Assembly (NCBI RefSeq): GCF_024397855.1
Contig: NZ_CP073343.1
Location: 4,030,001-4,094,000, forward strand
Source: Marinomonas rhizomae
GTDB lineage: Bacteria; Pseudomonadota; Gammaproteobacteria; Pseudomonadales; Marinomonadaceae
Direction of reading: 5' to 3'
DNA length: 64,000 bases
The notes under the pieces were generated by a model. It worked only from the letters and a program-made list of their open reading frames with translations. It did no database searches and was not told the origin of the DNA. The position numbers and the translations under genes are program-made. Within the stretch, counting starts at the first letter, position 1. Each line of letters begins with the position of its first letter. Positions 1 to 64,000 of this stretch are shown piece by piece.

Positions 1-1655
1 AGACGGCTATGTTTCACGTCATCTTCGGCGTTCAAGATAGGACAGGCTTCATAGAAAGTCATAAAGGTGCCCGCTAAATCGTACAGGTAAGAACACAAGA
101 AGTGCGGCATACCATCATTAGCAACCTGTTGAATGGCCTCTTCAAACTGACACAATTTCATCGCTAAGGCGCGTTCTTGTGGTTCTTCTACCGAAATATC
201 ACCTGTCAGACTCGCTAGATCGATTTCAGAGCGTTTAACGATACTTGCTACGCGAGAATAAGCGTACAACAAATAAGGCGCTGTGTTGCCTTCAAAGCTC
301 AGCATGGTGTCCCAGTTGAACACGTAATCACTGGTACGGTTTTTCGATAGGTCAGCGTATTTGACCGACGCAATACCAACTACACGACCGATGTTTCGTA
401 GCTCTTCTTCGCTCATCTCTGGGTTCTTCGACGCCACCAATTGATAAGCACGCTCTTGAGCCTCTTCCAACAAAGAAGACAATTTCGCTACGCCGCCAGA
501 ACGAGTTTTGAATGGTTTGCCATCGCTGCCCATCACAGTACCAAACGGCATGTGTTCCAATTGAGTTTCTGGTTTTACAAAGCCTGCTTTACGAGACAAG
601 GTAAAAATCTGCTGGAAATGCAAAGACTGGCGCGCATCCACAAAATACAACACACGGTTGGCATTCAAGGTATGCTGACGGAAACGTACCGCCGCTAAAT
701 CGGTTGTCGCATACAAGAAACCGCCACCGGTTTTCTGCACGATAACCGGCGTAATCTCGCCCTCTTTATTAGCAAACTCCTCCATGAACACACACTGTGC
801 GCCATTAGATTCTTGCAACATACCCTGTTCTTTCAGCTCACTAACCACGTTCGCCAAATCATCGTTATAGGCACTTTCAGGCATTACGTGCTGGCGCTCT
901 AAAGACACACCAAGCATCTTGTAGGTTTCTTCACAGTGCGCCATAGAGATTTCGATAAACTCATCCCAAAGCGCCAAACATTCTTCATCACCAGACTGCA
1001 AGGAAACAACTAATTCACGGGCACGAGCAGCGAAAGCTTCGTCCTCGTCAAAGCAAGTTTTAGCGGCACGGTAGAAAGTTTCAAGATCAGCAAGGGCCAT
1101 ACTGATCTTGGCATTTTCGGCGCGTAGGCGTTCCATGTACGCCAACAACATACCGAATTGCGTTCCCCAATCACCTACGTGATTTTGACGAACCACGTGA
1201 TGGCCAAAAAACTCCAGCGTACGAACAACCGCATCACCAATCACCGTCGAACGTAAATGGCCCACGTGCATTTCTTTGGCAAGGTTTGGCGCAGAGTAAT
1301 CCACCACAACCGTTTCAGGCGCTTCAACTGGATTTACATCAAGACGTTCACTGGTACGCAATTGCACCAACTCTTTACTTAACCAAATATTTTTCAAGAA
1401 GATATTGATAAAACCAGGCCCGGCGATTTCGACTTTGTCGGCAAGATCTGAAATATCCAATTTCTCAAGTGTGGCTTGGGCAAAATCACGAGGATTCATT
1501 TTGAGCGCTTTCGCCGCGCCCATAATGCCATTTGCCTGGTAATCACCAAATTGAACTTTTGCCGATTGACGCACTAACGCTTGCGCAGTATCAGATGCGC
1601 CAGCCGCAACCATAGCCGCTTGAATGCGTTGATTTAGAAGAGTTTGAATATTCAC
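1..1655 (-). CDS. argS: Arginyl-tRNA synthetase, C-terminal end cut off
   Basis: Class I aminoacyl-tRNA synthetase that charges tRNA-Arg in the cytoplasm. The minus-strand translation begins MNIQTLLNQRIQAA and has the class I HIGH-type motif (EMHVGHLRS, about residue 125) and the long C-terminal helical domain that binds the anticodon. I chose the GTG at 1653-1655 because AAAGG lies 8 nt upstream and the N-terminus fits the family. About 551 codons are present. The family runs to roughly 560-580 residues, so only a short tail is missing at the window edge. It lies downstream of ilvA on the same strand, with a hairpin between them. Identity is clear from the whole-length reading. Confidence 0.97.
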   Translation of the reverse strand, partial: MNIQTLLNQRIQAAMVAAGASDTAQALVRQSAKVQFGDYQANGIMGAAKALKMNPRDFAQATLEKLDISDLADKVEIAGPGFINIFLKNIWLSKELVQLRTSERLDVNPVEAPETVVVDYSAPNLAKEMHVGHLRSTVIGDAVVRTLEFFGHHVVRQNHVGDWGTQFGMLLAYMERLRAENAKISMALADLETFYRAAKTCFDEDEAFAARARELVVSLQSGDEECLALWDEFIEISMAHCEETYKMLGVSLERQHVMPESAYNDDLANVVSELKEQGMLQESNGAQCVFMEEFANKEGEITPVIVQKTGGGFLYATTDLAAVRFRQHTLNANRVLYFVDARQSLHFQQIFTLSRKAGFVKPETQLEHMPFGTVMGSDGKPFKTRSGGVAKLSSLLEEAQERAYQLVASKNPEMSEEELRNIGRVVGIASVKYADLSKNRTSDYVFNWDTMLSFEGNTAPYLLYAYSRVASIVKRSEIDLASLTGDISVEEPQERALAMKLCQFEEAIQQVANDGMPHFLCSYLYDLAGTFMTFYEACPILNAEDDVKHSR

Positions 1656-1722
1656 AAGGGAGACCTTTAAACAGTAAATATGTCACTAAGAATAGCGACA
1701 TATTAGAATCACACAGCCCTCT

Positions 1723-1752
1723 CACTGTCACCAATGAGAGGGCTGAATTCAA
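1723..1752. terminator. Stem-loop between ilvA and argS
   Basis: AGCCCTCTCA and TGAGAGGGCT form a perfect 10-bp stem with a 10-nt loop. It sits just past the ilvA stop. Neither strand has a strong U-run directly after it, so it may be an imperfect terminator or an mRNA-stabilising hairpin. Confidence 0.6.
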
Positions 1753-1790
1753 AAAAATAGTTGCGCTAATGATAACCGATTTTCGCGCTT

Positions 1791-3296
1791 TTAGCGAAAG
1801 AACAGCTTACAAGCATCGTTGTTATTTTCGTCTTGATAAGGATAGCCCAGCTCATCTAAGAATTTAGTCACATCGGTTTCTTCGCCTACCGCTTGCAACC
1901 CAACCAAAACACGCCCATAGGCATCGCCATGATTACGATAATGGAACATGGAAATATTCCATTGGCCACCAAGCGTGTTTAAGAATTTTAACAAGGCACC
2001 TGGACGTTCAGGGAATTCAAAACTGTACAACAACTCGCCTTTATCGCTGCGTAAATGCCCACCAATCATATGACGGACATGAACTTTAGTCGTTTCATCG
2101 TCGGTTAAATCTGTGATCTCGTAATCTTTCAGGTCCTCCAATAGCTCTTTACGACTATGGGGGCTGCCACCCAAGGCGACACCTACAAAAATCACGGCTT
2201 CTTGGTCATCACCATAACGGTAGTTAAACTCGGTGATGTTACGGCCCACCAAGGCTTGGCAGAAATCTTTGAAGCTACCTGGGTGCTCTGGAATCTTCAC
2301 AGCAATAATGGCTTCGCGTTTCTCACCCAATTCTGCGCGTTCTGACACATGACGCAAGCGATCAAAATTGACGTTCGCACCACTATTGATGGCGATAAGG
2401 GTTTGGCCTTTTGCACCTTCGCGCTCGATGTACTTCTTCAAGCCCGCCAAAGCACACGCACCAGCAGGTTCAGTAATCGCGCGGGTATCATCATAGATGT
2501 CTTTGATCGCCGCACACATTTCATCTGTAGTCACTGTGATGACTTCGTCGACGGTATCTTTGGCAATAGCAAAAGTATTTTGACCAATTTCTGCCACCGC
2601 TACACCTTCGGCAAAAATCCCCACTGTCGGCAAGCGAGTGGGTTTGCCTTTTTCCAAGGCAATTTTTAGACAAGCGGCATCTTGTGGCTCGACACCAATA
2701 ATTTTAATGTCTGGACGAAGGTATTTGATATAAGCCGATACTCCAGCGATTAGACCACCGCCGCCGACAGGAATAAAAATCGCGTCGATATTACCTTCGT
2801 GTTGATGAAGGATTTCCATGCCGATCGTGCCTTGACCTGCGATCGTGTCTAGGTCATCGAATGGATGAACGTAAACTTGGCCGGTTTTTTCCATAATTTC
2901 ACGAGATTTTGCCGACGCTTCATCAAAAGCATCACCGAACAAAACCACTTCCGCGCCATGATTTCGCACCGCGCTAACTTTCACTTCTGGCGTCGTTGCA
3001 GGCATTACAATAGTCGCTTGAATACCCAGTTTTTTCGCCGCCAAGGCCAAACCTTGTGCGTGGTTACCTGCCGACGCAGCAATAACACCTCGAGCACGCT
3101 CTTCTGGTGTTAACTGACAAATCTTGTTGTATGCCCCACGAATTTTGAAAGAGAAAACAGGCTGTAAATCTTCTCGCTTCAAAATAATCTCGTTACCCAA
3201 TCGATTCGACAATTGATTGGCACGAGACAGTGGTGTTTCTACGGCAACGTCATAAACGCGCGCCTGTAGAATCTTTTTAATCATGGTATGAGGCAT
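1791..3296 (-). CDS. ilvA: Threonine ammonia-lyase, biosynthetic (IlvA)
   Basis: PLP enzyme that deaminates threonine to 2-oxobutanoate, the first committed step of isoleucine synthesis. The N-terminal catalytic half carries the PLP lysine motif FSFKIRGAYNK and the glycine-rich phosphate loop GGGGLIAG. The C-terminal third holds two ACT-like regulatory modules (IPEHPGSFKDF and FPERPGALLKF), as in the long, isoleucine-inhibited form. The ATG at 3296 (MPHTMIKKIL) is preferred over the upstream in-frame ATG at 3329 because AGGA lies 6 nt before it, giving 501 residues, close to the family length. It is divergent from rpiA. Confidence 0.96.
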   Translation of the reverse strand: MPHTMIKKILQARVYDVAVETPLSRANQLSNRLGNEIILKREDLQPVFSFKIRGAYNKICQLTPEERARGVIAASAGNHAQGLALAAKKLGIQATIVMPATTPEVKVSAVRNHGAEVVLFGDAFDEASAKSREIMEKTGQVYVHPFDDLDTIAGQGTIGMEILHQHEGNIDAIFIPVGGGGLIAGVSAYIKYLRPDIKIIGVEPQDAACLKIALEKGKPTRLPTVGIFAEGVAVAEIGQNTFAIAKDTVDEVITVTTDEMCAAIKDIYDDTRAITEPAGACALAGLKKYIEREGAKGQTLIAINSGANVNFDRLRHVSERAELGEKREAIIAVKIPEHPGSFKDFCQALVGRNITEFNYRYGDDQEAVIFVGVALGGSPHSRKELLEDLKDYEITDLTDDETTKVHVRHMIGGHLRSDKGELLYSFEFPERPGALLKFLNTLGGQWNISMFHYRNHGDAYGRVLVGLQAVGEETDVTKFLDELGYPYQDENNNDACKLFFR

Positions 3297-3593
3297 AGTG
3301 CTTCCTAAACGAATATAAATCGACAACATGATGTTCTAAACGACATCTACGCTGACTGCTAGTCAAAAAAAACCGAGTAGGAAATATACTCTTTCACCTC
3401 TCTTGGCGCAAAGACCGATGCTTTCTAAATTCACATCAAAAAGACATAAAACCCATCAATAGCCTAATAAGTTAGGGTAACAATAGAGACATGAAGCGCC
3501 TATAATACGACCACCATCAGAGGTGGCTTATCATTATAGGTAAGCCGAATAATACCGCCCCTTGTAAAACTATAATAGAAGGTGAACATCACC

Positions 3594-4265
3594 ATGACGC
3601 AAGACGAATTAAAACAAGCCGTTGCAGAAGCTGCGGTAGCTTACATTCTTCCTATGTTAGAAACCGACACTATCGTCGGTGTTGGCACAGGCTCGACAGC
3701 AAACCTTTTTATTGATGAATTAGCTAAACACAAAGGCTTATTTGACGGCACTGTAGCAAGCTCTGAAGCATCTGCTGAACGTCTGAAAAAGCATGGCATC
3801 CCTGTTTATAATTTAAACAGTGTTGACAGCATTCGTGTGTATGTCGATGGTGCGGATGAGTCGAATGACCACCTGCATTTGATCAAAGGCGGCGGTGCGG
3901 CATTAACCCGCGAAAAAATCGTGGCGGCATGCAGTGATGAATTTGTCTGTATCGCAGACGAATCTAAACTAGTAAAAGTGCTTGGTGATTTCCCTCTTCC
4001 TGTAGAAATCATTCCAATGGCACGCGGCCATGTAGCCCGTGAATTAGTAAAATTAGGCGGTGATCCGGTTTATCGTGAAGGCGTTGTTACCGACAATGGC
4101 AACCATATTTTAGATGTCTATAATCTAGAAATTCTTGATCCTATCGCGCTAGAAAAAAGCATCGACGGCATTGTTGGTGTGGTAACAAATGGCTTGTTTG
4201 CAAAACGTTCTGCGGATATTTTGCTGTTAGCCACAAAAGATGGCGTTAAAACACTGAAGAAATAG
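3594..4265 (+). CDS. rpiA: Ribose-5-phosphate isomerase A
   Basis: Interconverts ribose 5-phosphate and ribulose 5-phosphate in the pentose phosphate pathway. Motifs seen are GVGTGSTA near the N-terminus, YVDGADE, and [11 protein letters not shown], which hold the family's substrate-binding and catalytic residues. I chose the ATG at 3594 ([10 protein letters not shown], which resembles the E. coli start) with AAGGTG upstream. An in-frame GTG at 3582 would add four residues. The product is 223 residues, normal for RpiA. It is divergent from ilvA, and the roughly 300-bp gap between them should hold both promoters, though I could not assign them with confidence. Confidence 0.97.
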
Positions 4266-4280
4266 TGTTGCTGCATTCAA

Positions 4281-4306
4281 AGCCTCGAAAACTGTCGAGG
4301 CTTTGA
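4281..4306 (+). terminator. rpiA terminator hairpin
   Basis: AAAGCCTCG and CGAGGCTTT form a 9-bp stem with an 8-nt loop, 16 nt after the rpiA stop. The following sequence is only moderately T-rich. Confidence 0.6.
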
Positions 4307-4373
4307 ATCATTTTGATTCTACTTAGTCGTGCATTGCCGTGATAGATAAAGGCAAGCATCTGCTTTTGATTGG

Positions 4374-4772
4374 CTATCGATAAACCATAGTCGTTACATT
4401 TTCTCTAAAATAATCTACCTGACCCTTCAACTCATGAGACACAATATAAGTTCTGCTGTCTACATCTCGTCCTTCTATCCCATACCAAAATGATTGATCA
4501 AATGTTGTAATAAACCAGCCATCACCCAATGCTTCTGATGTAAGACTAGTAACATGAGTACCTTTTGGAAAAACTTCCTTACCCAGACGAGTGAGAACTG
4601 TTATAAACTCATCTTTGTTCCCACAACTCTGCCAACTAGTGTCTGCATTATCTTTATAATGATCAATACGTAGATCAATATCATTAGCAAGAAATTTTAA
4701 TAACGTCATATCTCCCGCTTCAAATAAATTTAGAACTCGATGAATAGCAATATCACTGTAGCGCTCGAACAT
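4374..4772 (-). CDS. NTF2/SnoaL-like small protein
   Basis: 132 residues, cytosolic, no signal or membrane segment. The pattern (helical start MFERYSDIAIHRVLNLFEAGD, an aromatic-rich strand region GDGWFITTFDQSFWYG, a C-terminal strand ending VDYFRENVTTMVYR) fits the cone-shaped NTF2-like fold of SnoaL/ketosteroid-isomerase relatives. This is a fold guess from the text, not a match. The start has AGGGGA 6 nt upstream. It is divergent from the LysR gene at 4891 with a 118-bp AT-rich gap, the usual arrangement for a LysR target. Substrate and role are unknown. Confidence 0.6.
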   Translation of the reverse strand: MFERYSDIAIHRVLNLFEAGDMTLLKFLANDIDLRIDHYKDNADTSWQSCGNKDEFITVLTRLGKEVFPKGTHVTSLTSEALGDGWFITTFDQSFWYGIEGRDVDSRTYIVSHELKGQVDYFRENVTTMVYR

Positions 4773-4890
4773 ATTGTTTCCCCTAGTGCTGACTTTAATA
4801 CGATAATTTGTCGTTTACATGCAACTAGGGTATCGACTTTAAACCCATAGATATAATATAGCTTTTATTATTCATCTATAGACAGTTTAT

Positions 4891-5745
4891 ATGATAGAAA
4901 CAAAACCTCTTTATTACTTTGTTGCGGCTTATGAAGAAGGATCTGTCACTGCGGCTGCCTCACGCTGCTTCATCTCCCAGCCATCAATTACTCATGCGAT
5001 TAAATCACTAGAAACTAGCCTAGGCACACAACTATTTGAACGAAGCAAACAAGGAATAAAACCTACACCGGATGGCAAAAAACTCTATAAGCTAGCAATT
5101 GATTTTCTCTTACAAAACCAACAAATAGAAGCAGCCTTCACACCAAGCAATAGAATTGAAGTATCAATTTACATTCAACCGGACATTAATATTGAACGGT
5201 ATCAAGACATTATAAAACCTTTAAGAAACACGTCATCAATCATTGACCTAATCATTGTCAATGAAATTGAGCAAGCACAGCTAGCAATTATTGATGAAGA
5301 AAGGATACCAGCGCAATTCCAATTCAAATCACTCGCTAAAGAGGGCTATAAATTGGTCGTTAGGCAAGACCACCCTTTAACAAAGAAAAAAGCTGTCACC
5401 TTAAACGACTTTGAGAAGCTCACATTTATTGCCCGCCCCTATTGCACCAATCAGGCTGCTTTTGAACGCCTTACGCATGAAATAAAAGTTTCTATCACCT
5501 ACAAAGGTAAAGCGATACATGATCTACAAATTCAAGGATTAGTAAAATTGGGTTTAGGGGTAGCACTGATACCTGAATCATACATCCAACAAGATAATGA
5601 CTTAAGATACCTTTCTATTATTTTAAAAACGCCTATTAAACGCTCTATAGCACTAGCGTATCGCCAATTACCGAATGAGCTAATAGAAACAATAAATAAA
5701 ATTGGAGATGCGTCGACCAACCCTAACCCTGTGAAATTTGCTTAA
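4891..5745 (+). CDS. LysR-family transcriptional regulator
   Basis: 284 residues. The N-terminal winged helix-turn-helix is typical of LysR (GSVTAAASRCFISQPSITHAIKSLETSLGTQLFERSKQG, residues about 17-55). The rest is an effector-binding domain of periplasmic-binding-protein fold. The gene is divergent from the NTF2-like gene at 4374-4772 and probably regulates it and itself. No clear Shine-Dalgarno precedes the ATG (CAGTTTAT), so translation may be weak. The effector cannot be deduced. Confidence 0.9.
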   Translation: MIETKPLYYFVAAYEEGSVTAAASRCFISQPSITHAIKSLETSLGTQLFERSKQGIKPTPDGKKLYKLAIDFLLQNQQIEAAFTPSNRIEVSIYIQPDINIERYQDIIKPLRNTSSIIDLIIVNEIEQAQLAIIDEERIPAQFQFKSLAKEGYKLVVRQDHPLTKKKAVTLNDFEKLTFIARPYCTNQAAFERLTHEIKVSITYKGKAIHDLQIQGLVKLGLGVALIPESYIQQDNDLRYLSIILKTPIKRSIALAYRQLPNELIETINKIGDASTNPNPVKFA

Positions 5746-5777
5746 CAGACCTACGATTCATAGAATCAAGCAGTGTC

Positions 5778-6746
5778 TCAAAACCAGCGGCTTTTTCTCA
5801 TTAACACAAATTGGCCACCGCCTAGTATCACTAAAACGATACAGAATAGCCAAAACGCTGAACCATTATCTGTACCCGGCATACCGCCAATGTTGATACC
5901 AAACAAACCGGTTAAAAAGCCTAGAGGCATAAAAATGCCAGACAGAATCGATAGCACGTACATTCGAGCGTTCATCTTTTCAGCCTGTAAATTGGCAAAC
6001 TCTTCCTGCATCAATAAACAACGTTCACGCAATGACTCTAACCCTTCGACATAACGAGTAATATCGTTGGCGGCTTCATGCACTTGTGATGTTTGATCAG
6101 GTGTCATCCAAGCAAGTGACTCTTGAGCTAATTTATTGATCGCTTCTTTTTGAGGTACAAGAAATCGTCTTAAGCGAATCGTTTCAAGGCGACGTTGTAC
6201 AAGAGAATCACGCTGATCAGCTTCAATCCCCTCTCCAATGCTTTCTTCTAAGTCCGCTAATTCATCCTCTAAGCCATGGATGATTTTCGCCATGCGGCCA
6301 GTCAATGTCTCGGTTAAAGTAGCTACGATATCACCAGTATTCGTTGGGCCTTCATTGTTAACAAGATTCTTCACTGTATCTTGTACAGACAAAAGCTTAC
6401 GACGACGGCTAGACACGATAAAATGTGGCGTTACCCAAAGTCGCAGAGACACCATGTCAGAAGGGTTAGATTCTGGGTTTAAATTAACGCCTCGTAACGT
6501 CAGTAATAAACCATCTCCCATCTTTACCGCACGTGGACGGGTTTCTTCAGCAAACAAAGCTTCTACCGCTGTTTCCGGAATCCCCTCTAAGCTTGATAGC
6601 CAATCATAACCATCTTCTTGGAGTGCATCCAAATGCACCCAGCGACAGCCCTGCTTGGGTAAGACCTTAGGTAAATCCGAAGCTGTTAGGGACGTTGCAC
6701 CGCCTTGACCATTTAACTCTAAGTGATGGACGATAAAATCAGCCAT
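5778..6746 (-). CDS. zntB: CorA-superfamily zinc transporter ZntB
   Basis: Inner-membrane divalent cation transporter of the CorA/ZntB family. 322 residues: a long cytoplasmic alpha/beta plus helical domain, then two C-terminal membrane helices. The first helix ends in GLFGIN, the G-x-N pore signature in its G-I-N form rather than CorA's G-M-N, which with the loop GGMPGTDNGSAFW points to ZntB. The C-terminus MRKSRWF is the usual basic tail. The start has AAGGA 6 nt upstream. It stands alone, convergent with the LysR gene and divergent from fbp. Confidence 0.9.
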   Translation of the reverse strand: MADFIVHHLELNGQGGATSLTASDLPKVLPKQGCRWVHLDALQEDGYDWLSSLEGIPETAVEALFAEETRPRAVKMGDGLLLTLRGVNLNPESNPSDMVSLRLWVTPHFIVSSRRRKLLSVQDTVKNLVNNEGPTNTGDIVATLTETLTGRMAKIIHGLEDELADLEESIGEGIEADQRDSLVQRRLETIRLRRFLVPQKEAINKLAQESLAWMTPDQTSQVHEAANDITRYVEGLESLRERCLLMQEEFANLQAEKMNARMYVLSILSGIFMPLGFLTGLFGINIGGMPGTDNGSAFWLFCIVLVILGGGQFVLMRKSRWF

Positions 6747-6894
6747 AAATATTCCTTTTCAGTATTTTGCGTAGATTATCCGAAAACGTCGGTTTTCCCT
6801 ATTTATTTTACCTACATATTCCTACCTTGGCTGACACTCAATGTCTAGAGTGGCATAATTTGAGTAACTTCAAATAACAAGGAAATGCCTGATC

Positions 6895-7854
6895 ATGCAA
6901 AACTTACCTGATGTTTTAGCATCTAGTGCAACACCAACGTCATTACAAGCAGTGTTAACAGTAACAACTGATACCTGCATCGCGATATCAGATGCACTAA
7001 AACAAGGCTCGCTTGCAGGTATTTTAGGTATGGCTGGTAATGAAAATGTTCAGGGTGAAGAACAAAAGAAACTGGATGTTATTTCTAACGACATGCTGAA
7101 AGATGCCCTGCTTGCTTGCCCAGCAGTGAGAGCCATTGCTTCAGAAGAAGAAGACTACATAGTTCCTGCTAATACAGATGGTGAATACTTCATCGCCTTT
7201 GATCCATTAGACGGCTCTTCTAACATTGATATCAATGCAATGGTTGGTACTATTTTCTCTATCTACCGCCAAAAAGGTGACAAGCCCGCAACCGAAGCTG
7301 ATTTTTTGATTCCTGGTAAAGAACAAGTGGCTGCCGGTTATGTTTTATATGGCCCATCAACCATGTTGGTTCTTACAACAGGCAATGGCGTCAACATGTT
7401 TACTTATGATCCAGTTAACCACGTTTTCACACTAACTCGTGAAAAAGTTCAAGTAGCAAAAGATACTCAAGAATTCGCCATCAATATGTCGAACCAGCGT
7501 TTTTGGTCAGCCAATATGCAGAACTATGTGAGTGACTTAGTAAAAGGTAAAGAAGGTACTCGTGATAAGAACTTCAATATGCGCTGGGTAGCAGCTATGG
7601 TGGGTGACGTACACCGTATCCTTTGTCGCGGCGGTATCTTCATCTATCCTTGGGATAACAAAGATCCATCTAAAGCTGGCAAGCTACGTCTAATGTATGA
7701 AGCGAACCCAATGGCAATGTTGCTAGAACAAGCTGGCGGTAAAGCCCACACTCACACTCAACGCATTCTAGACATCCAGCCAGAAGCTATTCACCAACGC
7801 GTTGCCGTCATACTAGGTGCCGCGAACGAAGTGGATAAGTGCCTAAGTTATTAA
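6895..7854 (+). CDS. fbp: Fructose-1,6-bisphosphatase, class I
   Basis: Gluconeogenic enzyme that removes the 1-phosphate from fructose 1,6-bisphosphate. The metal-binding signature [21 protein letters not shown] (positions about 102-122) and the later motif [14 protein letters not shown] plus [15 protein letters not shown] are diagnostic of class I. 319 residues, close to the E. coli length of 332. AAGGA lies 11 nt before the ATG. It is a single-gene unit closed by a strong terminator at 7875-7900. Confidence 0.97.
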
Positions 7855-7874
7855 CATTAACTTTGTTTTAAAAT

Positions 7875-7900
7875 AAAAAAGGAGCTTCGGCTCCTTTTTT
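7875..7900 (+). terminator. fbp intrinsic terminator
   Basis: AAGGAGC-TTCG-GCTCCTT: a UUCG tetraloop hairpin followed by a T-run, flanked by A's on the other side. A classic rho-independent terminator. Confidence 0.92.
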
Positions 7901-8050
7901 ATTAGTCATTTTCTCATCATAGTCAAACTTCACTAATGTCATATATTTTTCTAAATAGAAACACTGCTTATTAAAAATTATATTTAATACTTTGGCTGAA
8001 CATGGCCTGACGTTGAATTCCGCGAAATAAAAAGGTTGTATAGATAGATT

Positions 8051-9019
8051 ATGGCAGATAAAACAATAAAACTTGGTTTAATTCATTATCCAGGAACATT
8101 ACGATCCGCACTTTATGGACTGGAAGAATTATTTTTAATGGCTAGCCAGATCTGTACAGAACAAGGTGTTAATGTCGTCTTCGAACCACAAATTATCGAC
8201 TCTCACACACTAAGATCTGATGCTAATTTAGATGTGTTGATGCTGCTCCCTAGCTACGATGAAGAGTTTTATATTAATCCTGCACCAGAGTTACTTGATT
8301 GGCTAAACTCTCAACATAAAAAAGGAACCATAGTAGCAACAACCTGCGCAGGGGCGTTTATCGCAGCCCGAGCCGGCTTATTAGAAGGTAAAGCATGTAC
8401 AACTCATTGGAAGCTGGAAAATCAGTTTAAAGAAACTTTTCCTCATATAACCTTAAAAACAGGAGAAATAATAATCAACCAAGGAGATGTTATAACATCA
8501 GGCGGAATGATGTCTTGGTTGGATCTAGGTTTTGAGTTGGTTACCCTATACAGTAAATCAAGCGTATTAAGAGAACTTGGTCATATTCTTGTTATAGACA
8601 CATCCCAACGTGAACAGCGCTATTACCACAAATTCACTCCTCGCCTTAATCATGGTGATGATACTATATTAAATCTACAACACTACCTTGGCACTCACTA
8701 CCAAGAACACCTCTCCATTACGATGTTAGCAGAGAAAGCCTGTTTAAGTGAACGCACACTCCAACGTCGATTTTTCAATGCAACAGGACTGAAACCTACT
8801 CGATACATACAAAACCTTAGGATACAAAAAACCTGTGATTTACTCGAAACCACCTCACAACCCTTCGAAAGTATTGCTTATTCTATGGGCTACCAAAGCG
8901 CTAGCGCACTCCGCAAACGCTTTATCGAAGAAATGGGACTAACACCTAAAGCTTTCCGGGAACGTTTTTACCTAGCAAACAAGCATCATCATGAAAAAGA
9001 AAGTGGGCCTTTAACATAA
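8051..9019 (+). CDS. GlxA-type regulator (DJ-1/PfpI domain plus AraC HTH)
   Basis: 322 residues with two domains. Residues about 5-190 form a DJ-1/PfpI-like glutamine-amidotransferase fold with Cys99 in TTCAGAF at the nucleophile-elbow position. Residues about 215-315 form an AraC double HTH (LAEKACLSERTLQRRF and ESIAYSMGYQSASALRKRF). Such proteins usually sense small metabolites rather than act as enzymes. It converges with the membrane-protein gene at 8989-9555 and overlaps its 3' end by about 31 bp. Upstream is AT-rich with AAGG well before the start. The target is unknown. Confidence 0.9.
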   Translation: MADKTIKLGLIHYPGTLRSALYGLEELFLMASQICTEQGVNVVFEPQIIDSHTLRSDANLDVLMLLPSYDEEFYINPAPELLDWLNSQHKKGTIVATTCAGAFIAARAGLLEGKACTTHWKLENQFKETFPHITLKTGEIIINQGDVITSGGMMSWLDLGFELVTLYSKSSVLRELGHILVIDTSQREQRYYHKFTPRLNHGDDTILNLQHYLGTHYQEHLSITMLAEKACLSERTLQRRFFNATGLKPTRYIQNLRIQKTCDLLETTSQPFESIAYSMGYQSASALRKRFIEEMGLTPKAFRERFYLANKHHHEKESGPLT

Positions 9020-9555
9020 CCCTTTTCACTCCAATTTCTTCTAATAATAGGAGAGATAAAGACCATTAAAGCAATTGCCAAAAACAAGCAGACACCATAT
9101 AAGATCAGAAAATGCTGAAAAGATAAATACTCTGCTAATGGACGTGCCACTCCCAAGAAACCAGCAAATGTCCATGAGCATGTACTAATGGCTCCAGGGA
9201 TGGTCATGACCAGCATATCTGTATAACTTAGTTTAGCTTTCTGGGCCTTTTTAAAAACAATATTATGTATCAGAGTCGCATTAATGGTTAAAACACTCAC
9301 ACAAACCAATTTCGCCAAAAGCTTATCAGATGCAAGAATCAACACTGGGTCAAAAGACGTATCAATAAAAACAACTCCAATCCCTGTAATCCACAACCCA
9401 CCAAGCAAGAAGCTCATCTGACGTCCCAATAGCTTCAATTCAGATAGATTCGAACGTCGGAAAAACAGATTAAAATCACTTATGTATAATTTACTTATAG
9501 CAAACGCGAAAACAATCAAGTGAAGGAAAATTAACACTGTTCGCAATGCATCCAT
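8989..9555 (-). CDS. Inner-membrane protein of unknown function
   Basis: 188 residues with about five hydrophobic stretches (roughly 5-25, 47-65, 80-100, 115-140, 150-170) and positively charged loops (FKKAQKAK). No catalytic motif is visible. The layout resembles small DUF2214-type or CopD-like membrane proteins, but I do not recognise it securely. GGAG lies about 10 nt before the ATG. The 3' end overlaps the convergent GlxA-type gene, so the two mRNAs could pair there. Confidence 0.75.
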   Translation of the reverse strand: MDALRTVLIFLHLIVFAFAISKLYISDFNLFFRRSNLSELKLLGRQMSFLLGGLWITGIGVVFIDTSFDPVLILASDKLLAKLVCVSVLTINATLIHNIVFKKAQKAKLSYTDMLVMTIPGAISTCSWTFAGFLGVARPLAEYLSFQHFLILYGVCLFLAIALMVFISPIIRRNWSEKGYVKGPLSFS

Positions 9556-9719
9556 AAAAACTCTGCTCCAATATTTACAAGAACTTATAATCTCGTAATG
9601 GCTAACGAAATCGATATAACTTTCGATCTATATTACGGAATGAAGTTTTTTACAAACAGATGAATAAGTGACAAAAAACACTTTGTTTCAGACACTAATA
9701 ACTTAAGTAAAAGAGAACA

Positions 9720-9834
9720 GGCACTTTAGTACTGGATTCACGCAGACGCGTTGAGGGGCGAGACAGGCGCAAGCGAACCGAAGGGCAAGGGCAAGGGAAT
9801 TGTTTCAACACGGATAAGTGCATTTCCTTAAGAC
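9720..9834. other. G+C-rich non-coding stretch downstream of the rRNA operon
   Basis: Positions about 9738-9802 are G/C- and purine-rich (runs such as GGGCAAGGGCAAGGG) inside an otherwise AT-rich gap between the membrane-protein gene and the 5S terminator. I see no start codon with a ribosome-binding site and no tRNA. It may be residual sequence from rRNA-locus recombination. The rest of 9556-9720 is plain AT-rich sequence that should hold the promoter of the membrane-protein gene. Confidence 0.4.
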
Positions 9835-9869
9835 GAAAAAAAGCCCTGACAGCGTTAGCTATCAGGGCC
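9835..9869 (-). terminator. rRNA operon terminator
   Basis: GCCCTGA and TCAGGGC pair across an AGCG/AT-containing loop. Read on the minus strand, the hairpin is followed by seven U's. It lies just after the 5S gene. Confidence 0.9.
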
Positions 9870-9882
9870 TTCTTAATATAAA

Positions 9883-9999
9883 GCTTGACGACGACCTACT
9901 CTCACATGGGATCTCCCACACTACCATCGGCGATGGCGCTTTTCACTTCTGAGTTCGGGATGGGATCAGGTGGTTCAACGCCTCTATGATCGTCAAGCA
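9883..9999 (-). rRNA. rrf: 5S ribosomal RNA
   Basis: About 117 nt. Minus-strand sequence starts TGCTTGACGATCATAGAG and ends GTCGTCAAGC, so the termini pair as in bacterial 5S. The internal conserved stretch with CCCATGCCGAACTCAG-type loop (here reading CCGAACTCAGAAG) is present. It is the last gene of the operon. Confidence 0.95.
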
Positions 10000-10190
10000 A
10001 TTCGTTTTGCGTTTTGTTCTGGCTGGACGTTTAGTCTCACCAAAACACGCGAATACGTGCTTGGATCTTTAACAATTCTTTTTTTGAAATAACGTGTATC
10101 AAGGTTAAACCGGATCGTATTATGTGTCTTTGTCATTTTGATGATCTTGAGCTTTTACTCTCTTCATCCAAAACCACTTTGGTGTTATAT

Positions 10191-13088
<2,898 letters not shown>

Positions 13089-13370
13089 TATAACCCAAAA
13101 TAGTTTCGGATCACATACCAAAGAGCTTTTGTGTCTCTCTGGATTTACGATAATAGAAGTCACTAGGTTAAAGTGAACTTCCACCGGTTTAACGCTTGAT
13201 TCATCGTTATTTCAAAATTCGAATTGTTAAAGAGCAAGTTTAGTGCAAAGCACTAAGTCAGATGCTTGATGGACAAACCATTCAAACCTCTTGCTTAGAA
13301 CTCTGTGCTAATGCTTTTAAGATAGGTATCAGATAATTTGTGTGAACGCTCACCAGAGGTTTCTATCGTT
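13089..13370 (-). other. 16S-23S internal transcribed spacer without tRNA
   Basis: About 282 nt. I searched it for cloverleaf arms and the T-loop GGTTCRANYCC and found no tRNA-Ile, tRNA-Ala or tRNA-Glu. It holds a boxA (13222-13236). The long stems that flank 16S and 23S for RNase III processing should be formed partly by this sequence. Confidence 0.85.
13222..13236 (-). promoter_or_regulatory. Spacer boxA antitermination element
   Basis: Minus strand reads TGCTCTTTAACAATT, matching the NusB/NusE boxA consensus upstream of 23S. Confidence 0.85.
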
Positions 13371-14909
<1,539 letters not shown>

Positions 14910-15116
14910 AAAAAGTTTGCTTACTCAAAATCTATTACACTAACAATAACTTAATCATTCCATCGTCCCGAAGAACAACAAAACAACATAAAGCGAATTG
15001 ACGTGTTAGACGTTTCGCAAGACTTCAATTTTTTTGATCATCTCGAACCGGTTAAAAACCAATCCGGACAATCTTCTGAAGCCTCCAGCGAGCGCCCACA
15101 CAAATTATCTGATTAT

Positions 15117-15131
15117 CTATTTTAAAGAGCG
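15117..15131 (-). promoter_or_regulatory. Leader boxA antitermination element
   Basis: Minus strand CGCTCTTTAAAATAG matches boxA (consensus TGCTCTTTAAAATAG) about 210 nt before 16S. It recruits NusB/S10 to make transcription through rRNA processive. Confidence 0.88.
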
Positions 15132-15221
15132 TGCTAACTTGAATGGCTAACCAAATTTTAATTTAGTTAGCTGAACTTGGTCTTCGTTGCTCTGAAGCCT
15201 TGTCCGTGTCAGCGAGGGCGT

Positions 15222-15249
15222 ATATTAAGGATCTACAGATTTTGTGCAA
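15222..15249 (-). promoter_or_regulatory. rRNA operon P1-type promoter
   Basis: Minus strand shows -35 TTGCAC, 16-nt spacer and -10 TAATAT, then a GC-rich discriminator (ACGCCCTCGC) as expected for a stringently controlled rrn promoter. Just upstream (15250-15300) is strongly A/T-rich, consistent with an UP element. The start should be near 15214. The remainder of 14910-15365 is leader and the sfsA 3' flank. Confidence 0.8.
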
Positions 15250-15365
15250 CCCTTTTCGACATTTTCTTTCAATTTATTTTAAATAAAAGCAAATTCGTTC
15301 ATAAAACCGTCAAAAAACACTCTTTTTGGTTATAAAGCAACCAAATAAAGAGAGTTTACGCATTA

Positions 15366-16085
15366 TCAATCTATCAATTCGGGCATCTCTACTGAAATAG
15401 AACGTACTACTTTCATTTCCTGAGTGTCGATAGCCACTTGATAAGCAATTACCTCAACCCCCTTTCCAACTACTTCAACAAATGCCTGAGCATACTTTTT
15501 ATCAATGTGCGCAGCGGGTGTAACAGAATCAATCCCCGTATGACTCACACAAAAGAACATTACTGCACGATGCCCTTCTTCGACCATCTTCGCCAGCTCA
15601 TACAAATGTTTACGCCCACGATCTGTAACCGCATCAGGAAAGTATCCTAATCCGTCTTCCTCTAATAAGGTGACATTTTTAACTTCCACATAACACTTGC
15701 GGCCATCACCGCCAGTGAGTAACCAATCAATACGACTTTTCTCGCCATACTTCACTTCGGCTTTTTGCTCCGCATAACCGGAAAGCTCCTTCACCACACC
15801 TCCAGCAATAGCTTCGCCTACCAATTTATTTGGGTAACCTGTATTGATACAAGCCAAATGCTGGTTATCTACCTCCACCAGCTCCCATGTATAGGCAAGT
15901 TTACGCTTTGGGTTATCACTTTTAGATAACCACACGCGCGCGCTATTTTGCTGGCAGCGTTTCATTGATCCAGTATTGGGACAATGGGCCACCACGACCT
16001 CACCATTTGGCAATTCAATATCGGACAAAAAACGTTTATAACGTTTAATTAATTTTCCCTCTATTAAGGGCGTTGGAAATTCCAC
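15366..16085 (-). CDS. sfsA: SfsA family protein (DNA/RNA nuclease-like)
   Basis: 239 residues. Begins [19 protein letters not shown] and contains [27 protein letters not shown] and [10 protein letters not shown], the SfsA signature. The D-(x)n-E-V-K pattern is that of a restriction-like nuclease fold. E. coli SfsA was first described as a sugar fermentation stimulation protein. I chose the GTG at 16083-16085 because GGAG lies 7 nt upstream and the N-terminus then aligns with the family; a longer in-frame start at 16124 would add an unrelated hydrophobic leader. It lies between the rRNA operon and the thiamine operon terminator. Confidence 0.92.
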
Positions 16086-16121
16086 AACAAAACTCCAAAA
16101 TGTTTTGAGATTCAATACAAA

Positions 16122-16154
16122 CAAAAACAGCCCTCTTTACTATAAAGAGAGCTG
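16122..16154 (-). terminator. Thiamine operon terminator (repeat-family hairpin)
   Basis: CAGC/GCTG plus CTCTTTA/TAAAGAG pair. On the minus strand the stem is followed by TTTTTGTTTG, ending the thi operon. Near-identical units occur at 22044-22078 and 25294-25329. Confidence 0.85.
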
Positions 16155-16212
16155 CTTTGATAACGATATAGTAAAGGAATATCCTCCCCTACCACAATCG
16201 ACAAGTGAAACC

Positions 16213-16827
16213 TTACCCCATTAACTCAAGCAAGCGAGCAGCGGACGCTTTAGGATCATCAGCGCTGCAAATTGCAGAGACCAGCGCTAAACCATGAACA
16301 CCAGTGGAACAAAGTTCAGGGATATTCCCTTCATGGATTCCTCCAATGGCAACAATAGGTAAAGACGTTACCTTGAGTGCCGCCTTTAGCCCATCTATCC
16401 CCCAATGATGCTTAGTATTGAGTTTTGTTGGTGTCGCGAAGATGGCACTTAAGCCAATGTAATCAATCGGCAAAGAATCGGCCTCAGCAAGCTGTTCTTG
16501 TGTTTCGATTGATAGCCCTAAAATTTTATCAGGGCCGATTAACTGACGAGCGACCTTAGCTGGCATGTCCGATTGGCCGAGATGAACGCCATCGGCATCC
16601 ACTGCGAGCGCGACATCTACTCGATCATTAATAATTAAAGGAACGCCTGAGCCTTTAAGAATATCTTTAACGGCCAAAGCTCGTTCAATAAAAGCACGCA
16701 CATCGCCATGCTTTTCGCGAACTTGAACCATGGTCACACCACCTTCCACCGCCTTGCTTACAACTCGTTTTAAGGTGGCTAAATCTTGTTGGTCATCGGT
16801 AACCAAATACAAACGATAGAGATTCAT
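16213..16827 (-). CDS. thiE: Thiamine-phosphate synthase
   Basis: Joins HMP-diphosphate and thiazole phosphate to make thiamine phosphate. 204 residues, a TIM barrel. Visible motifs are YLVTDDQ, VQVREKHG, INDRVDVALAVDADGVHLGQSDMP and the glycine loop AIGGIHEGN. AAAGGA lies 6 nt before the ATG. It is the last gene of the riboswitch-led operon and the enzyme that merges the two salvage branches supplied by ThiD and ThiM upstream. Confidence 0.95.
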   Translation of the reverse strand: MNLYRLYLVTDDQQDLATLKRVVSKAVEGGVTMVQVREKHGDVRAFIERALAVKDILKGSGVPLIINDRVDVALAVDADGVHLGQSDMPAKVARQLIGPDKILGLSIETQEQLAEADSLPIDYIGLSAIFATPTKLNTKHHWGIDGLKAALKVTSLPIVAIGGIHEGNIPELCSTGVHGLALVSAICSADDPKASAARLLELMG

Positions 16828-16873
16828 TGTGTTTCCTTTAAGCCAATTGTCATTTCTCTAACAGACTAATCTA

Positions 16874-17665
16874 TTAACTAACCTGAAGTTTGAGTCGCTT
16901 GGCTAATGTGGCTTCATCCAACAAATACAACTCATCAATAATGGTCAGCTGTAAGCTACCTGGCCCACGCGCTTGCTCGGCTGCAATTTCTCCGACAACA
17001 CCAAGCACTGCGGCGGCAGCCACTCCCGACTTATCCCCAACAGCTGCAAACGCCGCCGTTAACGCGCTTAAGGTACAACCCATCCCAGTAACGCAAGGCA
17101 TCATGGCATGGCCGTTGTTGAGCTTAACCGTTTGCTCACTTGTCACTATGTAATCAGTCTCTCCGGAAATAACGACACTGGCGTTATATTCTTTAACCAA
17201 GAAATGCGCCGCGCTCAGTGCGGTATCACTGCTATCTAGTGCATCCACACCTTTGCTTTTGGCTTGTTCATTTGCCAGTGCGATGATTTCCGATGCATTA
17301 CCACGGATAATCAGTTGATCAGCCAATCGTGCTATTTTACGAGAGGTATCAGTGCGCAAGGCACTGGCTCCGCAACCAACGGGGTCAAGTACGACAACCT
17401 TTCCATTCACATTGGCTTGTTCGACAGCAAACGTCATACGTGGAATCCAAGCGCTATCTAGCGTACCGATGTTGATCACCAATGCCCCAGCAAACGCCAT
17501 CATCTCTGCCATTTCTTGCTTAGAATGCGCCATAATGGGAGACGCCCCAATCGCTAGCAGCGCATTAGCCGTATTGTTCATCACCACATAGTTGGTAATG
17601 TTCACGACTAAAGGCTTTTGTTCTCTTACGGCAGTAAGCGCTTGAGTGATTTGTTCAACTAACAT
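16874..17665 (-). CDS. thiM: Hydroxyethylthiazole kinase
   Basis: Phosphorylates the recovered thiazole alcohol (HET) for ThiE. 263 residues of ribokinase-like fold with [21 protein letters not shown] at the N-terminus, [10 protein letters not shown] and the anion-hole motif [13 protein letters not shown]. The start at 17665 places AGGAG 7 nt upstream; the ATG two codons earlier would leave only one base of spacing. It sits between tenA and thiE. With no thiG, thiS or thiC in the window, it fits a salvage operon. Confidence 0.94.
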
Positions 17666-17684
17666 TTTCATGCTCCTATCAATG

Positions 17685-18347
17685 TTACTTAGCGTTTAAG
17701 CCTTGTTGCCAAAAAGCGATTTCCATGCGGGTAGCCGTCTTAAATACATCAACTAAATTCTGTCCACGCTGGCTGTTTATATCAATCTCGGACAACAGCT
17801 TATTAAAGTGCTCCATTCCTGTCATAACACTCGACTGGTAGTCGTCACCACTATAAAGCTTAATCCAGCTCGCATAAGGGTTACCCTCAATGACGGTACT
17901 TTCATCTTCAAGTAGCTGTTTACCAATCACACCGTAACCGACAGAACAGGGCGCTAACGCTGCATAAAGATCGACTAAATCGCCAGTCATACCCGCATCC
18001 AATACATAACGGGTGTAGGCCACAGTACCAAAATCTTCCGCTTCGTTTTCAAGATCCGCTTCTGTTAATCCCCATTGTGCGCAATATTCCACATGATGAG
18101 CGGTTTCTGAATCTAACAGGTTATACACAGTCGGCAAGGCACGGCGCATATCTTCTAACGTACGCGCTTTGTAAATTGCCAAGGCATACGCACGGGCATA
18201 TTGCTTGAGAAACAAGAAATCTTGCTTTAGATAATGCAAAAAGCACGGTTGCTCAAGAGTGCCTTTTGCTAACTGCTGCACAAACGCGTGTTCTGTGTAG
18301 GCGGTCCAATCTTCCTGACAGGCGGCGATCAAATCTTGGTATTTCAT
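17685..18347 (-). CDS. tenA: Aminopyrimidine aminohydrolase TenA
   Basis: 220 residues, all-helical TenA/THI-4 fold. TenA releases HMP from aminomethyl-pyrimidine, a breakdown product of thiamine. Cys in [12 protein letters not shown] occupies the nucleophile position of the TenA_C class, and the paired acidic and tyrosine residues ([13 protein letters not shown]) are present. Its place directly after the ThiXYZ-like transporter fits import of formylaminopyrimidine followed by hydrolysis. The deformylase ThiY-partner (YlmB-like) is not in the operon. Confidence 0.92.
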
Positions 18348-18381
18348 ATTACAAATCTCTTAAAGTAAGGTGCTTTAGGTA

Positions 18382-19332
18382 TTAGTCAAAAGTCGGTACG
18401 TAATCTTTCGCTTTCGGTAACGTATTAATGACTTTATGGTCGAACAAGAACTGGGCGTAATCGTCATAGCGTTTTAGATCTACCGCGGCTGGTCGTAGCG
18501 CAAAGCGGCTCAAGGAATCATTCCAAGCGCGCTTGTTTAACTCGTTATTAAGCGTATCAGGGGCATAAGCAACAAACTGTTCCCACGCTGCATTTGGATG
18601 ATTGACGATATACGTCGTGGCTTGCTGAATGGCTTTATTAAAGGCTTCTATGTCTTTTTTATTGTAGGTGTTGGCGTTAGCGACAAAGATCAGCTCATCA
18701 TAAGAAGGCACACCGTGCTCTTCTGGGTAAAAGGCTTTGGCTTTGTATCCCTCTAACGCGAGCTGATTGATTTCAAAGTTACGAAAACCGCCCCAAATCG
18801 CATCGACTTTGCCTGAGGCAAGAGACGACGAGAGCGCCCAACCCACATTAATAATGTTCACATCAGAAAATTTAACGCCTTCTTGCCCAAGCATGGTGCC
18901 AAGCGTCGCTTCTTCGTTCCCAGCAATAGAGATGCCAATGCTTTTCCCTTCAAGATCCGCAAGGGAGTCGTTTTTACCATTATCAAGCACCAACAGAGTA
19001 TTCAATGGTGTCGCGATCAAAGTAGAAGCACGGATTAAAGGTAAACCAGCAGACACATCCATGGTCAAATTTGGTTGGTATGACACGGCCAAGTCCACTT
19101 TACCTGCGGCGACTAATTTAGCAGGCGTACTTGGATCAGCAGGCTCTTCGATTTTCACCTGCAGGCCTGCCTGTTCAAAGTAGCCACGCTCTTTGGCAAT
19201 AATGATAGGGCCATGACCTGGATTAACAAACCAATCCAGCATTAACGTTAGCTTCTTTTCTGCCGCCATAACATTATTCGAAACCAGCACCGCAAACAGA
19301 GCAATGGCACTCAGCAATGTATTTTTATTCAT
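18382..19332 (-). CDS. thiY: Thiamine-precursor ABC binding protein (ThiY-like)
   Basis: Periplasmic binding protein of the NMT1/THI5 type, 316 residues with a cleavable signal (residues 1-23, ending VMAAEK). The signature LMLDWFVNPGHGPIIIAKERGYF opens the mature protein, and LAVSYQPNLTM and AIWGGFRNFE follow. The family binds N-formyl-aminomethylpyrimidine. AAGGA lies 8 nt before the ATG. It is encoded with permease and ATPase in the TPP-riboswitch operon, which supports the substrate class; the exact pyrimidine is inferred. Confidence 0.9.
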   Translation of the reverse strand: MNKNTLLSAIALFAVLVSNNVMAAEKKLTLMLDWFVNPGHGPIIIAKERGYFEQAGLQVKIEEPADPSTPAKLVAAGKVDLAVSYQPNLTMDVSAGLPLIRASTLIATPLNTLLVLDNGKNDSLADLEGKSIGISIAGNEEATLGTMLGQEGVKFSDVNIINVGWALSSSLASGKVDAIWGGFRNFEINQLALEGYKAKAFYPEEHGVPSYDELIFVANANTYNKKDIEAFNKAIQQATTYIVNHPNAAWEQFVAYAPDTLNNELNKRAWNDSLSRFALRPAAVDLKRYDDYAQFLFDHKVINTLPKAKDYVPTFD

Positions 19333-19353
19333 CGATTTTTTCCTTATATGGTT

Positions 19354-20154
19354 CTACTTATTTTGCCAAGGGATGGCTTTTTTCAATACTATGTCCGTGC
19401 TGAAATACAAGATGATCGAGAGCACCGCGAGAATAAATAAGGCGGCAAACATCTCATCAATAATCATCCGCGCATTCGCTTGCAGCATCAGATAACCCAA
19501 GCCTTCGCTTGACCCTACCCATTCGCCAACCACCGCACCAATCGGCGCAATAACAACGGCAACACGAATGCCTGAAGCGAGCGTCGGCAAAGCCGCAGGC
19601 AATTGAATATGCCGCAACAATTGCCACTTCGAGGCGCCCATGGTTTTAGCAAGGTCAAGATAACCGGTAGGTGTGTTACGCAGGCCGTCATAACAACAGG
19701 TCGTCACCGGAAAGAAGATAATAATGGCCGCAATGACCACTTTTGAGGCAATGCCATAGCCTAACCAGAGCATCATCACCGGCGCGATAGCAAACACAGG
19801 AATGGCTTGGCTAGCAATGAGTATGGGGAGCAGCCAACGCTTAAGCGGCTGAAACATCAACATCATCAAGGCAAACAATAAGCCCATGGTTAACCCTAAA
19901 CCGAGACCGAGCAAAATTTCTTGCGCGGTAACCCAAGTATGCTTGAGCAGCACATCATAGCGGGTTCCTAAACGATCGAGCACCGCGATTGGCGACGGCA
20001 AAATAAAGCTTGGCATCTGAAAAGCCACCACCACAATTTGCCAAAGACCAAGAATCACTGCCGTGCTGATCACCAACCGTAGCGCCGAATACGTAATACG
20101 CTCTTTCTTACTAAGGCGTGTCGACACAGAATGGTACTGAGCCATATCACTCAT
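19354..20154 (-). CDS. thiX: ABC permease for thiamine precursor (ThiX-like)
   Basis: Inner-membrane permease of the SsuC/TauC type, 266 residues with about six helices. The EAA loop that contacts the ATPase is visible as LAKTMGASKWQLLRHIQLPAALP. I start it at the ATG at 20154 (MSDMAQYHSV), which overlaps the thiZ stop by 8 nt; the longer frame to 20319 runs inside thiZ. Partner of the genes on both sides. Confidence 0.9.
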   Translation of the reverse strand: MSDMAQYHSVSTRLSKKERITYSALRLVISTAVILGLWQIVVVAFQMPSFILPSPIAVLDRLGTRYDVLLKHTWVTAQEILLGLGLGLTMGLLFALMMLMFQPLKRWLLPILIASQAIPVFAIAPVMMLWLGYGIASKVVIAAIIIFFPVTTCCYDGLRNTPTGYLDLAKTMGASKWQLLRHIQLPAALPTLASGIRVAVVIAPIGAVVGEWVGSSEGLGYLMLQANARMIIDEMFAALFILAVLSIILYFSTDIVLKKAIPWQNK

Positions 20155-20926
20155 AGTCTTTCTCCAACTGATCCAAAATAGCTTGTTGCAAAGCAGCGCA
20201 TTCAGCATCGAGTTTTCGAGGTGGCGACGACTCAGGAACATCCAACTGCTGAGCTTGGGCTGGCGCACCTTGAAGAACATACAATTGATCTGCCAAACGC
20301 ACTGCCTCTTGCGGATCATGAGTGATCAATACAACCGTTTTGTCTTTTAACAAGGAGGCGGACAACGTCTGCAACTTGTGCCGAGTAACCGCATCAAGCG
20401 CTGAAAAGGGTTCGTCCATCAACACCAGCGGTTTGTCTTGCATTAAAGTACGAGCAAGCGCCACCCGTTGACGCATACCACCGGACAGTTGGGCGGGAGT
20501 CATATAGGCATTATCTGCAAGGCCGACTTGCTCAAGCAAAATCAGTGCGCGCTGCTTATCGTGTTCTTTGTTAGGAGCGGCATTGGCAAAGCGTGAGCTT
20601 AAACACACGTTGTCCAACACATTTAGCCAGGGAAGGAGCAAATCTTGCTGTGCCATATACGCAATATGGTCATGCAATACTATATTCTCAGCAGATACGT
20701 TATTGCCACTAACCGCAATCTCACCTTGCCATTCCACTTGATCGTCTAGTAGACCAGCAAGATAACGCAATATCGTCGTTTTACCGCTGCCACTACGACC
20801 CAGCAGCACCGTCCACTGATTCGCCGGAATGGTCATATTCATCCCTGCTAGCGTTGGTACCGGAGTGCCTTTGTATTGAAGGCCCCCATGACGAATCTTT
20901 ATGCCGATGATGGCTTTAGCGCACAT
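20147..20926 (-). CDS. thiZ: ABC ATPase for thiamine precursor (ThiZ-like)
   Basis: 259 residues. Walker A LGRSGSGKTT, signature LSGGMRQR, Walker B PLVLMDEPFSALD and the switch histidine (VLITHDP) are all present, so it is an intact nitrate/sulfonate-type importer ATPase. Start at the ATG 20926, overlapping the thiD 3' end by 11 nt; translation is probably coupled because the Shine-Dalgarno is weak. Drives ThiX/ThiY uptake. Confidence 0.9.
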   Translation of the reverse strand: MCAKAIIGIKIRHGGLQYKGTPVPTLAGMNMTIPANQWTVLLGRSGSGKTTILRYLAGLLDDQVEWQGEIAVSGNNVSAENIVLHDHIAYMAQQDLLLPWLNVLDNVCLSSRFANAAPNKEHDKQRALILLEQVGLADNAYMTPAQLSGGMRQRVALARTLMQDKPLVLMDEPFSALDAVTRHKLQTLSASLLKDKTVVLITHDPQEAVRLADQLYVLQGAPAQAQQLDVPESSPPRKLDAECAALQQAILDQLEKDYE

Positions 20927-21788
20927 CTTGATGGCCTGCAAAGAAGTGATGAACTGGGCCGTGGCCTTGACCGATATCTAACTCATCCGCATGGGCAATC
21001 GCGCCGGTAATATACTGTTTACCTAACTGAACGGATTGCTGCAGGCTATTGCCCTGAGCAAGGTAAGAGGCAATCGCAGAAGACAGTGTGCAGCCTGTTC
21101 CATGGGTATTTTTTGTGACTAGCCGTTTAGCGCTTAATAGCTCAAAGCCATCTTGTGTGATCAAAAGGTCGTTACTGTTTTCGTCCGCCTCTAAATGCCC
21201 TCCTTTTAGCAAAACCGCCTTAGCGCCCAATGCACGTAAATCCGCCATCATATCGTTCATTTCGACTTCAGATTGAGGCACGGCATGACCGGTTAGCGCG
21301 GCCGCTTCAGGTAGGTTGGGTGTAACAATGTCAGCAAGAGGGAGTAATGTCTCTTTTAACGCGGATATTGCCGAGTGCTTTAGCAATAAATCACCGCTAG
21401 TAGCCACCATCACAGGATCAATCACGATATATTTCGGCTCGTATTGGCGTAATTTAGCGGCCACGACCTTGATGATACTGACATCAGCCAGCATGCCTAT
21501 TTTCACCGCAACAATATTAAGATCAGTAAAAACGGCGTCTAGTTGACTCGCGACATGGTCAAGCGGAATCGGATAAATAGCCGAAACGCCTAGCGTATTT
21601 TGTGAAGTAATCGCGGTAATGACAGAACAGGCAAAGCTACCCGTGGCGGACATAGCCTTAATATCCGCTTGAATACCCGCACCGCCGCCACTGTCTGACC
21701 CTGCAATGGTAAGCACAATAGGAATATTTTTTGACGCGGTTTGATTCGTTTTTTGCTGTTTAAGGTGTTGCTGTGTAGATGGTGCCAT
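20916..21788 (-). CDS. thiD: HMP/HMP-phosphate kinase
   Basis: Phosphorylates hydroxymethylpyrimidine twice to HMP-PP. 290 residues with TIAGSDSGGGAGIQADIKA at the N-terminus, VIDPVMVATSGD and GTGCTLSSAIASY, all ThiD hallmarks. I chose the ATG at 21788, since the longer frame reaches into the riboswitch expression region and AGGA lies just before this ATG. That ribosome-binding site is inside a hairpin (21793-21817). First gene of the thi operon. Confidence 0.94.
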   Translation of the reverse strand: MAPSTQQHLKQQKTNQTASKNIPIVLTIAGSDSGGGAGIQADIKAMSATGSFACSVITAITSQNTLGVSAIYPIPLDHVASQLDAVFTDLNIVAVKIGMLADVSIIKVVAAKLRQYEPKYIVIDPVMVATSGDLLLKHSAISALKETLLPLADIVTPNLPEAAALTGHAVPQSEVEMNDMMADLRALGAKAVLLKGGHLEADENSNDLLITQDGFELLSAKRLVTKNTHGTGCTLSSAIASYLAQGNSLQQSVQLGKQYITGAIAHADELDIGQGHGPVHHFFAGHQDVR

Positions 21789-21792
21789 TATC

Positions 21793-21817
21793 GTTCCTAT
21801 TAAAGACGTATAGGAAC
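21793..21817 (-). promoter_or_regulatory. Hairpin sequestering the thiD ribosome-binding site
   Basis: GTTCCTAT and ATAGGAAC form a perfect 8-bp stem around a 9-nt loop. On the minus strand the 3' arm of the stem ... AGGAAC is the thiD Shine-Dalgarno. It lies about 80 nt after the TPP aptamer, so it is a good candidate for the ON/OFF switch acting on translation. Confidence 0.65.
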
Positions 21818-21896
21818 TGACTTTGGCCATTCTGGAGGGATCAAAGATCGGACTCGCATAAGATAGCCGTAATTGCTCGGCTAAAGGCAAAGTGCA

Positions 21897-21980
21897 AATA
21901 GTTCCCTACGCCAGTGCTAACTGAATCAGGTTCTGCGGGTCTCTTTCGATCTCAGCCAATGCATTGGCCCCCCGACTATT
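21897..21980 (-). promoter_or_regulatory. TPP riboswitch (THI element)
   Basis: The minus strand carries GGGGGGCC, then GGCTGAGA, AGACCC, GAACCTGATTCAG and GCGTAGGGAA in order, which are the conserved blocks of the TPP aptamer: CUGAGA binds the pyrimidine ring, and the GCGUAGGGAA block closes the aptamer. It is upstream of the thiD-thiE operon and should shut it off when thiamine diphosphate is plentiful. Confidence 0.95.
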
Positions 21981-22043
21981 TCACAGAAAGGATAACAGGA
22001 CATTCAGGTGAAAGGTATTCTTTTTTAAACAGCCGACACATAC

Positions 22044-22078
22044 AAAAACGGCCCTCTTTACACTAAAGAGGGCCGTTT
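22044..22078 (-). terminator. Terminator after the flavodoxin-type gene (repeat-family hairpin)
   Basis: AAACGGCCCTCTTTA and its exact complement form a 15-bp stem with a 3-nt loop. T-rich sequence follows on the minus strand. Second member of the dispersed hairpin family. Confidence 0.88.
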
Positions 22079-22128
22079 GATTTCAGAAGTAATGTACCGT
22101 AACAAGGATTTACAACAGCCACATAACG

Positions 22129-22731
22129 CTATGAAATTTCTCGCAAACTAAGCTCTGTCTCAAACGAATAAAATTTCGCACTTAGACCTGCAACACGTAC
22201 CCCATAAAGGCGCGCGGTATCGAGATCCCCTTGCGACATTTCTTCAGGTCCAGCATCGGCAGCAACTTGTGCCATTGGACCAAGAAATGACCCCATTCGG
22301 TTGATATCATCACGCTGTGACGCTTTTGTATTAGAAGACTTCATTCCCATACCGACCCAAATACCTCTATGCTGAGCCGCAAATAAAGTGAAGTATTGCA
22401 GAGTCGATAGCTTGTCACCATTGATACTAGAGCTGTTGGTAAAACCGCCGAACACTTTGTTTTTCCATTGATCTTCGAACCACGGCTTTGATGATGCATC
22501 AGCAAACTTCTTGAACTGCCAACTTGGCCCGCCCATATAGGTTGGAGATCCTAAAATCACAAAGTGCGCTTTGCTAATATCAGACCACGCTGTTTCGCTT
22601 AACTCACCATTTGCATCAATCGGTAGCAGTTTGGCGTTCGCTCCATCCGCAACAGCTTCTGCCACTCGTCGAGTATGGCCATAACCAGAATGATAGATAA
22701 CTACCCCTTTCAACTCTGAAGAAAAACTCAT
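22129..22731 (-). CDS. Flavodoxin-fold NAD(P)H:quinone reductase (WrbA-like)
   Basis: 200 residues. The FMN phosphate-binding loop IYHSGYGHTRRVAEAVADGA is at residues about 12-31 and GSPTYMGGPSWQFKKF follows at the second flavin loop, as in WrbA/NQO relatives. The start at 22731 has AGAGGTG upstream; a longer frame to 22809 runs over the preceding gene. It is last in an operon with an aldo/keto reductase and a DoxX-like protein, suggesting handling of quinones or reactive carbonyls. Substrate unproven. Confidence 0.85.
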   Translation of the reverse strand: MSFSSELKGVVIYHSGYGHTRRVAEAVADGANAKLLPIDANGELSETAWSDISKAHFVILGSPTYMGGPSWQFKKFADASSKPWFEDQWKNKVFGGFTNSSSINGDKLSTLQYFTLFAAQHRGIWVGMGMKSSNTKASQRDDINRMGSFLGPMAQVAADAGPEEMSQGDLDTARLYGVRVAGLSAKFYSFETELSLREIS

Positions 22732-22798
22732 AACACACCTCTTAATTTGATTGATAAAACTTGCCCTAAAGACAAAACAAAAAACGCCCGGCTTTTCA

Positions 22799-23155
22799 TC
22801 ACAGAGCACAACGCAAAGGCTTTTGCCTAAATTGAAATAACAGAACTACCAAAACCAACAATGGAAAAATGACATGCAGCCACTGCTGATATAGTACGAG
22901 CGTAATAAGCGCCCCCACTAAAACCAAACCACCTAAAGCAAGACCAGCCTGCCGCAATTTAAGCGACGACTTGGTTTGCCAATAAGCACTTAAAAGCTCA
23001 AGTGCCGCGGTGATGTAATGGAAACCATCGGGGTAACCCCAACGGCTGTAGTCTTCAAGCAAGGGAGCAGGAGGAAACACATTCAACAATCCCGCAAAGA
23101 CAAAAAAAGCGACCAACAACCAAGTCATAAAAAATTGGTAAGAAAACAGTTTCAT
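22799..23155 (-). CDS. DoxX-like small membrane protein
   Basis: 118 residues with four predicted helices (about 8-25, 45-60, 70-88, 90-108). The tract YPDGFHYITAALELLSAYW resembles the conserved centre of DoxX/DUF4345-like proteins. Middle gene of the operon, 16 nt after the aldo/keto reductase. Its role in redox or electrophile response is inferred only from neighbours. Confidence 0.7.
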   Translation of the reverse strand: MKLFSYQFFMTWLLVAFFVFAGLLNVFPPAPLLEDYSRWGYPDGFHYITAALELLSAYWQTKSSLKLRQAGLALGGLVLVGALITLVLYQQWLHVIFPLLVLVVLLFQFRQKPLRCAL

Positions 23156-23171
23156 CTGACTACTCTCCTAG

Positions 23172-24224
23172 CTATCGCAATGTTGGCGTAGTTTGCTTAC
23201 CGGACGGCATGCGAGTAGGCGCGGTACGTTCAAGCATCCAGCCAGGATATTCCGGAACCAGACGACTAACAGAGTCCAGAATAGTTAGATCTTGCTGATC
23301 TAACTGGATCTCTACTGCTGCAAGGTTCTGCTCTATTTGATCGAGGCGTTTTGCTCCTGTAATCACAGACGTTACAAAAGGCTTACTCAATACATAAGCA
23401 AGTGCCACGGCAGCAATAGAAGCATCATGTTTTGCTGCAATCGGTCGCATAGCATCAACACACGCCCAAACTTTGTCCCTATCCACAGGAGGAAAGTCAA
23501 AATTGGCACGCCGCCCTTCGCCTTTTGAGTCTGGCGAAAATTTTCCTGATAGCAGCCCGCCAGCCAAAGGAGACCAAGCCAGTAATCCCATCTTTTCTTC
23601 CATTAACATGGGAGCCATTTCACGCTCTAAATCTCTCCCAGCCAAAGAAAAATAGCCTTGCACCGTTTCAAATCGCGCAAAGCCTTCTCGCTCAGCAATG
23701 CCCTGTGCTTTCGCGATCCGCCAAGCCGCCCAATTAGACAAACCGATATAACGAATCACTCCTCGCGAAATAAGGTCATCAAGTGTACGAAGTGTTTCTT
23801 CAATGGGCGTAACAGGATCGTTAGCGTGAATTTGATATAGATCGATGTAATCCGTCTGCAAACGTTCCAAACTTGCCTCCACCGAATCCAAAATATGGCC
23901 TCGAGAAGCGCCTCTATCATTCGGACCATTGCCCGAAGGATTAAAGACCTTAGTTGCAATGACCACATCTTTACGAGGCACGTTCAGATTTTTTAAAGCT
24001 TGGCCTAACATTTTCTCGGAGTGGCCATTTGTGTACACATCCGCCGTATCAAAAAAATTAACACCAGCGGAAAAGCAACAATCCACAATACTGTCTGCTG
24101 TCGCCTGATCCATTCCAGCAATATCGTGATATAGACCTTGCTGACCAACCGGACCAAATGTCATAGTTCCAAGGCATATTTCCGACACAAATAACCCAGT
24201 ATTACCCAGTTGGTTATAGCGCAT
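23172..24224 (-). CDS. Aldo/keto reductase
   Basis: 350 residues, NADPH-dependent TIM barrel. The catalytic tetrad is readable: Asp and Tyr in FFDTADVYTNGHSEKMLG, Lys in VVIATKVF and His in LYQIHAND. Closest in style to YajO/Tas-type AKRs. First gene of the three-gene minus-strand operon and divergent from the LysR gene at 24344. Carbonyl substrate unknown. Confidence 0.92.
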   Translation of the reverse strand: MRYNQLGNTGLFVSEICLGTMTFGPVGQQGLYHDIAGMDQATADSIVDCCFSAGVNFFDTADVYTNGHSEKMLGQALKNLNVPRKDVVIATKVFNPSGNGPNDRGASRGHILDSVEASLERLQTDYIDLYQIHANDPVTPIEETLRTLDDLISRGVIRYIGLSNWAAWRIAKAQGIAEREGFARFETVQGYFSLAGRDLEREMAPMLMEEKMGLLAWSPLAGGLLSGKFSPDSKGEGRRANFDFPPVDRDKVWACVDAMRPIAAKHDASIAAVALAYVLSKPFVTSVITGAKRLDQIEQNLAAVEIQLDQQDLTILDSVSRLVPEYPGWMLERTAPTRMPSGKQTTPTLR

Positions 24225-24343
24225 GTCATTCTCCCAAATAAGTGGAACCAGCTCGCCTGACTCTCTAGGATTCCACTTTACCTTGTGATATTTTTACGAT
24301 AAAGCACCCTAATAAAAACCCATTGTTATCAAAAAGAGAAACA

Positions 24344-25249
24344 ATGCAAAACCTTGATAATCTAGCTATATTTATTCGTATCTCAGAAATGGGCAGTTTC
24401 ACAGGCGCCGCAGAAAGCCTTGGCATCCAAAAAGGTCGAGCCTCTAATGTCGTACGCCAATTAGAAGCTCAGGTTGGAACGCGTCTTCTACACCGCTCAA
24501 CTAGAAAAGTTCAACTCACAGAAAACGGGCGAAATTTTTATCTACGAGCTTGCGCTTTACTCGCTGATGCAGAAGAACTCAATTTTATGTTTGCAAAGGA
24601 TGATGCTCTGCTTGAAGGTCGAATACGTGCAGATTTACCAACAGAATTCGCGCGCGCGAACATTATTCCTGAATTACCTAAATTCATGGAAAAGTACCCT
24701 GGTATTGAACTCGAAATTTCCAGTACAGACCGCAGGGTGGATTTAATAAAAGAAGGAATGGATTGTGTACTTAGGGTCGGAGGTGTTCTCGACGATACAC
24801 TGGTTGCTAGGCACCTTGGCGATCTAAAAATGGTGAATGCAGCAAGCCCTGAGTATCTTAAACAATACGGAGTCCCGCACACACTGGAGGACTTAATAAG
24901 CCAAGGCCATCGCATTGTTCACTACACACCAACATTAGGTAATCGTCCATTCGGATGGGAATATTATGATGGTCAAAGCTATCAATCCCTAGACCTCCCC
25001 GGCTCACTGCGTGTCAACAACGTTCAGACTTACCATGGCGCGGGCATAGCTGGACTTGGATTGATACAAGCCGGCCTATCCAGCCTGAAACCATTTTTAA
25101 GCGACGGATCTCTTGTTGAAGTACTACCAAGCCTACAATCAGAACCTTTACCTGTTTCTATTGTCGTAGCACACAGACAAAACTTGTCTCGTCGAGTACG
25201 CATTTTTATATCTTGGATTGAGGAAGTATTAACGCCTTATCTTGATTAG
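24344..25249 (+). CDS. LysR-family regulator, probably of the adjacent AKR operon
   Basis: 301 residues. HTH MGSFTGAAESLGIQKGRASNVVRQLEAQVGTRLLHRSTRKV near the N-terminus, then the effector domain, of the group that includes many PA0477/DsdC-like oxidoreductase regulators. The ATG at 24344 is chosen over an in-frame TTG at 24323. It is divergent from the aldo/keto reductase with a 119-bp gap, the standard LysR-target geometry. Confidence 0.9.
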   Translation: MQNLDNLAIFIRISEMGSFTGAAESLGIQKGRASNVVRQLEAQVGTRLLHRSTRKVQLTENGRNFYLRACALLADAEELNFMFAKDDALLEGRIRADLPTEFARANIIPELPKFMEKYPGIELEISSTDRRVDLIKEGMDCVLRVGGVLDDTLVARHLGDLKMVNAASPEYLKQYGVPHTLEDLISQGHRIVHYTPTLGNRPFGWEYYDGQSYQSLDLPGSLRVNNVQTYHGAGIAGLGLIQAGLSSLKPFLSDGSLVEVLPSLQSEPLPVSIVVAHRQNLSRRVRIFISWIEEVLTPYLD

Positions 25250-25293
25250 TTTGACTTCAACAGTGCCCAGATTTTTTAGACAGTAAACACAAA

Positions 25294-25329
25294 CAAAAAC
25301 AGCCCTCTTACTATAAAGAGAGCCGTTTG
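25294..25329 (-). terminator. Probable ancestral guaA terminator (repeat-family hairpin)
   Basis: GCCCTCTTA and TAAAGAGAGC pair imperfectly, with AAAC/GTTT extending the stem. The minus strand ends in TTTTTGTTTG. It lies 24 bp beyond a remnant of the last guaA codons (25353). It therefore looks like the original guaBA terminator, now cut off from guaA by inserted DNA. Third member of the dispersed hairpin family. Confidence 0.75.
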
Positions 25330-25352
25330 ATTAAACTATTAACTCAGGAGGA

Positions 25353-25370
25353 TTATTCCCACTCTATCGT
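25353..25370 (-). repeat. Distal guaA 3'-end remnant (putative attachment site)
   Basis: Minus strand reads ACG ATA GAG TGG GAA TAA, encoding TIEWE-stop, the exact C-terminus of GuaA in frame. Thirteen bases (ATTATTCCCACTC) are identical to the real guaA end. It marks the far boundary of the inserted DNA. Confidence 0.7.
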
Positions 25371-25400
25371 TAACGAGAGCCGCAAGCCCTTTAAATACGC

Positions 25401-25592
25401 CTACTTGGTACTTGGCTCTGTCGTAGTACCATTATTAGTACCACGTTCAGCGCTTTGTTTGGCCTTTTCTTCACGACGACGCTTCAACTCAGCACGTGCC
25501 CAAGCAGAGGACTCGGCCATATCGCGGCGGAGTTCATACATCTCTTCTACAGTGAGCAATCTAGCTCTTGATTCACTAGATAAGTTACACAT
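25401..25592 (-). CDS. Small charged helical protein, 63 aa
   Basis: Not recognised. MCNLSSESRARLLTVEEMYELRRDM at the start and ARAELKRRREEKAKQ in the middle suggest one long, highly charged helix, and the tail is Thr/Asn-rich and disordered. It is probably real because GGAG lies 5 nt before the ATG and it occupies a gap between an insertion boundary and other island genes. Could be a nucleic-acid-binding or chaperone-like accessory protein of the island. Confidence 0.55.
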   Translation of the reverse strand: MCNLSSESRARLLTVEEMYELRRDMAESSAWARAELKRRREEKAKQSAERGTNNGTTTEPSTK

Positions 25593-25661
25593 GACTTCTC
25601 CGAGCTAGCAATCACATTAGTCAGCAGATAGGTATAAAGTCTTAACGGGGCTTCAAAAATA

Positions 25662-26060
25662 TTAATAACTAAGAACTAGTATTTCATCGTCTAAAACCTC
25701 AGCAGTTACAGAGCCATCTTCACTAACGAAAAGCTTCGAAGATACCAAGTCGGGATTAAAACCAACCATAGTCAGACTTTCCTCTATAGCCTCTCTATCT
25801 GACTCCATCAACACTTGATCAAACATGAGAGCCTCTCTAATTGGACCGTTATCTCCAAAGGTATATTTATATAACTTTGGCTTTTGAGGCAGTGTTTCTA
25901 CAATCTGCTCTACCGAGTCACTGGCCATGAAATAATATGAAAAACTGCCAAGACTCGTCTGATAGTTCTCAGAAAAAGCCAGTTTAAGAAGGTAAAATCC
26001 AAACATTGAAACACTAAGCAATAGTATTAGAGCCGTCGAATACAAATATTTCTTTCTCAT
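25662..26060 (-). CDS. Hypothetical membrane-anchored protein
   Basis: 132 residues. One hydrophobic segment near the N-terminus (about 8-28, YSTALILLLSVSMFGFYLLKLA) after MRKK, then an acidic, mostly soluble domain. No lipobox. Its ATG overlaps the stop of the preceding gene (ATGA at 26057-26060), so it is translationally coupled to the frameshifted gene. Not recognised. AT-rich compared with the core genome here. Confidence 0.6.
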   Translation of the reverse strand: MRKKYLYSTALILLLSVSMFGFYLLKLAFSENYQTSLGSFSYYFMASDSVEQIVETLPQKPKLYKYTFGDNGPIREALMFDQVLMESDREAIEESLTMVGFNPDLVSSKLFVSEDGSVTAEVLDDEILVLSY

Positions 26061-26727
26061 TTAAGAACCTCGAAAAGGCCATCAGCGTTAGAAATATTGA
26101 TCGTATTTAAAAAGCTTGGCAGATTTTTCTGATCAGGTTGCCCTCTTAAATCTAACGGGAACAAATATGGCTTTATCGTCTTATTTTTGCGCTCACCTAC
26201 AGGGCCGTAAGTGTCCCAAATTTTCAGAGCTAGGTCTTTTTCAATTGGCTCACATAGTTCAATATAATCAGTAGATGGATCAATTGATCGGTAGACAGAT
26301 ATGAGATTTGAAATCAAATCTTCTGCACTAAACCCACTATTAGTTACGTTTCTGAAAATCCAATTGCCCTGCAAAGCTTCAAAATCATGTGATACATCGA
26401 GAACAATGGACATAAATACCGATTTTTTTTGCGATAGGTTAAGCCCTTTTTGTATAGAGTACCTCTTTTTAATTCCTACTGAGATATTTCTTTTTAGAGC
26501 TGACATTTTTTGATGGTAAGACACAATAAAATCATCGCCACCAGAAGCAGACTCAGAGCTCTCCCTAAGTATTTTTTTCCAGAGATAAAGAGCCCCATCT
26601 CCTCTTCCATTACTAGGGTATGCATGCCCGAGGTCTATCCAGCCACACTGTTTGGTGTAGATAAGACCGTATTTTTATCATCAAATGAATAATCACTTTT
26701 TCCTATGATGTCTCCGCGACTAGACAT
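26057..26727 (-). pseudogene. Unknown island gene with a single-base frameshift
   Basis: The reading frame that ends at 26057 continues without stops upstream of its first ATG (26524) as IDLGHAYPSNGRGDGALYLW and further back to YGLIYTKQCGW. A good start (ATG at 26727 after AAGGAAG) opens in another frame: MSSRGDIIGKSDYSFDDK. One missing A in the five-A run at 26672-26676 joins both into a 223-residue protein. Either a recent inactivation or a sequencing error. Cytosolic, no recognised domain; the motif CGWIDLGHA is distinctive. Pairs with the membrane-anchored gene downstream. Confidence 0.6.
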
Positions 26728-27214
26728 AAAAAACTACTTCCTTGCTTGAATTTTTGTCACATGTAAACCTCATAGGCAATTCTAGTCAATACCTGCATTA
26801 ACAAACCCTAAAAAGCTTACAAAAAGAAGACATAAATAACCCTTAAAGCTTACACTAGGACAACACTCTATCTCTTATGCCCCCTCACTCATAACCTCCC
26901 CACAAAACTCGCTATCTCTTCGTTCCGTTCCCTTTGTTTCTCCTGGGCGTAGTCAACGCAGTCTTCTACATCAAACGTGTATTTGGACTTGCCTGTCGGC
27001 GCGAGCCTAGCGGGCTTTTTCTTGACTCGATTAAGATAACAGCATCTTTTCGTAGATAACTCTCGCTCTATTCTTAAACAGTTTTTCGCACCTACATCAA
27101 AGAGCATGGATTCCCGCCTTCGCGAGGAATGACGGTGGGCGTAGTTTTCGTTTGCCAGTGCACTAACGACTTCCTTCCCTTATTCTCACCATGACTTATT
27201 TTCCTCAGCCAATA
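26728..27214. other. Accessory gap between island genes and the guaA-type terminator
   Basis: About 490 bp with no secure gene. The left part (26728-26880) is AT-rich and should carry the promoter of the frameshifted gene. A 72-codon minus-strand frame (26889-27107, ending EKQRERNEEIASFVGRL) has no convincing ribosome-binding site but has a plausible charged C-terminus, so it may be a gene remnant. A REP-like palindrome lies at 27110-27130. Confidence 0.45.
27110..27130. repeat. REP-like palindrome
   Basis: ATTCCCGCCTTCGCGAGGAAT: an imperfect 21-bp palindrome of the ATTCCCGC..GCGGGAAT kind scattered through many proteobacterial genomes. Only one copy was noticed in this window. Confidence 0.5.
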
Positions 27215-27244
27215 AAAAACCCGCTTCAAACGAAGCGGGTTTTT
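27215..27244 (-). terminator. Terminator of the displaced guaA 3' end
   Basis: AAAAACCCGCTTC and GAAGCGGGTTTTT form a strong stem with a short loop, with T-runs both ways. It differs in sequence from the hairpin after the intact guaA (30446-30469) but is in the same place. Confidence 0.88.
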
Positions 27245-27247
27245 ACG

Positions 27248-27602
27248 TGTTTCTATTTATTCAGTTAAGGCGTACTTAGCTGAATTATTCCCACTCGATA
27301 GTAGCAGGTGGCTTGGACGATACGTCGTAAGTCACGCGAGAAATGTGTTCGATTTCGTTGATTATACGACCAGATACTTTCTCTAATAGATCGTATGGCA
27401 GATGCGCCCAACGAGCTGTCATGAAGTCGATGGTTTCAACAGCACGAAGTGCTACCACGTATTCGTAACGGCGGCCGTCGCCTACTACGCCAACAGATTT
27501 AACTGGAAGAAATACCGCGAAGGCTTGGCTTGTTTTCTCGTACCAGCCCGCGTTACGCAGCTCTTCGATGAAGATAACGCCCGCACGACGAAGGATGTCG
27601 GC
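27248..27602 (-). repeat. 355-bp direct repeat, distal copy
   Basis: Matches 30474-30828 base for base apart from about 13 substitutions and no gaps (counted by eye). It covers 37 bp downstream of guaA and the last 106 codons. Similarity stops abruptly at 27602, where the island sequence begins. Confidence 0.92.
27285..27602 (-). pseudogene. guaA: guaA 3' fragment
   Basis: Last 105-106 codons of GMP synthetase, from ADILRRA to [12 protein letters not shown]. The only visible protein changes are GV for DA in the ILRRA-x-x-IFIEE stretch. It has no start or glutaminase/ATPase domains, so it cannot act alone; it covers the C-terminal dimerisation domain. The differences are mostly synonymous, which suggests that the fragment came from a related strain's guaA or diverged under earlier selection. 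Confidence 0.9.
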
Positions 27603-27645
27603 ACGCAAACTTATGACCAAAAGGCAGCTGCGATTACGGCTGCAT

Positions 27646-28737
27646 TCAGTCCTCGACGAAACTCCGCTGCCCACGTAGGTAGTCGATGAATGCTGTACTG
27701 AGCCCTTCCTGTCGTAAGTACTCTGGCGAAACCGGCAATGCGGGTGAGGTATAGCGAGCCTCCTTCCTTATGCATTCGGGAAGGTCATGGACAAGTATAC
27801 CCGCCTTGCCAATTGCCACGTAATCTGCACCCTCGGACAGAGCCCATTCTCCGCGCGCTGCAGTCATGATTCCACCGGCAACCCCGAGCGCACAGTCACC
27901 TCTAGGCAGATCAGCAAACAGCGACATAAGGGTTCTGCCCTTATATGCTTTTTCTTCAGGCTCCTTAGTGATATCCCACAAAGACAGGTCGAGGTAGTCC
28001 ATACCTCCGTCCGCGAAGAGCCGAGACGCGAGGTCGACCATTTCAGATAGGACCAGCCCGAAGCGCTCGGTCGATATGCGGATGCCAATCTGGAAATCTG
28101 GTCGGCAGGCAGCGCGAATGCGATGCAGAATCTCGAAGAGGAAGCGGGCTCGGTTCTCGGGGGAGCCGCCCCAACGGTCGCTACGTCGGTTCAACTCGGG
28201 CGACAGGAACTGAGCAATGAGGTAACCGTGCCCGCCGTGGATTTGTACGCCATCAAACCCGGCCCGCTCGGCGCGTCGAGCGGCGACGACGAACTCTGCG
28301 ATAATGTTTTCAATTTCGGCCTCGCTCATCGCCCTTGCACCGGTTTCGGAATGGGCAGAGGGGCCAGCTAGCTCACTTCCGTCTGAAAGTGAGCGGATGC
28401 CTCCGTGCTGGAGCTGCAAAGACGAAACCGCACCCTGTGCTCGCAACCCCGCAGCAAGGCGTTCAAGGCCGGGCAGATGGCGGTCATCGAAACAGCCCAG
28501 CTGACCCAAGAAAGCCTTGCCCGCGGACGAAACGTGGCTGGCACAGGTTGTCACTAGGCCGAAACCACCCTCTGCGCGCATCGTGAGCCAGCGGTATTCA
28601 TCGTCGGACAGCGTTCCGTCCTCGCGGCTTTGGGTATTGGTCAACGGGGCGAGAACAAAACGGTTCTTTATCTTCGGGCCGCGCGGCAAGCTGAGCGGGG
28701 CGAACAGGTTAGAGTGTGATTTGGTATCAATGGTCAT
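27646..28737 (-). CDS. Old Yellow Enzyme-family NADH:flavin oxidoreductase
   Basis: 363 residues, FMN-binding TIM barrel. Motifs: [12 protein letters not shown] at strand 1, [21 protein letters not shown] and [17 protein letters not shown] of the active-site/FMN region, GVAGGIMTA and YVAIGKAGI in the phosphate-binding end. It belongs to the bacterial OYE-like/2,4-dienoyl-CoA reductase group that reduces activated alkenes. Strongly G+C-rich against its neighbours, so recently acquired, probably from a high-G+C proteobacterium. Last of a three-gene cassette. The C-terminus ends 44 bp before the guaA fragment. Confidence 0.88.
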
Positions 28738-28761
28738 GAAAGTGTCCTTCTATTTAGTATG

Positions 28762-29112
28762 TTAGTCAGCTGTTCGCTTGGAAGCGCGCCGCGGCAGAAC
28801 CAGAGTGATGGCGAGAGCGATGAGAAAGAGGCCTGCCGAGACCCCGAACGCAGCGCGATAGCCTTCTATAGATTGCAGGCTAGTATCTGCGGTTGCTGTC
28901 GTGGCCATTAGGAAGACTGAGTTGAGCAGCGCCGGTCCTATAGAGCCGCTAACCTGCTGTGTTACGTTGACGAAAGCCGATGCCACACCGGATTCTTCTC
29001 TCACACCGTTCAGTGCCGAGCTGGATGCGGGCACGAAGTAGACGCCGAGGCCAAAGATCATGATACATAAGGCCGTGGCGCGGTTCCGATCCGAGGTCGA
29101 TGTATCTGTCAT
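28762..29112 (-). pseudogene. MFS (DHA2-type) transporter with large internal deletion
   Basis: 116 codons. The start MTDTSTSDRNRATAL has GGAG 9 nt upstream and looks like a normal cytosolic N-terminus. It runs straight into the last two helices of a 14-helix EmrB/QacA-type exporter (GVASAFVNVTQQVSGSIGPALLNS and a final helix ending LPRRASKR). The middle of the protein, roughly 300-350 residues, is gone but the frame is kept. Unlikely to transport. The G+C-rich codon use matches both neighbours. Confidence 0.75.
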
Positions 29113-29132
29113 TTCAAGGATCTCCGGTTTGC

Positions 29133-29747
29133 TTAGCTCAGTCGTTGCAGGAAGAGAACGTTGTCAGTAACAGTTGCGGTTTGTCCTTCCGGCCCTGTAG
29201 CAGTTCGGGCAATGGAACAGAGGCAATGGTGCGCCCATTCCTCGGGGGCGAGCTGCATCGTCGTGAACGTTTCGTGTGCCGAGGGAAAACGGGTATTCTC
29301 GGGGGACCAAGACCAAGGCGCACGCGAAGCGTGCTCTACTATCAGAATATGCCCCCCGGGAGCCACGGCCCTAGCAGCTCGCCCCAAAACATCGCCTCGC
29401 GGCCATTCCTGAGGCGAATGTAGGAAGCTGGCGGTGACCAGATCGAAGCTCCCCTCCGGAAAAGATAGGGCGAGATTATGCTCCTCAAACCGAATGTGCT
29501 CCACGAGGCCAGCCGCTTCGGCGTTGCGGGAGGCGATTCCAAGCGCGACCGACGAGACATCGACCGCCGTCACGTGCCAACCCTTCCGAGCCAGCCAGAC
29601 CGCATCATCGCCCTTGGCGCACCCAAGCTCCAGCGCCCTGCCGGGACGAAGCGGTCCCGCGAACTGAGACAGTGCCAGACCGGGCATGCCTGACGAGGTC
29701 TGTGAACCCTTAGTATAAAGGTCGTTCCAGATAGATTCAGCCTGCAT
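29133..29747 (-). CDS. Class I SAM-dependent methyltransferase
   Basis: 204 residues. Motif I ALELGCAKGDDAVWLARKGW, then VTAVDVSSVAL (acidic residue for SAM ribose), NLALSFPEGSFDLVTASFLHS and APGGHILIVEH: a full Rossmann methyltransferase of the TehB/UbiE-like small-molecule type. The start at 29747 has AGGAGAG upstream. First gene of the G+C-rich cassette; with a drug exporter and an ene-reductase it suggests resistance to a toxic small molecule. Substrate not deducible. Confidence 0.87.
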   Translation of the reverse strand: MQAESIWNDLYTKGSQTSSGMPGLALSQFAGPLRPGRALELGCAKGDDAVWLARKGWHVTAVDVSSVALGIASRNAEAAGLVEHIRFEEHNLALSFPEGSFDLVTASFLHSPQEWPRGDVLGRAARAVAPGGHILIVEHASRAPWSWSPENTRFPSAHETFTTMQLAPEEWAHHCLCSIARTATGPEGQTATVTDNVLFLQRLS

Positions 29748-30445
29748 TCTGCTCTCTCCTTCAGATAGTTTCGATAAATTTGGGATCAAAAATCAGTGAC
29801 CGGTGCGAAGACATTGCATACCGATTACTAGGGGCTGGAAGCCGAAAGACCTACAAAGCTCGTCCCAATAATGATGGCGTCGTAGCTCACAACAATGGTC
29901 CCTTAAAAGCCATAATGTAATATCAAATGTTACTTGAAAGAGTAGCACACTTCAATACATGTAACTTTAAATGTTTCAAAATGAATTTGTATGCTACTAA
30001 AGCGGTGATAGGGTGCTCGTAGCTAATATGAAGGATCTCACTCTAAGCCTCGCGGCCTGCGTATGATGGGTTGGCTATGCGGTCGAGGCATCGTCACCGC
30101 TGAAAAGGGACACGGTGGCACCTGAAAGCCACTCACCCTTGACTGAGGTGGCACTACGAAACTGTTGGCTCGTCTCCCTCCACTAAACCTTGGCGCCAAT
30201 TCAACCTCATCCGAATGCCTAGTCGAGAAAGTAATGGACGCACAGCTTGACGCCTCATTACGCGATGCCGAGGCTAGCTTTCTGGCGCTATTCTCTAAGG
30301 TAAAGATAGAAGACCTGGCGCAAGGCTTCGAGAGTCAGCTTGCGAAAAAACGGCAAGACGTTAGCGATACATGTAACGCAGCAAAACAGCATATTTGAAG
30401 CCGCTAGACAGTACCAAATGATTTGGCCATTACATTAGATAACAA
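29748..30445. other. Island promoter region and gene debris
   Basis: About 700 bp. The AT-rich part 29880-30000 should hold the cassette promoter and contains the inverted repeat AGTAGCA (29941-29947) and TGCTACT (29992-29998). From 30040 to 30400 composition rises. A plus-strand frame open from a TTG at 30165 (ATG at 30234, stop at 30398) encodes a charged helix (MDAQLDASLRDAEASFLALF start) without a good ribosome-binding site; it may be the tail of a lost gene. No integrase or transposase is visible. Confidence 0.5.
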
Positions 30446-30469
30446 AAAGCCCGCTGGAAAGCGGGCTTT
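30446..30469 (-). terminator. guaA terminator (proximal)
   Basis: AAAGCCCGC and GCGGGCTTT form a 9-bp stem with a 6-nt loop; the minus strand ends in a U-run (TTTTTGTT). Confidence 0.88.
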
Positions 30470-30473
30470 AGAA

Positions 30474-30828
30474 TGTTTCTATTTATTCAGTGAAGGCGTA
30501 CCTAACTGAATTATTCCCACTCAATAGTAGCAGGTGGCTTGGACGATACGTCGTAAGTCACGCGGGAGATGTGTTCGATTTCGTTGATGATACGACCAGA
30601 TACTTTCTCTAATAGATCGTATGGCAGATGCGCCCAACGAGCCGTCATGAAGTCGATGGTTTCAACTGCACGAAGTGCTACCACGTATTCGTAACGGCGG
30701 CCGTCGCCTACTACGCCAACAGATTTAACTGGAAGAAATACCGCGAAGGCTTGGCTTGTTTTCTCGTACCAGCCCGCGTTACGCAGCTCTTCGATGAAGA
30801 TAGCATCAGCACGACGAAGGATGTCGGC
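30474..30828 (-). repeat. 355-bp direct repeat, proximal copy (inside intact guaA)
   Basis: Partner of 27248-27602 at a constant offset of 3226 bp. Includes the guaA stop region and the last 106 codons. Confidence 0.92.
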
Positions 30829-32088
30829 GTACTCTTTTTTAACTTCACCTAGGATACGCACACCAAGACCTGGTCCTGGGAAAGGATGACGGTAAACCAT
30901 GTCGTATGGCAGGCCTAGTTCAAGACCCAGTTTACGCACTTCGTCTTTGAACAACTCACGAAGTGGTTCAACCAAGGCCATTTTCATATCTTCTGGCAAG
31001 CCACCTACGTTGTGGTGGGACTTGATCACGTGCGCGCCACCAGTTTTACCCGCTGCGGATTCGATTACGTCAGGGTAAATCGTACCTTGCGCTAGGAAGT
31101 CGATGCCATCCAATTTAGATGATTCTTCGTCGAAGATCTCAATAAAGGTATTACCAATGATCTTACGTTTTTTCTCAGGATCCGCTTCGTTTGCTAATTT
31201 GCCAAGGAACAAGTCTTCCGCATCAACACGGATGACTTTAACGCCCATGTTGTCTGCAAACATTTTCATTACTTGATCGCCTTCGTTCAAACGAAGCAAA
31301 CCGTTATCTACGAATACACACGTCAATTGGTCGCCAATCGCTTTATGAAGCAATGCCGCTACCACTGAAGAATCCACACCACCAGACAAGGCCAACAATA
31401 CTTTACTGTCGCCCACTTGCTCTTGCATGCGCTCGATAGCATCTTGTGCAATGTTTGCAGGTGTCCACAAAGTGTCGCAACCACAAATATCTACGATGAA
31501 ACGAGACAGAATACGGCCACCTTGTAACGTATGCGTTACTTCTGGGTGGAACTGTACACCGTAAAACTTCTTCGCTTCGTTCGCCATCGCAGCGATTGGA
31601 CAGCTATCCGTAGACGCCATCAAAGTGAAGTCTTCTGGCATAGCGATAACTTTATCGCCATGACTCATCCAAACATCAAGCAAAGCAACGCCATTGTTGG
31701 CAATGTGATCTTGGATTTCATCGAACAATGCTGGACCGTCATGCTTACGTATTTGTGCGTAACCAAACTCACGAATTTCAGAACCTTGAACCTTACCGCC
31801 CAATTGCTCTGCCATGGTTTGCATGCCGTAACAAATACCAAATACCGGCACACCCAATGTAAATACTGCTTCTGGAGCACGAGGAGAACCAGGCTCTGGA
31901 ACGGATTCAGGGCCACCAGCAAGGATGATACCTTTTGGATCAAAGTCGATGACTTCTTGATCTTCCATATCAAAAGCGCGAACTTCACAGTAAACACCGA
32001 TTTCACGAACACGACGTGCAATCAGCTGAGTGTACTGAGAACCGAAATCAAGAATAAGAATTTTATGAGCGTGGATATCTTGCGACAT
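30511..32088 (-). CDS. guaA: GMP synthase (glutamine-hydrolysing)
   Basis: Converts XMP to GMP. 525 residues: an N-terminal class I glutaminase with the nucleophile in [12 protein letters not shown] and the FHPEVTHT motif, the ATP-pyrophosphatase P-loop [14 protein letters not shown], and a C-terminal dimerisation domain ending PPATIEWE. Intact. Downstream of guaB with a hairpin between them. The 3' end is the insertion point for accessory DNA; the reconstituted end keeps the normal protein sequence. Confidence 0.98.
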
Positions 32089-32169
32089 TATTAGCCATTC
32101 CTTTCACTCTACTCAAAGAATTCAGTCTTATCGTAGAAGTAATCAATAAAATAGTAAGAGCAATAAATA

Positions 32170-32198
32170 AAGATGGGGCGTCTTAAACGCCCCATCTC
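32170..32198 (-). terminator. guaB-guaA intergenic hairpin
   Basis: AGATGGGGCGT and ACGCCCCATCT form an 11-bp stem with a small loop just after guaB. Followed on the minus strand by TTATTTATT. Probably a partial terminator that sets guaA below guaB, or guaA has its own promoter in the remaining 80 bp. Confidence 0.75.
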
Positions 32199-32217
32199 GG
32201 TTTCAATTTATCTCGCC

Positions 32218-33684
32218 TTAACCGACGTGATAATTTGGTGCCTCTTGAGTGATAGTCACATCATGGACGTGGCTTTCACGCATACCTGCACCGGTAATTT
32301 TAGAAAACTGCGTTTTGGTACGCATGGTTTCAATATCAGCGGAGCCAGTGTAACCCATGGAAGAGCGAACCCCACCCATAAGCTGATGAACAACAGCCAC
32401 CATTGGACCTTTAGAAGGTACACGGCCTTCAATGCCTTCTGGAACCAACTTTTCAACGCTGCTTGAGTCTTGGAAGTAGCGGTCACTAGAGCCTTGCGCT
32501 TGGGACATTGCACCCAATGACCCCATGCCTCGGTAGGCTTTATAGGCACGACCTTGGAACAAGACAACTTCACCTGGCGCCTCATCAGTACCAGCAAGCA
32601 GACCGCCAACCATGATAACGCTCGCGCCAGCTGCAATCGCTTTACTGATATCACCAGAAAAACGCACACCGCCATCAGCGATAACAGGGATACCACGAGG
32701 GTCCATTACTTCAGCAACATTTGCCACCGCACTGATTTGAGGAACACCCACACCAGAAACGATACGCGTAGTACAGATAGAACCAGGGCCAATACCCACT
32801 TTCACGCCATCTGCGCCCGCATCAGCTAGAGCAATTGCCGCTTCCGCTGTCGCGATATTACCGCCAATAACTTGAATATGAGGGAAATGTTCTTTTACCC
32901 AACGAACGCGATCAATAACACCTTTAGAATGACCATGCGCCGTATCAACAACAATGATATCAACGCCAGCATCAGACAAGGCTTTCACTCGATCGCCGGT
33001 ATCTGCGCCAGTACCAACAGCGGCACCAACACGTAAACGACCTTGATCGTCTTTACAAGCATGTGGGAAAGTCGTGGCTTTATTAAAGTCAGTCACCGTC
33101 ACCATGCCACGCAACTCAAATTGCTCATTAACAATCAGCACTTTCTCAATGCGATTTTCATGTAGCAACTTACGGATAGAGCCAGAAGAAGCACCTTCAA
33201 GCGCCGTAACAAGACGATCTTTTGGTGTCATAATGTCAGAGACTTTTTTGTCGAAATCTTTAACAAAACGCACATCACGACTGGTAACAATACCAACCAA
33301 ATCGGAACCTTGAACAACAGGCACACTTGAGATGCTATTCGCCGCGGTCAAATCCATAAGATCTTGAACGCTGGCTTCAGGATTAATGGTTACAAGGTCA
33401 CGAACGATACCACTTTCGAATTTTTTCACTCGGCGAACTTCGCGAGCTTGCTCTTCGATAGTCAAGTTTTTGTGCACAATGCCTATGCCACCTTCTTGAG
33501 CCAGAGCAATCGCCATGCGATGTTCGGTAACGGTATCCATCGCTGAAGACGTCAGTGGAATATTTAGCTCGATGTCTTTAGTGATTTTCGTTTTGAGGCT
33601 AACATCCTTAGGAAGAACTTCGGAATAGCCGGGGATAAGCAGTACGTCGTCAAACGTTAAAGCTTCTTGCACGATTCGTAACAT
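32218..33684 (-). CDS. guaB: IMP dehydrogenase
   Basis: Oxidises IMP to XMP with NAD, the rate-limiting step of GMP synthesis. 488 residues. The catalytic barrel has the cysteine loop [15 protein letters not shown], and two CBS regulatory domains are inserted at about 95-205 ([17 protein letters not shown] and [16 protein letters not shown]). The active-site flap has [10 protein letters not shown]. First gene of the guaBA unit, divergent from xseA with a short gap. Confidence 0.98.
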
Positions 33685-33777
33685 AATGGGGAGTTTCCAA
33701 TGCCAACAAGGGTGTTAAGATGGCAAGTAATTCTACTCCTTTAGTTGCATTCGGTAAATCAAAACCACGAGAGATTG

Positions 33778-35124
33778 ATGAAAAATTTTACAACTTCTGC
33801 GTCACAAGAAACGGCTTTTACCGTATCGCAGCTAAATAGACAGATACAACAACTACTTGAAGCCAGTTTACCGTGGATTTTAGTCGAAGGTGAGATATCC
33901 AACCTCGCCAAGCCAGGCTCTGGTCATTGGTACTTTTCACTCAAAGATGACCGTGCACAAATACGCTGTGCCATGTTCAAAGGCAAAAACGCCGCTGTAC
34001 GCTTTAAGCCCAAAGATGGTGACATGGTTCGCTTGCGTGCTCGCGTCACTTTCTATGGTCCAAGAGGCGACTGCCAACTCAGTGTAGAAAGCATGGAGTC
34101 GGCAGGTGAAGGTGCATTACAACAGGCGTTTGAACGCTTAAAAAACAACTTACAAGCCGAAGGCCTTTTCGCACCAGAGCACAAAAAACCATTACCAACT
34201 AAACCAGAACGTGTTGCTATCATCACCTCGCCTGTCGGCGCTGCGGTTCGCGATATGATCATCGCCTTTCGTCGACGCTTTCCATTGACAGAACTCACCA
34301 TTCTACCTTCTTTAGTGCAAGGCCAAGATGCCTCTAAAAACATCTTACGACAACTACAACGAGCCGATGGCAGTGGGCACTTTGACGCTATTATTCTCGG
34401 TCGTGGTGGTGGTTCACTGGAAGACTTATGGAGTTTCAACGACGAACCCTTGGCACGCGCTATTTTTGCCGCCAACACGCCGATTGTATCGGCTGTTGGT
34501 CATGAAACCGACTTTACCATTGCGGATTTTGTCGCCGATGTTCGAGCCGCCACTCCAACCGCGGCGGCAGAGCTTTTAAGCCCAGACCGCAATCAATTAA
34601 TTAGACAAATCGAACAGCAAGAAAAGCAGCTTGTTCGACGCATGTCACGCATTCTCGAACAAAGTCAGCAACAGCTCGACTTTATGACCAAGCGCATTCG
34701 TCACCCAAAAGAGCGAATCGAGCAACAGCAAACTCAGCTAAACCAGCTTAAGCATCGCTTGCAACAAAGCATGCAACGCAAGGTGCTGGAGCAACAAAAC
34801 CATACTGCCAACCTAGCTCATCGACTGGAAAGAAACAGCCCAACTCGCCGTATCGATCAGGACAGACAAAAGTTAAAAGACATCGACGCTCGACTTGCTC
34901 GTGCACTGAGTAACACCTTAACCAACAAACAAACTGCCTTTGCTCGTATTATCGACAAGCTCAACCTCGTCAGCCCGCTAAACACCCTAGCCAGAGGCTA
35001 TGCTATTGCCTCGAAAGACGAACAGGTTATTCGTTCCGTTAAAGACGTTAAGAAAGGCGATGCTATTTCGGTAAGGGTGCAGGATGGAGTCATTTCGTGT
35101 GACGTAACATCAAGTCAAAGCTAA
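33778..35124 (+). CDS. xseA: Exodeoxyribonuclease VII large subunit
   Basis: 448 residues. An N-terminal OB fold (AFTVSQLNRQIQQLLE, then WILVEGEISNLAKPGSGHWYFSLKD) precedes the catalytic core with VAIITSPVGAAVRDMI, GRGGGSLEDLWSFNDE and SAVGHETDFTIADFVAD, followed by a long Q-rich coiled coil that carries the small subunits. The ATG at 33778 is preferred over an in-frame TTG at 33745. With the small subunit (xseB, not in the window) it degrades single-stranded DNA. Confidence 0.95.
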   Translation: MKNFTTSASQETAFTVSQLNRQIQQLLEASLPWILVEGEISNLAKPGSGHWYFSLKDDRAQIRCAMFKGKNAAVRFKPKDGDMVRLRARVTFYGPRGDCQLSVESMESAGEGALQQAFERLKNNLQAEGLFAPEHKKPLPTKPERVAIITSPVGAAVRDMIIAFRRRFPLTELTILPSLVQGQDASKNILRQLQRADGSGHFDAIILGRGGGSLEDLWSFNDEPLARAIFAANTPIVSAVGHETDFTIADFVADVRAATPTAAAELLSPDRNQLIRQIEQQEKQLVRRMSRILEQSQQQLDFMTKRIRHPKERIEQQQTQLNQLKHRLQQSMQRKVLEQQNHTANLAHRLERNSPTRRIDQDRQKLKDIDARLARALSNTLTNKQTAFARIIDKLNLVSPLNTLARGYAIASKDEQVIRSVKDVKKGDAISVRVQDGVISCDVTSSQS

Positions 35125-35139
35125 CAATATGCTCCAGTC

Positions 35140-35178
35140 AGTTTGTACCAAGCTCAATCAATAAGACTTGGTACAGAC
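35140..35178. terminator. Bidirectional hairpin between xseA and the chemoreceptor
   Basis: GTTTGTACCAAG and CTTGGTACAGAC form a 12-bp stem with one mismatch, centred between two convergent genes. No long T-run. Confidence 0.6.
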
Positions 35179-35190
35179 CATTAAATGCCA

Positions 35191-37119
35191 TCACGTCACT
35201 TTGAACAACTCGACTTTATCTTTTAAGTGTCTCATCTCTTCACCAATAGCATTGGTTGCTGCTCGACTTTGATTGAATAATTCGGCTGTCTGCTCGCTTT
35301 GTGCCGCCAACATAGACAAATGTTGGTTAATATCTTCCACTGAAGCGTTTTGAATACCCGCTCGTTCGGCGACCTGCTCATTCATATCGAATAATTGCTG
35401 CAAGAAGGCATCAAGCGTATTTACTTTTTCTGACACCAGCTTTTGACTGTCTAGGGTCTGAATACTTTTCTCACAGGCAACATCCATCTGCGATGTCACT
35501 TGAGTCGATGCACTTCTCAGCTGAGTAATGATACTTTGAATTTCATTGGTGGATTCGCTGGTTCGTTGCGACAGCATGCGAACTTCATCCGACACTACCG
35601 CAAAACCGCGACCATGCTCGCCCGCCCGAGCCGCTTCGATGGCCGCATTAAGAGCAAGCAAATTGGTCTGTTCTGAAATTGAGCTGATCACGTCCAAAAC
35701 AGAGACAATCTTCTCTATGTTGTCATTCAACTCGGTCAAACTGGTTTTGCTTTGTAACATATCGACTTCGAGCGCCTCTAGGAAAAGCAAACTACTCTGG
35801 ACTTCTTTATTCGCTTGCTGAAGCTCCGCATTACTTTGATCCGACAACTCACCCGCTTTGGTGGCTAAATCTTTTACCTGCGCACTCTGCTCAGTGATGT
35901 CTTGGGTAGAGTTAAAGATCTGATCTACCGATTGCTTCTCAGCCTCAGAGGCTTGGGAAAGTTCATCCACCTGTTGATGCAAACCTTCAATCGCACCATC
36001 TGTCGTTTTAACCGCGTCATTCACTGTCGTCATTGACCCTTTTAACGTTTGCAGCAGTGAATTAATTGTCTCTGCCAGGTCACCAATTTCCGCTTTATCG
36101 GTACTCTTGATTTGATAACTGAGATCTAAACTATCGGACACATAACGAACATCCTTGCCAATAGCGACAATGGGACGAGTCAGAGAGCCTATAACGAAAT
36201 GAAGAATGAGCAGAGAAATTAGAATAAAAACGATAGAGTAGAGAAACGCATTCTGTAACTGCGTATAAATCGGCGCCATAATTTGCTGTTTTGGTACCGC
36301 TAGCATGATATATCTATCTAACACTGACACCCACAATGAGCCAAGGTAATATACCTGTCCATTAATCGTTATATCATCAATGACAACGTCGGTTTTATTG
36401 TTAAGCAAGCTAGAAATATGGCTTTTATTGACCATTTCCATAAATGGAGAATCGCCTTTTGCTTGAATTACACCATCACTTGTTACTAACATGGCACGAC
36501 CTTGCTGGCCTACTTTAAGCTTCTGAACCATATTAATCAGCTTATCCGCTTTAATTCCAAGCCCTGCAACGGAATAGGGTTTATTGGTGTTCGGATCAAG
36601 ATCATCGCTGCGATAGTTAACAAACAGCATCTTATATTCATATTCTAAATTCAGTTCGTAATCTTGTCCTGTCGCCAAAAAATTTGGATAAAAATCTTTG
36701 AATGGATAGTCCGTTAACGGCGTCCTAAAAAAGTCTTTCTCATAGCCAAAATATTCCAAACCATTTGGACCATTTAAAACGTAAAAGGTCGAATCACTTC
36801 CTGCGATCTCTTTCACGGATTTCAGCTTAGCTGCTATAAACGCAATCTGGTTATCTGGCGCACCTTTACTCACCCAATCTTCAACGAAGTTGTCGTTTGT
36901 CATCAAATGGGAGGCTGTAATTAACGGAGTAATTTCTGTACTGATTTGCGAGGCTAGATTACTGAGATGGGTTGGTAAAACTTCTTTTTTTAGCTGTTCT
37001 AGTTCTGTGTCTAGTGTAGAAAGAGCCTGAGTACTGACAGAAACAACAGTACTAACAACAAGCAACACAGCAAGCACAGAAAACATGCGACTTCTAATGG
37101 ATAGACTTTGCCACTTCAT
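35191..37119 (-). CDS. Methyl-accepting chemotaxis protein (dCache type)
   Basis: 642 residues. First membrane helix near residues 12-30, a periplasmic sensor of about 260 residues with PAS-like features ([22 protein letters not shown], then [10 protein letters not shown]), a second helix ([18 protein letters not shown]), HAMP, then the signalling coiled coil with the hairpin tip [36 protein letters not shown]. The start at 37119 has AAGGA 7 nt upstream. No CheB/CheR-tethering pentapeptide at the C-terminus. Ligand unknown; cache domains often bind amino or organic acids. Confidence 0.93.
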
Positions 37120-37277
37120 AATAACGTCCTTATTATTCATTCTTATTGTAAAGTTATCGTCAAATACTACACCTCAGTTAATGACAAAAACAAACAATTT
37201 TCTTGCAACAAATAACAACGCCATTAACCAAAGAAAGCAATGACTCCAATCAAGAAAAATTTCATCTCTGAAAGTCT

Positions 37278-38642
37278 TCAAAACCCATAGCGCTCGATTT
37301 TCTTAATCAAGCCTTGTCGTGAAATACCCAGTTGCTTGGCGGCTTGAGTGCGGTTGCCTTGGCTTTTTTCTAAGGCTTGGGTAATTAGTCGAATTTCAAG
37401 GTCTCTAACTTGTTCATCTAACGTCGCATCGGTTGTTGTTACGCTTGTCATAGCGTGATGAACTGGTTCACCGCTGGGGTAAAGCAGCTGAATGTCTTCC
37501 ATGGTAATTTGCCCTTGCGGACAAATAGACGCGACGCTTTCCAGCGCATTCTTCAATTCCCGAACATTACCGGGCCATGTTTGATCTCTGAACCATTTCA
37601 CAGCTTCAGGACTGAGCTGTAATTGCTTAGTTTGCTGACTTTGCAAGCGCTGTAGAAATGACTGTAGTAACACAGGAACATCTTCGAGTCGCTCCGACAG
37701 CGCTTGGGTTTCAATATTGACGCCTTTAATGCGGTAATACAGATCCTCTCGGAAGCTGCCTTCGCGAACCTTCTCAACTAAATCGGCATTGGTCGCAGAG
37801 ATCACTCGAATGTCGATGTGCTTCTGCTCTCGTCCTCCAACAGGAAAGAAGGTACCTTCCTGCAACACCCGCAGCAACTTGACCTGCATGGCTAATGGCA
37901 TTTCGCCGATTTCATCCAAAAACAAGGTACCGCTATCGGCCAAACTCAATAAACCGACTTTGTCTTTTTCCGCCCCAGTAAAGGCGCCTTTCACGTAACC
38001 GAACAACTCGCTTTCTAATAAATCCGCCGGAATCGCGCCGCAATGCACAGAAACAAACGGCTTGGCTGCGCGATGACTCAAGTCATGCAAGGTACGAGAA
38101 ATGACCTCTTTGCCTGTACCCGATGGCCCAGTCACTAAGACCCGTACATCCGTCGGCGCAATTCGCTCCACCAGCGCCCTGACCTTTTGCGAACTCATCG
38201 AATGACCGATATACGCAGACGCACCTTGAGCGGATCCACTCACTTGTTTTAACTGAGTTAATTCACGTTCTAAGGTGGTTTTGGTGATGGCTCGGCGCAC
38301 TACAACCGCTAACATATCTGGGTCAATCGGCTTAGCAATAAAATCCCATGCGCCAAGCTCGATGGCTTTTAAGGCCAAGTCTCGATCGGCGTGGCCTGTG
38401 ATAATAATCACTGGGCGGCCAGCGAATTCATCCATAGCCTCCAAGGTCACTTGTGGATCAAAATGCGGTGGCATTGATAAATCCAATAACACCAAGTCTG
38501 CATCAAATTCCGCTAAAGCCGATTTGGCTTCGGCTAAACTCGCCGCCGTTTTCACATGGTAATCTTGGTTGGCTAACCAACGGCTCGCCAATTCACGAAA
38601 TGCGGGTTCGTCATCAACCAGTAATATTTTATTTTGTGTCAT
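37278..38642 (-). CDS. Sigma-54-dependent response regulator (NtrC family)
   Basis: 454 residues. Receiver domain with phospho-acceptor Asp54 (LVLLDLSMPP), AAA+ domain with Walker A GPSGTGKEV, the sigma-54 contact loop GAFTGA, Walker B LFLDEIGEM, and a C-terminal Fis-type HTH (RTQAAKQLGISRQGLIKKIE). All key residues are present, so it should activate RpoN promoters when phosphorylated. The start at 38642 overlaps the kinase 3' end by 14 nt. A sigma-54 promoter and paired palindromes lie just upstream of the kinase gene, before the divergent oxidase operon. Confidence 0.95.
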   Translation of the reverse strand: MTQNKILLVDDEPAFRELASRWLANQDYHVKTAASLAEAKSALAEFDADLVLLDLSMPPHFDPQVTLEAMDEFAGRPVIIITGHADRDLALKAIELGAWDFIAKPIDPDMLAVVVRRAITKTTLERELTQLKQVSGSAQGASAYIGHSMSSQKVRALVERIAPTDVRVLVTGPSGTGKEVISRTLHDLSHRAAKPFVSVHCGAIPADLLESELFGYVKGAFTGAEKDKVGLLSLADSGTLFLDEIGEMPLAMQVKLLRVLQEGTFFPVGGREQKHIDIRVISATNADLVEKVREGSFREDLYYRIKGVNIETQALSERLEDVPVLLQSFLQRLQSQQTKQLQLSPEAVKWFRDQTWPGNVRELKNALESVASICPQGQITMEDIQLLYPSGEPVHHAMTSVTTTDATLDEQVRDLEIRLITQALEKSQGNRTQAAKQLGISRQGLIKKIERYGF

Positions 38643-40545
38643 GGAATTCTCTATTTGAAAGCGCTGCGCCAGAAAAATGGCGAGGTAAAATAAGTTCAAA
38701 CGTCACCGGCCAAGCCAAATCAGAGCGGTGCCAAATCTTGCCACCATGGGCATCAACAATACGGCGCACAATGGCTAAACCAAGACCACTGCCGCCCGCT
38801 CGCTTAGTCACAAAGGGTTGAAACAAGGCTTCACCTTGTAAGCTTACATCGATTGCTGGTCCGTTGTTGTGGACGCGAATCACAAGCTGTTGGCCCTCTT
38901 CTTTGGCTTCAATAAACAACTTGCTATCGGGCGTGGAGCGTAAAAAAGACACGGCATTATCAATCAGGTTGATGAACACCTGCTGCAACCGTTGCGAGTC
39001 TGCCTCCAGCTCCAGCGTTTCCTCTATATCAAGCTCATAACTCACGCCTTCAAGCTGAGCTTGTGCCAATACGCTTGCAACCAATGATCGCAATGGCGTG
39101 GCAACAATTTGCAATGACAACCCACCTGAATACACCAACATGTCGCTCACTAAACGGTCGGCTCGCTTAAGCTGAGTCTGTATATGCTGGCGCGTATCCA
39201 CAGGCGCGTCATAAGCGGCCATGGAAATAATATTGAGCGGATTACGCAACTCGTGGGCCATTGCTGCTGACAAGCTGCCTAACTCAACCAAATGCTGTTC
39301 ATCCATGCGTTTTCGTTCCGCCACCGCCAAGGCCAACGACCTTTCCAACAAACCGCAGCTGGTCGTGAATAAAGACGCAAACACTTCCGCCGTAAGACGC
39401 ATACCTGGGCTGGCATCTTCCCAACCAATTAATACAAAGTGCCAATCAGACTCCGATCGAGACACCTGTATAGCCAACGCGTTATTCTGCCCTTTTACCG
39501 GATAGTCGCCATGTTGCAATTGAATCGCTACATTTTGTCTTATTTGTCGCGAAAGTAACTGCTCACCAACATTCGTCAATTCTGCCCAACCCCGAGCCTC
39601 TCTCAATTGTGTTGACCAAGTATCTAACACAGCTTCATTTAATAAAGCACCGGGGTAAATAAGCCGAGAAACCAGACGACTTAGAGGCTGATAAATCACC
39701 GCCGCAACCACCAAAATCAGCAAGGAATACAACCAGAGTTGCCAACTGGGTACATTGGCCAGCGCCTGCAAACCAATACGACCAGACACCACGCTGATGA
39801 CCGCGATCACACAGAGAATCACCAACATCATGGCAACCCAAAGCAAGGCCCGATTGGCAAAGGCATTAACCGACAAAATTTGATAGCGAACTACCGCATA
39901 AACCAACAATAGCAAATAGGTTGGCAGTAAGAGCATGGGATAGGGAAACCAGCTAATGCCAAAGGAAGGAAACACAAAACTGGTCGCTAACAACAAGCCC
40001 CAAGCGCCAACGCCAAACATGGCGAGAATGGAGCGTTTCTTATTACCAGAATGTCGATACCAACCAAACAACAACACCCCATGAGCCAAGATGCCGATCA
40101 ACACCGTATAGGCAAGATTCCATGTCCCCGCCTCGGTAAAGATAAAAAAGGAACGCGTGTCTAGCGTACTGATCGCATCTCCAGCGCCAATCCACCAGCT
40201 TTGTAATACCACAGCAAAACTGGTCAGATAAAACCAAGGCACTACTTGATATAAGCGTTCCAGCATAGGCTCTTTAACCGAGCCAGAGTTCACAAAACGA
40301 ATCGCAAAATGTAAGAAGAAGGTCGGCATCAACGGGTTGGCCAGAATGATATGAATACCAATTTGCTCGTAGCCTTGGAACAAGACCACATGCCCAAAGC
40401 ACCAAATCGCCATCATAATGGCAAAACCTGCCAGAGCTTGTAGATCACTTTGTTTTCTAGCTCGCCACAATAACCAGACCGCGACCAATACGCCGCACAC
40501 ACTGGTCACCAACATGGCCACTTCAAACATCAGGGAAAGTGTCAA
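38629..40545 (-). CDS. Multi-pass membrane sensor histidine kinase
   Basis: 638 residues from a TTG start that has GAGG 9 nt upstream; an ATG five codons later (40530) lacks a ribosome-binding site. About seven to eight membrane helices (8-28, 37-55, 66-85, 102-120, 142-162, 172-192, 200-220, 232-290) precede a GAF-like linker, then HisKA with His431 in AAMAHELRNPLN and a HATPase with GGSGLGLAIV. The layout resembles PrsK-type kinases. Partner of the overlapping NtrC-type regulator. A membrane-buried sensor beside a quinol oxidase operon suggests sensing of membrane redox state; inference. Confidence 0.9.
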   Translation of the reverse strand: MTLSLMFEVAMLVTSVCGVLVAVWLLWRARKQSDLQALAGFAIMMAIWCFGHVVLFQGYEQIGIHIILANPLMPTFFLHFAIRFVNSGSVKEPMLERLYQVVPWFYLTSFAVVLQSWWIGAGDAISTLDTRSFFIFTEAGTWNLAYTVLIGILAHGVLLFGWYRHSGNKKRSILAMFGVGAWGLLLATSFVFPSFGISWFPYPMLLLPTYLLLLVYAVVRYQILSVNAFANRALLWVAMMLVILCVIAVISVVSGRIGLQALANVPSWQLWLYSLLILVVAAVIYQPLSRLVSRLIYPGALLNEAVLDTWSTQLREARGWAELTNVGEQLLSRQIRQNVAIQLQHGDYPVKGQNNALAIQVSRSESDWHFVLIGWEDASPGMRLTAEVFASLFTTSCGLLERSLALAVAERKRMDEQHLVELGSLSAAMAHELRNPLNIISMAAYDAPVDTRQHIQTQLKRADRLVSDMLVYSGGLSLQIVATPLRSLVASVLAQAQLEGVSYELDIEETLELEADSQRLQQVFINLIDNAVSFLRSTPDSKLFIEAKEEGQQLVIRVHNNGPAIDVSLQGEALFQPFVTKRAGGSGLGLAIVRRIVDAHGGKIWHRSDLAWPVTFELILPRHFSGAALSNREFHDTK

Positions 40546-40549
40546 AATC

Positions 40550-40598
40550 GTAAACCTCGTTTACACCTAAAAGTGAGAAAATCGTAAACCTTTTTTAC
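40550..40598. promoter_or_regulatory. Tandem palindromes, candidate activator sites
   Basis: GTAAACCTCGTTTAC (40550-40564, perfect GTAAAC-N3-GTTTAC) and GTAAACCTTTTTTAC (40584-40598, one mismatch) are embedded in a larger direct repeat AAAATCGTAAACCT, with centres 34 bp apart, about three helical turns. They are about 95 and 130 bp upstream of the predicted start of the oxidase operon, normal distances for an NtrC-type activator. They also overlap the kinase gene's leader and ribosome-binding site, which would allow self-regulation. Confidence 0.7.
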
Positions 40599-40657
40599 AC
40601 TTCACGCAAAGACGAAAATTTTTCCTTTAAAATCAACAGTATAAATTTAACTAATAG

Positions 40658-40674
40658 TTGGCCTGTCCCTTGCT
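40658..40674 (+). promoter_or_regulatory. Sigma-54 promoter of the cio operon
   Basis: TTGGCCTGTCCCTTGCT matches the RpoN consensus YTGGCACGN4TTGCW with GG (40660-40661) and GC (40672-40673) exactly 10 bp apart; only the A and C of GCAC differ. Expected start near 40684. Confidence 0.75.
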
Positions 40675-40689
40675 ATAGGTAAAGCAAGC

Positions 40690-40703
40690 TTGATCTAAAT
40701 CAA
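40690..40703 (+). promoter_or_regulatory. FNR/ANR box
   Basis: TTGATCTAAATCAA is a perfect TTGAT-N4-ATCAA site. Centred at about +12 relative to the predicted sigma-54 start, so it should block, not help, transcription when oxygen is low. ANR repression of cio is known in Pseudomonas aeruginosa. Confidence 0.8.
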
Positions 40704-40731
40704 ACAATTTTCAAATGACAGGACAAACATC

Positions 40732-40848
40732 ATGAATGCTGGCTTTTTAATGACCGAAATCATCGCGCTTTTTAGCATTGTGGGCTTAGCCCTATTGCCT
40801 CTAGCGTTGCAACAAATGCGTGCTCAACGCGTTAAGAACAATTCCTAA
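40732..40848 (+). CDS. 38-aa single-helix membrane peptide before cioA
   Basis: Begins MNAGFLMTEIIALFSIV and ends with the basic tail QQMRAQRVKNNS: one membrane helix (about 4-26) with the positive end predicted inside. AGGA lies 8 nt before the ATG. The stop is 28 bp before cioA, and it lies after the predicted sigma-54 start, so it is the first gene of the operon. Possibly an assembly or accessory subunit like CydX, but it is on the opposite side of the operon from the known small subunit. Not recognised. Confidence 0.65.
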   Translation: MNAGFLMTEIIALFSIVGLALLPLALQQMRAQRVKNNS

Positions 40849-40876
40849 GTCCATCTTATTTTAAACGGGAGTTGCC

Positions 40877-42331
40877 ATGGACCTCGATGTCGCCATTTTA
40901 TCTCGCATACAGTTCGCCTTTACGGTGAGCTTTCATATTATTTTCCCTAGTATCACCATTGGTTTGGCGACACTGATCGCCATTTGGGAAGGCATGTGGC
41001 TAAAAACACATAATCCTTATTACCTCCAATTGGCTAAATTCTGGATCAAACCTTTTGCGATAACCTTCGGTATGGGGGTGGTTTCTGGCATCGTTTTGTC
41101 CTATGAATTTGGCACCAACTTCTCCAAATTTTCGGAGATTACTGGCGCGGTACTTGGGCCGCTGATGGCTTACGAAGTGCTCACCGCTTTCTTCATGGAA
41201 GCCGGTTTCCTTGGCGTCATGCTATTTGGTTGGCAACGCGTTGGTCGCAAGCTGCATTTCTTCGCCACTGTCACCGTTATGATAGGTACTTGGATTTCAG
41301 CGTTTTGGATCATAGTGGCGAACTCATGGATGCAAACACCAACGGGCTACAAGATTATCGATGGCAAGTTTGAAGTAGAAAGCTGGATGGCGGTGATCTT
41401 CAATCCATCCATGCCTTATCGCCTCACTCACATGGTGGTGGCGTCATTAATTACAGCAACCTTCGTGGTAGCAGGCATCAGCGCCTATTATTTATTGAAA
41501 AAGAAAAACATTCCTTTTGCTAAAAAAGGCTTATCTATGTGCATGTGGTTTGCTTTGGTGTTAACACCGCTGCAAGCATGGATTGGCGATATGCATGGCT
41601 TAAACGTAAGAGAGCATCAGCCCACTAAATTGGCAGCGATGGAAGGCATTTGGCCTGCCGAAGAAGAAAACGTTCCGCTCTTGTTATTTGCTATGCCCAA
41701 CATGGAGACCGAATCCAACGATTATCAAGTCGGTATTCCAAACCTAGGCAGCTTGATCCTAACTCACTCTTGGGATGGCACGGTGCAAGGTCTAAAAGCG
41801 GTACCGCCTGAAGACAGACCGAATGTGCCGTTAGTGTTTTGGTCTTTCCGTGTCATGGTTGGTATTGGAGTTGGCATGATGGGCATTGCTGCGCTAGCCC
41901 TCCTACTGCGTCGTAAAGGACGCTTGTATGAGAACAAAGCGTTTCTGTCTCTCGTAACATTATTTACCCCTATGGGTGTCATTGCGGTACTGGCAGGTTG
42001 GTATGTGGTCGAAATCGGTCGCCAGCCTTGGATTGTTTATAATCTGGTTAGAACGTCCGAGATCGTATCGCCACTTCCAGCGGAACGAGTGCTCTTTACC
42101 TTAACCATGTTTGTCATCATTTACAGTCTGCTGATCGGTGTTTATCTCTACTTCATGCGCAAGCTGATTAAGAAAGGGCCGCCATCAATGGAAGCGCTAG
42201 AACAACAACTGATTGGCATGAAAGCGCCGGGCTATGCATTGGCTTGGGTAAAATCGCTAACAACGAAAGAACAGCAATTAAAAGAACAGCAAGCAAACGA
42301 TCAACCTTCACAAGCACAAGGAGATAAATGA
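40877..42331 (+). CDS. cioA: Cyanide-insensitive bd-type quinol oxidase subunit I
   Basis: 484 residues. Oxidises quinol and reduces O2 at haems b558, b595 and d in the inner membrane. Haem-ligand His is in VSFHIIFPS, the family motif GRQPWIVY is near residue 385, and there are about nine helices. The Q-loop is short and WMQTPTGYK is seen, both typical of the CIO branch and not of E. coli CydA. GGGAG lies 5 nt before the ATG. Operon with cioB and a DUF2474-like subunit. Confidence 0.95.
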   Translation: MDLDVAILSRIQFAFTVSFHIIFPSITIGLATLIAIWEGMWLKTHNPYYLQLAKFWIKPFAITFGMGVVSGIVLSYEFGTNFSKFSEITGAVLGPLMAYEVLTAFFMEAGFLGVMLFGWQRVGRKLHFFATVTVMIGTWISAFWIIVANSWMQTPTGYKIIDGKFEVESWMAVIFNPSMPYRLTHMVVASLITATFVVAGISAYYLLKKKNIPFAKKGLSMCMWFALVLTPLQAWIGDMHGLNVREHQPTKLAAMEGIWPAEEENVPLLLFAMPNMETESNDYQVGIPNLGSLILTHSWDGTVQGLKAVPPEDRPNVPLVFWSFRVMVGIGVGMMGIAALALLLRRKGRLYENKAFLSLVTLFTPMGVIAVLAGWYVVEIGRQPWIVYNLVRTSEIVSPLPAERVLFTLTMFVIIYSLLIGVYLYFMRKLIKKGPPSMEALEQQLIGMKAPGYALAWVKSLTTKEQQLKEQQANDQPSQAQGDK

Positions 42332-43341
42332 TGGATTTGGCTTTTTTCTACTTCCTTGTCTTAGGCTTTGCCATCTTTATGTACGTGCTACTCGATGGCT
42401 TCGACCTAGGGATTGGCATTCTCTACCCTTGGTTTAACCAAGAAGGCGAGCGTGATCATTTAATGCGTTCTATTTCACACGTTTGGGATGGCAACGAAAC
42501 TTGGTTAGTGTTTGGTGGTGTGGTGTTGTTTGCGGCGTTTCCCACCGCTTATGCAGGCATTACTTCGACTTTTTATCTGCCTATTATGCTGATGCTGTTT
42601 GCGTTGATCTTTCGTGGTGTGGCGTTCGAGTATCGGTTTAAGTCCGATACGTCTCGACCTTATTGGGATTTCGCCTTTAGTGCGGGTTCGGCTATCGCTG
42701 CGTTTTGCCAAGGCATGTTACTAGGATCGATTGTTCAAGGCGTACCAGTCGGTGTCGATAGCTTGTCTAGCCTACACTGGCTAACGCCCTTTTCTATCCT
42801 AACAGGCTTTTCTGTAATGGCAGGTTATGCCTTGCTAGCCGCTTGCTATCTGTTTATGAAAAGTCGCGGCCGCATTCAAGAGCACGCGGCAAAATTAGGT
42901 AAAAGACTTTTACTAATCACTATTTTAGCCATGGTCATCGTCAGCCTGTGGACGGTGGCTAACCAAGTAGACATTCGTCAACGTTGGTTCTCTGGCTTAA
43001 ATTTCTTGTGGTTATCGCCCTTGCCTATCATCACCTTAGTGGTTGCATTGTTGGCTTGGAAAGATCTAAACAGTCACGCCACAGGAACCGTTCACCATGA
43101 AAGTCGACCATTTTGGTATGCTGCCACCTTGTTTTTATTAGGCTTCGCGGGTCTTGTGGTCGGCTTGTTCCCTTATCTAATACCAAGACAATTAACCTTT
43201 ATGGAAGCCGCATCGCCTGACAGTAGCTTGCTCTTCTTGCTGCCTGGTATTTGCATCTTCGTGCCATTGATCTGCGCTTATACTTTATGGGGCTACCGTG
43301 TTTTTGCAGGCAAGGTGGAAGATTATCAGGAGGGTTACTAA
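42328..43341 (+). CDS. cioB: Cyanide-insensitive bd-type quinol oxidase subunit II
   Basis: 337 residues, about eight helices. MYVLLDGFDLGIGILYPW and HVWDGNETWLVFGGVVLFAAFP are the CydB/CioB signatures. Overlaps cioA by 4 nt (ATGA) and has AAGGAG upstream, so translation is coupled. An alternative ATG is the very next codon. Forms the heterodimer with CioA. Confidence 0.95.
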   Translation: MMDLAFFYFLVLGFAIFMYVLLDGFDLGIGILYPWFNQEGERDHLMRSISHVWDGNETWLVFGGVVLFAAFPTAYAGITSTFYLPIMLMLFALIFRGVAFEYRFKSDTSRPYWDFAFSAGSAIAAFCQGMLLGSIVQGVPVGVDSLSSLHWLTPFSILTGFSVMAGYALLAACYLFMKSRGRIQEHAAKLGKRLLLITILAMVIVSLWTVANQVDIRQRWFSGLNFLWLSPLPIITLVVALLAWKDLNSHATGTVHHESRPFWYAATLFLLGFAGLVVGLFPYLIPRQLTFMEAASPDSSLLFLLPGICIFVPLICAYTLWGYRVFAGKVEDYQEGY

Positions 43342-43478
43342 TGTCTCTAAAAAGCCTGAAAGAAAAAGCCGCCAAACTCAAATCGTGGCAATGGTTTTTG
43401 CTGCTGTACGGCATCGGTTTTATTGCAGTATTAACCGCATCTTATGGAATTAAACTGCTAATGACAGGGTTGCCTTGA
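43341..43478 (+). CDS. DUF2474/CydX-like small oxidase subunit
   Basis: 45 residues: a basic amphipathic start (MSLKSLKEKAAKLKSWQW) and one membrane helix (FLLLYGIGFIAVLTASYGI). DUF2474 proteins follow cioAB in many proteobacteria and occupy the role of CydX, which stabilises the haem-d site. Its ATG shares a base with the cioB stop (TAATG) and has AGGAGG upstream. Last gene before a strong terminator. Confidence 0.85.
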   Translation: MSLKSLKEKAAKLKSWQWFLLLYGIGFIAVLTASYGIKLLMTGLP

Positions 43479-43495
43479 GCAATACTATTCGCATA

Positions 43496-43536
43496 AAAAA
43501 GCCCCACACTTTACAACTTTAAGTGTGGGGCTTTTT
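43496..43536. terminator. Bidirectional terminator, cio operon and TRAP permease
   Basis: GCCCCACACTT and AAGTGTGGGGC form an 11-bp stem, with an A-run before and a T-run after. Ends the cio operon on the plus strand and the TRAP operon on the minus strand. Confidence 0.92.
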
Positions 43537-43570
43537 AGCATTATTCAGTAAAAGATTACGACAATAATGG

Positions 43571-45523
43571 TTACACTTTAGCCGCTTTAAGCGTATCAGT
43601 TTTCGCGCCCATGCTCGCTTTCACAAGCAAAACGGCAAACACCACCACACCCAATACTCGCGCACTGACCACGAACAAGGAAGTGTCCGTAGCAGCCGCA
43701 GGCCAAGCAATAAGTACCGCGGCAACAACATATAGTAAACGAGTTACCCAAGATAAATTCTCACGTAACCAGCCAGAAAAGCCGATGCTCATCGATGCTG
43801 TTGCCAGGGTAGCAAACAAGATCGCTGCGATCACACTCGCCGTTGTCCCAATCAATAAAATCCCCGGCATGGTCACGAATAAGAACGGAACCAAAAGCTT
43901 AACAAAACCTAGTCGCATGGATTCAACGGCCGTTTCATTCGGTTCGGCACCAGAAATTGTCGCCGCCGCGTAAGCTGCTAATGCAACAGGTGGAGTAATG
44001 GCAGACACTAAACCAAAGTAGAAAATGAACATGTGCGCCGACAGGGTTTCCATACCAAGTTGTGTCATCGCAGGCGCAACCAATACCGCGAGTAACAAAT
44101 ACGCCGCTGATGTTGGTAATCCCATACCCAAAACAAAAGACGCCAATGCGGTGAGTAATAAGACGGCCCATAAATTGCCATCACCCAGTTCAATAATCAA
44201 ACCAGACAACATCAAGCCCATACCGGTCAAATTCAGAATACCGATAATCACGCCAGCGGCTGCAACAGCCGCTACAATCGGTAGCGTCGAAGACAAGGTT
44301 TCCTTACAAGCCGCAATCAAATCGACCACATTTATACGAGTGGCTTTTTTCCAAGGACAAACGAGCAAACCAGCCAAGATCCCCATAACGGCCGCTTGGG
44401 TTGGTGATTTACCTGAAATCATTAGACCGATCAAAACCACCAGCGGAAGCAAAAGATAGCTCTTTGTTCTCAGCGTTCTTAATAACAATTGTAAGCCCGC
44501 TTCGGTATCCCTTTCTAAATTAAGGCGTCCAGCTTCTAGGCGTACTGAAATCATCAACGCCAAAATATACAAAAGTGCGGGAACCAAGGCGGCCATTGCG
44601 ACTTCGGCATAAGGAATCCCAATCATTTCTGCCATCAAGAAAGCAGCAGCCCCCATAACCGGTGGCATAATTTGCCCCGCCGAAGACGCAGCGGCTTCGA
44701 TCGCTCCAGCCAGTTTTGCGCTGTAGCCCACGCGTTTCATCAACGGAATAGTAAAAGTACCTGTGGTCACTACGTTGGCCACAGCGCTGCCATTAAGGGA
44801 GCCAAGCAATGCGCTAGACAAAGCCGCAGATAAGCCAGGGCCACCTTGTACACGTCCAGTCAAACCACGGGCCAAATCAACAAAAACCTCGCCCGTACCA
44901 ATTTTAGTTAAAATGGCACCAAACAAGCCGAATAGGAAAATATACTCAACGGCGACCCCCATTGGCACACCATAAACCCCTTCAGTCGATAACATCAGAG
45001 TTGACGTCAGACGGCTTAGATCATAGCCACCATGACCATATTTACCAGGGATCAAATAGCCAAAATACGCATAAAGAAAAGCGAGGGTCATTAAAATAAT
45101 CAACGCCCTACCTACCGCAATACGGACAAAGACAAACACCACCACAATCAGAACAATAAAGATCAACCTATCTTGCTCAACCGACATAGCGCCGCGCATG
45201 ACAATATCAATGTAGTAATGCCACAAGTAAGGCCCCGGAATTAGAGCCAATAGGGCCAATAGATAAAACACACCACGGCCCATGGCACTCTTGTATCTTA
45301 GCGCGTAAAACAGCATGGCAGCCCCCGCAACTAAAGAGAAAAACGACGATCTCAATAGCAACGCGGTAATTCCTCCATAATACGCACCATACAGCACAAG
45401 ACCGGCGATTCCAGCGGCGATCACACTAAACAATAAAGAGACTGCTAGACGTTCCTTGCCACCAGCGAATTTTGATTCAAGGAGCAAACTTTGAAAGCCA
45501 TTGCTGGAATCTGAGTTCAACAT
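43571..45523 (-). CDS. TRAP transporter fused permease (TAXI type)
   Basis: 650 residues with about 16-18 helices. The small (DctQ) and large (DctM) domains are fused, as usual for TAXI systems: four early helices, then the large domain with GLPTSAAYLLLAVLVAPAM and GAILTKIGTGEVFVDLARGLTG. Drives Na+-coupled uptake of organic acids delivered by the binding protein at 45534-46472. AGGAG lies 7 nt before the ATG. Substrate not deducible; glutamate, 2-oxoglutarate and other acids are known for the family. Confidence 0.93.
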   Translation of the reverse strand: MLNSDSSNGFQSLLLESKFAGGKERLAVSLLFSVIAAGIAGLVLYGAYYGGITALLLRSSFFSLVAGAAMLFYALRYKSAMGRGVFYLLALLALIPGPYLWHYYIDIVMRGAMSVEQDRLIFIVLIVVVFVFVRIAVGRALIILMTLAFLYAYFGYLIPGKYGHGGYDLSRLTSTLMLSTEGVYGVPMGVAVEYIFLFGLFGAILTKIGTGEVFVDLARGLTGRVQGGPGLSAALSSALLGSLNGSAVANVVTTGTFTIPLMKRVGYSAKLAGAIEAAASSAGQIMPPVMGAAAFLMAEMIGIPYAEVAMAALVPALLYILALMISVRLEAGRLNLERDTEAGLQLLLRTLRTKSYLLLPLVVLIGLMISGKSPTQAAVMGILAGLLVCPWKKATRINVVDLIAACKETLSSTLPIVAAVAAAGVIIGILNLTGMGLMLSGLIIELGDGNLWAVLLLTALASFVLGMGLPTSAAYLLLAVLVAPAMTQLGMETLSAHMFIFYFGLVSAITPPVALAAYAAATISGAEPNETAVESMRLGFVKLLVPFLFVTMPGILLIGTTASVIAAILFATLATASMSIGFSGWLRENLSWVTRLLYVVAAVLIAWPAAATDTSLFVVSARVLGVVVFAVLLVKASMGAKTDTLKAAKV

Positions 45524-45533
45524 AATGGATCTC

Positions 45534-46472
45534 CTAGTTTGCGCTTACTTCGTCATAATATTTTTTCGCGCCTGGGTGCAATGCAACAGGAGTGTGTTTT
45601 GCGGTTTCTAACGAAATTGCTTTTGCCTGTGGGTGAATTTGACCTAGCTCATCTAAATGAGAAAAAATCGCTTTGGTGATGTTGTAAATTTTGCTCTGAT
45701 CTTCTTTACCGCTTGTGAACAAAATAGCAGGATCATTAATCATCAAAACCTGTTTGGTTTGATCTGGGTAGGTTCCAGCAGGCAGAGAGTAAGCTTGGTA
45801 GAAAGGGTATTTTTGGATCAAACTATCGAGTTTATTAATATCAGCCGACAACAATTTCATGTCGGTTTGTGAGTCGAGATCAATCAAAGAGGAAGTCGGA
45901 GCACCTGCCAAAACCACTGTCGCATCAACTTGGCCGTTTACCAAGGCTTTTACCCCTTCGTTATAAGAAAGAAAACGTGGTGTGATATCGTCAAAGACAC
46001 CATATTCCTGTAACAAACGAGTTGCTAAAACCGCGGCATTACTTCCTGGAGGCCCCATGCTGACACGTTTGCCTTTCAAGCCTTCAAAGGAGTCGACTCC
46101 TTTTCCGGAAATCGTTGCGACCTGCAGCACTGCTGGATATAAATAAGCAATACCAGCCACGTCCAAAGGCCCGCTTACTTTAAATGGGCCTTGGCCATTT
46201 TTTGCTTCAAACAAAGTTGAAGAAGAAGATAATCCCATTGTCATTTGGCCCGCTGCAACGCGGTGATTGTTTTCCACAGACGCACCCGTTACTTCAGCTC
46301 GTGCCGTCGTATTGTCCATGTGTTTATTTAGAGTTTCAGAAATCCCTGCGCCAATCACATAAAACAAGCCGCCCGTTCCACCAGTTCCAATGGATACACG
46401 TTCTGCCGCTTGAACAGGGCTATTAATTAAAGTCGCACACAAGGCACTCGCTATAAGCAGTTTTTTAAACAT
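45534..46472 (-). CDS. TAXI-family TRAP solute-binding protein
   Basis: 312 residues. Signal peptide (MFKKLLIASALCATLINSPVQA, cleaved about residue 22), then VSIGTGGTGGLFYVIGAGIS, the defining TAXI motif. Start at 46472 (GGAG 6 nt upstream); the longer frame starts with TTG. Ten bp before the fused permease, so one operon. An 11-bp tandem repeat 55-76 nt upstream of the start codon is a probable response-regulator site. Confidence 0.93.
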   Translation of the reverse strand: MFKKLLIASALCATLINSPVQAAERVSIGTGGTGGLFYVIGAGISETLNKHMDNTTARAEVTGASVENNHRVAAGQMTMGLSSSSTLFEAKNGQGPFKVSGPLDVAGIAYLYPAVLQVATISGKGVDSFEGLKGKRVSMGPPGSNAAVLATRLLQEYGVFDDITPRFLSYNEGVKALVNGQVDATVVLAGAPTSSLIDLDSQTDMKLLSADINKLDSLIQKYPFYQAYSLPAGTYPDQTKQVLMINDPAILFTSGKEDQSKIYNITKAIFSHLDELGQIHPQAKAISLETAKHTPVALHPGAKKYYDEVSAN

Positions 46473-46526
46473 AGTATTCTCCAACTTATTTTTGTTTTGT
46501 TATTGCTTAGAACACTCTAGCGAGGA

Positions 46527-46548
46527 AACCTTTCATGAACCTTTCATG
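46527..46548 (-). promoter_or_regulatory. Exact 11-bp tandem repeat, candidate TctD-like regulator site
   Basis: On the minus strand CATGAAAGGTT occurs twice, head to tail with no gap. One helical turn between half-sites is the hallmark of OmpR/PhoB-family binding sites. It sits before the TAXI transporter operon and after the operon of a TctDE-like system. Confidence 0.65.
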
Positions 46549-46578
46549 GGTCTTGAATACTTCATAAAAAAATAAAAA

Positions 46579-47682
46579 CTATTGAGAAAGATTGTTAGGC
46601 TCAGCAAACATAGCATTGTCCCATTCATGATAAATAAGTTGTTTTTTGGCATCGTCTGTTTGAATAAGCAATTCTAAGCCAAGAGGAATTGGACGAAAAA
46701 TTCCATGTGGCAATTTACTCAATTCATCTCGACTATATGGACCTTTAGCCTTTGCACTTATTGGCGTAATGCCTGATTGATTAGCAAGTACATGCTGCCC
46801 TTCTGGAGACAATAAAAGATCAATGAAGCGCTTCGCCAATGTCGGCTGCTGAGCATCACGAGGAATAAATGCGGTGCGCATTATGATCGTCGTATAATCT
46901 GTCGGCATGATGGTTTTAATCCATGCATACTGTTGCGACCACTGATAGGAATAGGCGCCGACAAGATTATAAGCGATGAATATCTGGCCTTTTAAAAGCG
47001 CATTTAGCATGGAGGAAGTATCCGTATAAAGCCGAGCTTGGTGCCTCCCGAACGCTTCCAATAACCGACCATAACTACGGGATTGCTGACCGTCATAGGC
47101 CCATGTTAGATAACCCAATCCAGATTGCTCAATATTAAATAAGCCCATTTTATCGTCTAAAAGATGATTTTTATTCCGGATCAAATTCAATAACTGCTCA
47201 CGACTTTGGGGCAACTCGTCACCAGCCAGAATATCGCTGTTTATCGCCGTCACGATTGGTTCGTAGGTAAAACCAAACAACTCATTTCGCCAATGTGAGC
47301 CCTTAGGAACATTAACAAGCTCTGGCGAGTTATAACTCAAGGCGTAACCGTCGTTAGCCAACTTAAACTGAAGATCCATCGCTGGGCTAAGCATCACATC
47401 AGGTCTAACGTTAGGCTGAGAGATAAATTGCTCGTATAAATGACGAGTATTCGATTCAGTGTAATGAATGGCTACATTCGGATACTTTTCTTGGTATGCC
47501 CTAAACAATGGCTCAATTGCTTGATGATTTACAGCTCCATTAATAACAAGCACATCCTCCTGATACGTGGGTTGTTTATTCAGACTTGGAAAAGCGATAT
47601 AAGAATCTTGCCGCACGGCATCAGCAAATACCATACGACTAACCAAAATTAAACCAAGCCCTAACAGACAACTAACTTTCAT
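46579..47682 (-). CDS. Periplasmic substrate-binding protein of the two-component operon
   Basis: 367 residues. Signal peptide (about 1-20, ending VFADA), then a type II iron/thiamine/sulfate-like binding fold (VLVINGAVNHQAIEPLFRAYQEKYPNVAIHYTES, SHWRNELFGFTYEPIV, RFIDLLLSPEGQHVLANQ). No ABC permease or ATPase is nearby. Its gene overlaps the kinase 3' end by 11 nt, so it probably serves as the sensor's ligand-binding partner rather than a transporter subunit. Inference from position. Confidence 0.85.
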   Translation of the reverse strand: MKVSCLLGLGLILVSRMVFADAVRQDSYIAFPSLNKQPTYQEDVLVINGAVNHQAIEPLFRAYQEKYPNVAIHYTESNTRHLYEQFISQPNVRPDVMLSPAMDLQFKLANDGYALSYNSPELVNVPKGSHWRNELFGFTYEPIVTAINSDILAGDELPQSREQLLNLIRNKNHLLDDKMGLFNIEQSGLGYLTWAYDGQQSRSYGRLLEAFGRHQARLYTDTSSMLNALLKGQIFIAYNLVGAYSYQWSQQYAWIKTIMPTDYTTIIMRTAFIPRDAQQPTLAKRFIDLLLSPEGQHVLANQSGITPISAKAKGPYSRDELSKLPHGIFRPIPLGLELLIQTDDAKKQLIYHEWDNAMFAEPNNLSQ

Positions 47683-49102
47683 ACGACAGTCCTTTTCGTT
47701 GAGGGAAAATGACTTCTACAATTAATCCGGTTGGCTGATTGTCTTTTAAGTGAAATCTAGCGTCATGGTGTTCCGCCACGTCTTTAGCAATAGATAAACC
47801 GATTCCGGAACCTGATGCGAAATTGTCAGGACTACGATAAAAGTACTCGAAAATATGCTCCTTATCCTGATCCGGTACACCCACTCCTTGGTCTCGAATT
47901 TGTAGCACAATTAAGGGGACGGATTGTTCAAAAACAATCATCAACTCAACTTCCACCACACCACCTTTTGGGCTGTATTTAATGGCATTTTCGATGACAT
48001 TTTGCAGCATTTGCTTGAGTGCAAACTCATCTCCATTAATTGTTGCTTGGATATCGCCAACGTATTCAATCTCCACTTCTCGCTCTAACGCCCAAACCAC
48101 CAGCTCACGGCAAGTTTCTTTGATCACATAGTCCAAAGACACAGGGCTAAAAGGATGACTCTGATAACGATGTGTCAACGTAGCGCGACTAAGAAGCTGA
48201 TTGACCGTATTGGTCAATAGGTTACTGCTTTCTAAAATATGCTGTAGTTGCTTTTGCCGTAACACTTCATCGGTTTCATCTATTGCGTTTTGCGCCTGTG
48301 AATTTAGACCAGCCAAAGGCGTACGGATCTGATGGGCCGCTTCTGCTGTAAAACGTTTTAGTCGGTTTAACGTGCTATCCAGCTGGGCCATAAAATAATT
48401 AATGCTTTTTAGTAATGGCGCTATCTCACTGGGCACATTCGCATCTAAAGGAGACAGCTCTTGAGACGAGCGCTCAGTAATGGCTTGCTTGATCGTTTGC
48501 AAGGGTTGTAATACTCGCCAAATAACAAAAAGTAATAGAAGTAACGTGATGAAGAAAAATAAGGTTACAAATTGCAATGCCATTTGGCTGATTTCCGTCG
48601 CCGCAGCACGTCGAGCATCCAATGTTTGTCCGACGATGATAAAAACATCGTTAACACTGTCTCCCTCTAACAAGCGTTTCCCTAACGCAATAAATCGCAC
48701 CATCTCATCGTGATACATAGCTTCATAATAAATAGGAATAAATTTTTCTTTCTCGCTGGATTGCTGAAGCAACTGGGTAAACGGAATATTAGGAAGATCG
48801 TTATAACCTGTCAGCACCTGATATTGTCCATTCATAATGGAATAAAAGGCGCGATCTGAGGTAGATAAGGCTAAGGTTTCAAATGCCGAAACGGGCAAAT
48901 CGATAAAATACTGCGAATCCAATATGTTGATATTTTCGGCCATCTGTAAAGCAGAGCCATAAAGAAGCCGATCATAAGACTCTTTCGCCGCTCTATTTGC
49001 ATAAATATGCGCACTCCAAAGAGCCACTGCGTTAATCACTATCAACACTGTCGCAACCATTAGAATCAATTGCCGGCGAATCGAGGTAGTTGCCTTAGCC
49101 AT
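47672..49102 (-). CDS. TctE-like sensor histidine kinase
   Basis: 476 residues. N-terminal helix (about 11-32), periplasmic domain of about 135 residues, second helix (about 174-195), HAMP, HisKA with His257 in AEAAHQIRTPLAG, and HATPase with GSGIGLSIAKDV. The ATG at 49102 overlaps the regulator stop by 8 nt. The small sensor domain is like TctE/QseC types that detect carboxylates. Phosphorylates the regulator upstream; the binding protein downstream may report the ligand. Confidence 0.92.
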   Translation of the reverse strand: MAKATTSIRRQLILMVATVLIVINAVALWSAHIYANRAAKESYDRLLYGSALQMAENINILDSQYFIDLPVSAFETLALSTSDRAFYSIMNGQYQVLTGYNDLPNIPFTQLLQQSSEKEKFIPIYYEAMYHDEMVRFIALGKRLLEGDSVNDVFIIVGQTLDARRAAATEISQMALQFVTLFFFITLLLLLFVIWRVLQPLQTIKQAITERSSQELSPLDANVPSEIAPLLKSINYFMAQLDSTLNRLKRFTAEAAHQIRTPLAGLNSQAQNAIDETDEVLRQKQLQHILESSNLLTNTVNQLLSRATLTHRYQSHPFSPVSLDYVIKETCRELVVWALEREVEIEYVGDIQATINGDEFALKQMLQNVIENAIKYSPKGGVVEVELMIVFEQSVPLIVLQIRDQGVGVPDQDKEHIFEYFYRSPDNFASGSGIGLSIAKDVAEHHDARFHLKDNQPTGLIVEVIFPQRKGLSYES

Positions 49103-49766
49103 GATGCTTTTCCAACAAGTAGCCAAGGCCTCGAATGGTTCTGATGTTGATGTCACTGCTTTGCAGAGACTTCCTCAAACGAGCTACGTAAATTTCAATG
49201 ACACTAGGGTTCGGGTTTTCATTAAAATTATAAATATGTTCTATCAAGACTTCTTTGCTTAACACTCTTCCGGTGTGGCTGATGAACACTTCTAATAAAC
49301 GAAACTCTCGCTGCTTTAACTCGACCAGGTGATCGCCAATAGTCACAGTGCATGCTTGCAGGTCTAAACTAACATTGCCGTATTCTATCGTATTTTGTGC
49401 TTGCCCTTGGCTACGACGGAGCAAAGCACGACAACGAGCTTCAAGCTCACCAAAGTCCACGGGCTTGGTCATATAATCATCAGCACCTAGATCCAAAAGC
49501 TCTATGCGATCTTTTACTTCATCACGGGCAGTCAGCACAATCACCGGCGTATTAGAGTGTTTTTTTCGAAGCGTTTGTAATATTTGAGCCCCTGTCATAT
49601 CCGGCAAATTTAGATCCAATAGCATGAGATCGTATTCTTGCAATGCCAACATTTGATTTGCCTGTAAACCAGTTTGCGCAAGATCAAGACCATGCCCCAT
49701 TCGACTGATTCTTTGGCTAATGGCTTCGCCTAAAATACGATCATCTTCTACTACTAAAATACGCAT
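49095..49766 (-). CDS. TctD-like OmpR-family response regulator
   Basis: 223 residues. Receiver with phospho-acceptor Asp51 (LMLLDLNLPDM) and Lys in DDYMTKPVDFGELEA, then a winged helix DNA-binding domain (LLEVFISHTGRVLSKEVLIEHIYN, IRTIRGLGYLLEK). First gene of the regulator-kinase-binding protein operon. The likely target is the TRAP-TAXI operon downstream via the 11-bp tandem repeat at 46527-46548. Confidence 0.94.
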   Translation of the reverse strand: MRILVVEDDRILGEAISQRISRMGHGLDLAQTGLQANQMLALQEYDLMLLDLNLPDMTGAQILQTLRKKHSNTPVIVLTARDEVKDRIELLDLGADDYMTKPVDFGELEARCRALLRRSQGQAQNTIEYGNVSLDLQACTVTIGDHLVELKQREFRLLEVFISHTGRVLSKEVLIEHIYNFNENPNPSVIEIYVARLRKSLQSSDINIRTIRGLGYLLEKHHG

Positions 49767-50058
49767 GATACTGATGCTCTTGTGACTTCTTTATTGTTAT
49801 AGGGCAGATTGAATGTGCGGTACTCGGTTTGCACTCGGAACCTTGTCAATTTAGACTATATTCCAACATGAATGAATGGACTATCACTTCTATTAATGGA
49901 TTTGCTGAAAAATGAATACCGTGTATGTCTCAACAATAAGAGACTCTCATGATCTGTGTTCTCCATTCTTCCTTTATCTGTCCATGTGCAAGCTTATCGA
50001 AAACACGTAAAGTAGTTGGCTTATTTTCGCCTCACTATGACAAAGTTAAGGACTCAAC

Positions 50059-50955
50059 ATGATTCGCAAAGATATGTTTTTGGCGCTGATTATCATCATC
50101 GCCTGGGGCTTTAACTTTATTGTCATGCGTTGGGGGCTGGACGAGCTCACGCCGATGATGTTGGGCGGATTACGCTTCCTCGTTATAGGTATGATTGGTT
50201 GCTTCTTTTTCTCTCGCCCTAATACACCGCTGCTTTGGTGTATTGGTTATGCCTTATCATTGAACTTCGGCCAATTTGCTTTTTTATTCAGCGCTATATC
50301 TTTCGGAATGCCCGCTGGCCTAGCTTCTTTAGTGCTGCAATCCCAAGCAATTTTCACTCTATTATTCGCTATCTTATTGCTAAAGGAAGCCGTGCGACCT
50401 TATCAAGTGCTCGCCATTGGTATCGCTATTGGTGGCTTGGCGGTCATCGGATTGGACAATGAAGACTCCACCATGACAGCACTTGGTTTTGGCTTAACTT
50501 TAGCCGCAGGATCTAGCTGGGCAATGGGTAATATTTTCACTAAAATCATTAGTCGAAAAGGCTACGATGCCAACCTAAACCTAATTGTTTGGTCGAGCTG
50601 GATTCCGCCAGTCCCTTTCTTTATATGTGCCTACTTTATTGATGGCGGCGATGTCATGTGGAGCAACATCATTGAACTAAGCTTTAAATCCATAGCGTCA
50701 CTTGCCTACCTATCGCTCTTTGCTACCTTGGCTGGCTATGGTTTGTGGAGCTATTTGTTGTCTCGTTACCCTGCAGCAACCGTAGCACCGTTGACCTTGG
50801 GCGTACCTGTGGTCGGATTAACATCAGCTGAAATTTTTCTGTCTGAAACGGTTAGCGCTATGCAATGGATAGGGATTTTGATCGTATTAGTAGGGCTAAT
50901 GCTAAACACATTCGGCGGCCGCTGGTTAAAGAAAGTTAGCCAGCGCACCGCTTGA
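50059..50955 (+). CDS. EamA-family (DMT) exporter
   Basis: 298 residues with ten predicted helices in two EamA repeats (IAWGFNFIVMRWGLDELTP in the first, GFGLTLAAGSSWAMGNIFTK in the second). Closest in style to the E. coli O-acetylserine/cysteine exporter EamA (YdeD); that substrate is only suggested. AAGGA lies 6 nt before the ATG. Divergent from the response regulator at 49095-49766. Confidence 0.9.
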   Translation: MIRKDMFLALIIIIAWGFNFIVMRWGLDELTPMMLGGLRFLVIGMIGCFFFSRPNTPLLWCIGYALSLNFGQFAFLFSAISFGMPAGLASLVLQSQAIFTLLFAILLLKEAVRPYQVLAIGIAIGGLAVIGLDNEDSTMTALGFGLTLAAGSSWAMGNIFTKIISRKGYDANLNLIVWSSWIPPVPFFICAYFIDGGDVMWSNIIELSFKSIASLAYLSLFATLAGYGLWSYLLSRYPAATVAPLTLGVPVVGLTSAEIFLSETVSAMQWIGILIVLVGLMLNTFGGRWLKKVSQRTA

Positions 50956-50979
50956 AGTCGTTTTGAAATTGAAGGTAGG

Positions 50980-51810
50980 TTAATCTTTTCGATCTTGTTG
51001 CGCGTCGATTTTATCCGCAAGACGTGCGACTTGAGCTTGTAACTCAGAAATTTGTGTTACCAAGGCTTGGTGATTGCTCTCTTGATTCTCGTGCTCTTCT
51101 TCTGCTGTTTCGCGGGTCATGACATCTAACATCACACCCACCATCATGTTCAAAAACACAAAGGCGGTTAGGAATATGAAGATGATGTAGAAAACCCAGC
51201 TAAACGGATACACTTCCATGGTTTCGTACATCACATCCGTCCAATCTTCGAACGTTGCTACACGAAATAATGTCAGCATTGAGATGGCAATATCACCCCA
51301 AAGCGTTTCATTTACTTGATGGAAAAAGATCGAGCCGACCGCTGCGAAGATGTAAAAAATGATAAACATCAACAAGGCAATGTAGCCCATTTTTGGGATG
51401 GCTTTTAGCAAGGCGTTAATCAAGAAACGCAGATCAGGAATGATAGACACCAGACGTAACACTCGGAACACACGCAGTAGACGTGCGACAAGAATCATTT
51501 CGGTCTCTGATATTGGCATCAAACTGCCAACAACAATCACGGTATCAAAGATATTCCAAGGATCTTTAAAAAAGCGACGCTTATCATCACAGGCGATAAA
51601 ACGAAGTGAGAGCTCAACTAAAAAGAAAACAGTAATAAAGTTGTCGAGAAAATTAATGGCTTTATCAATACCGTAAGGCAAAGAATAGGTTTTAGCGCCA
51701 ACCGTTAATGCGGCGACCACAATAATGCCAATAATAAAGCCCTGAAACCACGGGCTGCGCTCTATGCGCTTTATCTTGGCAAACCAACTTTCAGAATGAT
51801 TCATTTCCAT
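50980..51810 (-). CDS. Voltage-gated cation channel (BacNav type) with acidic filter
   Basis: 276 residues, six helices. S4 has arginines every third position (R110, R113, R116, R119). The pore loop reads TLFRVATFEDWTDVMYE with the filter TFEDWTD (186-192). The C-terminal heptad stretch (LVTQISELQAQVARLADKID, 250-269) is the tetramer coiled coil found in bacterial sodium channels. NavAb has TLESWSM; the extra Asp at positions 189 and 192 match those engineered into calcium-selective CavAb (TLDDWSD). So it may pass Ca2+. The alternative ATG two codons later is equally possible. Confidence 0.9.
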   Translation of the reverse strand: MEMNHSESWFAKIKRIERSPWFQGFIIGIIVVAALTVGAKTYSLPYGIDKAINFLDNFITVFFLVELSLRFIACDDKRRFFKDPWNIFDTVIVVGSLMPISETEMILVARLLRVFRVLRLVSIIPDLRFLINALLKAIPKMGYIALLMFIIFYIFAAVGSIFFHQVNETLWGDIAISMLTLFRVATFEDWTDVMYETMEVYPFSWVFYIIFIFLTAFVFLNMMVGVMLDVMTRETAEEEHENQESNHQALVTQISELQAQVARLADKIDAQQDRKD

Positions 51811-51936
51811 GCTTTTCTACACCTAATATGCAACGATCTCGACAATAAACACCTGAAACACTGACAGGAGTCGCCATATTAAGTTCATATCATAAAGAAT
51901 AAAAGCAGAAGCGAGATAAGTTACAGCACTTGATGG

Positions 51937-52212
51937 TTAAGTCCGCTTAACGCGCACCACTTTCATAATTTCAACTGGAATTCCCGCGACCATTTCTTGA
52001 GTCGGGTAATAGGTGAGATTCACACGAGCACCGCGTAAGGTGCGATATTTGCCTTGGCGTTTAAAGCGAAATGGGACATCGTAGCCTTCGATCATTAAAG
52101 TGTGTAGCACCCAGTCTTCTTGAGGGCGTTGGGCATGAGATTTTACTTTCAGCGCATCGGAATGAATCAGCGCATCATTGTTTTTTAACAAAGACTCAGG
52201 ATCGGATTTCAC
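51937..52212 (-). CDS. Conserved-looking small protein, unknown
   Basis: 91 residues, GTG start with AAGGA upstream. Soluble, basic. The C-terminal half (HTLMIEGYDVPFRFKRQGKYRTLRGARVNLTYYP) reads like a small beta-rich domain. No known family recognised. Monocistronic between the channel and the MscS-like gene, both on the same strand. Confidence 0.65.
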   Translation of the reverse strand: MKSDPESLLKNNDALIHSDALKVKSHAQRPQEDWVLHTLMIEGYDVPFRFKRQGKYRTLRGARVNLTYYPTQEMVAGIPVEIMKVVRVKRT

Positions 52213-52299
52213 GAGAGATTTCCTTTCTTAAAGATCAAAGCATCTTAGTATGACACAAAGATCTGAAATCTTAAAAAATTGTTTACTTTTTGCTCAACT

Positions 52300-52863
52300 T
52301 TAAGAAATAGTACTTTGCTGCTCTACTTTATCTTCTGGGGTTCCTGACTCTTTAAATTGACTCATTGCCTGTGCGGCTTCTCGGCTTTCAAAACGCACAA
52401 CTGCTTTTTGTAGAATCAAGCTATTAGGGTAAGTCACTACATCGCCAGATAGCCGATGAATGATCACATGAAAAGACGATATTTCCATAATTTGCCCCAA
52501 AATCTCATCGTCTTTATCGACCACCTTTACCCAATCTCCTACTCGATAAGGAAAACTGAAAAAGATAATTAAACTCGCTGTGATGTTGCTTAAAATGGAC
52601 CACTGAGCGAATAGCGCCACGCCTACAACGGCAAAAACAGACGAGAAAAAGATCGCCAACTGTCCATAACCAATCCCTAGTACCAAGCAAACCAACATAA
52701 CAAAAGTCGCGGTAAAACCAAGATTTAGCATTTTCGAAACGTAGGTTATTCGCACTTCGTTGGCGAAACTCTTTTGCCCCAACAACCTTACCGTCGACTT
52801 TAAAATACGAGACACAATGACATAAGCCACCACTAATAAAGCGATTAAGCCAATCTGAACCAT
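52300..52863 (-). CDS. Small MscS-like mechanosensitive channel
   Basis: 187 residues. Three membrane helices, the third continuing into the MscS beta domain (LIIFFSFPYRVGDWVKVVDKDDEILGQIMEISSFHVIIHRLSGDVVTYPNSLILQKAVV), which is the core signature. It lacks the large C-terminal vestibule domain of E. coli MscS (286 residues), so it belongs to the short MscS-like group. AGGAG precedes the start. 24 bp after the AEC transporter gene, probably co-transcribed. Role: pressure relief on osmotic downshift. Confidence 0.88.
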   Translation of the reverse strand: MVQIGLIALLVVAYVIVSRILKSTVRLLGQKSFANEVRITYVSKMLNLGFTATFVMLVCLVLGIGYGQLAIFFSSVFAVVGVALFAQWSILSNITASLIIFFSFPYRVGDWVKVVDKDDEILGQIMEISSFHVIIHRLSGDVVTYPNSLILQKAVVRFESREAAQAMSQFKESGTPEDKVEQQSTIS

Positions 52864-52887
52864 TACGCTTTTTCTCCTAAAACGAAT

Positions 52888-53775
52888 TTATAAAACATAG
52901 AACAACACACCAGGAATAATCCCCACACTCATCAAATTACTGATCAACACAATCGATGCCACTTTATGAGGCTCCTGCTGATAAAGCTCGGCCACCATGT
53001 AATTCAACACCGCTGGCGGTAAACAAGCAAAGATAAGTAAGTAGGCGAAATTCTCTGGTGACATACCAACGACGTAATACCAAATGACAGCAATAACCAG
53101 ACCACTTAATGGACACAAAAAGCCGCTAATCACACCCAGTTTCCATTCACTAAAGTCGACATTCGTCATACGAACGCCGAGCGCAAATAGCATCAGAGGA
53201 ATAGCGATTTGCCCCATCATATCAACGGATACTTTGACTGCTGGCATAACCGTCCAACCTTGTAGGCTCCATATTAAACCTAATATCGTCGCGATGATCA
53301 TCGGCATTTTCAGCACATTAAGAAGGTTGGTTTTTGGATTAAGTAAATACATACCAACGGTAAAATGTAGCAAGTTTTCGGTGAGGAATAGCACTACCGC
53401 GATCGGCAAAGCGGATTCACCAAAAGCCAGTACAATCAAAGGAATCCCCAAGTTGCCGCTATTGTTAAACATCATTGGAGGAACTAAGGTTTTAGGCGAA
53501 ATTTTTAGCCACTTACATAACGGCCAAACCAGTAAACCTGACCCCAATACCACCACAGTAGCGGCAATGATCAAATCCACATATAAGGCAATATGGAACT
53601 CTTTCGAGGCCATAACAGAAAAAATAAGCGCGGGGCAAAAAACACTGATATTTAAGCGGTTCGCCACCGTCATGTCCGTAGGGCGAACTCGTGCATATAA
53701 AAACGCCACCAGCACGATACTGGCCAAAGGGAAAACCGTATTAAAAATTTGTAAAAATAACGTCGAAGTGTCCAT
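52888..53775 (-). CDS. AEC-family transporter
   Basis: 295 residues with ten helices of the auxin-efflux-carrier fold: MLFALGVRMTNVDF in the middle, MFNNSGNLGIPLIVLAFGE and LPPAVLNYMVAELYQQEPHKVASIVLISNLMSV near the end. Bacterial members often carry malate/malonate or amino acids. AGAGG is 6 nt upstream. Between the second sugar-binding-protein gene and the MscS-like gene on the same strand. Confidence 0.9.
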   Translation of the reverse strand: MDTSTLFLQIFNTVFPLASIVLVAFLYARVRPTDMTVANRLNISVFCPALIFSVMASKEFHIALYVDLIIAATVVVLGSGLLVWPLCKWLKISPKTLVPPMMFNNSGNLGIPLIVLAFGESALPIAVVLFLTENLLHFTVGMYLLNPKTNLLNVLKMPMIIATILGLIWSLQGWTVMPAVKVSVDMMGQIAIPLMLFALGVRMTNVDFSEWKLGVISGFLCPLSGLVIAVIWYYVVGMSPENFAYLLIFACLPPAVLNYMVAELYQQEPHKVASIVLISNLMSVGIIPGVLFYVL

Positions 53776-53843
53776 TAATAGCCTCTTTCACGAAGGGCAT
53801 TAGCTTAACGCCCTGCCAACAAAAGACCAAGATGGATTAAAAA

Positions 53844-54836
53844 TTAGTTTTTCTCTATTAACGTTGAAGGAATCAAAATAAAACGCTGAGCAACGTCTTT
53901 GCCTTTTAATAAATCCATACCAATTTCAATGGCTTTTTCCGCCATAGGAATAGGACGCTGGACAGCAGTAGCAATCCAAGGGTTCCCCTTTTGCTTAATA
54001 ATCTCGGCCGCAAATGGCGCACCGTCAATCGACGCCAGCACAAATTCGTCGCGTTTGGCTTGTTGCGACGCCTGTAAAGCACCAAATGCCGTTGGATCAT
54101 TAATGGTAAATACCGCGTCAATGTGAGGGTATTCTTCCATCAAATACGTCATGGCTTCCATTCCGCCTTCAACGCTGCCAGTACCGTTCATTCGGTCACT
54201 CAACAGGGTAATTTGCGGGTATTTATTCAATGCGGATTTACAGCCGGCGACTCGCTCTATAACAGACGATACTAAGACACCATTAATAATAACGAAATTA
54301 CCTTGGTAACCAATTTTCTCGGCCAGTTTTTCACAAGCAATAGCACCAGCCTGTACATTGTCTGTGGTAATGGTGGCATCTGCACCTTGTGCATTAACAT
54401 CCACAGCGATCACTTTAATACCTGCTCTTTGTGCTTTAGCGACAACGGCGGCAACCTTGTACTCATCCGCGGCGGTTAAGACGATCAAATCGACTTTTTG
54501 CTCGATGAAGTCATTGATTTGACCAATTTGTCGTTGCCAATCATACGCATCTGAGCGAATCAGCATTTTAACGGGCGCACCCGTTAACTCTTCCGCTTTT
54601 GCAGATACAGTCTCCACCAGCTGAACAAAATAAGGATTCCCCAAATCGGCTACGCTAATACCAATTGATTTAAGGGGTTGCCGCTCTGAAGATTCCGGCT
54701 CTGAGGATTGAGAGGCCAAAGGAGAAAGCGAAACGGCGACAATCGAAACCGCCAATAGGCTTGGCATTAGGCGATAGCCTTTCCAAAGCTGTCGTGCTTT
54801 CTGAAAACTCGACATTGACTGTTTAATTAGGCTCAT
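53844..54836 (-). CDS. Second sugar-binding protein of the frc operon
   Basis: 330 residues. N-terminal hydrophobic export signal (about 22-45; no lipobox), then a type I periplasmic fold of the RbsB kind (SIGISVADLGNPYFVQLVETVS, LIVLTAADEYKVAAVVAKAQRAGIKVIAVD, AVFTINDPTAFGALQASQQ). Different from the FrcB-like protein at 56895-57926. It may offer the same permease a second sugar, or a sensor ligand. Strong Shine-Dalgarno (GGGGA). Confidence 0.88.
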   Translation of the reverse strand: MSLIKQSMSSFQKARQLWKGYRLMPSLLAVSIVAVSLSPLASQSSEPESSERQPLKSIGISVADLGNPYFVQLVETVSAKAEELTGAPVKMLIRSDAYDWQRQIGQINDFIEQKVDLIVLTAADEYKVAAVVAKAQRAGIKVIAVDVNAQGADATITTDNVQAGAIACEKLAEKIGYQGNFVIINGVLVSSVIERVAGCKSALNKYPQITLLSDRMNGTGSVEGGMEAMTYLMEEYPHIDAVFTINDPTAFGALQASQQAKRDEFVLASIDGAPFAAEIIKQKGNPWIATAVQRPIPMAEKAIEIGMDLLKGKDVAQRFILIPSTLIEKN

Positions 54837-54857
54837 GTTGTTTCCCCTGATGAAAGG

Positions 54858-54897
54858 CCGCTATTTTGCCCTACCTGATGGCAGATAAAAATAGCGG
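54858..54897 (-). terminator. Intra-operon hairpin after frcA
   Basis: CCGCTATTTT and AAAATAGCGG pair over 10 bp with a 20-nt loop, between frcA and the second binding-protein gene. Probable partial terminator or stabiliser. Confidence 0.6.
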
Positions 54898-54903
54898 TTT
54901 GGC

Positions 54904-55701
54904 TTAGGCCGCTTCTTCCTCTGACTCACCAACTGCCATGGCACCCGTCATAATGGCGACGGCGTCCGACATACTATGGGTCTGAGGTGTCACAATCGCC
55001 GCGCGCTTACCCAACCGATGGATATGGATACGGTCGGCCACTTCGAATACATGCGGCATATTGTGACTGATCAAGATAATGGGCAATCCACGGTCACGAA
55101 CCTCTTTGATCAAGTTCAATACTCGGCGAGACTCTTTAACCCCAAGTGCTGCTGTTGGCTCATCCATGATCACCACCTTGCTGCCAAACAAAGCAGAGCG
55201 AGCAACCGCTACACCTTGGCGCTGACCACCAGAAAGCGACTCAACGGCTTGGCTAATATTTTGAATAGTCATCAAACCCAGCTCGGTCATTTTATCCTTA
55301 GCGCGGCGCTCCATTTCTTTTTTATCAAGCATACGGAAAACCTTGCCTAAAATACCTGGCTTTAACAACTCGCGTCCTAAGTATAAATTATCGGCAATGT
55401 TTAACGCTGGCGATACTGCCAAGTTCTGGTAAACCGTTTCGATACCTAATGCGCGAGCTTCCATTGGGGAAGAGAAATGCACCGGCTTGCCATCCAACAA
55501 GATTTCCCCTTCGTCCGGAATCAAAGCGCCAGACAAGGCTTTTATCAATGAAGATTTTCCGGCGCCGTTATCGCCAATGACCGCTAATATTTCACCTGGA
55601 TAAAGTTCAAAATCAGCATGATCAATCGCCGTAACACTGCCATAGCGTTTTACCAAATTCTTCGTTTGTAACACGGGAGTTTTATCGTATTGAGCTACCA
55701 T
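54904..55701 (-). CDS. frcA: Sugar ABC transporter ATPase (FrcA-like)
   Basis: 265 residues, a single ABC domain: Walker A GDNGAGKSS, signature SLSGGQRQGVA and Walker B VVIMDEPTAAL. Most sugar ATPases of this type (RbsA, MglA) have two domains; FrcA has one, which helps the assignment. The ATG shares a base with the frcC stop (TAATG) and has GAGGG upstream. Fructose, mannose and ribose are the known substrates of the Sinorhizobium system. Confidence 0.88.
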   Translation of the reverse strand: MVAQYDKTPVLQTKNLVKRYGSVTAIDHADFELYPGEILAVIGDNGAGKSSLIKALSGALIPDEGEILLDGKPVHFSSPMEARALGIETVYQNLAVSPALNIADNLYLGRELLKPGILGKVFRMLDKKEMERRAKDKMTELGLMTIQNISQAVESLSGGQRQGVAVARSALFGSKVVIMDEPTAALGVKESRRVLNLIKEVRDRGLPIILISHNMPHVFEVADRIHIHRLGKRAAIVTPQTHSMSDAVAIMTGAMAVGESEEEAA

Positions 55702-56783
55702 TATGCTGTCCCTCTTCGGATCCACTGATCAACACCAACGGCGACAATAATCAAAATACCGACGGTGAACTCTTGCCACAACACATCGACACCCGCGAGT
55801 GCCAAACCATTACGAAATACGCCAACAACCAATGCGCCAATCAAGGTGCCATAGATAGACCCTCGACCACCAAACAAACTACAACCACCAATAACCACGG
55901 CTGTAATACTGTCTAAGTTTGTGGTGTAACCCGCTTGAGGGCTAACGGAACCAATACGACCAATCAACACCCACGCACCGATGGCACAAACCACACCAGC
56001 CAAAATATAAACCGAAAGCAAAATACGATCCGTACGAATACCCGCTAATTTTGCCGCTGCAGGATCATCACCCGTGGCATAAACGTGACGCCCCCACGGA
56101 GTCCAATTCAACGCGTACCAGATCACAAAAAAGATGCCCAGCATCAACAAAGAACCATACGTTAATCTGGCACCAAATACGTTGATGGTTTCACCCAACC
56201 ATTGCAATAAAGGCGCCGCCGCACTGATATCTTGAGAACGAATAGTTTCACTTTTTGAATACCACAAGTTCAAGGCAAAAAAGACGTTCCATGAACCAAG
56301 CGTTGCGATAAAAGGCGGCAACTTCATGCGCGTAATCAGCAAGCCATTAATAAACCCTGCAATCGCACCAACGCCAATACCGATCAACAAGGCAAGCCAA
56401 GCTTCAAAGCCATAATCCATCGCCATGCGCCCCATGACCACGGACGCTAACACCATGATGGCACCCACAGATAAATCGATACCCGCGGTTAAAATAATTA
56501 ACGTTTGAGCAACACCTATCACACCAATAATAGTGACCTGTTGCAGAATTAAAGACAGATTAAAAGGTGATAAAAAGCGATCACCGACAATCAAACTAAA
56601 GCAAAAAATAGCCAATAAAAGAACAATACTTGGCGCTGCAATTGGATAATGATGAAGAAACTTTTGGAAACGCTGCACAAAGGTTTCTTTACGCTCGAAC
56701 TTGGCAACATAGGTACTGGCTTGATCCGCAACTTTGTCGTGATCAAGCACCGCTGTAGACGGTTTTGTGTTGGTAGAACTCAT
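55701..56783 (-). CDS. frcC: Sugar ABC transporter permease (FrcC-like)
   Basis: 360 residues with about nine helices of the RbsC/BPD_transp_2 type (LTAGIDLSVGAIMVLASVV, GLLITRMKLPPFIATLGSW, GGCSLFGGRGSIYGTLIGALVVGVFRNGL). Long soluble N-terminus (about 45 residues) as in rhizobial FrcC. GGAG 6 nt upstream. Between frcB and frcA. Confidence 0.9.
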   Translation of the reverse strand: MSSTNTKPSTAVLDHDKVADQASTYVAKFERKETFVQRFQKFLHHYPIAAPSIVLLLAIFCFSLIVGDRFLSPFNLSLILQQVTIIGVIGVAQTLIILTAGIDLSVGAIMVLASVVMGRMAMDYGFEAWLALLIGIGVGAIAGFINGLLITRMKLPPFIATLGSWNVFFALNLWYSKSETIRSQDISAAAPLLQWLGETINVFGARLTYGSLLMLGIFFVIWYALNWTPWGRHVYATGDDPAAAKLAGIRTDRILLSVYILAGVVCAIGAWVLIGRIGSVSPQAGYTTNLDSITAVVIGGCSLFGGRGSIYGTLIGALVVGVFRNGLALAGVDVLWQEFTVGILIIVAVGVDQWIRRGTA

Positions 56784-56824
56784 AGACTACTCCAGAGAGG
56801 AAACATTGCGCTAGATAGAAAAAG

Positions 56825-56854
56825 TGCCGTTAGCCAAAAGCTCGACTAACGGCA
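56825..56854 (-). terminator. frcB-frcC intergenic stem-loop
   Basis: TGCCGTTAG and CTAACGGCA form a perfect 9-bp stem, 12-nt loop. Such hairpins after binding-protein genes protect the upstream mRNA and lower read-through, giving excess binding protein. Confidence 0.7.
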
Positions 56855-56894
56855 AATAAGGGCGCCTTCACACCCATCTATCATAAGAGATTGA

Positions 56895-57926
56895 TTAGCC
56901 CCAACACATGCTCAAGCCAGTTTTAGACGAAACAGATTGAACGCCTTTTACTGGCTCATCAGTAATGAGCTGAACGCCGGTATCGAAGAAATCTAGACCA
57001 TTTGATGCCGAAGGACGTGAGCCAGATTTAGCAAACTCAACAATCGCAGTGACGCCTTCAGAGGCCATTTTAAGAGGGAATTGCATAGAAGTAGCGCCTA
57101 TCACGCCATCTTTGATATTACGAACGCCTGGACAACCGCCATCAACAGAAACAATCAATACGTCTTTTTCAAGTCCGAACGATTTCAATGCTTCATACGC
57201 ACCAGCAGCAGCGGGCTCGTTAATGGTGTAAACCAAGTTAATTTCTGGATCTTTTTGAAGTAGATTTTCCATCGCACGACGGCCACCTTCTTCAGAGCCT
57301 TGTGTCACATCATTACCAACAATGCGAGGATCTGTTTCATCGCCCATTCGTTTTGGGTCTTTAAGATCAATACCGAAACCTTGTAAGAAACCTTGGTCAC
57401 GTGCAACGTCTACGGTAATTTGGCTGGTGCTCAAATCTAGCAAACCAATTTTCGCATCTTTGGCCTTATCACCCATTTTCGCTTTTGCCCACATACCAAT
57501 CATTTCACCAGCTTTGAAGTTATCCGTTGCAAAGGTCATGTCAGCTGCACTAGCAGGGCTTAAAGGGGTATCTAACGCGATAACAAGCAAACCTGCATCA
57601 CGTGCTTTTTGGATCGTCGGAACAATACCTGCGGTGTCGCTTGGTGTAATAAGAATGCCTTTCGCGCCAGCGGCGATTAGGTTTTCTACTGCTTGAACTT
57701 GAGTTTCATTATCGCCATCGTAGCGACCTGCAAAAGTACGCAATTCAACACCAAGCTCTTCGGCTTTTTGCTGTGCGCCTTCTTTCATTTTCACGAAGAA
57801 TGGGTTGGTGTTGGTTTTGGTTATCAAACCTATGATTGGGGTTTCTGCCATAGCGACAGTGGACAGTGTGCCTGCAGCCACTAGACAAGCCAGTTTCTTG
57901 TACGGAATACGATGCATGAATTTCAT
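56895..57926 (-). CDS. frcB: Fructose/ribose-type periplasmic binding protein (FrcB-like)
   Basis: 343 residues from the ATG at 57926. Signal peptide to about residue 28 (ending TVAMAETP), then [45 protein letters not shown], and [19 protein letters not shown], with the C-terminal MCWG tail typical of FrcB. GGAG lies 11 nt upstream. First gene of the transporter operon, immediately after the hybrid kinase on the same strand. The preceding 9-bp tandem repeat (58062-58079) may be a regulator site. Confidence 0.9.
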
Positions 57927-58061
57927 TATTTTTATAACTCCAATTTTTGTTTTTATTATTGGCAGCGATGCCATTCAAAAACAGATCCAGCCCCGACTCT
58001 GCTTTGATAAAACACTATGAAGATAAAAAACTAATGAATAATTTCATCATTTAATCTTTTT

Positions 58062-58079
58062 TTGTAATATTTGTAATAT
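58062..58079 (-). repeat. 9-bp tandem repeat upstream of frcB
   Basis: TTGTAATAT twice in tandem, in an AT-rich gap ending at the hybrid-kinase stop. Candidate site for the OmpR-type regulator at 60610-61344, but the 9-bp period is shorter than the usual 10-11. Confidence 0.4.
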
Positions 58080-58080
58080 T

Positions 58081-60609
58081 TCAACGCTCAATTTGAAATA
58101 TTTGGTTCAACTCTTTGATAGTAAAAGGTTTTGAAATAAATAAATCATCGTCTTTTAATTGATATTTTTGTTTTAATTCGTCTTTTGGCAAGCCAGACAT
58201 CAGCAATATTGGCCCAGTAAAACCAGACAAATCAGAATTCAGACTGTGTGCCAGCTCAACACCGCTCATGGTTCCAGCTAAGTTAACATCCGACACAATA
58301 GCATCCGGCACAATGGCTTTATTCAAAGCATTCATCACCGCTTCGGCGCATTCAAAGGTTTGCACCATAAAGCCCATTTTTTCTAATTGTTCACGCATGA
58401 CTCGACATACTTCTTCGTCGTCTTCTACCAGCCACACCAAGCTCAATTCAGGCAAGACTATCACGCCTTGATTGAGGCCTTTCTCTTCAGCCGCTTCGCC
58501 ACTATCTAAAATCAAGTCAGGCGATGTAATTTGTTGGGGCAAAAACAAGCAAACACGCGTCCACTTGCCTTTTTCGGAGGTGACTTTGATTTCACCACCA
58601 CTTTGTTTCACAAAACCATAAATCATGCTCAAACCCAAACCACTGCCTTTGCCGACAGGCTTAGTAGTGAAGAAAGGCTCAAATATGCGGCCAATTACGT
58701 CATCATCAATACCGTCACCCGAGTCTTCTACTCGAATACGAATGGCTGGCACGTCGCTGTCTGGTAAAGTGCACAGCTTGGTTGAAAAGGCCAAACGCCC
58801 ACCATCCGGCATAGCGCTGGCGCTATTTAAGGACAAATTCAACAAGGCATTTTCTAGCTGAGAGGGATCAATCAAACTCACCACATCAGGACATTGCAAA
58901 TCACTTTCGACGACAATATGCGATCCCACACTGTACTCGACCAAATCCAACATGCCTTCGATCAAGTCATCAATCCCAATCGGTACAGGGAAAAGTTGCT
59001 GACGACGACTAAAGGCCAATAAGCGCTGTACCAAGTTGCTGCTTTTCTCAGAAACGACCAAAGCGCGTTCTATGTATCGCGCTTGATCTTCTGTCTGTGG
59101 GCGAGAGTCAGACAGCATTTGTAGATTACCCATAATCGCCGCTAATAGATTATTAAAGTCATGAGCAACGCCACCTGTTAACTGCCCTAACATCTCCATT
59201 TTTTGCGCCTGACGAAGCTGGCTTTCAACACTCTTACGTTCAGTTAAATCCGTGTATAAGGTAACAAAGCCGCCTTCTGGCATTGGCTTGGAACGAAACT
59301 CGATAATTTTCCCCGAATCAAAATGACGCTCAAAACTTTGAAAACGCAAATGACGAGAAACGTTCACTTCTTCCATATGAACTTGCTGATTTTCTAAATT
59401 AAGGTTTTTGTGTTGTCCTTGATTAATAAGGTTTTGTACGTCATCAATCGCCATACCGACGTGCAAGTCATCGTCCGACAAATCAAACAACTTCTGATAA
59501 CCCACGTTCCAAGCCACCAAGGCCCCTTTTGCGGAAAATACACTCAAGCCATCGTTCATATTATCGAAGATGGTTTCCAGCAAACGTTTTTGCTCCGATA
59601 GCTCGGCAGTGACTTCCAAACGCCTTAAAGCATCTCGACGAAAAACCTCAAAGGTATCAGCCAAGGTACCAATTTCATCGTTACGGCGTATTCCCGTATG
59701 CTTTGAATCTACACGCCCCAAAGACAGTTGCTCCATGTCATTGGTGACGACACCTAAATCTTTGGTCATGCGTTGGCTGTACCAATACAAACGCGTCAAA
59801 CCCAACAAAAGAAATACTGATATACCGATAATCCAGTTCTGACCACGGGCTACAAAGGTCGATACCTCCTGACGTTGACGGCTCACTTTCTTTTGCAAAC
59901 CACCAACGAAATCACTGACATGCTTACTCAATTGTTCCGACTTAGCTCGAATTGCAATCAGCAAATAATTTTTGCGCTCTTGTATTTGATTCAAACGTCG
60001 ATGCGCCATTAGCAAATCATCAGCAATACTCGCCACTTGCTCGTTTTGTTCTGAAAGTTTTAAGCTTTCCAAGATGCTTTCTGGCACCAAACTCGGCGAT
60101 TCTAGTAATTGCAGTAGCCATACCAAACCTTGCTGATTAGTCACACTAGCGGCATCATCATTTAGCGGCAACTGACGAATCCGAAACTGTTGTGCCAAGC
60201 TGTCTTCTCGTAGATACAACTCTTCCCGCACCAAGGCAACAAGCTCCTCAAGAGTGGTTTGCAGATCATCTAATCGTTTATCGATATCCTGTTGAAAGGC
60301 TGAATCCGTCAAACTGTCAGCGACGCCACGAAGCTCAAGAATACGACGATGAATGCGCTCAGATTCGGTTTGTAATTGAAAAGGACGCCCAGAACCAGCG
60401 GTATAAGGTGCTATCGCGGCCAATTGCGCAACGCCTTCGGCGAGCGTTAAAGAGGTCGAGATTTCAGGTAGGGTTTCTGACTCAAATTCTGACAAAGAAG
60501 CTTCACTAACGCGCATGGATTGCCAGCCAATACCCACCATAAAAAACGCTACCAAGCTAATCGCTAAAATAGACAAGGAGGCTTTCTGACGGATACTGGT
60601 AAAACGCAT
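58081..60609 (-). CDS. Hybrid sensor histidine kinase
   Basis: 842 residues. Helix 1 (10-30), a helical periplasmic domain (31-256), helix 2 (258-278), HAMP (about 279-333), PAS (about 345-455), HisKA with His483 (GGVAHDFNNLL), HATPase (ending GKGSGLGLSMIYGF, about 655-668), and a C-terminal receiver with Asp774 (IVSDVNLAG). TorS/LuxQ-like domain order but no Hpt domain. Stop/start: the upstream regulator stop TAA directly abuts this ATG. Likely senses the sugar-loaded binding protein or another periplasmic signal and controls frcBCA. Confidence 0.92.
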   Translation of the reverse strand: MRFTSIRQKASLSILAISLVAFFMVGIGWQSMRVSEASLSEFESETLPEISTSLTLAEGVAQLAAIAPYTAGSGRPFQLQTESERIHRRILELRGVADSLTDSAFQQDIDKRLDDLQTTLEELVALVREELYLREDSLAQQFRIRQLPLNDDAASVTNQQGLVWLLQLLESPSLVPESILESLKLSEQNEQVASIADDLLMAHRRLNQIQERKNYLLIAIRAKSEQLSKHVSDFVGGLQKKVSRQRQEVSTFVARGQNWIIGISVFLLLGLTRLYWYSQRMTKDLGVVTNDMEQLSLGRVDSKHTGIRRNDEIGTLADTFEVFRRDALRRLEVTAELSEQKRLLETIFDNMNDGLSVFSAKGALVAWNVGYQKLFDLSDDDLHVGMAIDDVQNLINQGQHKNLNLENQQVHMEEVNVSRHLRFQSFERHFDSGKIIEFRSKPMPEGGFVTLYTDLTERKSVESQLRQAQKMEMLGQLTGGVAHDFNNLLAAIMGNLQMLSDSRPQTEDQARYIERALVVSEKSSNLVQRLLAFSRRQQLFPVPIGIDDLIEGMLDLVEYSVGSHIVVESDLQCPDVVSLIDPSQLENALLNLSLNSASAMPDGGRLAFSTKLCTLPDSDVPAIRIRVEDSGDGIDDDVIGRIFEPFFTTKPVGKGSGLGLSMIYGFVKQSGGEIKVTSEKGKWTRVCLFLPQQITSPDLILDSGEAAEEKGLNQGVIVLPELSLVWLVEDDEEVCRVMREQLEKMGFMVQTFECAEAVMNALNKAIVPDAIVSDVNLAGTMSGVELAHSLNSDLSGFTGPILLMSGLPKDELKQKYQLKDDDLFISKPFTIKELNQIFQIER

Positions 60610-61344
60610 TTAATTAATCCGCACTGGGCCTTGGAAAAAATAGCCAAGGCCACGTTGTGTCTTGATGAACTCTGGCGTTTTCGGATTCGTTTCTATTTTT
60701 CGTCTTAGACGCAGAATCAATACATCAACTGTTCGATCAAATACCTCAGTTTCTAAGCCTCGGCTTTGCTCTATGAGCTGTTCACGAGAAAAGATACGAT
60801 CTGGATGGCGAGCTAACACTTCTAACAGCGAGAATTCACCTAAGGTCAAGGTCACTAACTTGCCGCTTGGGTCATGTAAAAGGCGCGCAGTGAGGTCCAA
60901 CGCCCAACTACCAAATTTCAAACAATCGTGATCTTGATTAATCGTACTTCCCGCTGTTGGTGGGACTTGATAAGAACGGCGTAACAAAGCATGAATTCGC
61001 GCCGTCAGTTCACGTAAATTAAACGGCTTCATCATGTAATCGTCTGCGGCTAACTCTAGCCCTAAAATTCGATCTGTTTCATCACCTTTGCCGGTTAACA
61101 TCATGATTGGCATCGCAAAACGCTCGCGGATATCTCGAGCAAGATTCAAACCATCCTCTTCTCGTAGATATAAATCCATCAATACCAAATCGACAGGCTC
61201 AGCTTCAAGGTGAAGCCACATTTGGCTGCCATTTTCCGCTTCCAGTACTTTGTAACCTTTTTGCGACAAGGCGTCACAAAGCAACTGACGAATATCTTGA
61301 TCGTCATCCACTACCAATAAAGTTTTTTTATGTTGTTCTGTCAT
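60610..61344 (-). CDS. OmpR-family response regulator
   Basis: 244 residues. Receiver with Asp57 (LVLMDLYLREEDG) and ADDYMMKPFNLRELTARIH, then a winged helix (LGEFSLLEVLARHPDRIFSREQLIEQS, VLILRLRRKIE, IKTQRGLGYFFQ). First gene of a regulator-kinase-transporter set, all on the minus strand. Its target is probably the frc operon. Confidence 0.94.
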   Translation of the reverse strand: MTEQHKKTLLVVDDDQDIRQLLCDALSQKGYKVLEAENGSQMWLHLEAEPVDLVLMDLYLREEDGLNLARDIRERFAMPIMMLTGKGDETDRILGLELAADDYMMKPFNLRELTARIHALLRRSYQVPPTAGSTINQDHDCLKFGSWALDLTARLLHDPSGKLVTLTLGEFSLLEVLARHPDRIFSREQLIEQSRGLETEVFDRTVDVLILRLRRKIETNPKTPEFIKTQRGLGYFFQGPVRIN

Positions 61345-61492
61345 TGTCTGGGTTGGAATCCATTATCGTTGTTATTCAAACTAACAAACCGTTATAGCTA
61401 CATTATTAGAGACCTTTCACGATGTTACGAGCTAAGCTCTCATTAATATCATGTTAAAGTTAATAGACGATTAACAAAAGGAAAAGCTTCTC

Positions 61493-61807
61493 GTGCAGCA
61501 GAAAATCCAACCTCAGAAGAAAAACATCCTGCTCACTTTTTTAGATCCTGAGCAATTCATCCACATAGATCAAGATGAAACCGTCTTGGCCGCGTTAGTA
61601 TCCGCAGGTATTCCGATCAAACAAGCTTGCACCAATGGCGTTTGCGGTGTTTGTCTGACGCCCTTGCTATCCGGCGAGATTGATTACGCGGATCGGCAAC
61701 CGCATGGCTTAAACGACAAAGAGAAACGCAATGGCTACTTTCTACCTTGCATCGCCACTTGTAAAACCGATATCTCCATAGACAGGCCTAAAGTGAGACT
61801 GCGCTAA
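61493..61807 (+). CDS. 2Fe-2S ferredoxin-like protein
   Basis: 104 residues, GTG start with AAGGA 10 nt upstream. Cysteines in ACTNGVCGVC (C-x4-C-x2-C) and the fourth in FLPCIATC are the plant-type [2Fe-2S] ligands. Soluble, single domain. Electron partner unknown. Stands alone, 35 bp before hrpB on the same strand, and may be co-transcribed with it. Confidence 0.9.
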   Translation: MQQKIQPQKKNILLTFLDPEQFIHIDQDETVLAALVSAGIPIKQACTNGVCGVCLTPLLSGEIDYADRQPHGLNDKEKRNGYFLPCIATCKTDISIDRPKVRLR

Positions 61808-61842
61808 TAGCCTAAAAACGTTATCATGAGCACAGCGAATTA

Positions 61843-64000
61843 ATGAGCCGTCTTATGTCCAGCGAACTGCCAATTTACCAACTGATTCCTCAGCTAAAAC
61901 ATCAACTATTGCATCACCATGAAGCGATATTAGAAGCCGCTCCCGGTGCTGGTAAAACTACGGTGGTGCCAATTGCCTTAATGGAAGAAGCTTGGCTTAA
62001 GGGCCGCAAGATTATCATATTGGAACCAAGACGTTTAGCTGCCAAAGCCGCTGCAAAGCGTCTTGCTGATACCTTGCAAGAGCCGCTTGGAAAACGCGTT
62101 GGCTATCGTATTCGTCACGAAGGAAAAGAAAGCGCTCAGACACAAGTTTTGGTGGTCACCGAAGGCGTACTAACTCGCATGTTACACGATGATCCCAGTT
62201 TAGATGACATTGCCTTAGTCATCTTCGACGAATTCCACGAGCGTAATTTGCACTCGGACTTAGCCTTTGCCTTATGTTTACAAGCAAGAGAACTGTATCG
62301 CGACGAAGACCCGCTTAAGCTCTTGGTGATGTCCGCCACACTCGATACAACAGCACTCGAATCACGGCTCGCTTGTCCGACTCTCACCAGCCAAGGTCGA
62401 AGCTTTCCTATCATCATGCGTTATAGCAATAAAGCCCTCAAGACCTTTCAAGTCACCGATGAAGTGATTCGACTCACTTGCCAAGCCTTTAATGAAGAAA
62501 CTGGCAGCCTACTCGTTTTCCTACCAGGTCAAAAAGAAATTCGCCAAGCGGCAAGCCAATTACAACAACGTTTAGGTCATGAGCCACATCTAAGCATCTT
62601 GCCTTTGTATGGCGAACTAAGCCTAAAAGAACAAGAGGCGGTGATTGAGCCAACAACTGCTCCCATTCGAAAAATTGTACTCGCCACAGCCATTGCCCAA
62701 ACCAGTTTAACCATTGATGGTATCCGAGTGGTGATTGACAGCGGCCTAAGCCGAGAAGCACGCTTTGATGCCAGCACCGCGACAACGCGCCTACATACTC
62801 GCCGTGCAACTCAGGCAGAAACGACTCAGCGAATGGGCCGAGCAGGACGTACCGAAGAAGGTATTTGTTATCGTTGGTGGAGCGAAGGTCAACAACATCA
62901 ACTCGCCCCACAAGCTCAGCCACAAATAGAGATCAGCGACCTCAGCAGTTTAGTGATGGATTTGGCGAAATGGGGCGTACAAGAACGCCTTGAATTGGAT
63001 TGGATTACACCGCCGCCAAGCAGCCATTGGCAACAATCGATCGACTTGCTAACCAATCTGCAAGCTCTTGAACAAAATCAAACATCACAGCCGTCTTTAG
63101 AGTTAAGCCAACTCGGTGAGCAAATGAGCAATCTCGGCATCGAACCCAGACTCGCTCGATTGCTTTTAGATGGAAAACAAAATGGTGACAGCGATTTGGC
63201 CAGCGCCATCTGCACCATACTGTCAGAAGGCGATCCCTTTGCTAATCATCATAGCGACTTATCTGATCGTCTTCATTGGTTAGCTGGTCACAATCAGGCA
63301 CAGAGTAAGCGACCAAGACAGAACTACTTAAAAGCTCAGCAACAATGGCGAAAACGTAGTCAGCAAATCAGCATTCAACAAACTTCGGCGAATAATCAAC
63401 AGGAAGTCGCCTTTTTATTGATTCGAGCCTTTGCCGACCGCATTGCTCAACGCGTTGGACAAGATCATGACAAGACCCGCTATAAATTGGCCAATGGACG
63501 CATGGCGAGTCTATCGTCACTCGACCCTTGTGCGCAAAGCGAGTGGCTTATTGCGCTGGATATCGGCGGCCATCATGGCCAAGAAGAAGATCGTATTTTC
63601 CTCGCCTACCCGATCAAGCTTTCCACGTTGATAGATGATTTTGCCGATTTATTAATCATCAAAAACCATCTTGCTTGGTCAAAAAAAGACGCTCGCCTGT
63701 TAAGTGAATCACAACGTTGGATTGGCAAACTGTGCATTGATAAACAAACACTGAGCAAGCCATCAGAAGCAGACATCAGCCAAGCAGTTTGCCAGCATAT
63801 TCGCCAAGAAGGACTGACTGTTTTGCCTTGGAACGATTCCAGCGAACAACTACGAGCGCGTCTGCAATTTGCCTTTATACACGATAAACAAAACCTCTGG
63901 TCGGATTGTTCTGATGACGCACTATTAAATGACCTAGAAGAATGGCTCGGGCCATACCTTGGTAAAGTGACCAATCAACAAGCCATGAATAAGCTTCCGT
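61843..64000 (+). CDS. hrpB: ATP-dependent RNA helicase HrpB, C-terminus cut off
   Basis: About 719 codons are present; the family is about 820 residues, so the end is missing. DEAH-type: Walker A AAPGAGKTTVVP, motif II DEFHERNLH, SATLD, and motif VI QRMGRAGRTEEG, followed by the HrpB-specific C-terminal region. ATG at 61843 or 61855, both in frame and both with weak ribosome-binding sites. RNA processing role not fully defined in bacteria. Confidence 0.95.
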   Translation, partial: MSRLMSSELPIYQLIPQLKHQLLHHHEAILEAAPGAGKTTVVPIALMEEAWLKGRKIIILEPRRLAAKAAAKRLADTLQEPLGKRVGYRIRHEGKESAQTQVLVVTEGVLTRMLHDDPSLDDIALVIFDEFHERNLHSDLAFALCLQARELYRDEDPLKLLVMSATLDTTALESRLACPTLTSQGRSFPIIMRYSNKALKTFQVTDEVIRLTCQAFNEETGSLLVFLPGQKEIRQAASQLQQRLGHEPHLSILPLYGELSLKEQEAVIEPTTAPIRKIVLATAIAQTSLTIDGIRVVIDSGLSREARFDASTATTRLHTRRATQAETTQRMGRAGRTEEGICYRWWSEGQQHQLAPQAQPQIEISDLSSLVMDLAKWGVQERLELDWITPPPSSHWQQSIDLLTNLQALEQNQTSQPSLELSQLGEQMSNLGIEPRLARLLLDGKQNGDSDLASAICTILSEGDPFANHHSDLSDRLHWLAGHNQAQSKRPRQNYLKAQQQWRKRSQQISIQQTSANNQQEVAFLLIRAFADRIAQRVGQDHDKTRYKLANGRMASLSSLDPCAQSEWLIALDIGGHHGQEEDRIFLAYPIKLSTLIDDFADLLIIKNHLAWSKKDARLLSESQRWIGKLCIDKQTLSKPSEADISQAVCQHIRQEGLTVLPWNDSSEQLRARLQFAFIHDKQNLWSDCSDDALLNDLEEWLGPYLGKVTNQQAMNKLP

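Follow-up and report, generated by a model that had tools for sequence, protein, structure and literature searches.

The window analyzed here, a stretch of 64,000 nucleotides from the genome of Marinomonas rhizomae (assembly GCF_024397855.1, contig NZ_CP073343.1, positions 4,030,001 to 4,094,000), contains genes for the two subunits of a cytochrome bd oxidase, cioA and cioB, and, divergent from these, genes for a histidine kinase and a response regulator (Table 1). The HisKA_7TM region is located at the N-terminus of the kinase, whose start residue is common to most of 10 aligned orthologues, and the ATG of the regulator gene (38642) overlaps the 3′ end of the kinase gene. The regulator shows the architecture of an NtrC-type protein, namely a REC domain with a phospho-acceptor Asp, an AAA+ domain, and a Fis-type HTH, and its D55 (the phospho-acceptor Asp), K105, and GAFTGA motif were invariant in 11 aligned regulators. 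An initial annotation of this DNA had described a kinase and an NtrC-type regulator with a GAFTGA loop transcribed divergently from the oxidase operon, and this description was confirmed.

Table 1 Genes and putative control elements of the cio locus, with positions numbered from the first nucleotide of the window
Feature	Position	Strand	Remarks
NtrC-type response regulator	37278–38642	−	REC, AAA+ with GAFTGA, Fis-type HTH; Pfam PF00072, PF00158, PF25601, PF02954
Histidine kinase	38629–40545	−	HisKA_7TM, HisKA (H431), HATPase_c; PF16927, PF00512, PF02518 above cut-off; TTG start
Upstream palindrome 1, GTAAACCTCGTTTAC	40550–40564		12/12 palindrome positions; predicted regulator site
Upstream palindrome 2, GTAAACCTTTTTTAC	40584–40598		11/12 palindrome positions; predicted regulator site
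IHF-like site, AATCAACAGTATA	40631–40643	+	8/9 match; centre −48
Putative sigma-54 promoter, TTGGCCTGTCCCTTGCT	40658–40674	+	11/13 consensus positions; GG 40660–40661, N10, GC 40672–40673
FNR/ANR box, TTGATCTAAATCAA	40690–40703		10/10 FNR positions; centre +12.5
Small ORF, 38 amino acids	40732–40848	+	Opens the operon, before cioA; contains one hydrophobic stretch
cioA, cytochrome bd subunit I, short Q-loop	40877–42331	+	PF01654, 566 bits
cioB, cytochrome bd subunit II	42328–43341	+	PF02322, 312 bits

CioA is approximately 60 residues shorter than its counterpart in E. coli bd-II near residue 310, in the Q-loop, and the presence of bd subunits I and II with a short Q-loop assigns the oxidase to the CIO type at the gene level. 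The oxidase is presumably cyanide insensitive, its name being taken from the short-Q-loop class. An ORF related to the 38–amino acid ORF that opens the operon was detected in 62 of 67 upstream regions by means of a profile derived from 10 such sequences. A second hydrophobic ORF, of 45 amino acids (43341–43478), overlaps the stop codon of cioB (TAATG) and occupies a cydZ-like position. Neither small ORF gave a Pfam match at E ≤ 1, and identity with CydZ (DUF2474, PF10617) was ruled out for both. According to the accessible part of a published account, CydX, CydY, and CydZ are encoded after cydB (PMC4325964), whereas the 38–amino acid ORF precedes cioA. A TRAP-TAXI transporter gene encoding a fused permease and binding protein (43571–46484) immediately follows cioB on the other strand.

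The region between the kinase gene and the oxidase operon had been annotated initially as containing two palindromes, a sigma-54 promoter with correct GG-N10-GC spacing, and a perfect FNR/ANR site just after the predicted start, and all of these elements are present in the order given and correct to the base. The palindromes are of the GTAAAC-N3-(G/T)TTTAC type and are 34 bp apart, with palindrome 1 overlapping the likely ribosome-binding site of the kinase. The putative promoter combines GG-N10-GC at −24/−12 with TGGCAC/TTGC-like elements and predicts a transcription start at 40685, and the box that follows conforms to TTGAT-N4-ATCAA. In the genome of M. rhizomae itself, the sigma-54 core-binding domain has a single match (rpoN), and an FNR-like protein that carries a Cys cluster (CX2CX5C) at its N-terminus is encoded. 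A simple consensus scan of positions 40500–40900 detected no sigma-70–like site, with 0.9 expected in shuffled sequences.

We searched 143 genomes, comprising 48 of the genus Marinomonas (that of M. rhizomae included) and 95 of the order. An orthologue of the kinase (at least 41% identity) was found in 47 of them (43 from Marinomonas and 4 from the rest of the order), and CioA of at least 60% identity was found in exactly the same 47. The kinase is in two pieces in one genome (G017) and its gene carries one in-frame stop in each of three others (G022, G028, and G053), and CioA of G011 is in two pieces. The five Marinomonas genomes without the kinase also lack CioA of at least 60% identity; four carry only an ordinary CydA (36–37%), and one also carries a CioA of 53%. 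A split cioA reading, reflecting either a broken gene or a sequencing error, occurs at L044 and L106 (Marinomonas pontica).

The kinase-regulator pair is divergent to cioA-cioB in all 46 fetched loci other than the window. A named collection returned 80 loci, and the same arrangement was present in 42 of 42 gammaproteobacterial loci with a kinase of at least 40% identity, which represent about 13 genera and partly overlap the genomes of the 46-locus set with regard to Marinomonas. The genera are Marinomonas, Oceanobacter, Oceanospirillum, Rheinheimera, Oceanisphaera, Zobellella, Oceanimonas, Marinobacterium, Pokkaliibacter, Mangrovitalea, Hahella, and Zooshikella, together with metagenome-assembled genomes (MAGs), one of them named Algicola. 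Six further loci of the 80 encode a nearly full-length kinase homologue (31–35%) and lack cioAB in the fetched stretch, and the other 32 match little beyond the kinase domain. A class-wide search (369 genomes, E ≤ 1e−60, best three candidates per genome) returned only the genome of M. rhizomae, a weak negative result that is overruled by the named loci. A search for the arrangement among Marinomonas relatives, suggested with the initial annotation as a check, was positive. In Oceanobacter sp. (L109) and Oceanospirillum linum (L111), the kinase is 78–82% identical to that of the window and the FNR box is at the Marinomonas-type position; horizontal transfer of the whole module is possible in these two cases.

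To describe the upstream regions quantitatively, we defined a module as two palindromes of at least 9/12 positions, 32–37 bp apart, followed at 60–130 bp by a sigma-54 site of at least 9/13 with GG-N10-GC or GT. The pooled set of 67 regions comprised the window, the 46 fetched loci, and 20 of the 42 named gammaproteobacterial loci, the Marinomonas loci being left out together with L136 and L140, which repeat genomes already counted (L136 = L077, L140 = L075). With these thresholds, which were chosen after the motifs had been seen in the pooled regions, the module was present in 64 of the 67 orthologous regions, a count that does not represent independent events given that the sampled genomes are related, and in none of 13,400 dinucleotide-preserving shuffles of the first 600 bases of each region. 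A single palindrome of at least 11/12 occurred in 0.1% of shuffles, whereas a sigma-54 site of at least 9/13 alone occurred in 12%, so that it is the combination and its conservation that count. The spacing between palindromes was 33–36 bp in all 64 modules, and that from palindrome 2 to the sigma-54 site was 74–79 bp in 61 of them and longer in three (88, 110, and 123 bp). GT replaces GC at −12 in two modules (L075 and L076), and the sigma-54 sites of four Rheinheimera regions match at only 9/13 positions. The three regions without a scored module (L070, L071, and L074) are all from Marinomonas and contain readable palindromes 42 bp apart. A chance match of the motifs is ruled out by the shuffles and the conservation.

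The palindromes have been assigned to the neighboring regulator by prediction from sequence, and they might instead belong to another regulator, with the adjacent pair controlling something else. The M. rhizomae genome does contain, in addition to the two cio sites, 23 single GTAAAC-N3-GTTTAC sites at no more than one mismatch, one of which (L190) lies 145 bp before a sigma-54–like sequence. A reversed control pattern yielded 12 sites, however, so that there is no clear excess of palindrome-like sites, and none of the 23 has the paired module. Eight of them share one recurring sequence, the copy of which inside the window lies in 16S rRNA (the minus-strand 16S rRNA gene occupies 13371–14910, and the first part of a 23S match covers 13000–13087). 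The palindromes also co-occur with the kinase-regulator pair, and the module was absent upstream of all 20 CIO-type genes away from the kinase that were inspected, these being the best-scoring 20 of 42 matches at no more than 56% identity and including second cio copies in four Marinomonas genomes that bear the module elsewhere (G005, G023, G040, and G041). Assignment of the palindromes to a different regulator is thus very improbable. The module was likewise absent at the other bd oxidase locus of M. rhizomae (L001), and with none at the 23 other sites, no target other than the cio promoter was apparent at this stringency; a wider regulon in this genome was rejected on this basis. The RpoN-driven, regulator-gated control proposed in the initial annotation remains a prediction, now strongly supported by the shared distribution of kinase and CioA, the divergent synteny, the module spacing, the single rpoN match, and the absence of the module from the 20 CIO-type genes not linked to the kinase.

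Two further elements recur in the upstream regions. An IHF-like site at −48/−49 was found in 35 of 43 Marinomonas regions (2.0% of shuffles) and in 11 of the 24 regions from other genera (0.7%), and was not found in the remaining 8 and 13, respectively. In 37 of 43 Marinomonas regions versus 0.5% of shuffles, an FNR box of at least 9/10 follows the predicted start by no more than 40 bp, and a box of the same quality was present at approximately −57 in 11 of the 24 other regions versus 0.3% of shuffles. At a threshold of at least 8/10, these numbers rose to 41 of 43 and, at approximately −57, 14 of 24; two of the 24, those of Oceanobacter and Oceanospirillum linum, have the box at the Marinomonas position, and no box was found at either position in 2 of the 43 and 8 of the 24. 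The centre of the box lies between +11.5 and +25.5 in Marinomonas and these two near kin. An FNR input thus appears to have been kept in many lineages but to have moved.

Such movement might indicate that FNR activates or fine-tunes the promoter, with the −57 box activating or bending and the Marinomonas box being a separate invention, and the variation in position among lineages is in keeping with this notion. A box located just downstream of the start, however, normally blocks transcription by FNR/CRP-type regulators, and we know of no mechanism by which FNR activates sigma-54 polymerase. Moreover, in the four regions that carry both the −57 box and the IHF-like site (L129, L132, L134, and L137), the IHF-like site begins on the right half of the box, an overlap that fits interference. 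We therefore regard activation or fine-tuning by FNR as doubtful. FNR would more plausibly repress, either by blocking the promoter where the box follows the start or by competing with DNA bending where it lies at −57. The low-oxygen repression envisaged in the initial annotation finds support at the level of sites, in the boxes that are widespread in Marinomonas and in the FNR-like protein encoded in the genome, with repression through the box kept as a prediction.

Taken together, the genes, the sites, their spacings, and their co-inheritance make it highly likely, in our judgment, that the locus encodes a dedicated two-component, sigma-54–dependent on-switch for a short-Q-loop (CIO-type) bd oxidase that is damped by FNR/ANR without oxygen. 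Promoters of the NtrC/sigma-54 family are closed and are opened only by an active regulator. We infer that the 7TM membrane kinase would detect a membrane or respiratory signal and phosphorylate its NtrC-type partner, oligomers of which would bind the two palindromes. A bend introduced by IHF at approximately −48 would bring the regulator to sigma-54 polymerase at the −24/−12 site, and ATP hydrolysis would then open the promoter, with consequent production of the small ORF, cioA, and cioB. FNR/ANR would damp the promoter without oxygen from a box either after the start (Marinomonas) or at approximately −57 (many other genera). The regulator probably restricts expression of its own operon as well, given the position of palindrome 1 over the start of the kinase.

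To gain insight into the input of the switch, we aligned 66 cio-linked kinases, with L074 left out because it is read in two frames and with in-frame stops written as X. H52, N70, N143, and H155 were invariant in all 66. In six beta- and deltaproteobacterial homologues, position 52 is Q in all six, the position of N143 is P or V in all six, that of N70 is G or S, and H155 is replaced by Y in four and retained in two, both delta. The gene neighborhoods of these homologues also differ. In Undibacterium (L149, 3265–4781), the genes divergent from the homologous pair (kinase identity of 34%) encode a fatty-acid desaturase (PF00487) and a small membrane protein, and in Massilia (L141), the divergent gene resembles a desaturase by eye. 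A −24/−12–like site faces away from the kinase at four beta loci (L141 to L143 and L149), and none of the four has paired GTAAAC palindromes. The Undibacterium-type pair might possibly exert sigma-54 control over lipid desaturation. Two deltaproteobacterial MAGs (L144 and L145) encode the same type of kinase and regulator and contain the palindrome GTAAACCAAATTTAC. In both, two paired palindromes of the GTAAAC type and a sigma-54 site are oriented away from the kinase gene, and in L145 the sigma-54 site precedes an epimerase/DoxX_3 gene and DUF2269.

The conserved kinase residues and the beta and delta gene neighbors leave two main candidate inputs for the cio-linked kinase, the state of the membrane and that of the respiratory chain. 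The switch might respond not to respiratory poisoning but to the physical state of the membrane (cold or fluidity), in which case the kinase family would serve in membrane sensing generally and CIO would be one membrane output among several. The desaturase next to the Undibacterium pair, the desaturase-like gene in Massilia, and the outward-facing −24/−12–like sites at the four beta loci are in line with this possibility, as is the fact that CIO in Pseudomonas is cold induced. On the other hand, H52 and N143, which are present in every cio-linked kinase and absent from all six beta and delta homologues, hint at a different input, the beta loci lack the paired palindromes, and the Massilia gene was recognized by eye and not by family search. 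A membrane-state input for the cio switch is thus possible but rather unlikely. More speculatively, and with still less confidence, the 7TM kinase may sense respiratory-chain state within the membrane, as the quinol pool or as a heme- or metal-bound gas or poison, by way of H52, N143, N70, and H155, and would keep the sigma-54 promoter shut unless the main oxidases are blocked in the presence of oxygen, thereby restricting synthesis of the poison-resistant oxidase to such conditions.

With regard to known systems, NtrBC, ZraSR, and AtoSC share with the cio-linked pair the domain order, the GAFTGA motif, paired upstream sites, a −24/−12 promoter, and an intervening IHF-like site. The pair of the window, however, falls below the curated cut-offs of these named families, its predicted target is a terminal oxidase, and its kinase has a 7TM sensor. 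The best NCBIfam match of the regulator is PrsR of the PrsK/PrsR system (XrtA/PEP-CTERM; TIGR02916/TIGR02915), at 396.4 bits, but membership was ruled out by the respective cut-offs (396.4 versus 502.6 for the regulator, TIGR02915; 59.5 versus 300 for the kinase, TIGR02916), and the window pair differs in adjoining cioAB.

Control of bd and CIO oxidases as known so far involves oxygen regulators, redox two-component systems, or one-component repressors. CioAB of Pseudomonas is regulated by ANR and RoxSR. In Chromobacterium, as described in the available part of the report, CioAB is controlled by CioR, a one-component repressor of the GbsR/MarR family encoded within the operon, and other known bd regulators include CydE (GbsR type) and, in E. 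coli, ArcAB and Fnr (PMC11837568). The window resembles these Pseudomonas and Chromobacterium systems in that a CIO-type oxidase is under stress control, and it has an FNR/ANR box; it differs from CioR, as presented there, in its NtrC-type regulator, putative sigma-54 promoter, and divergent kinase. The cydA2B2 operon of C. necator is a weakly expressed bd operon whose expression confers gas tolerance and was raised by a point mutation predicted to create a sigma-70 promoter, and the sections of that paper available to us describe no sigma-54 control (PMC10164946). The accessible portion of another paper (PMC3162934) contains no mention of cytochrome or oxidase. Among the open-access matches listed, with subscription journals and preprints outside the scope, no title or opening of an abstract described a bd or CIO oxidase controlled by sigma-54 or RpoN. 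If the proposed switch is correct, a closed sigma-54 promoter with its own two-component pair would keep expression of a backup oxidase very low before induction and would gate it strictly. The locus is also small and transferable, which would suit it to finding the CIO signal, and sensor residues might be located by direct comparison of two branches of the kinase family, one linked to cio and the other to desaturase genes. Each part of the system is known in kind, and its combination on a terminal oxidase looks new.
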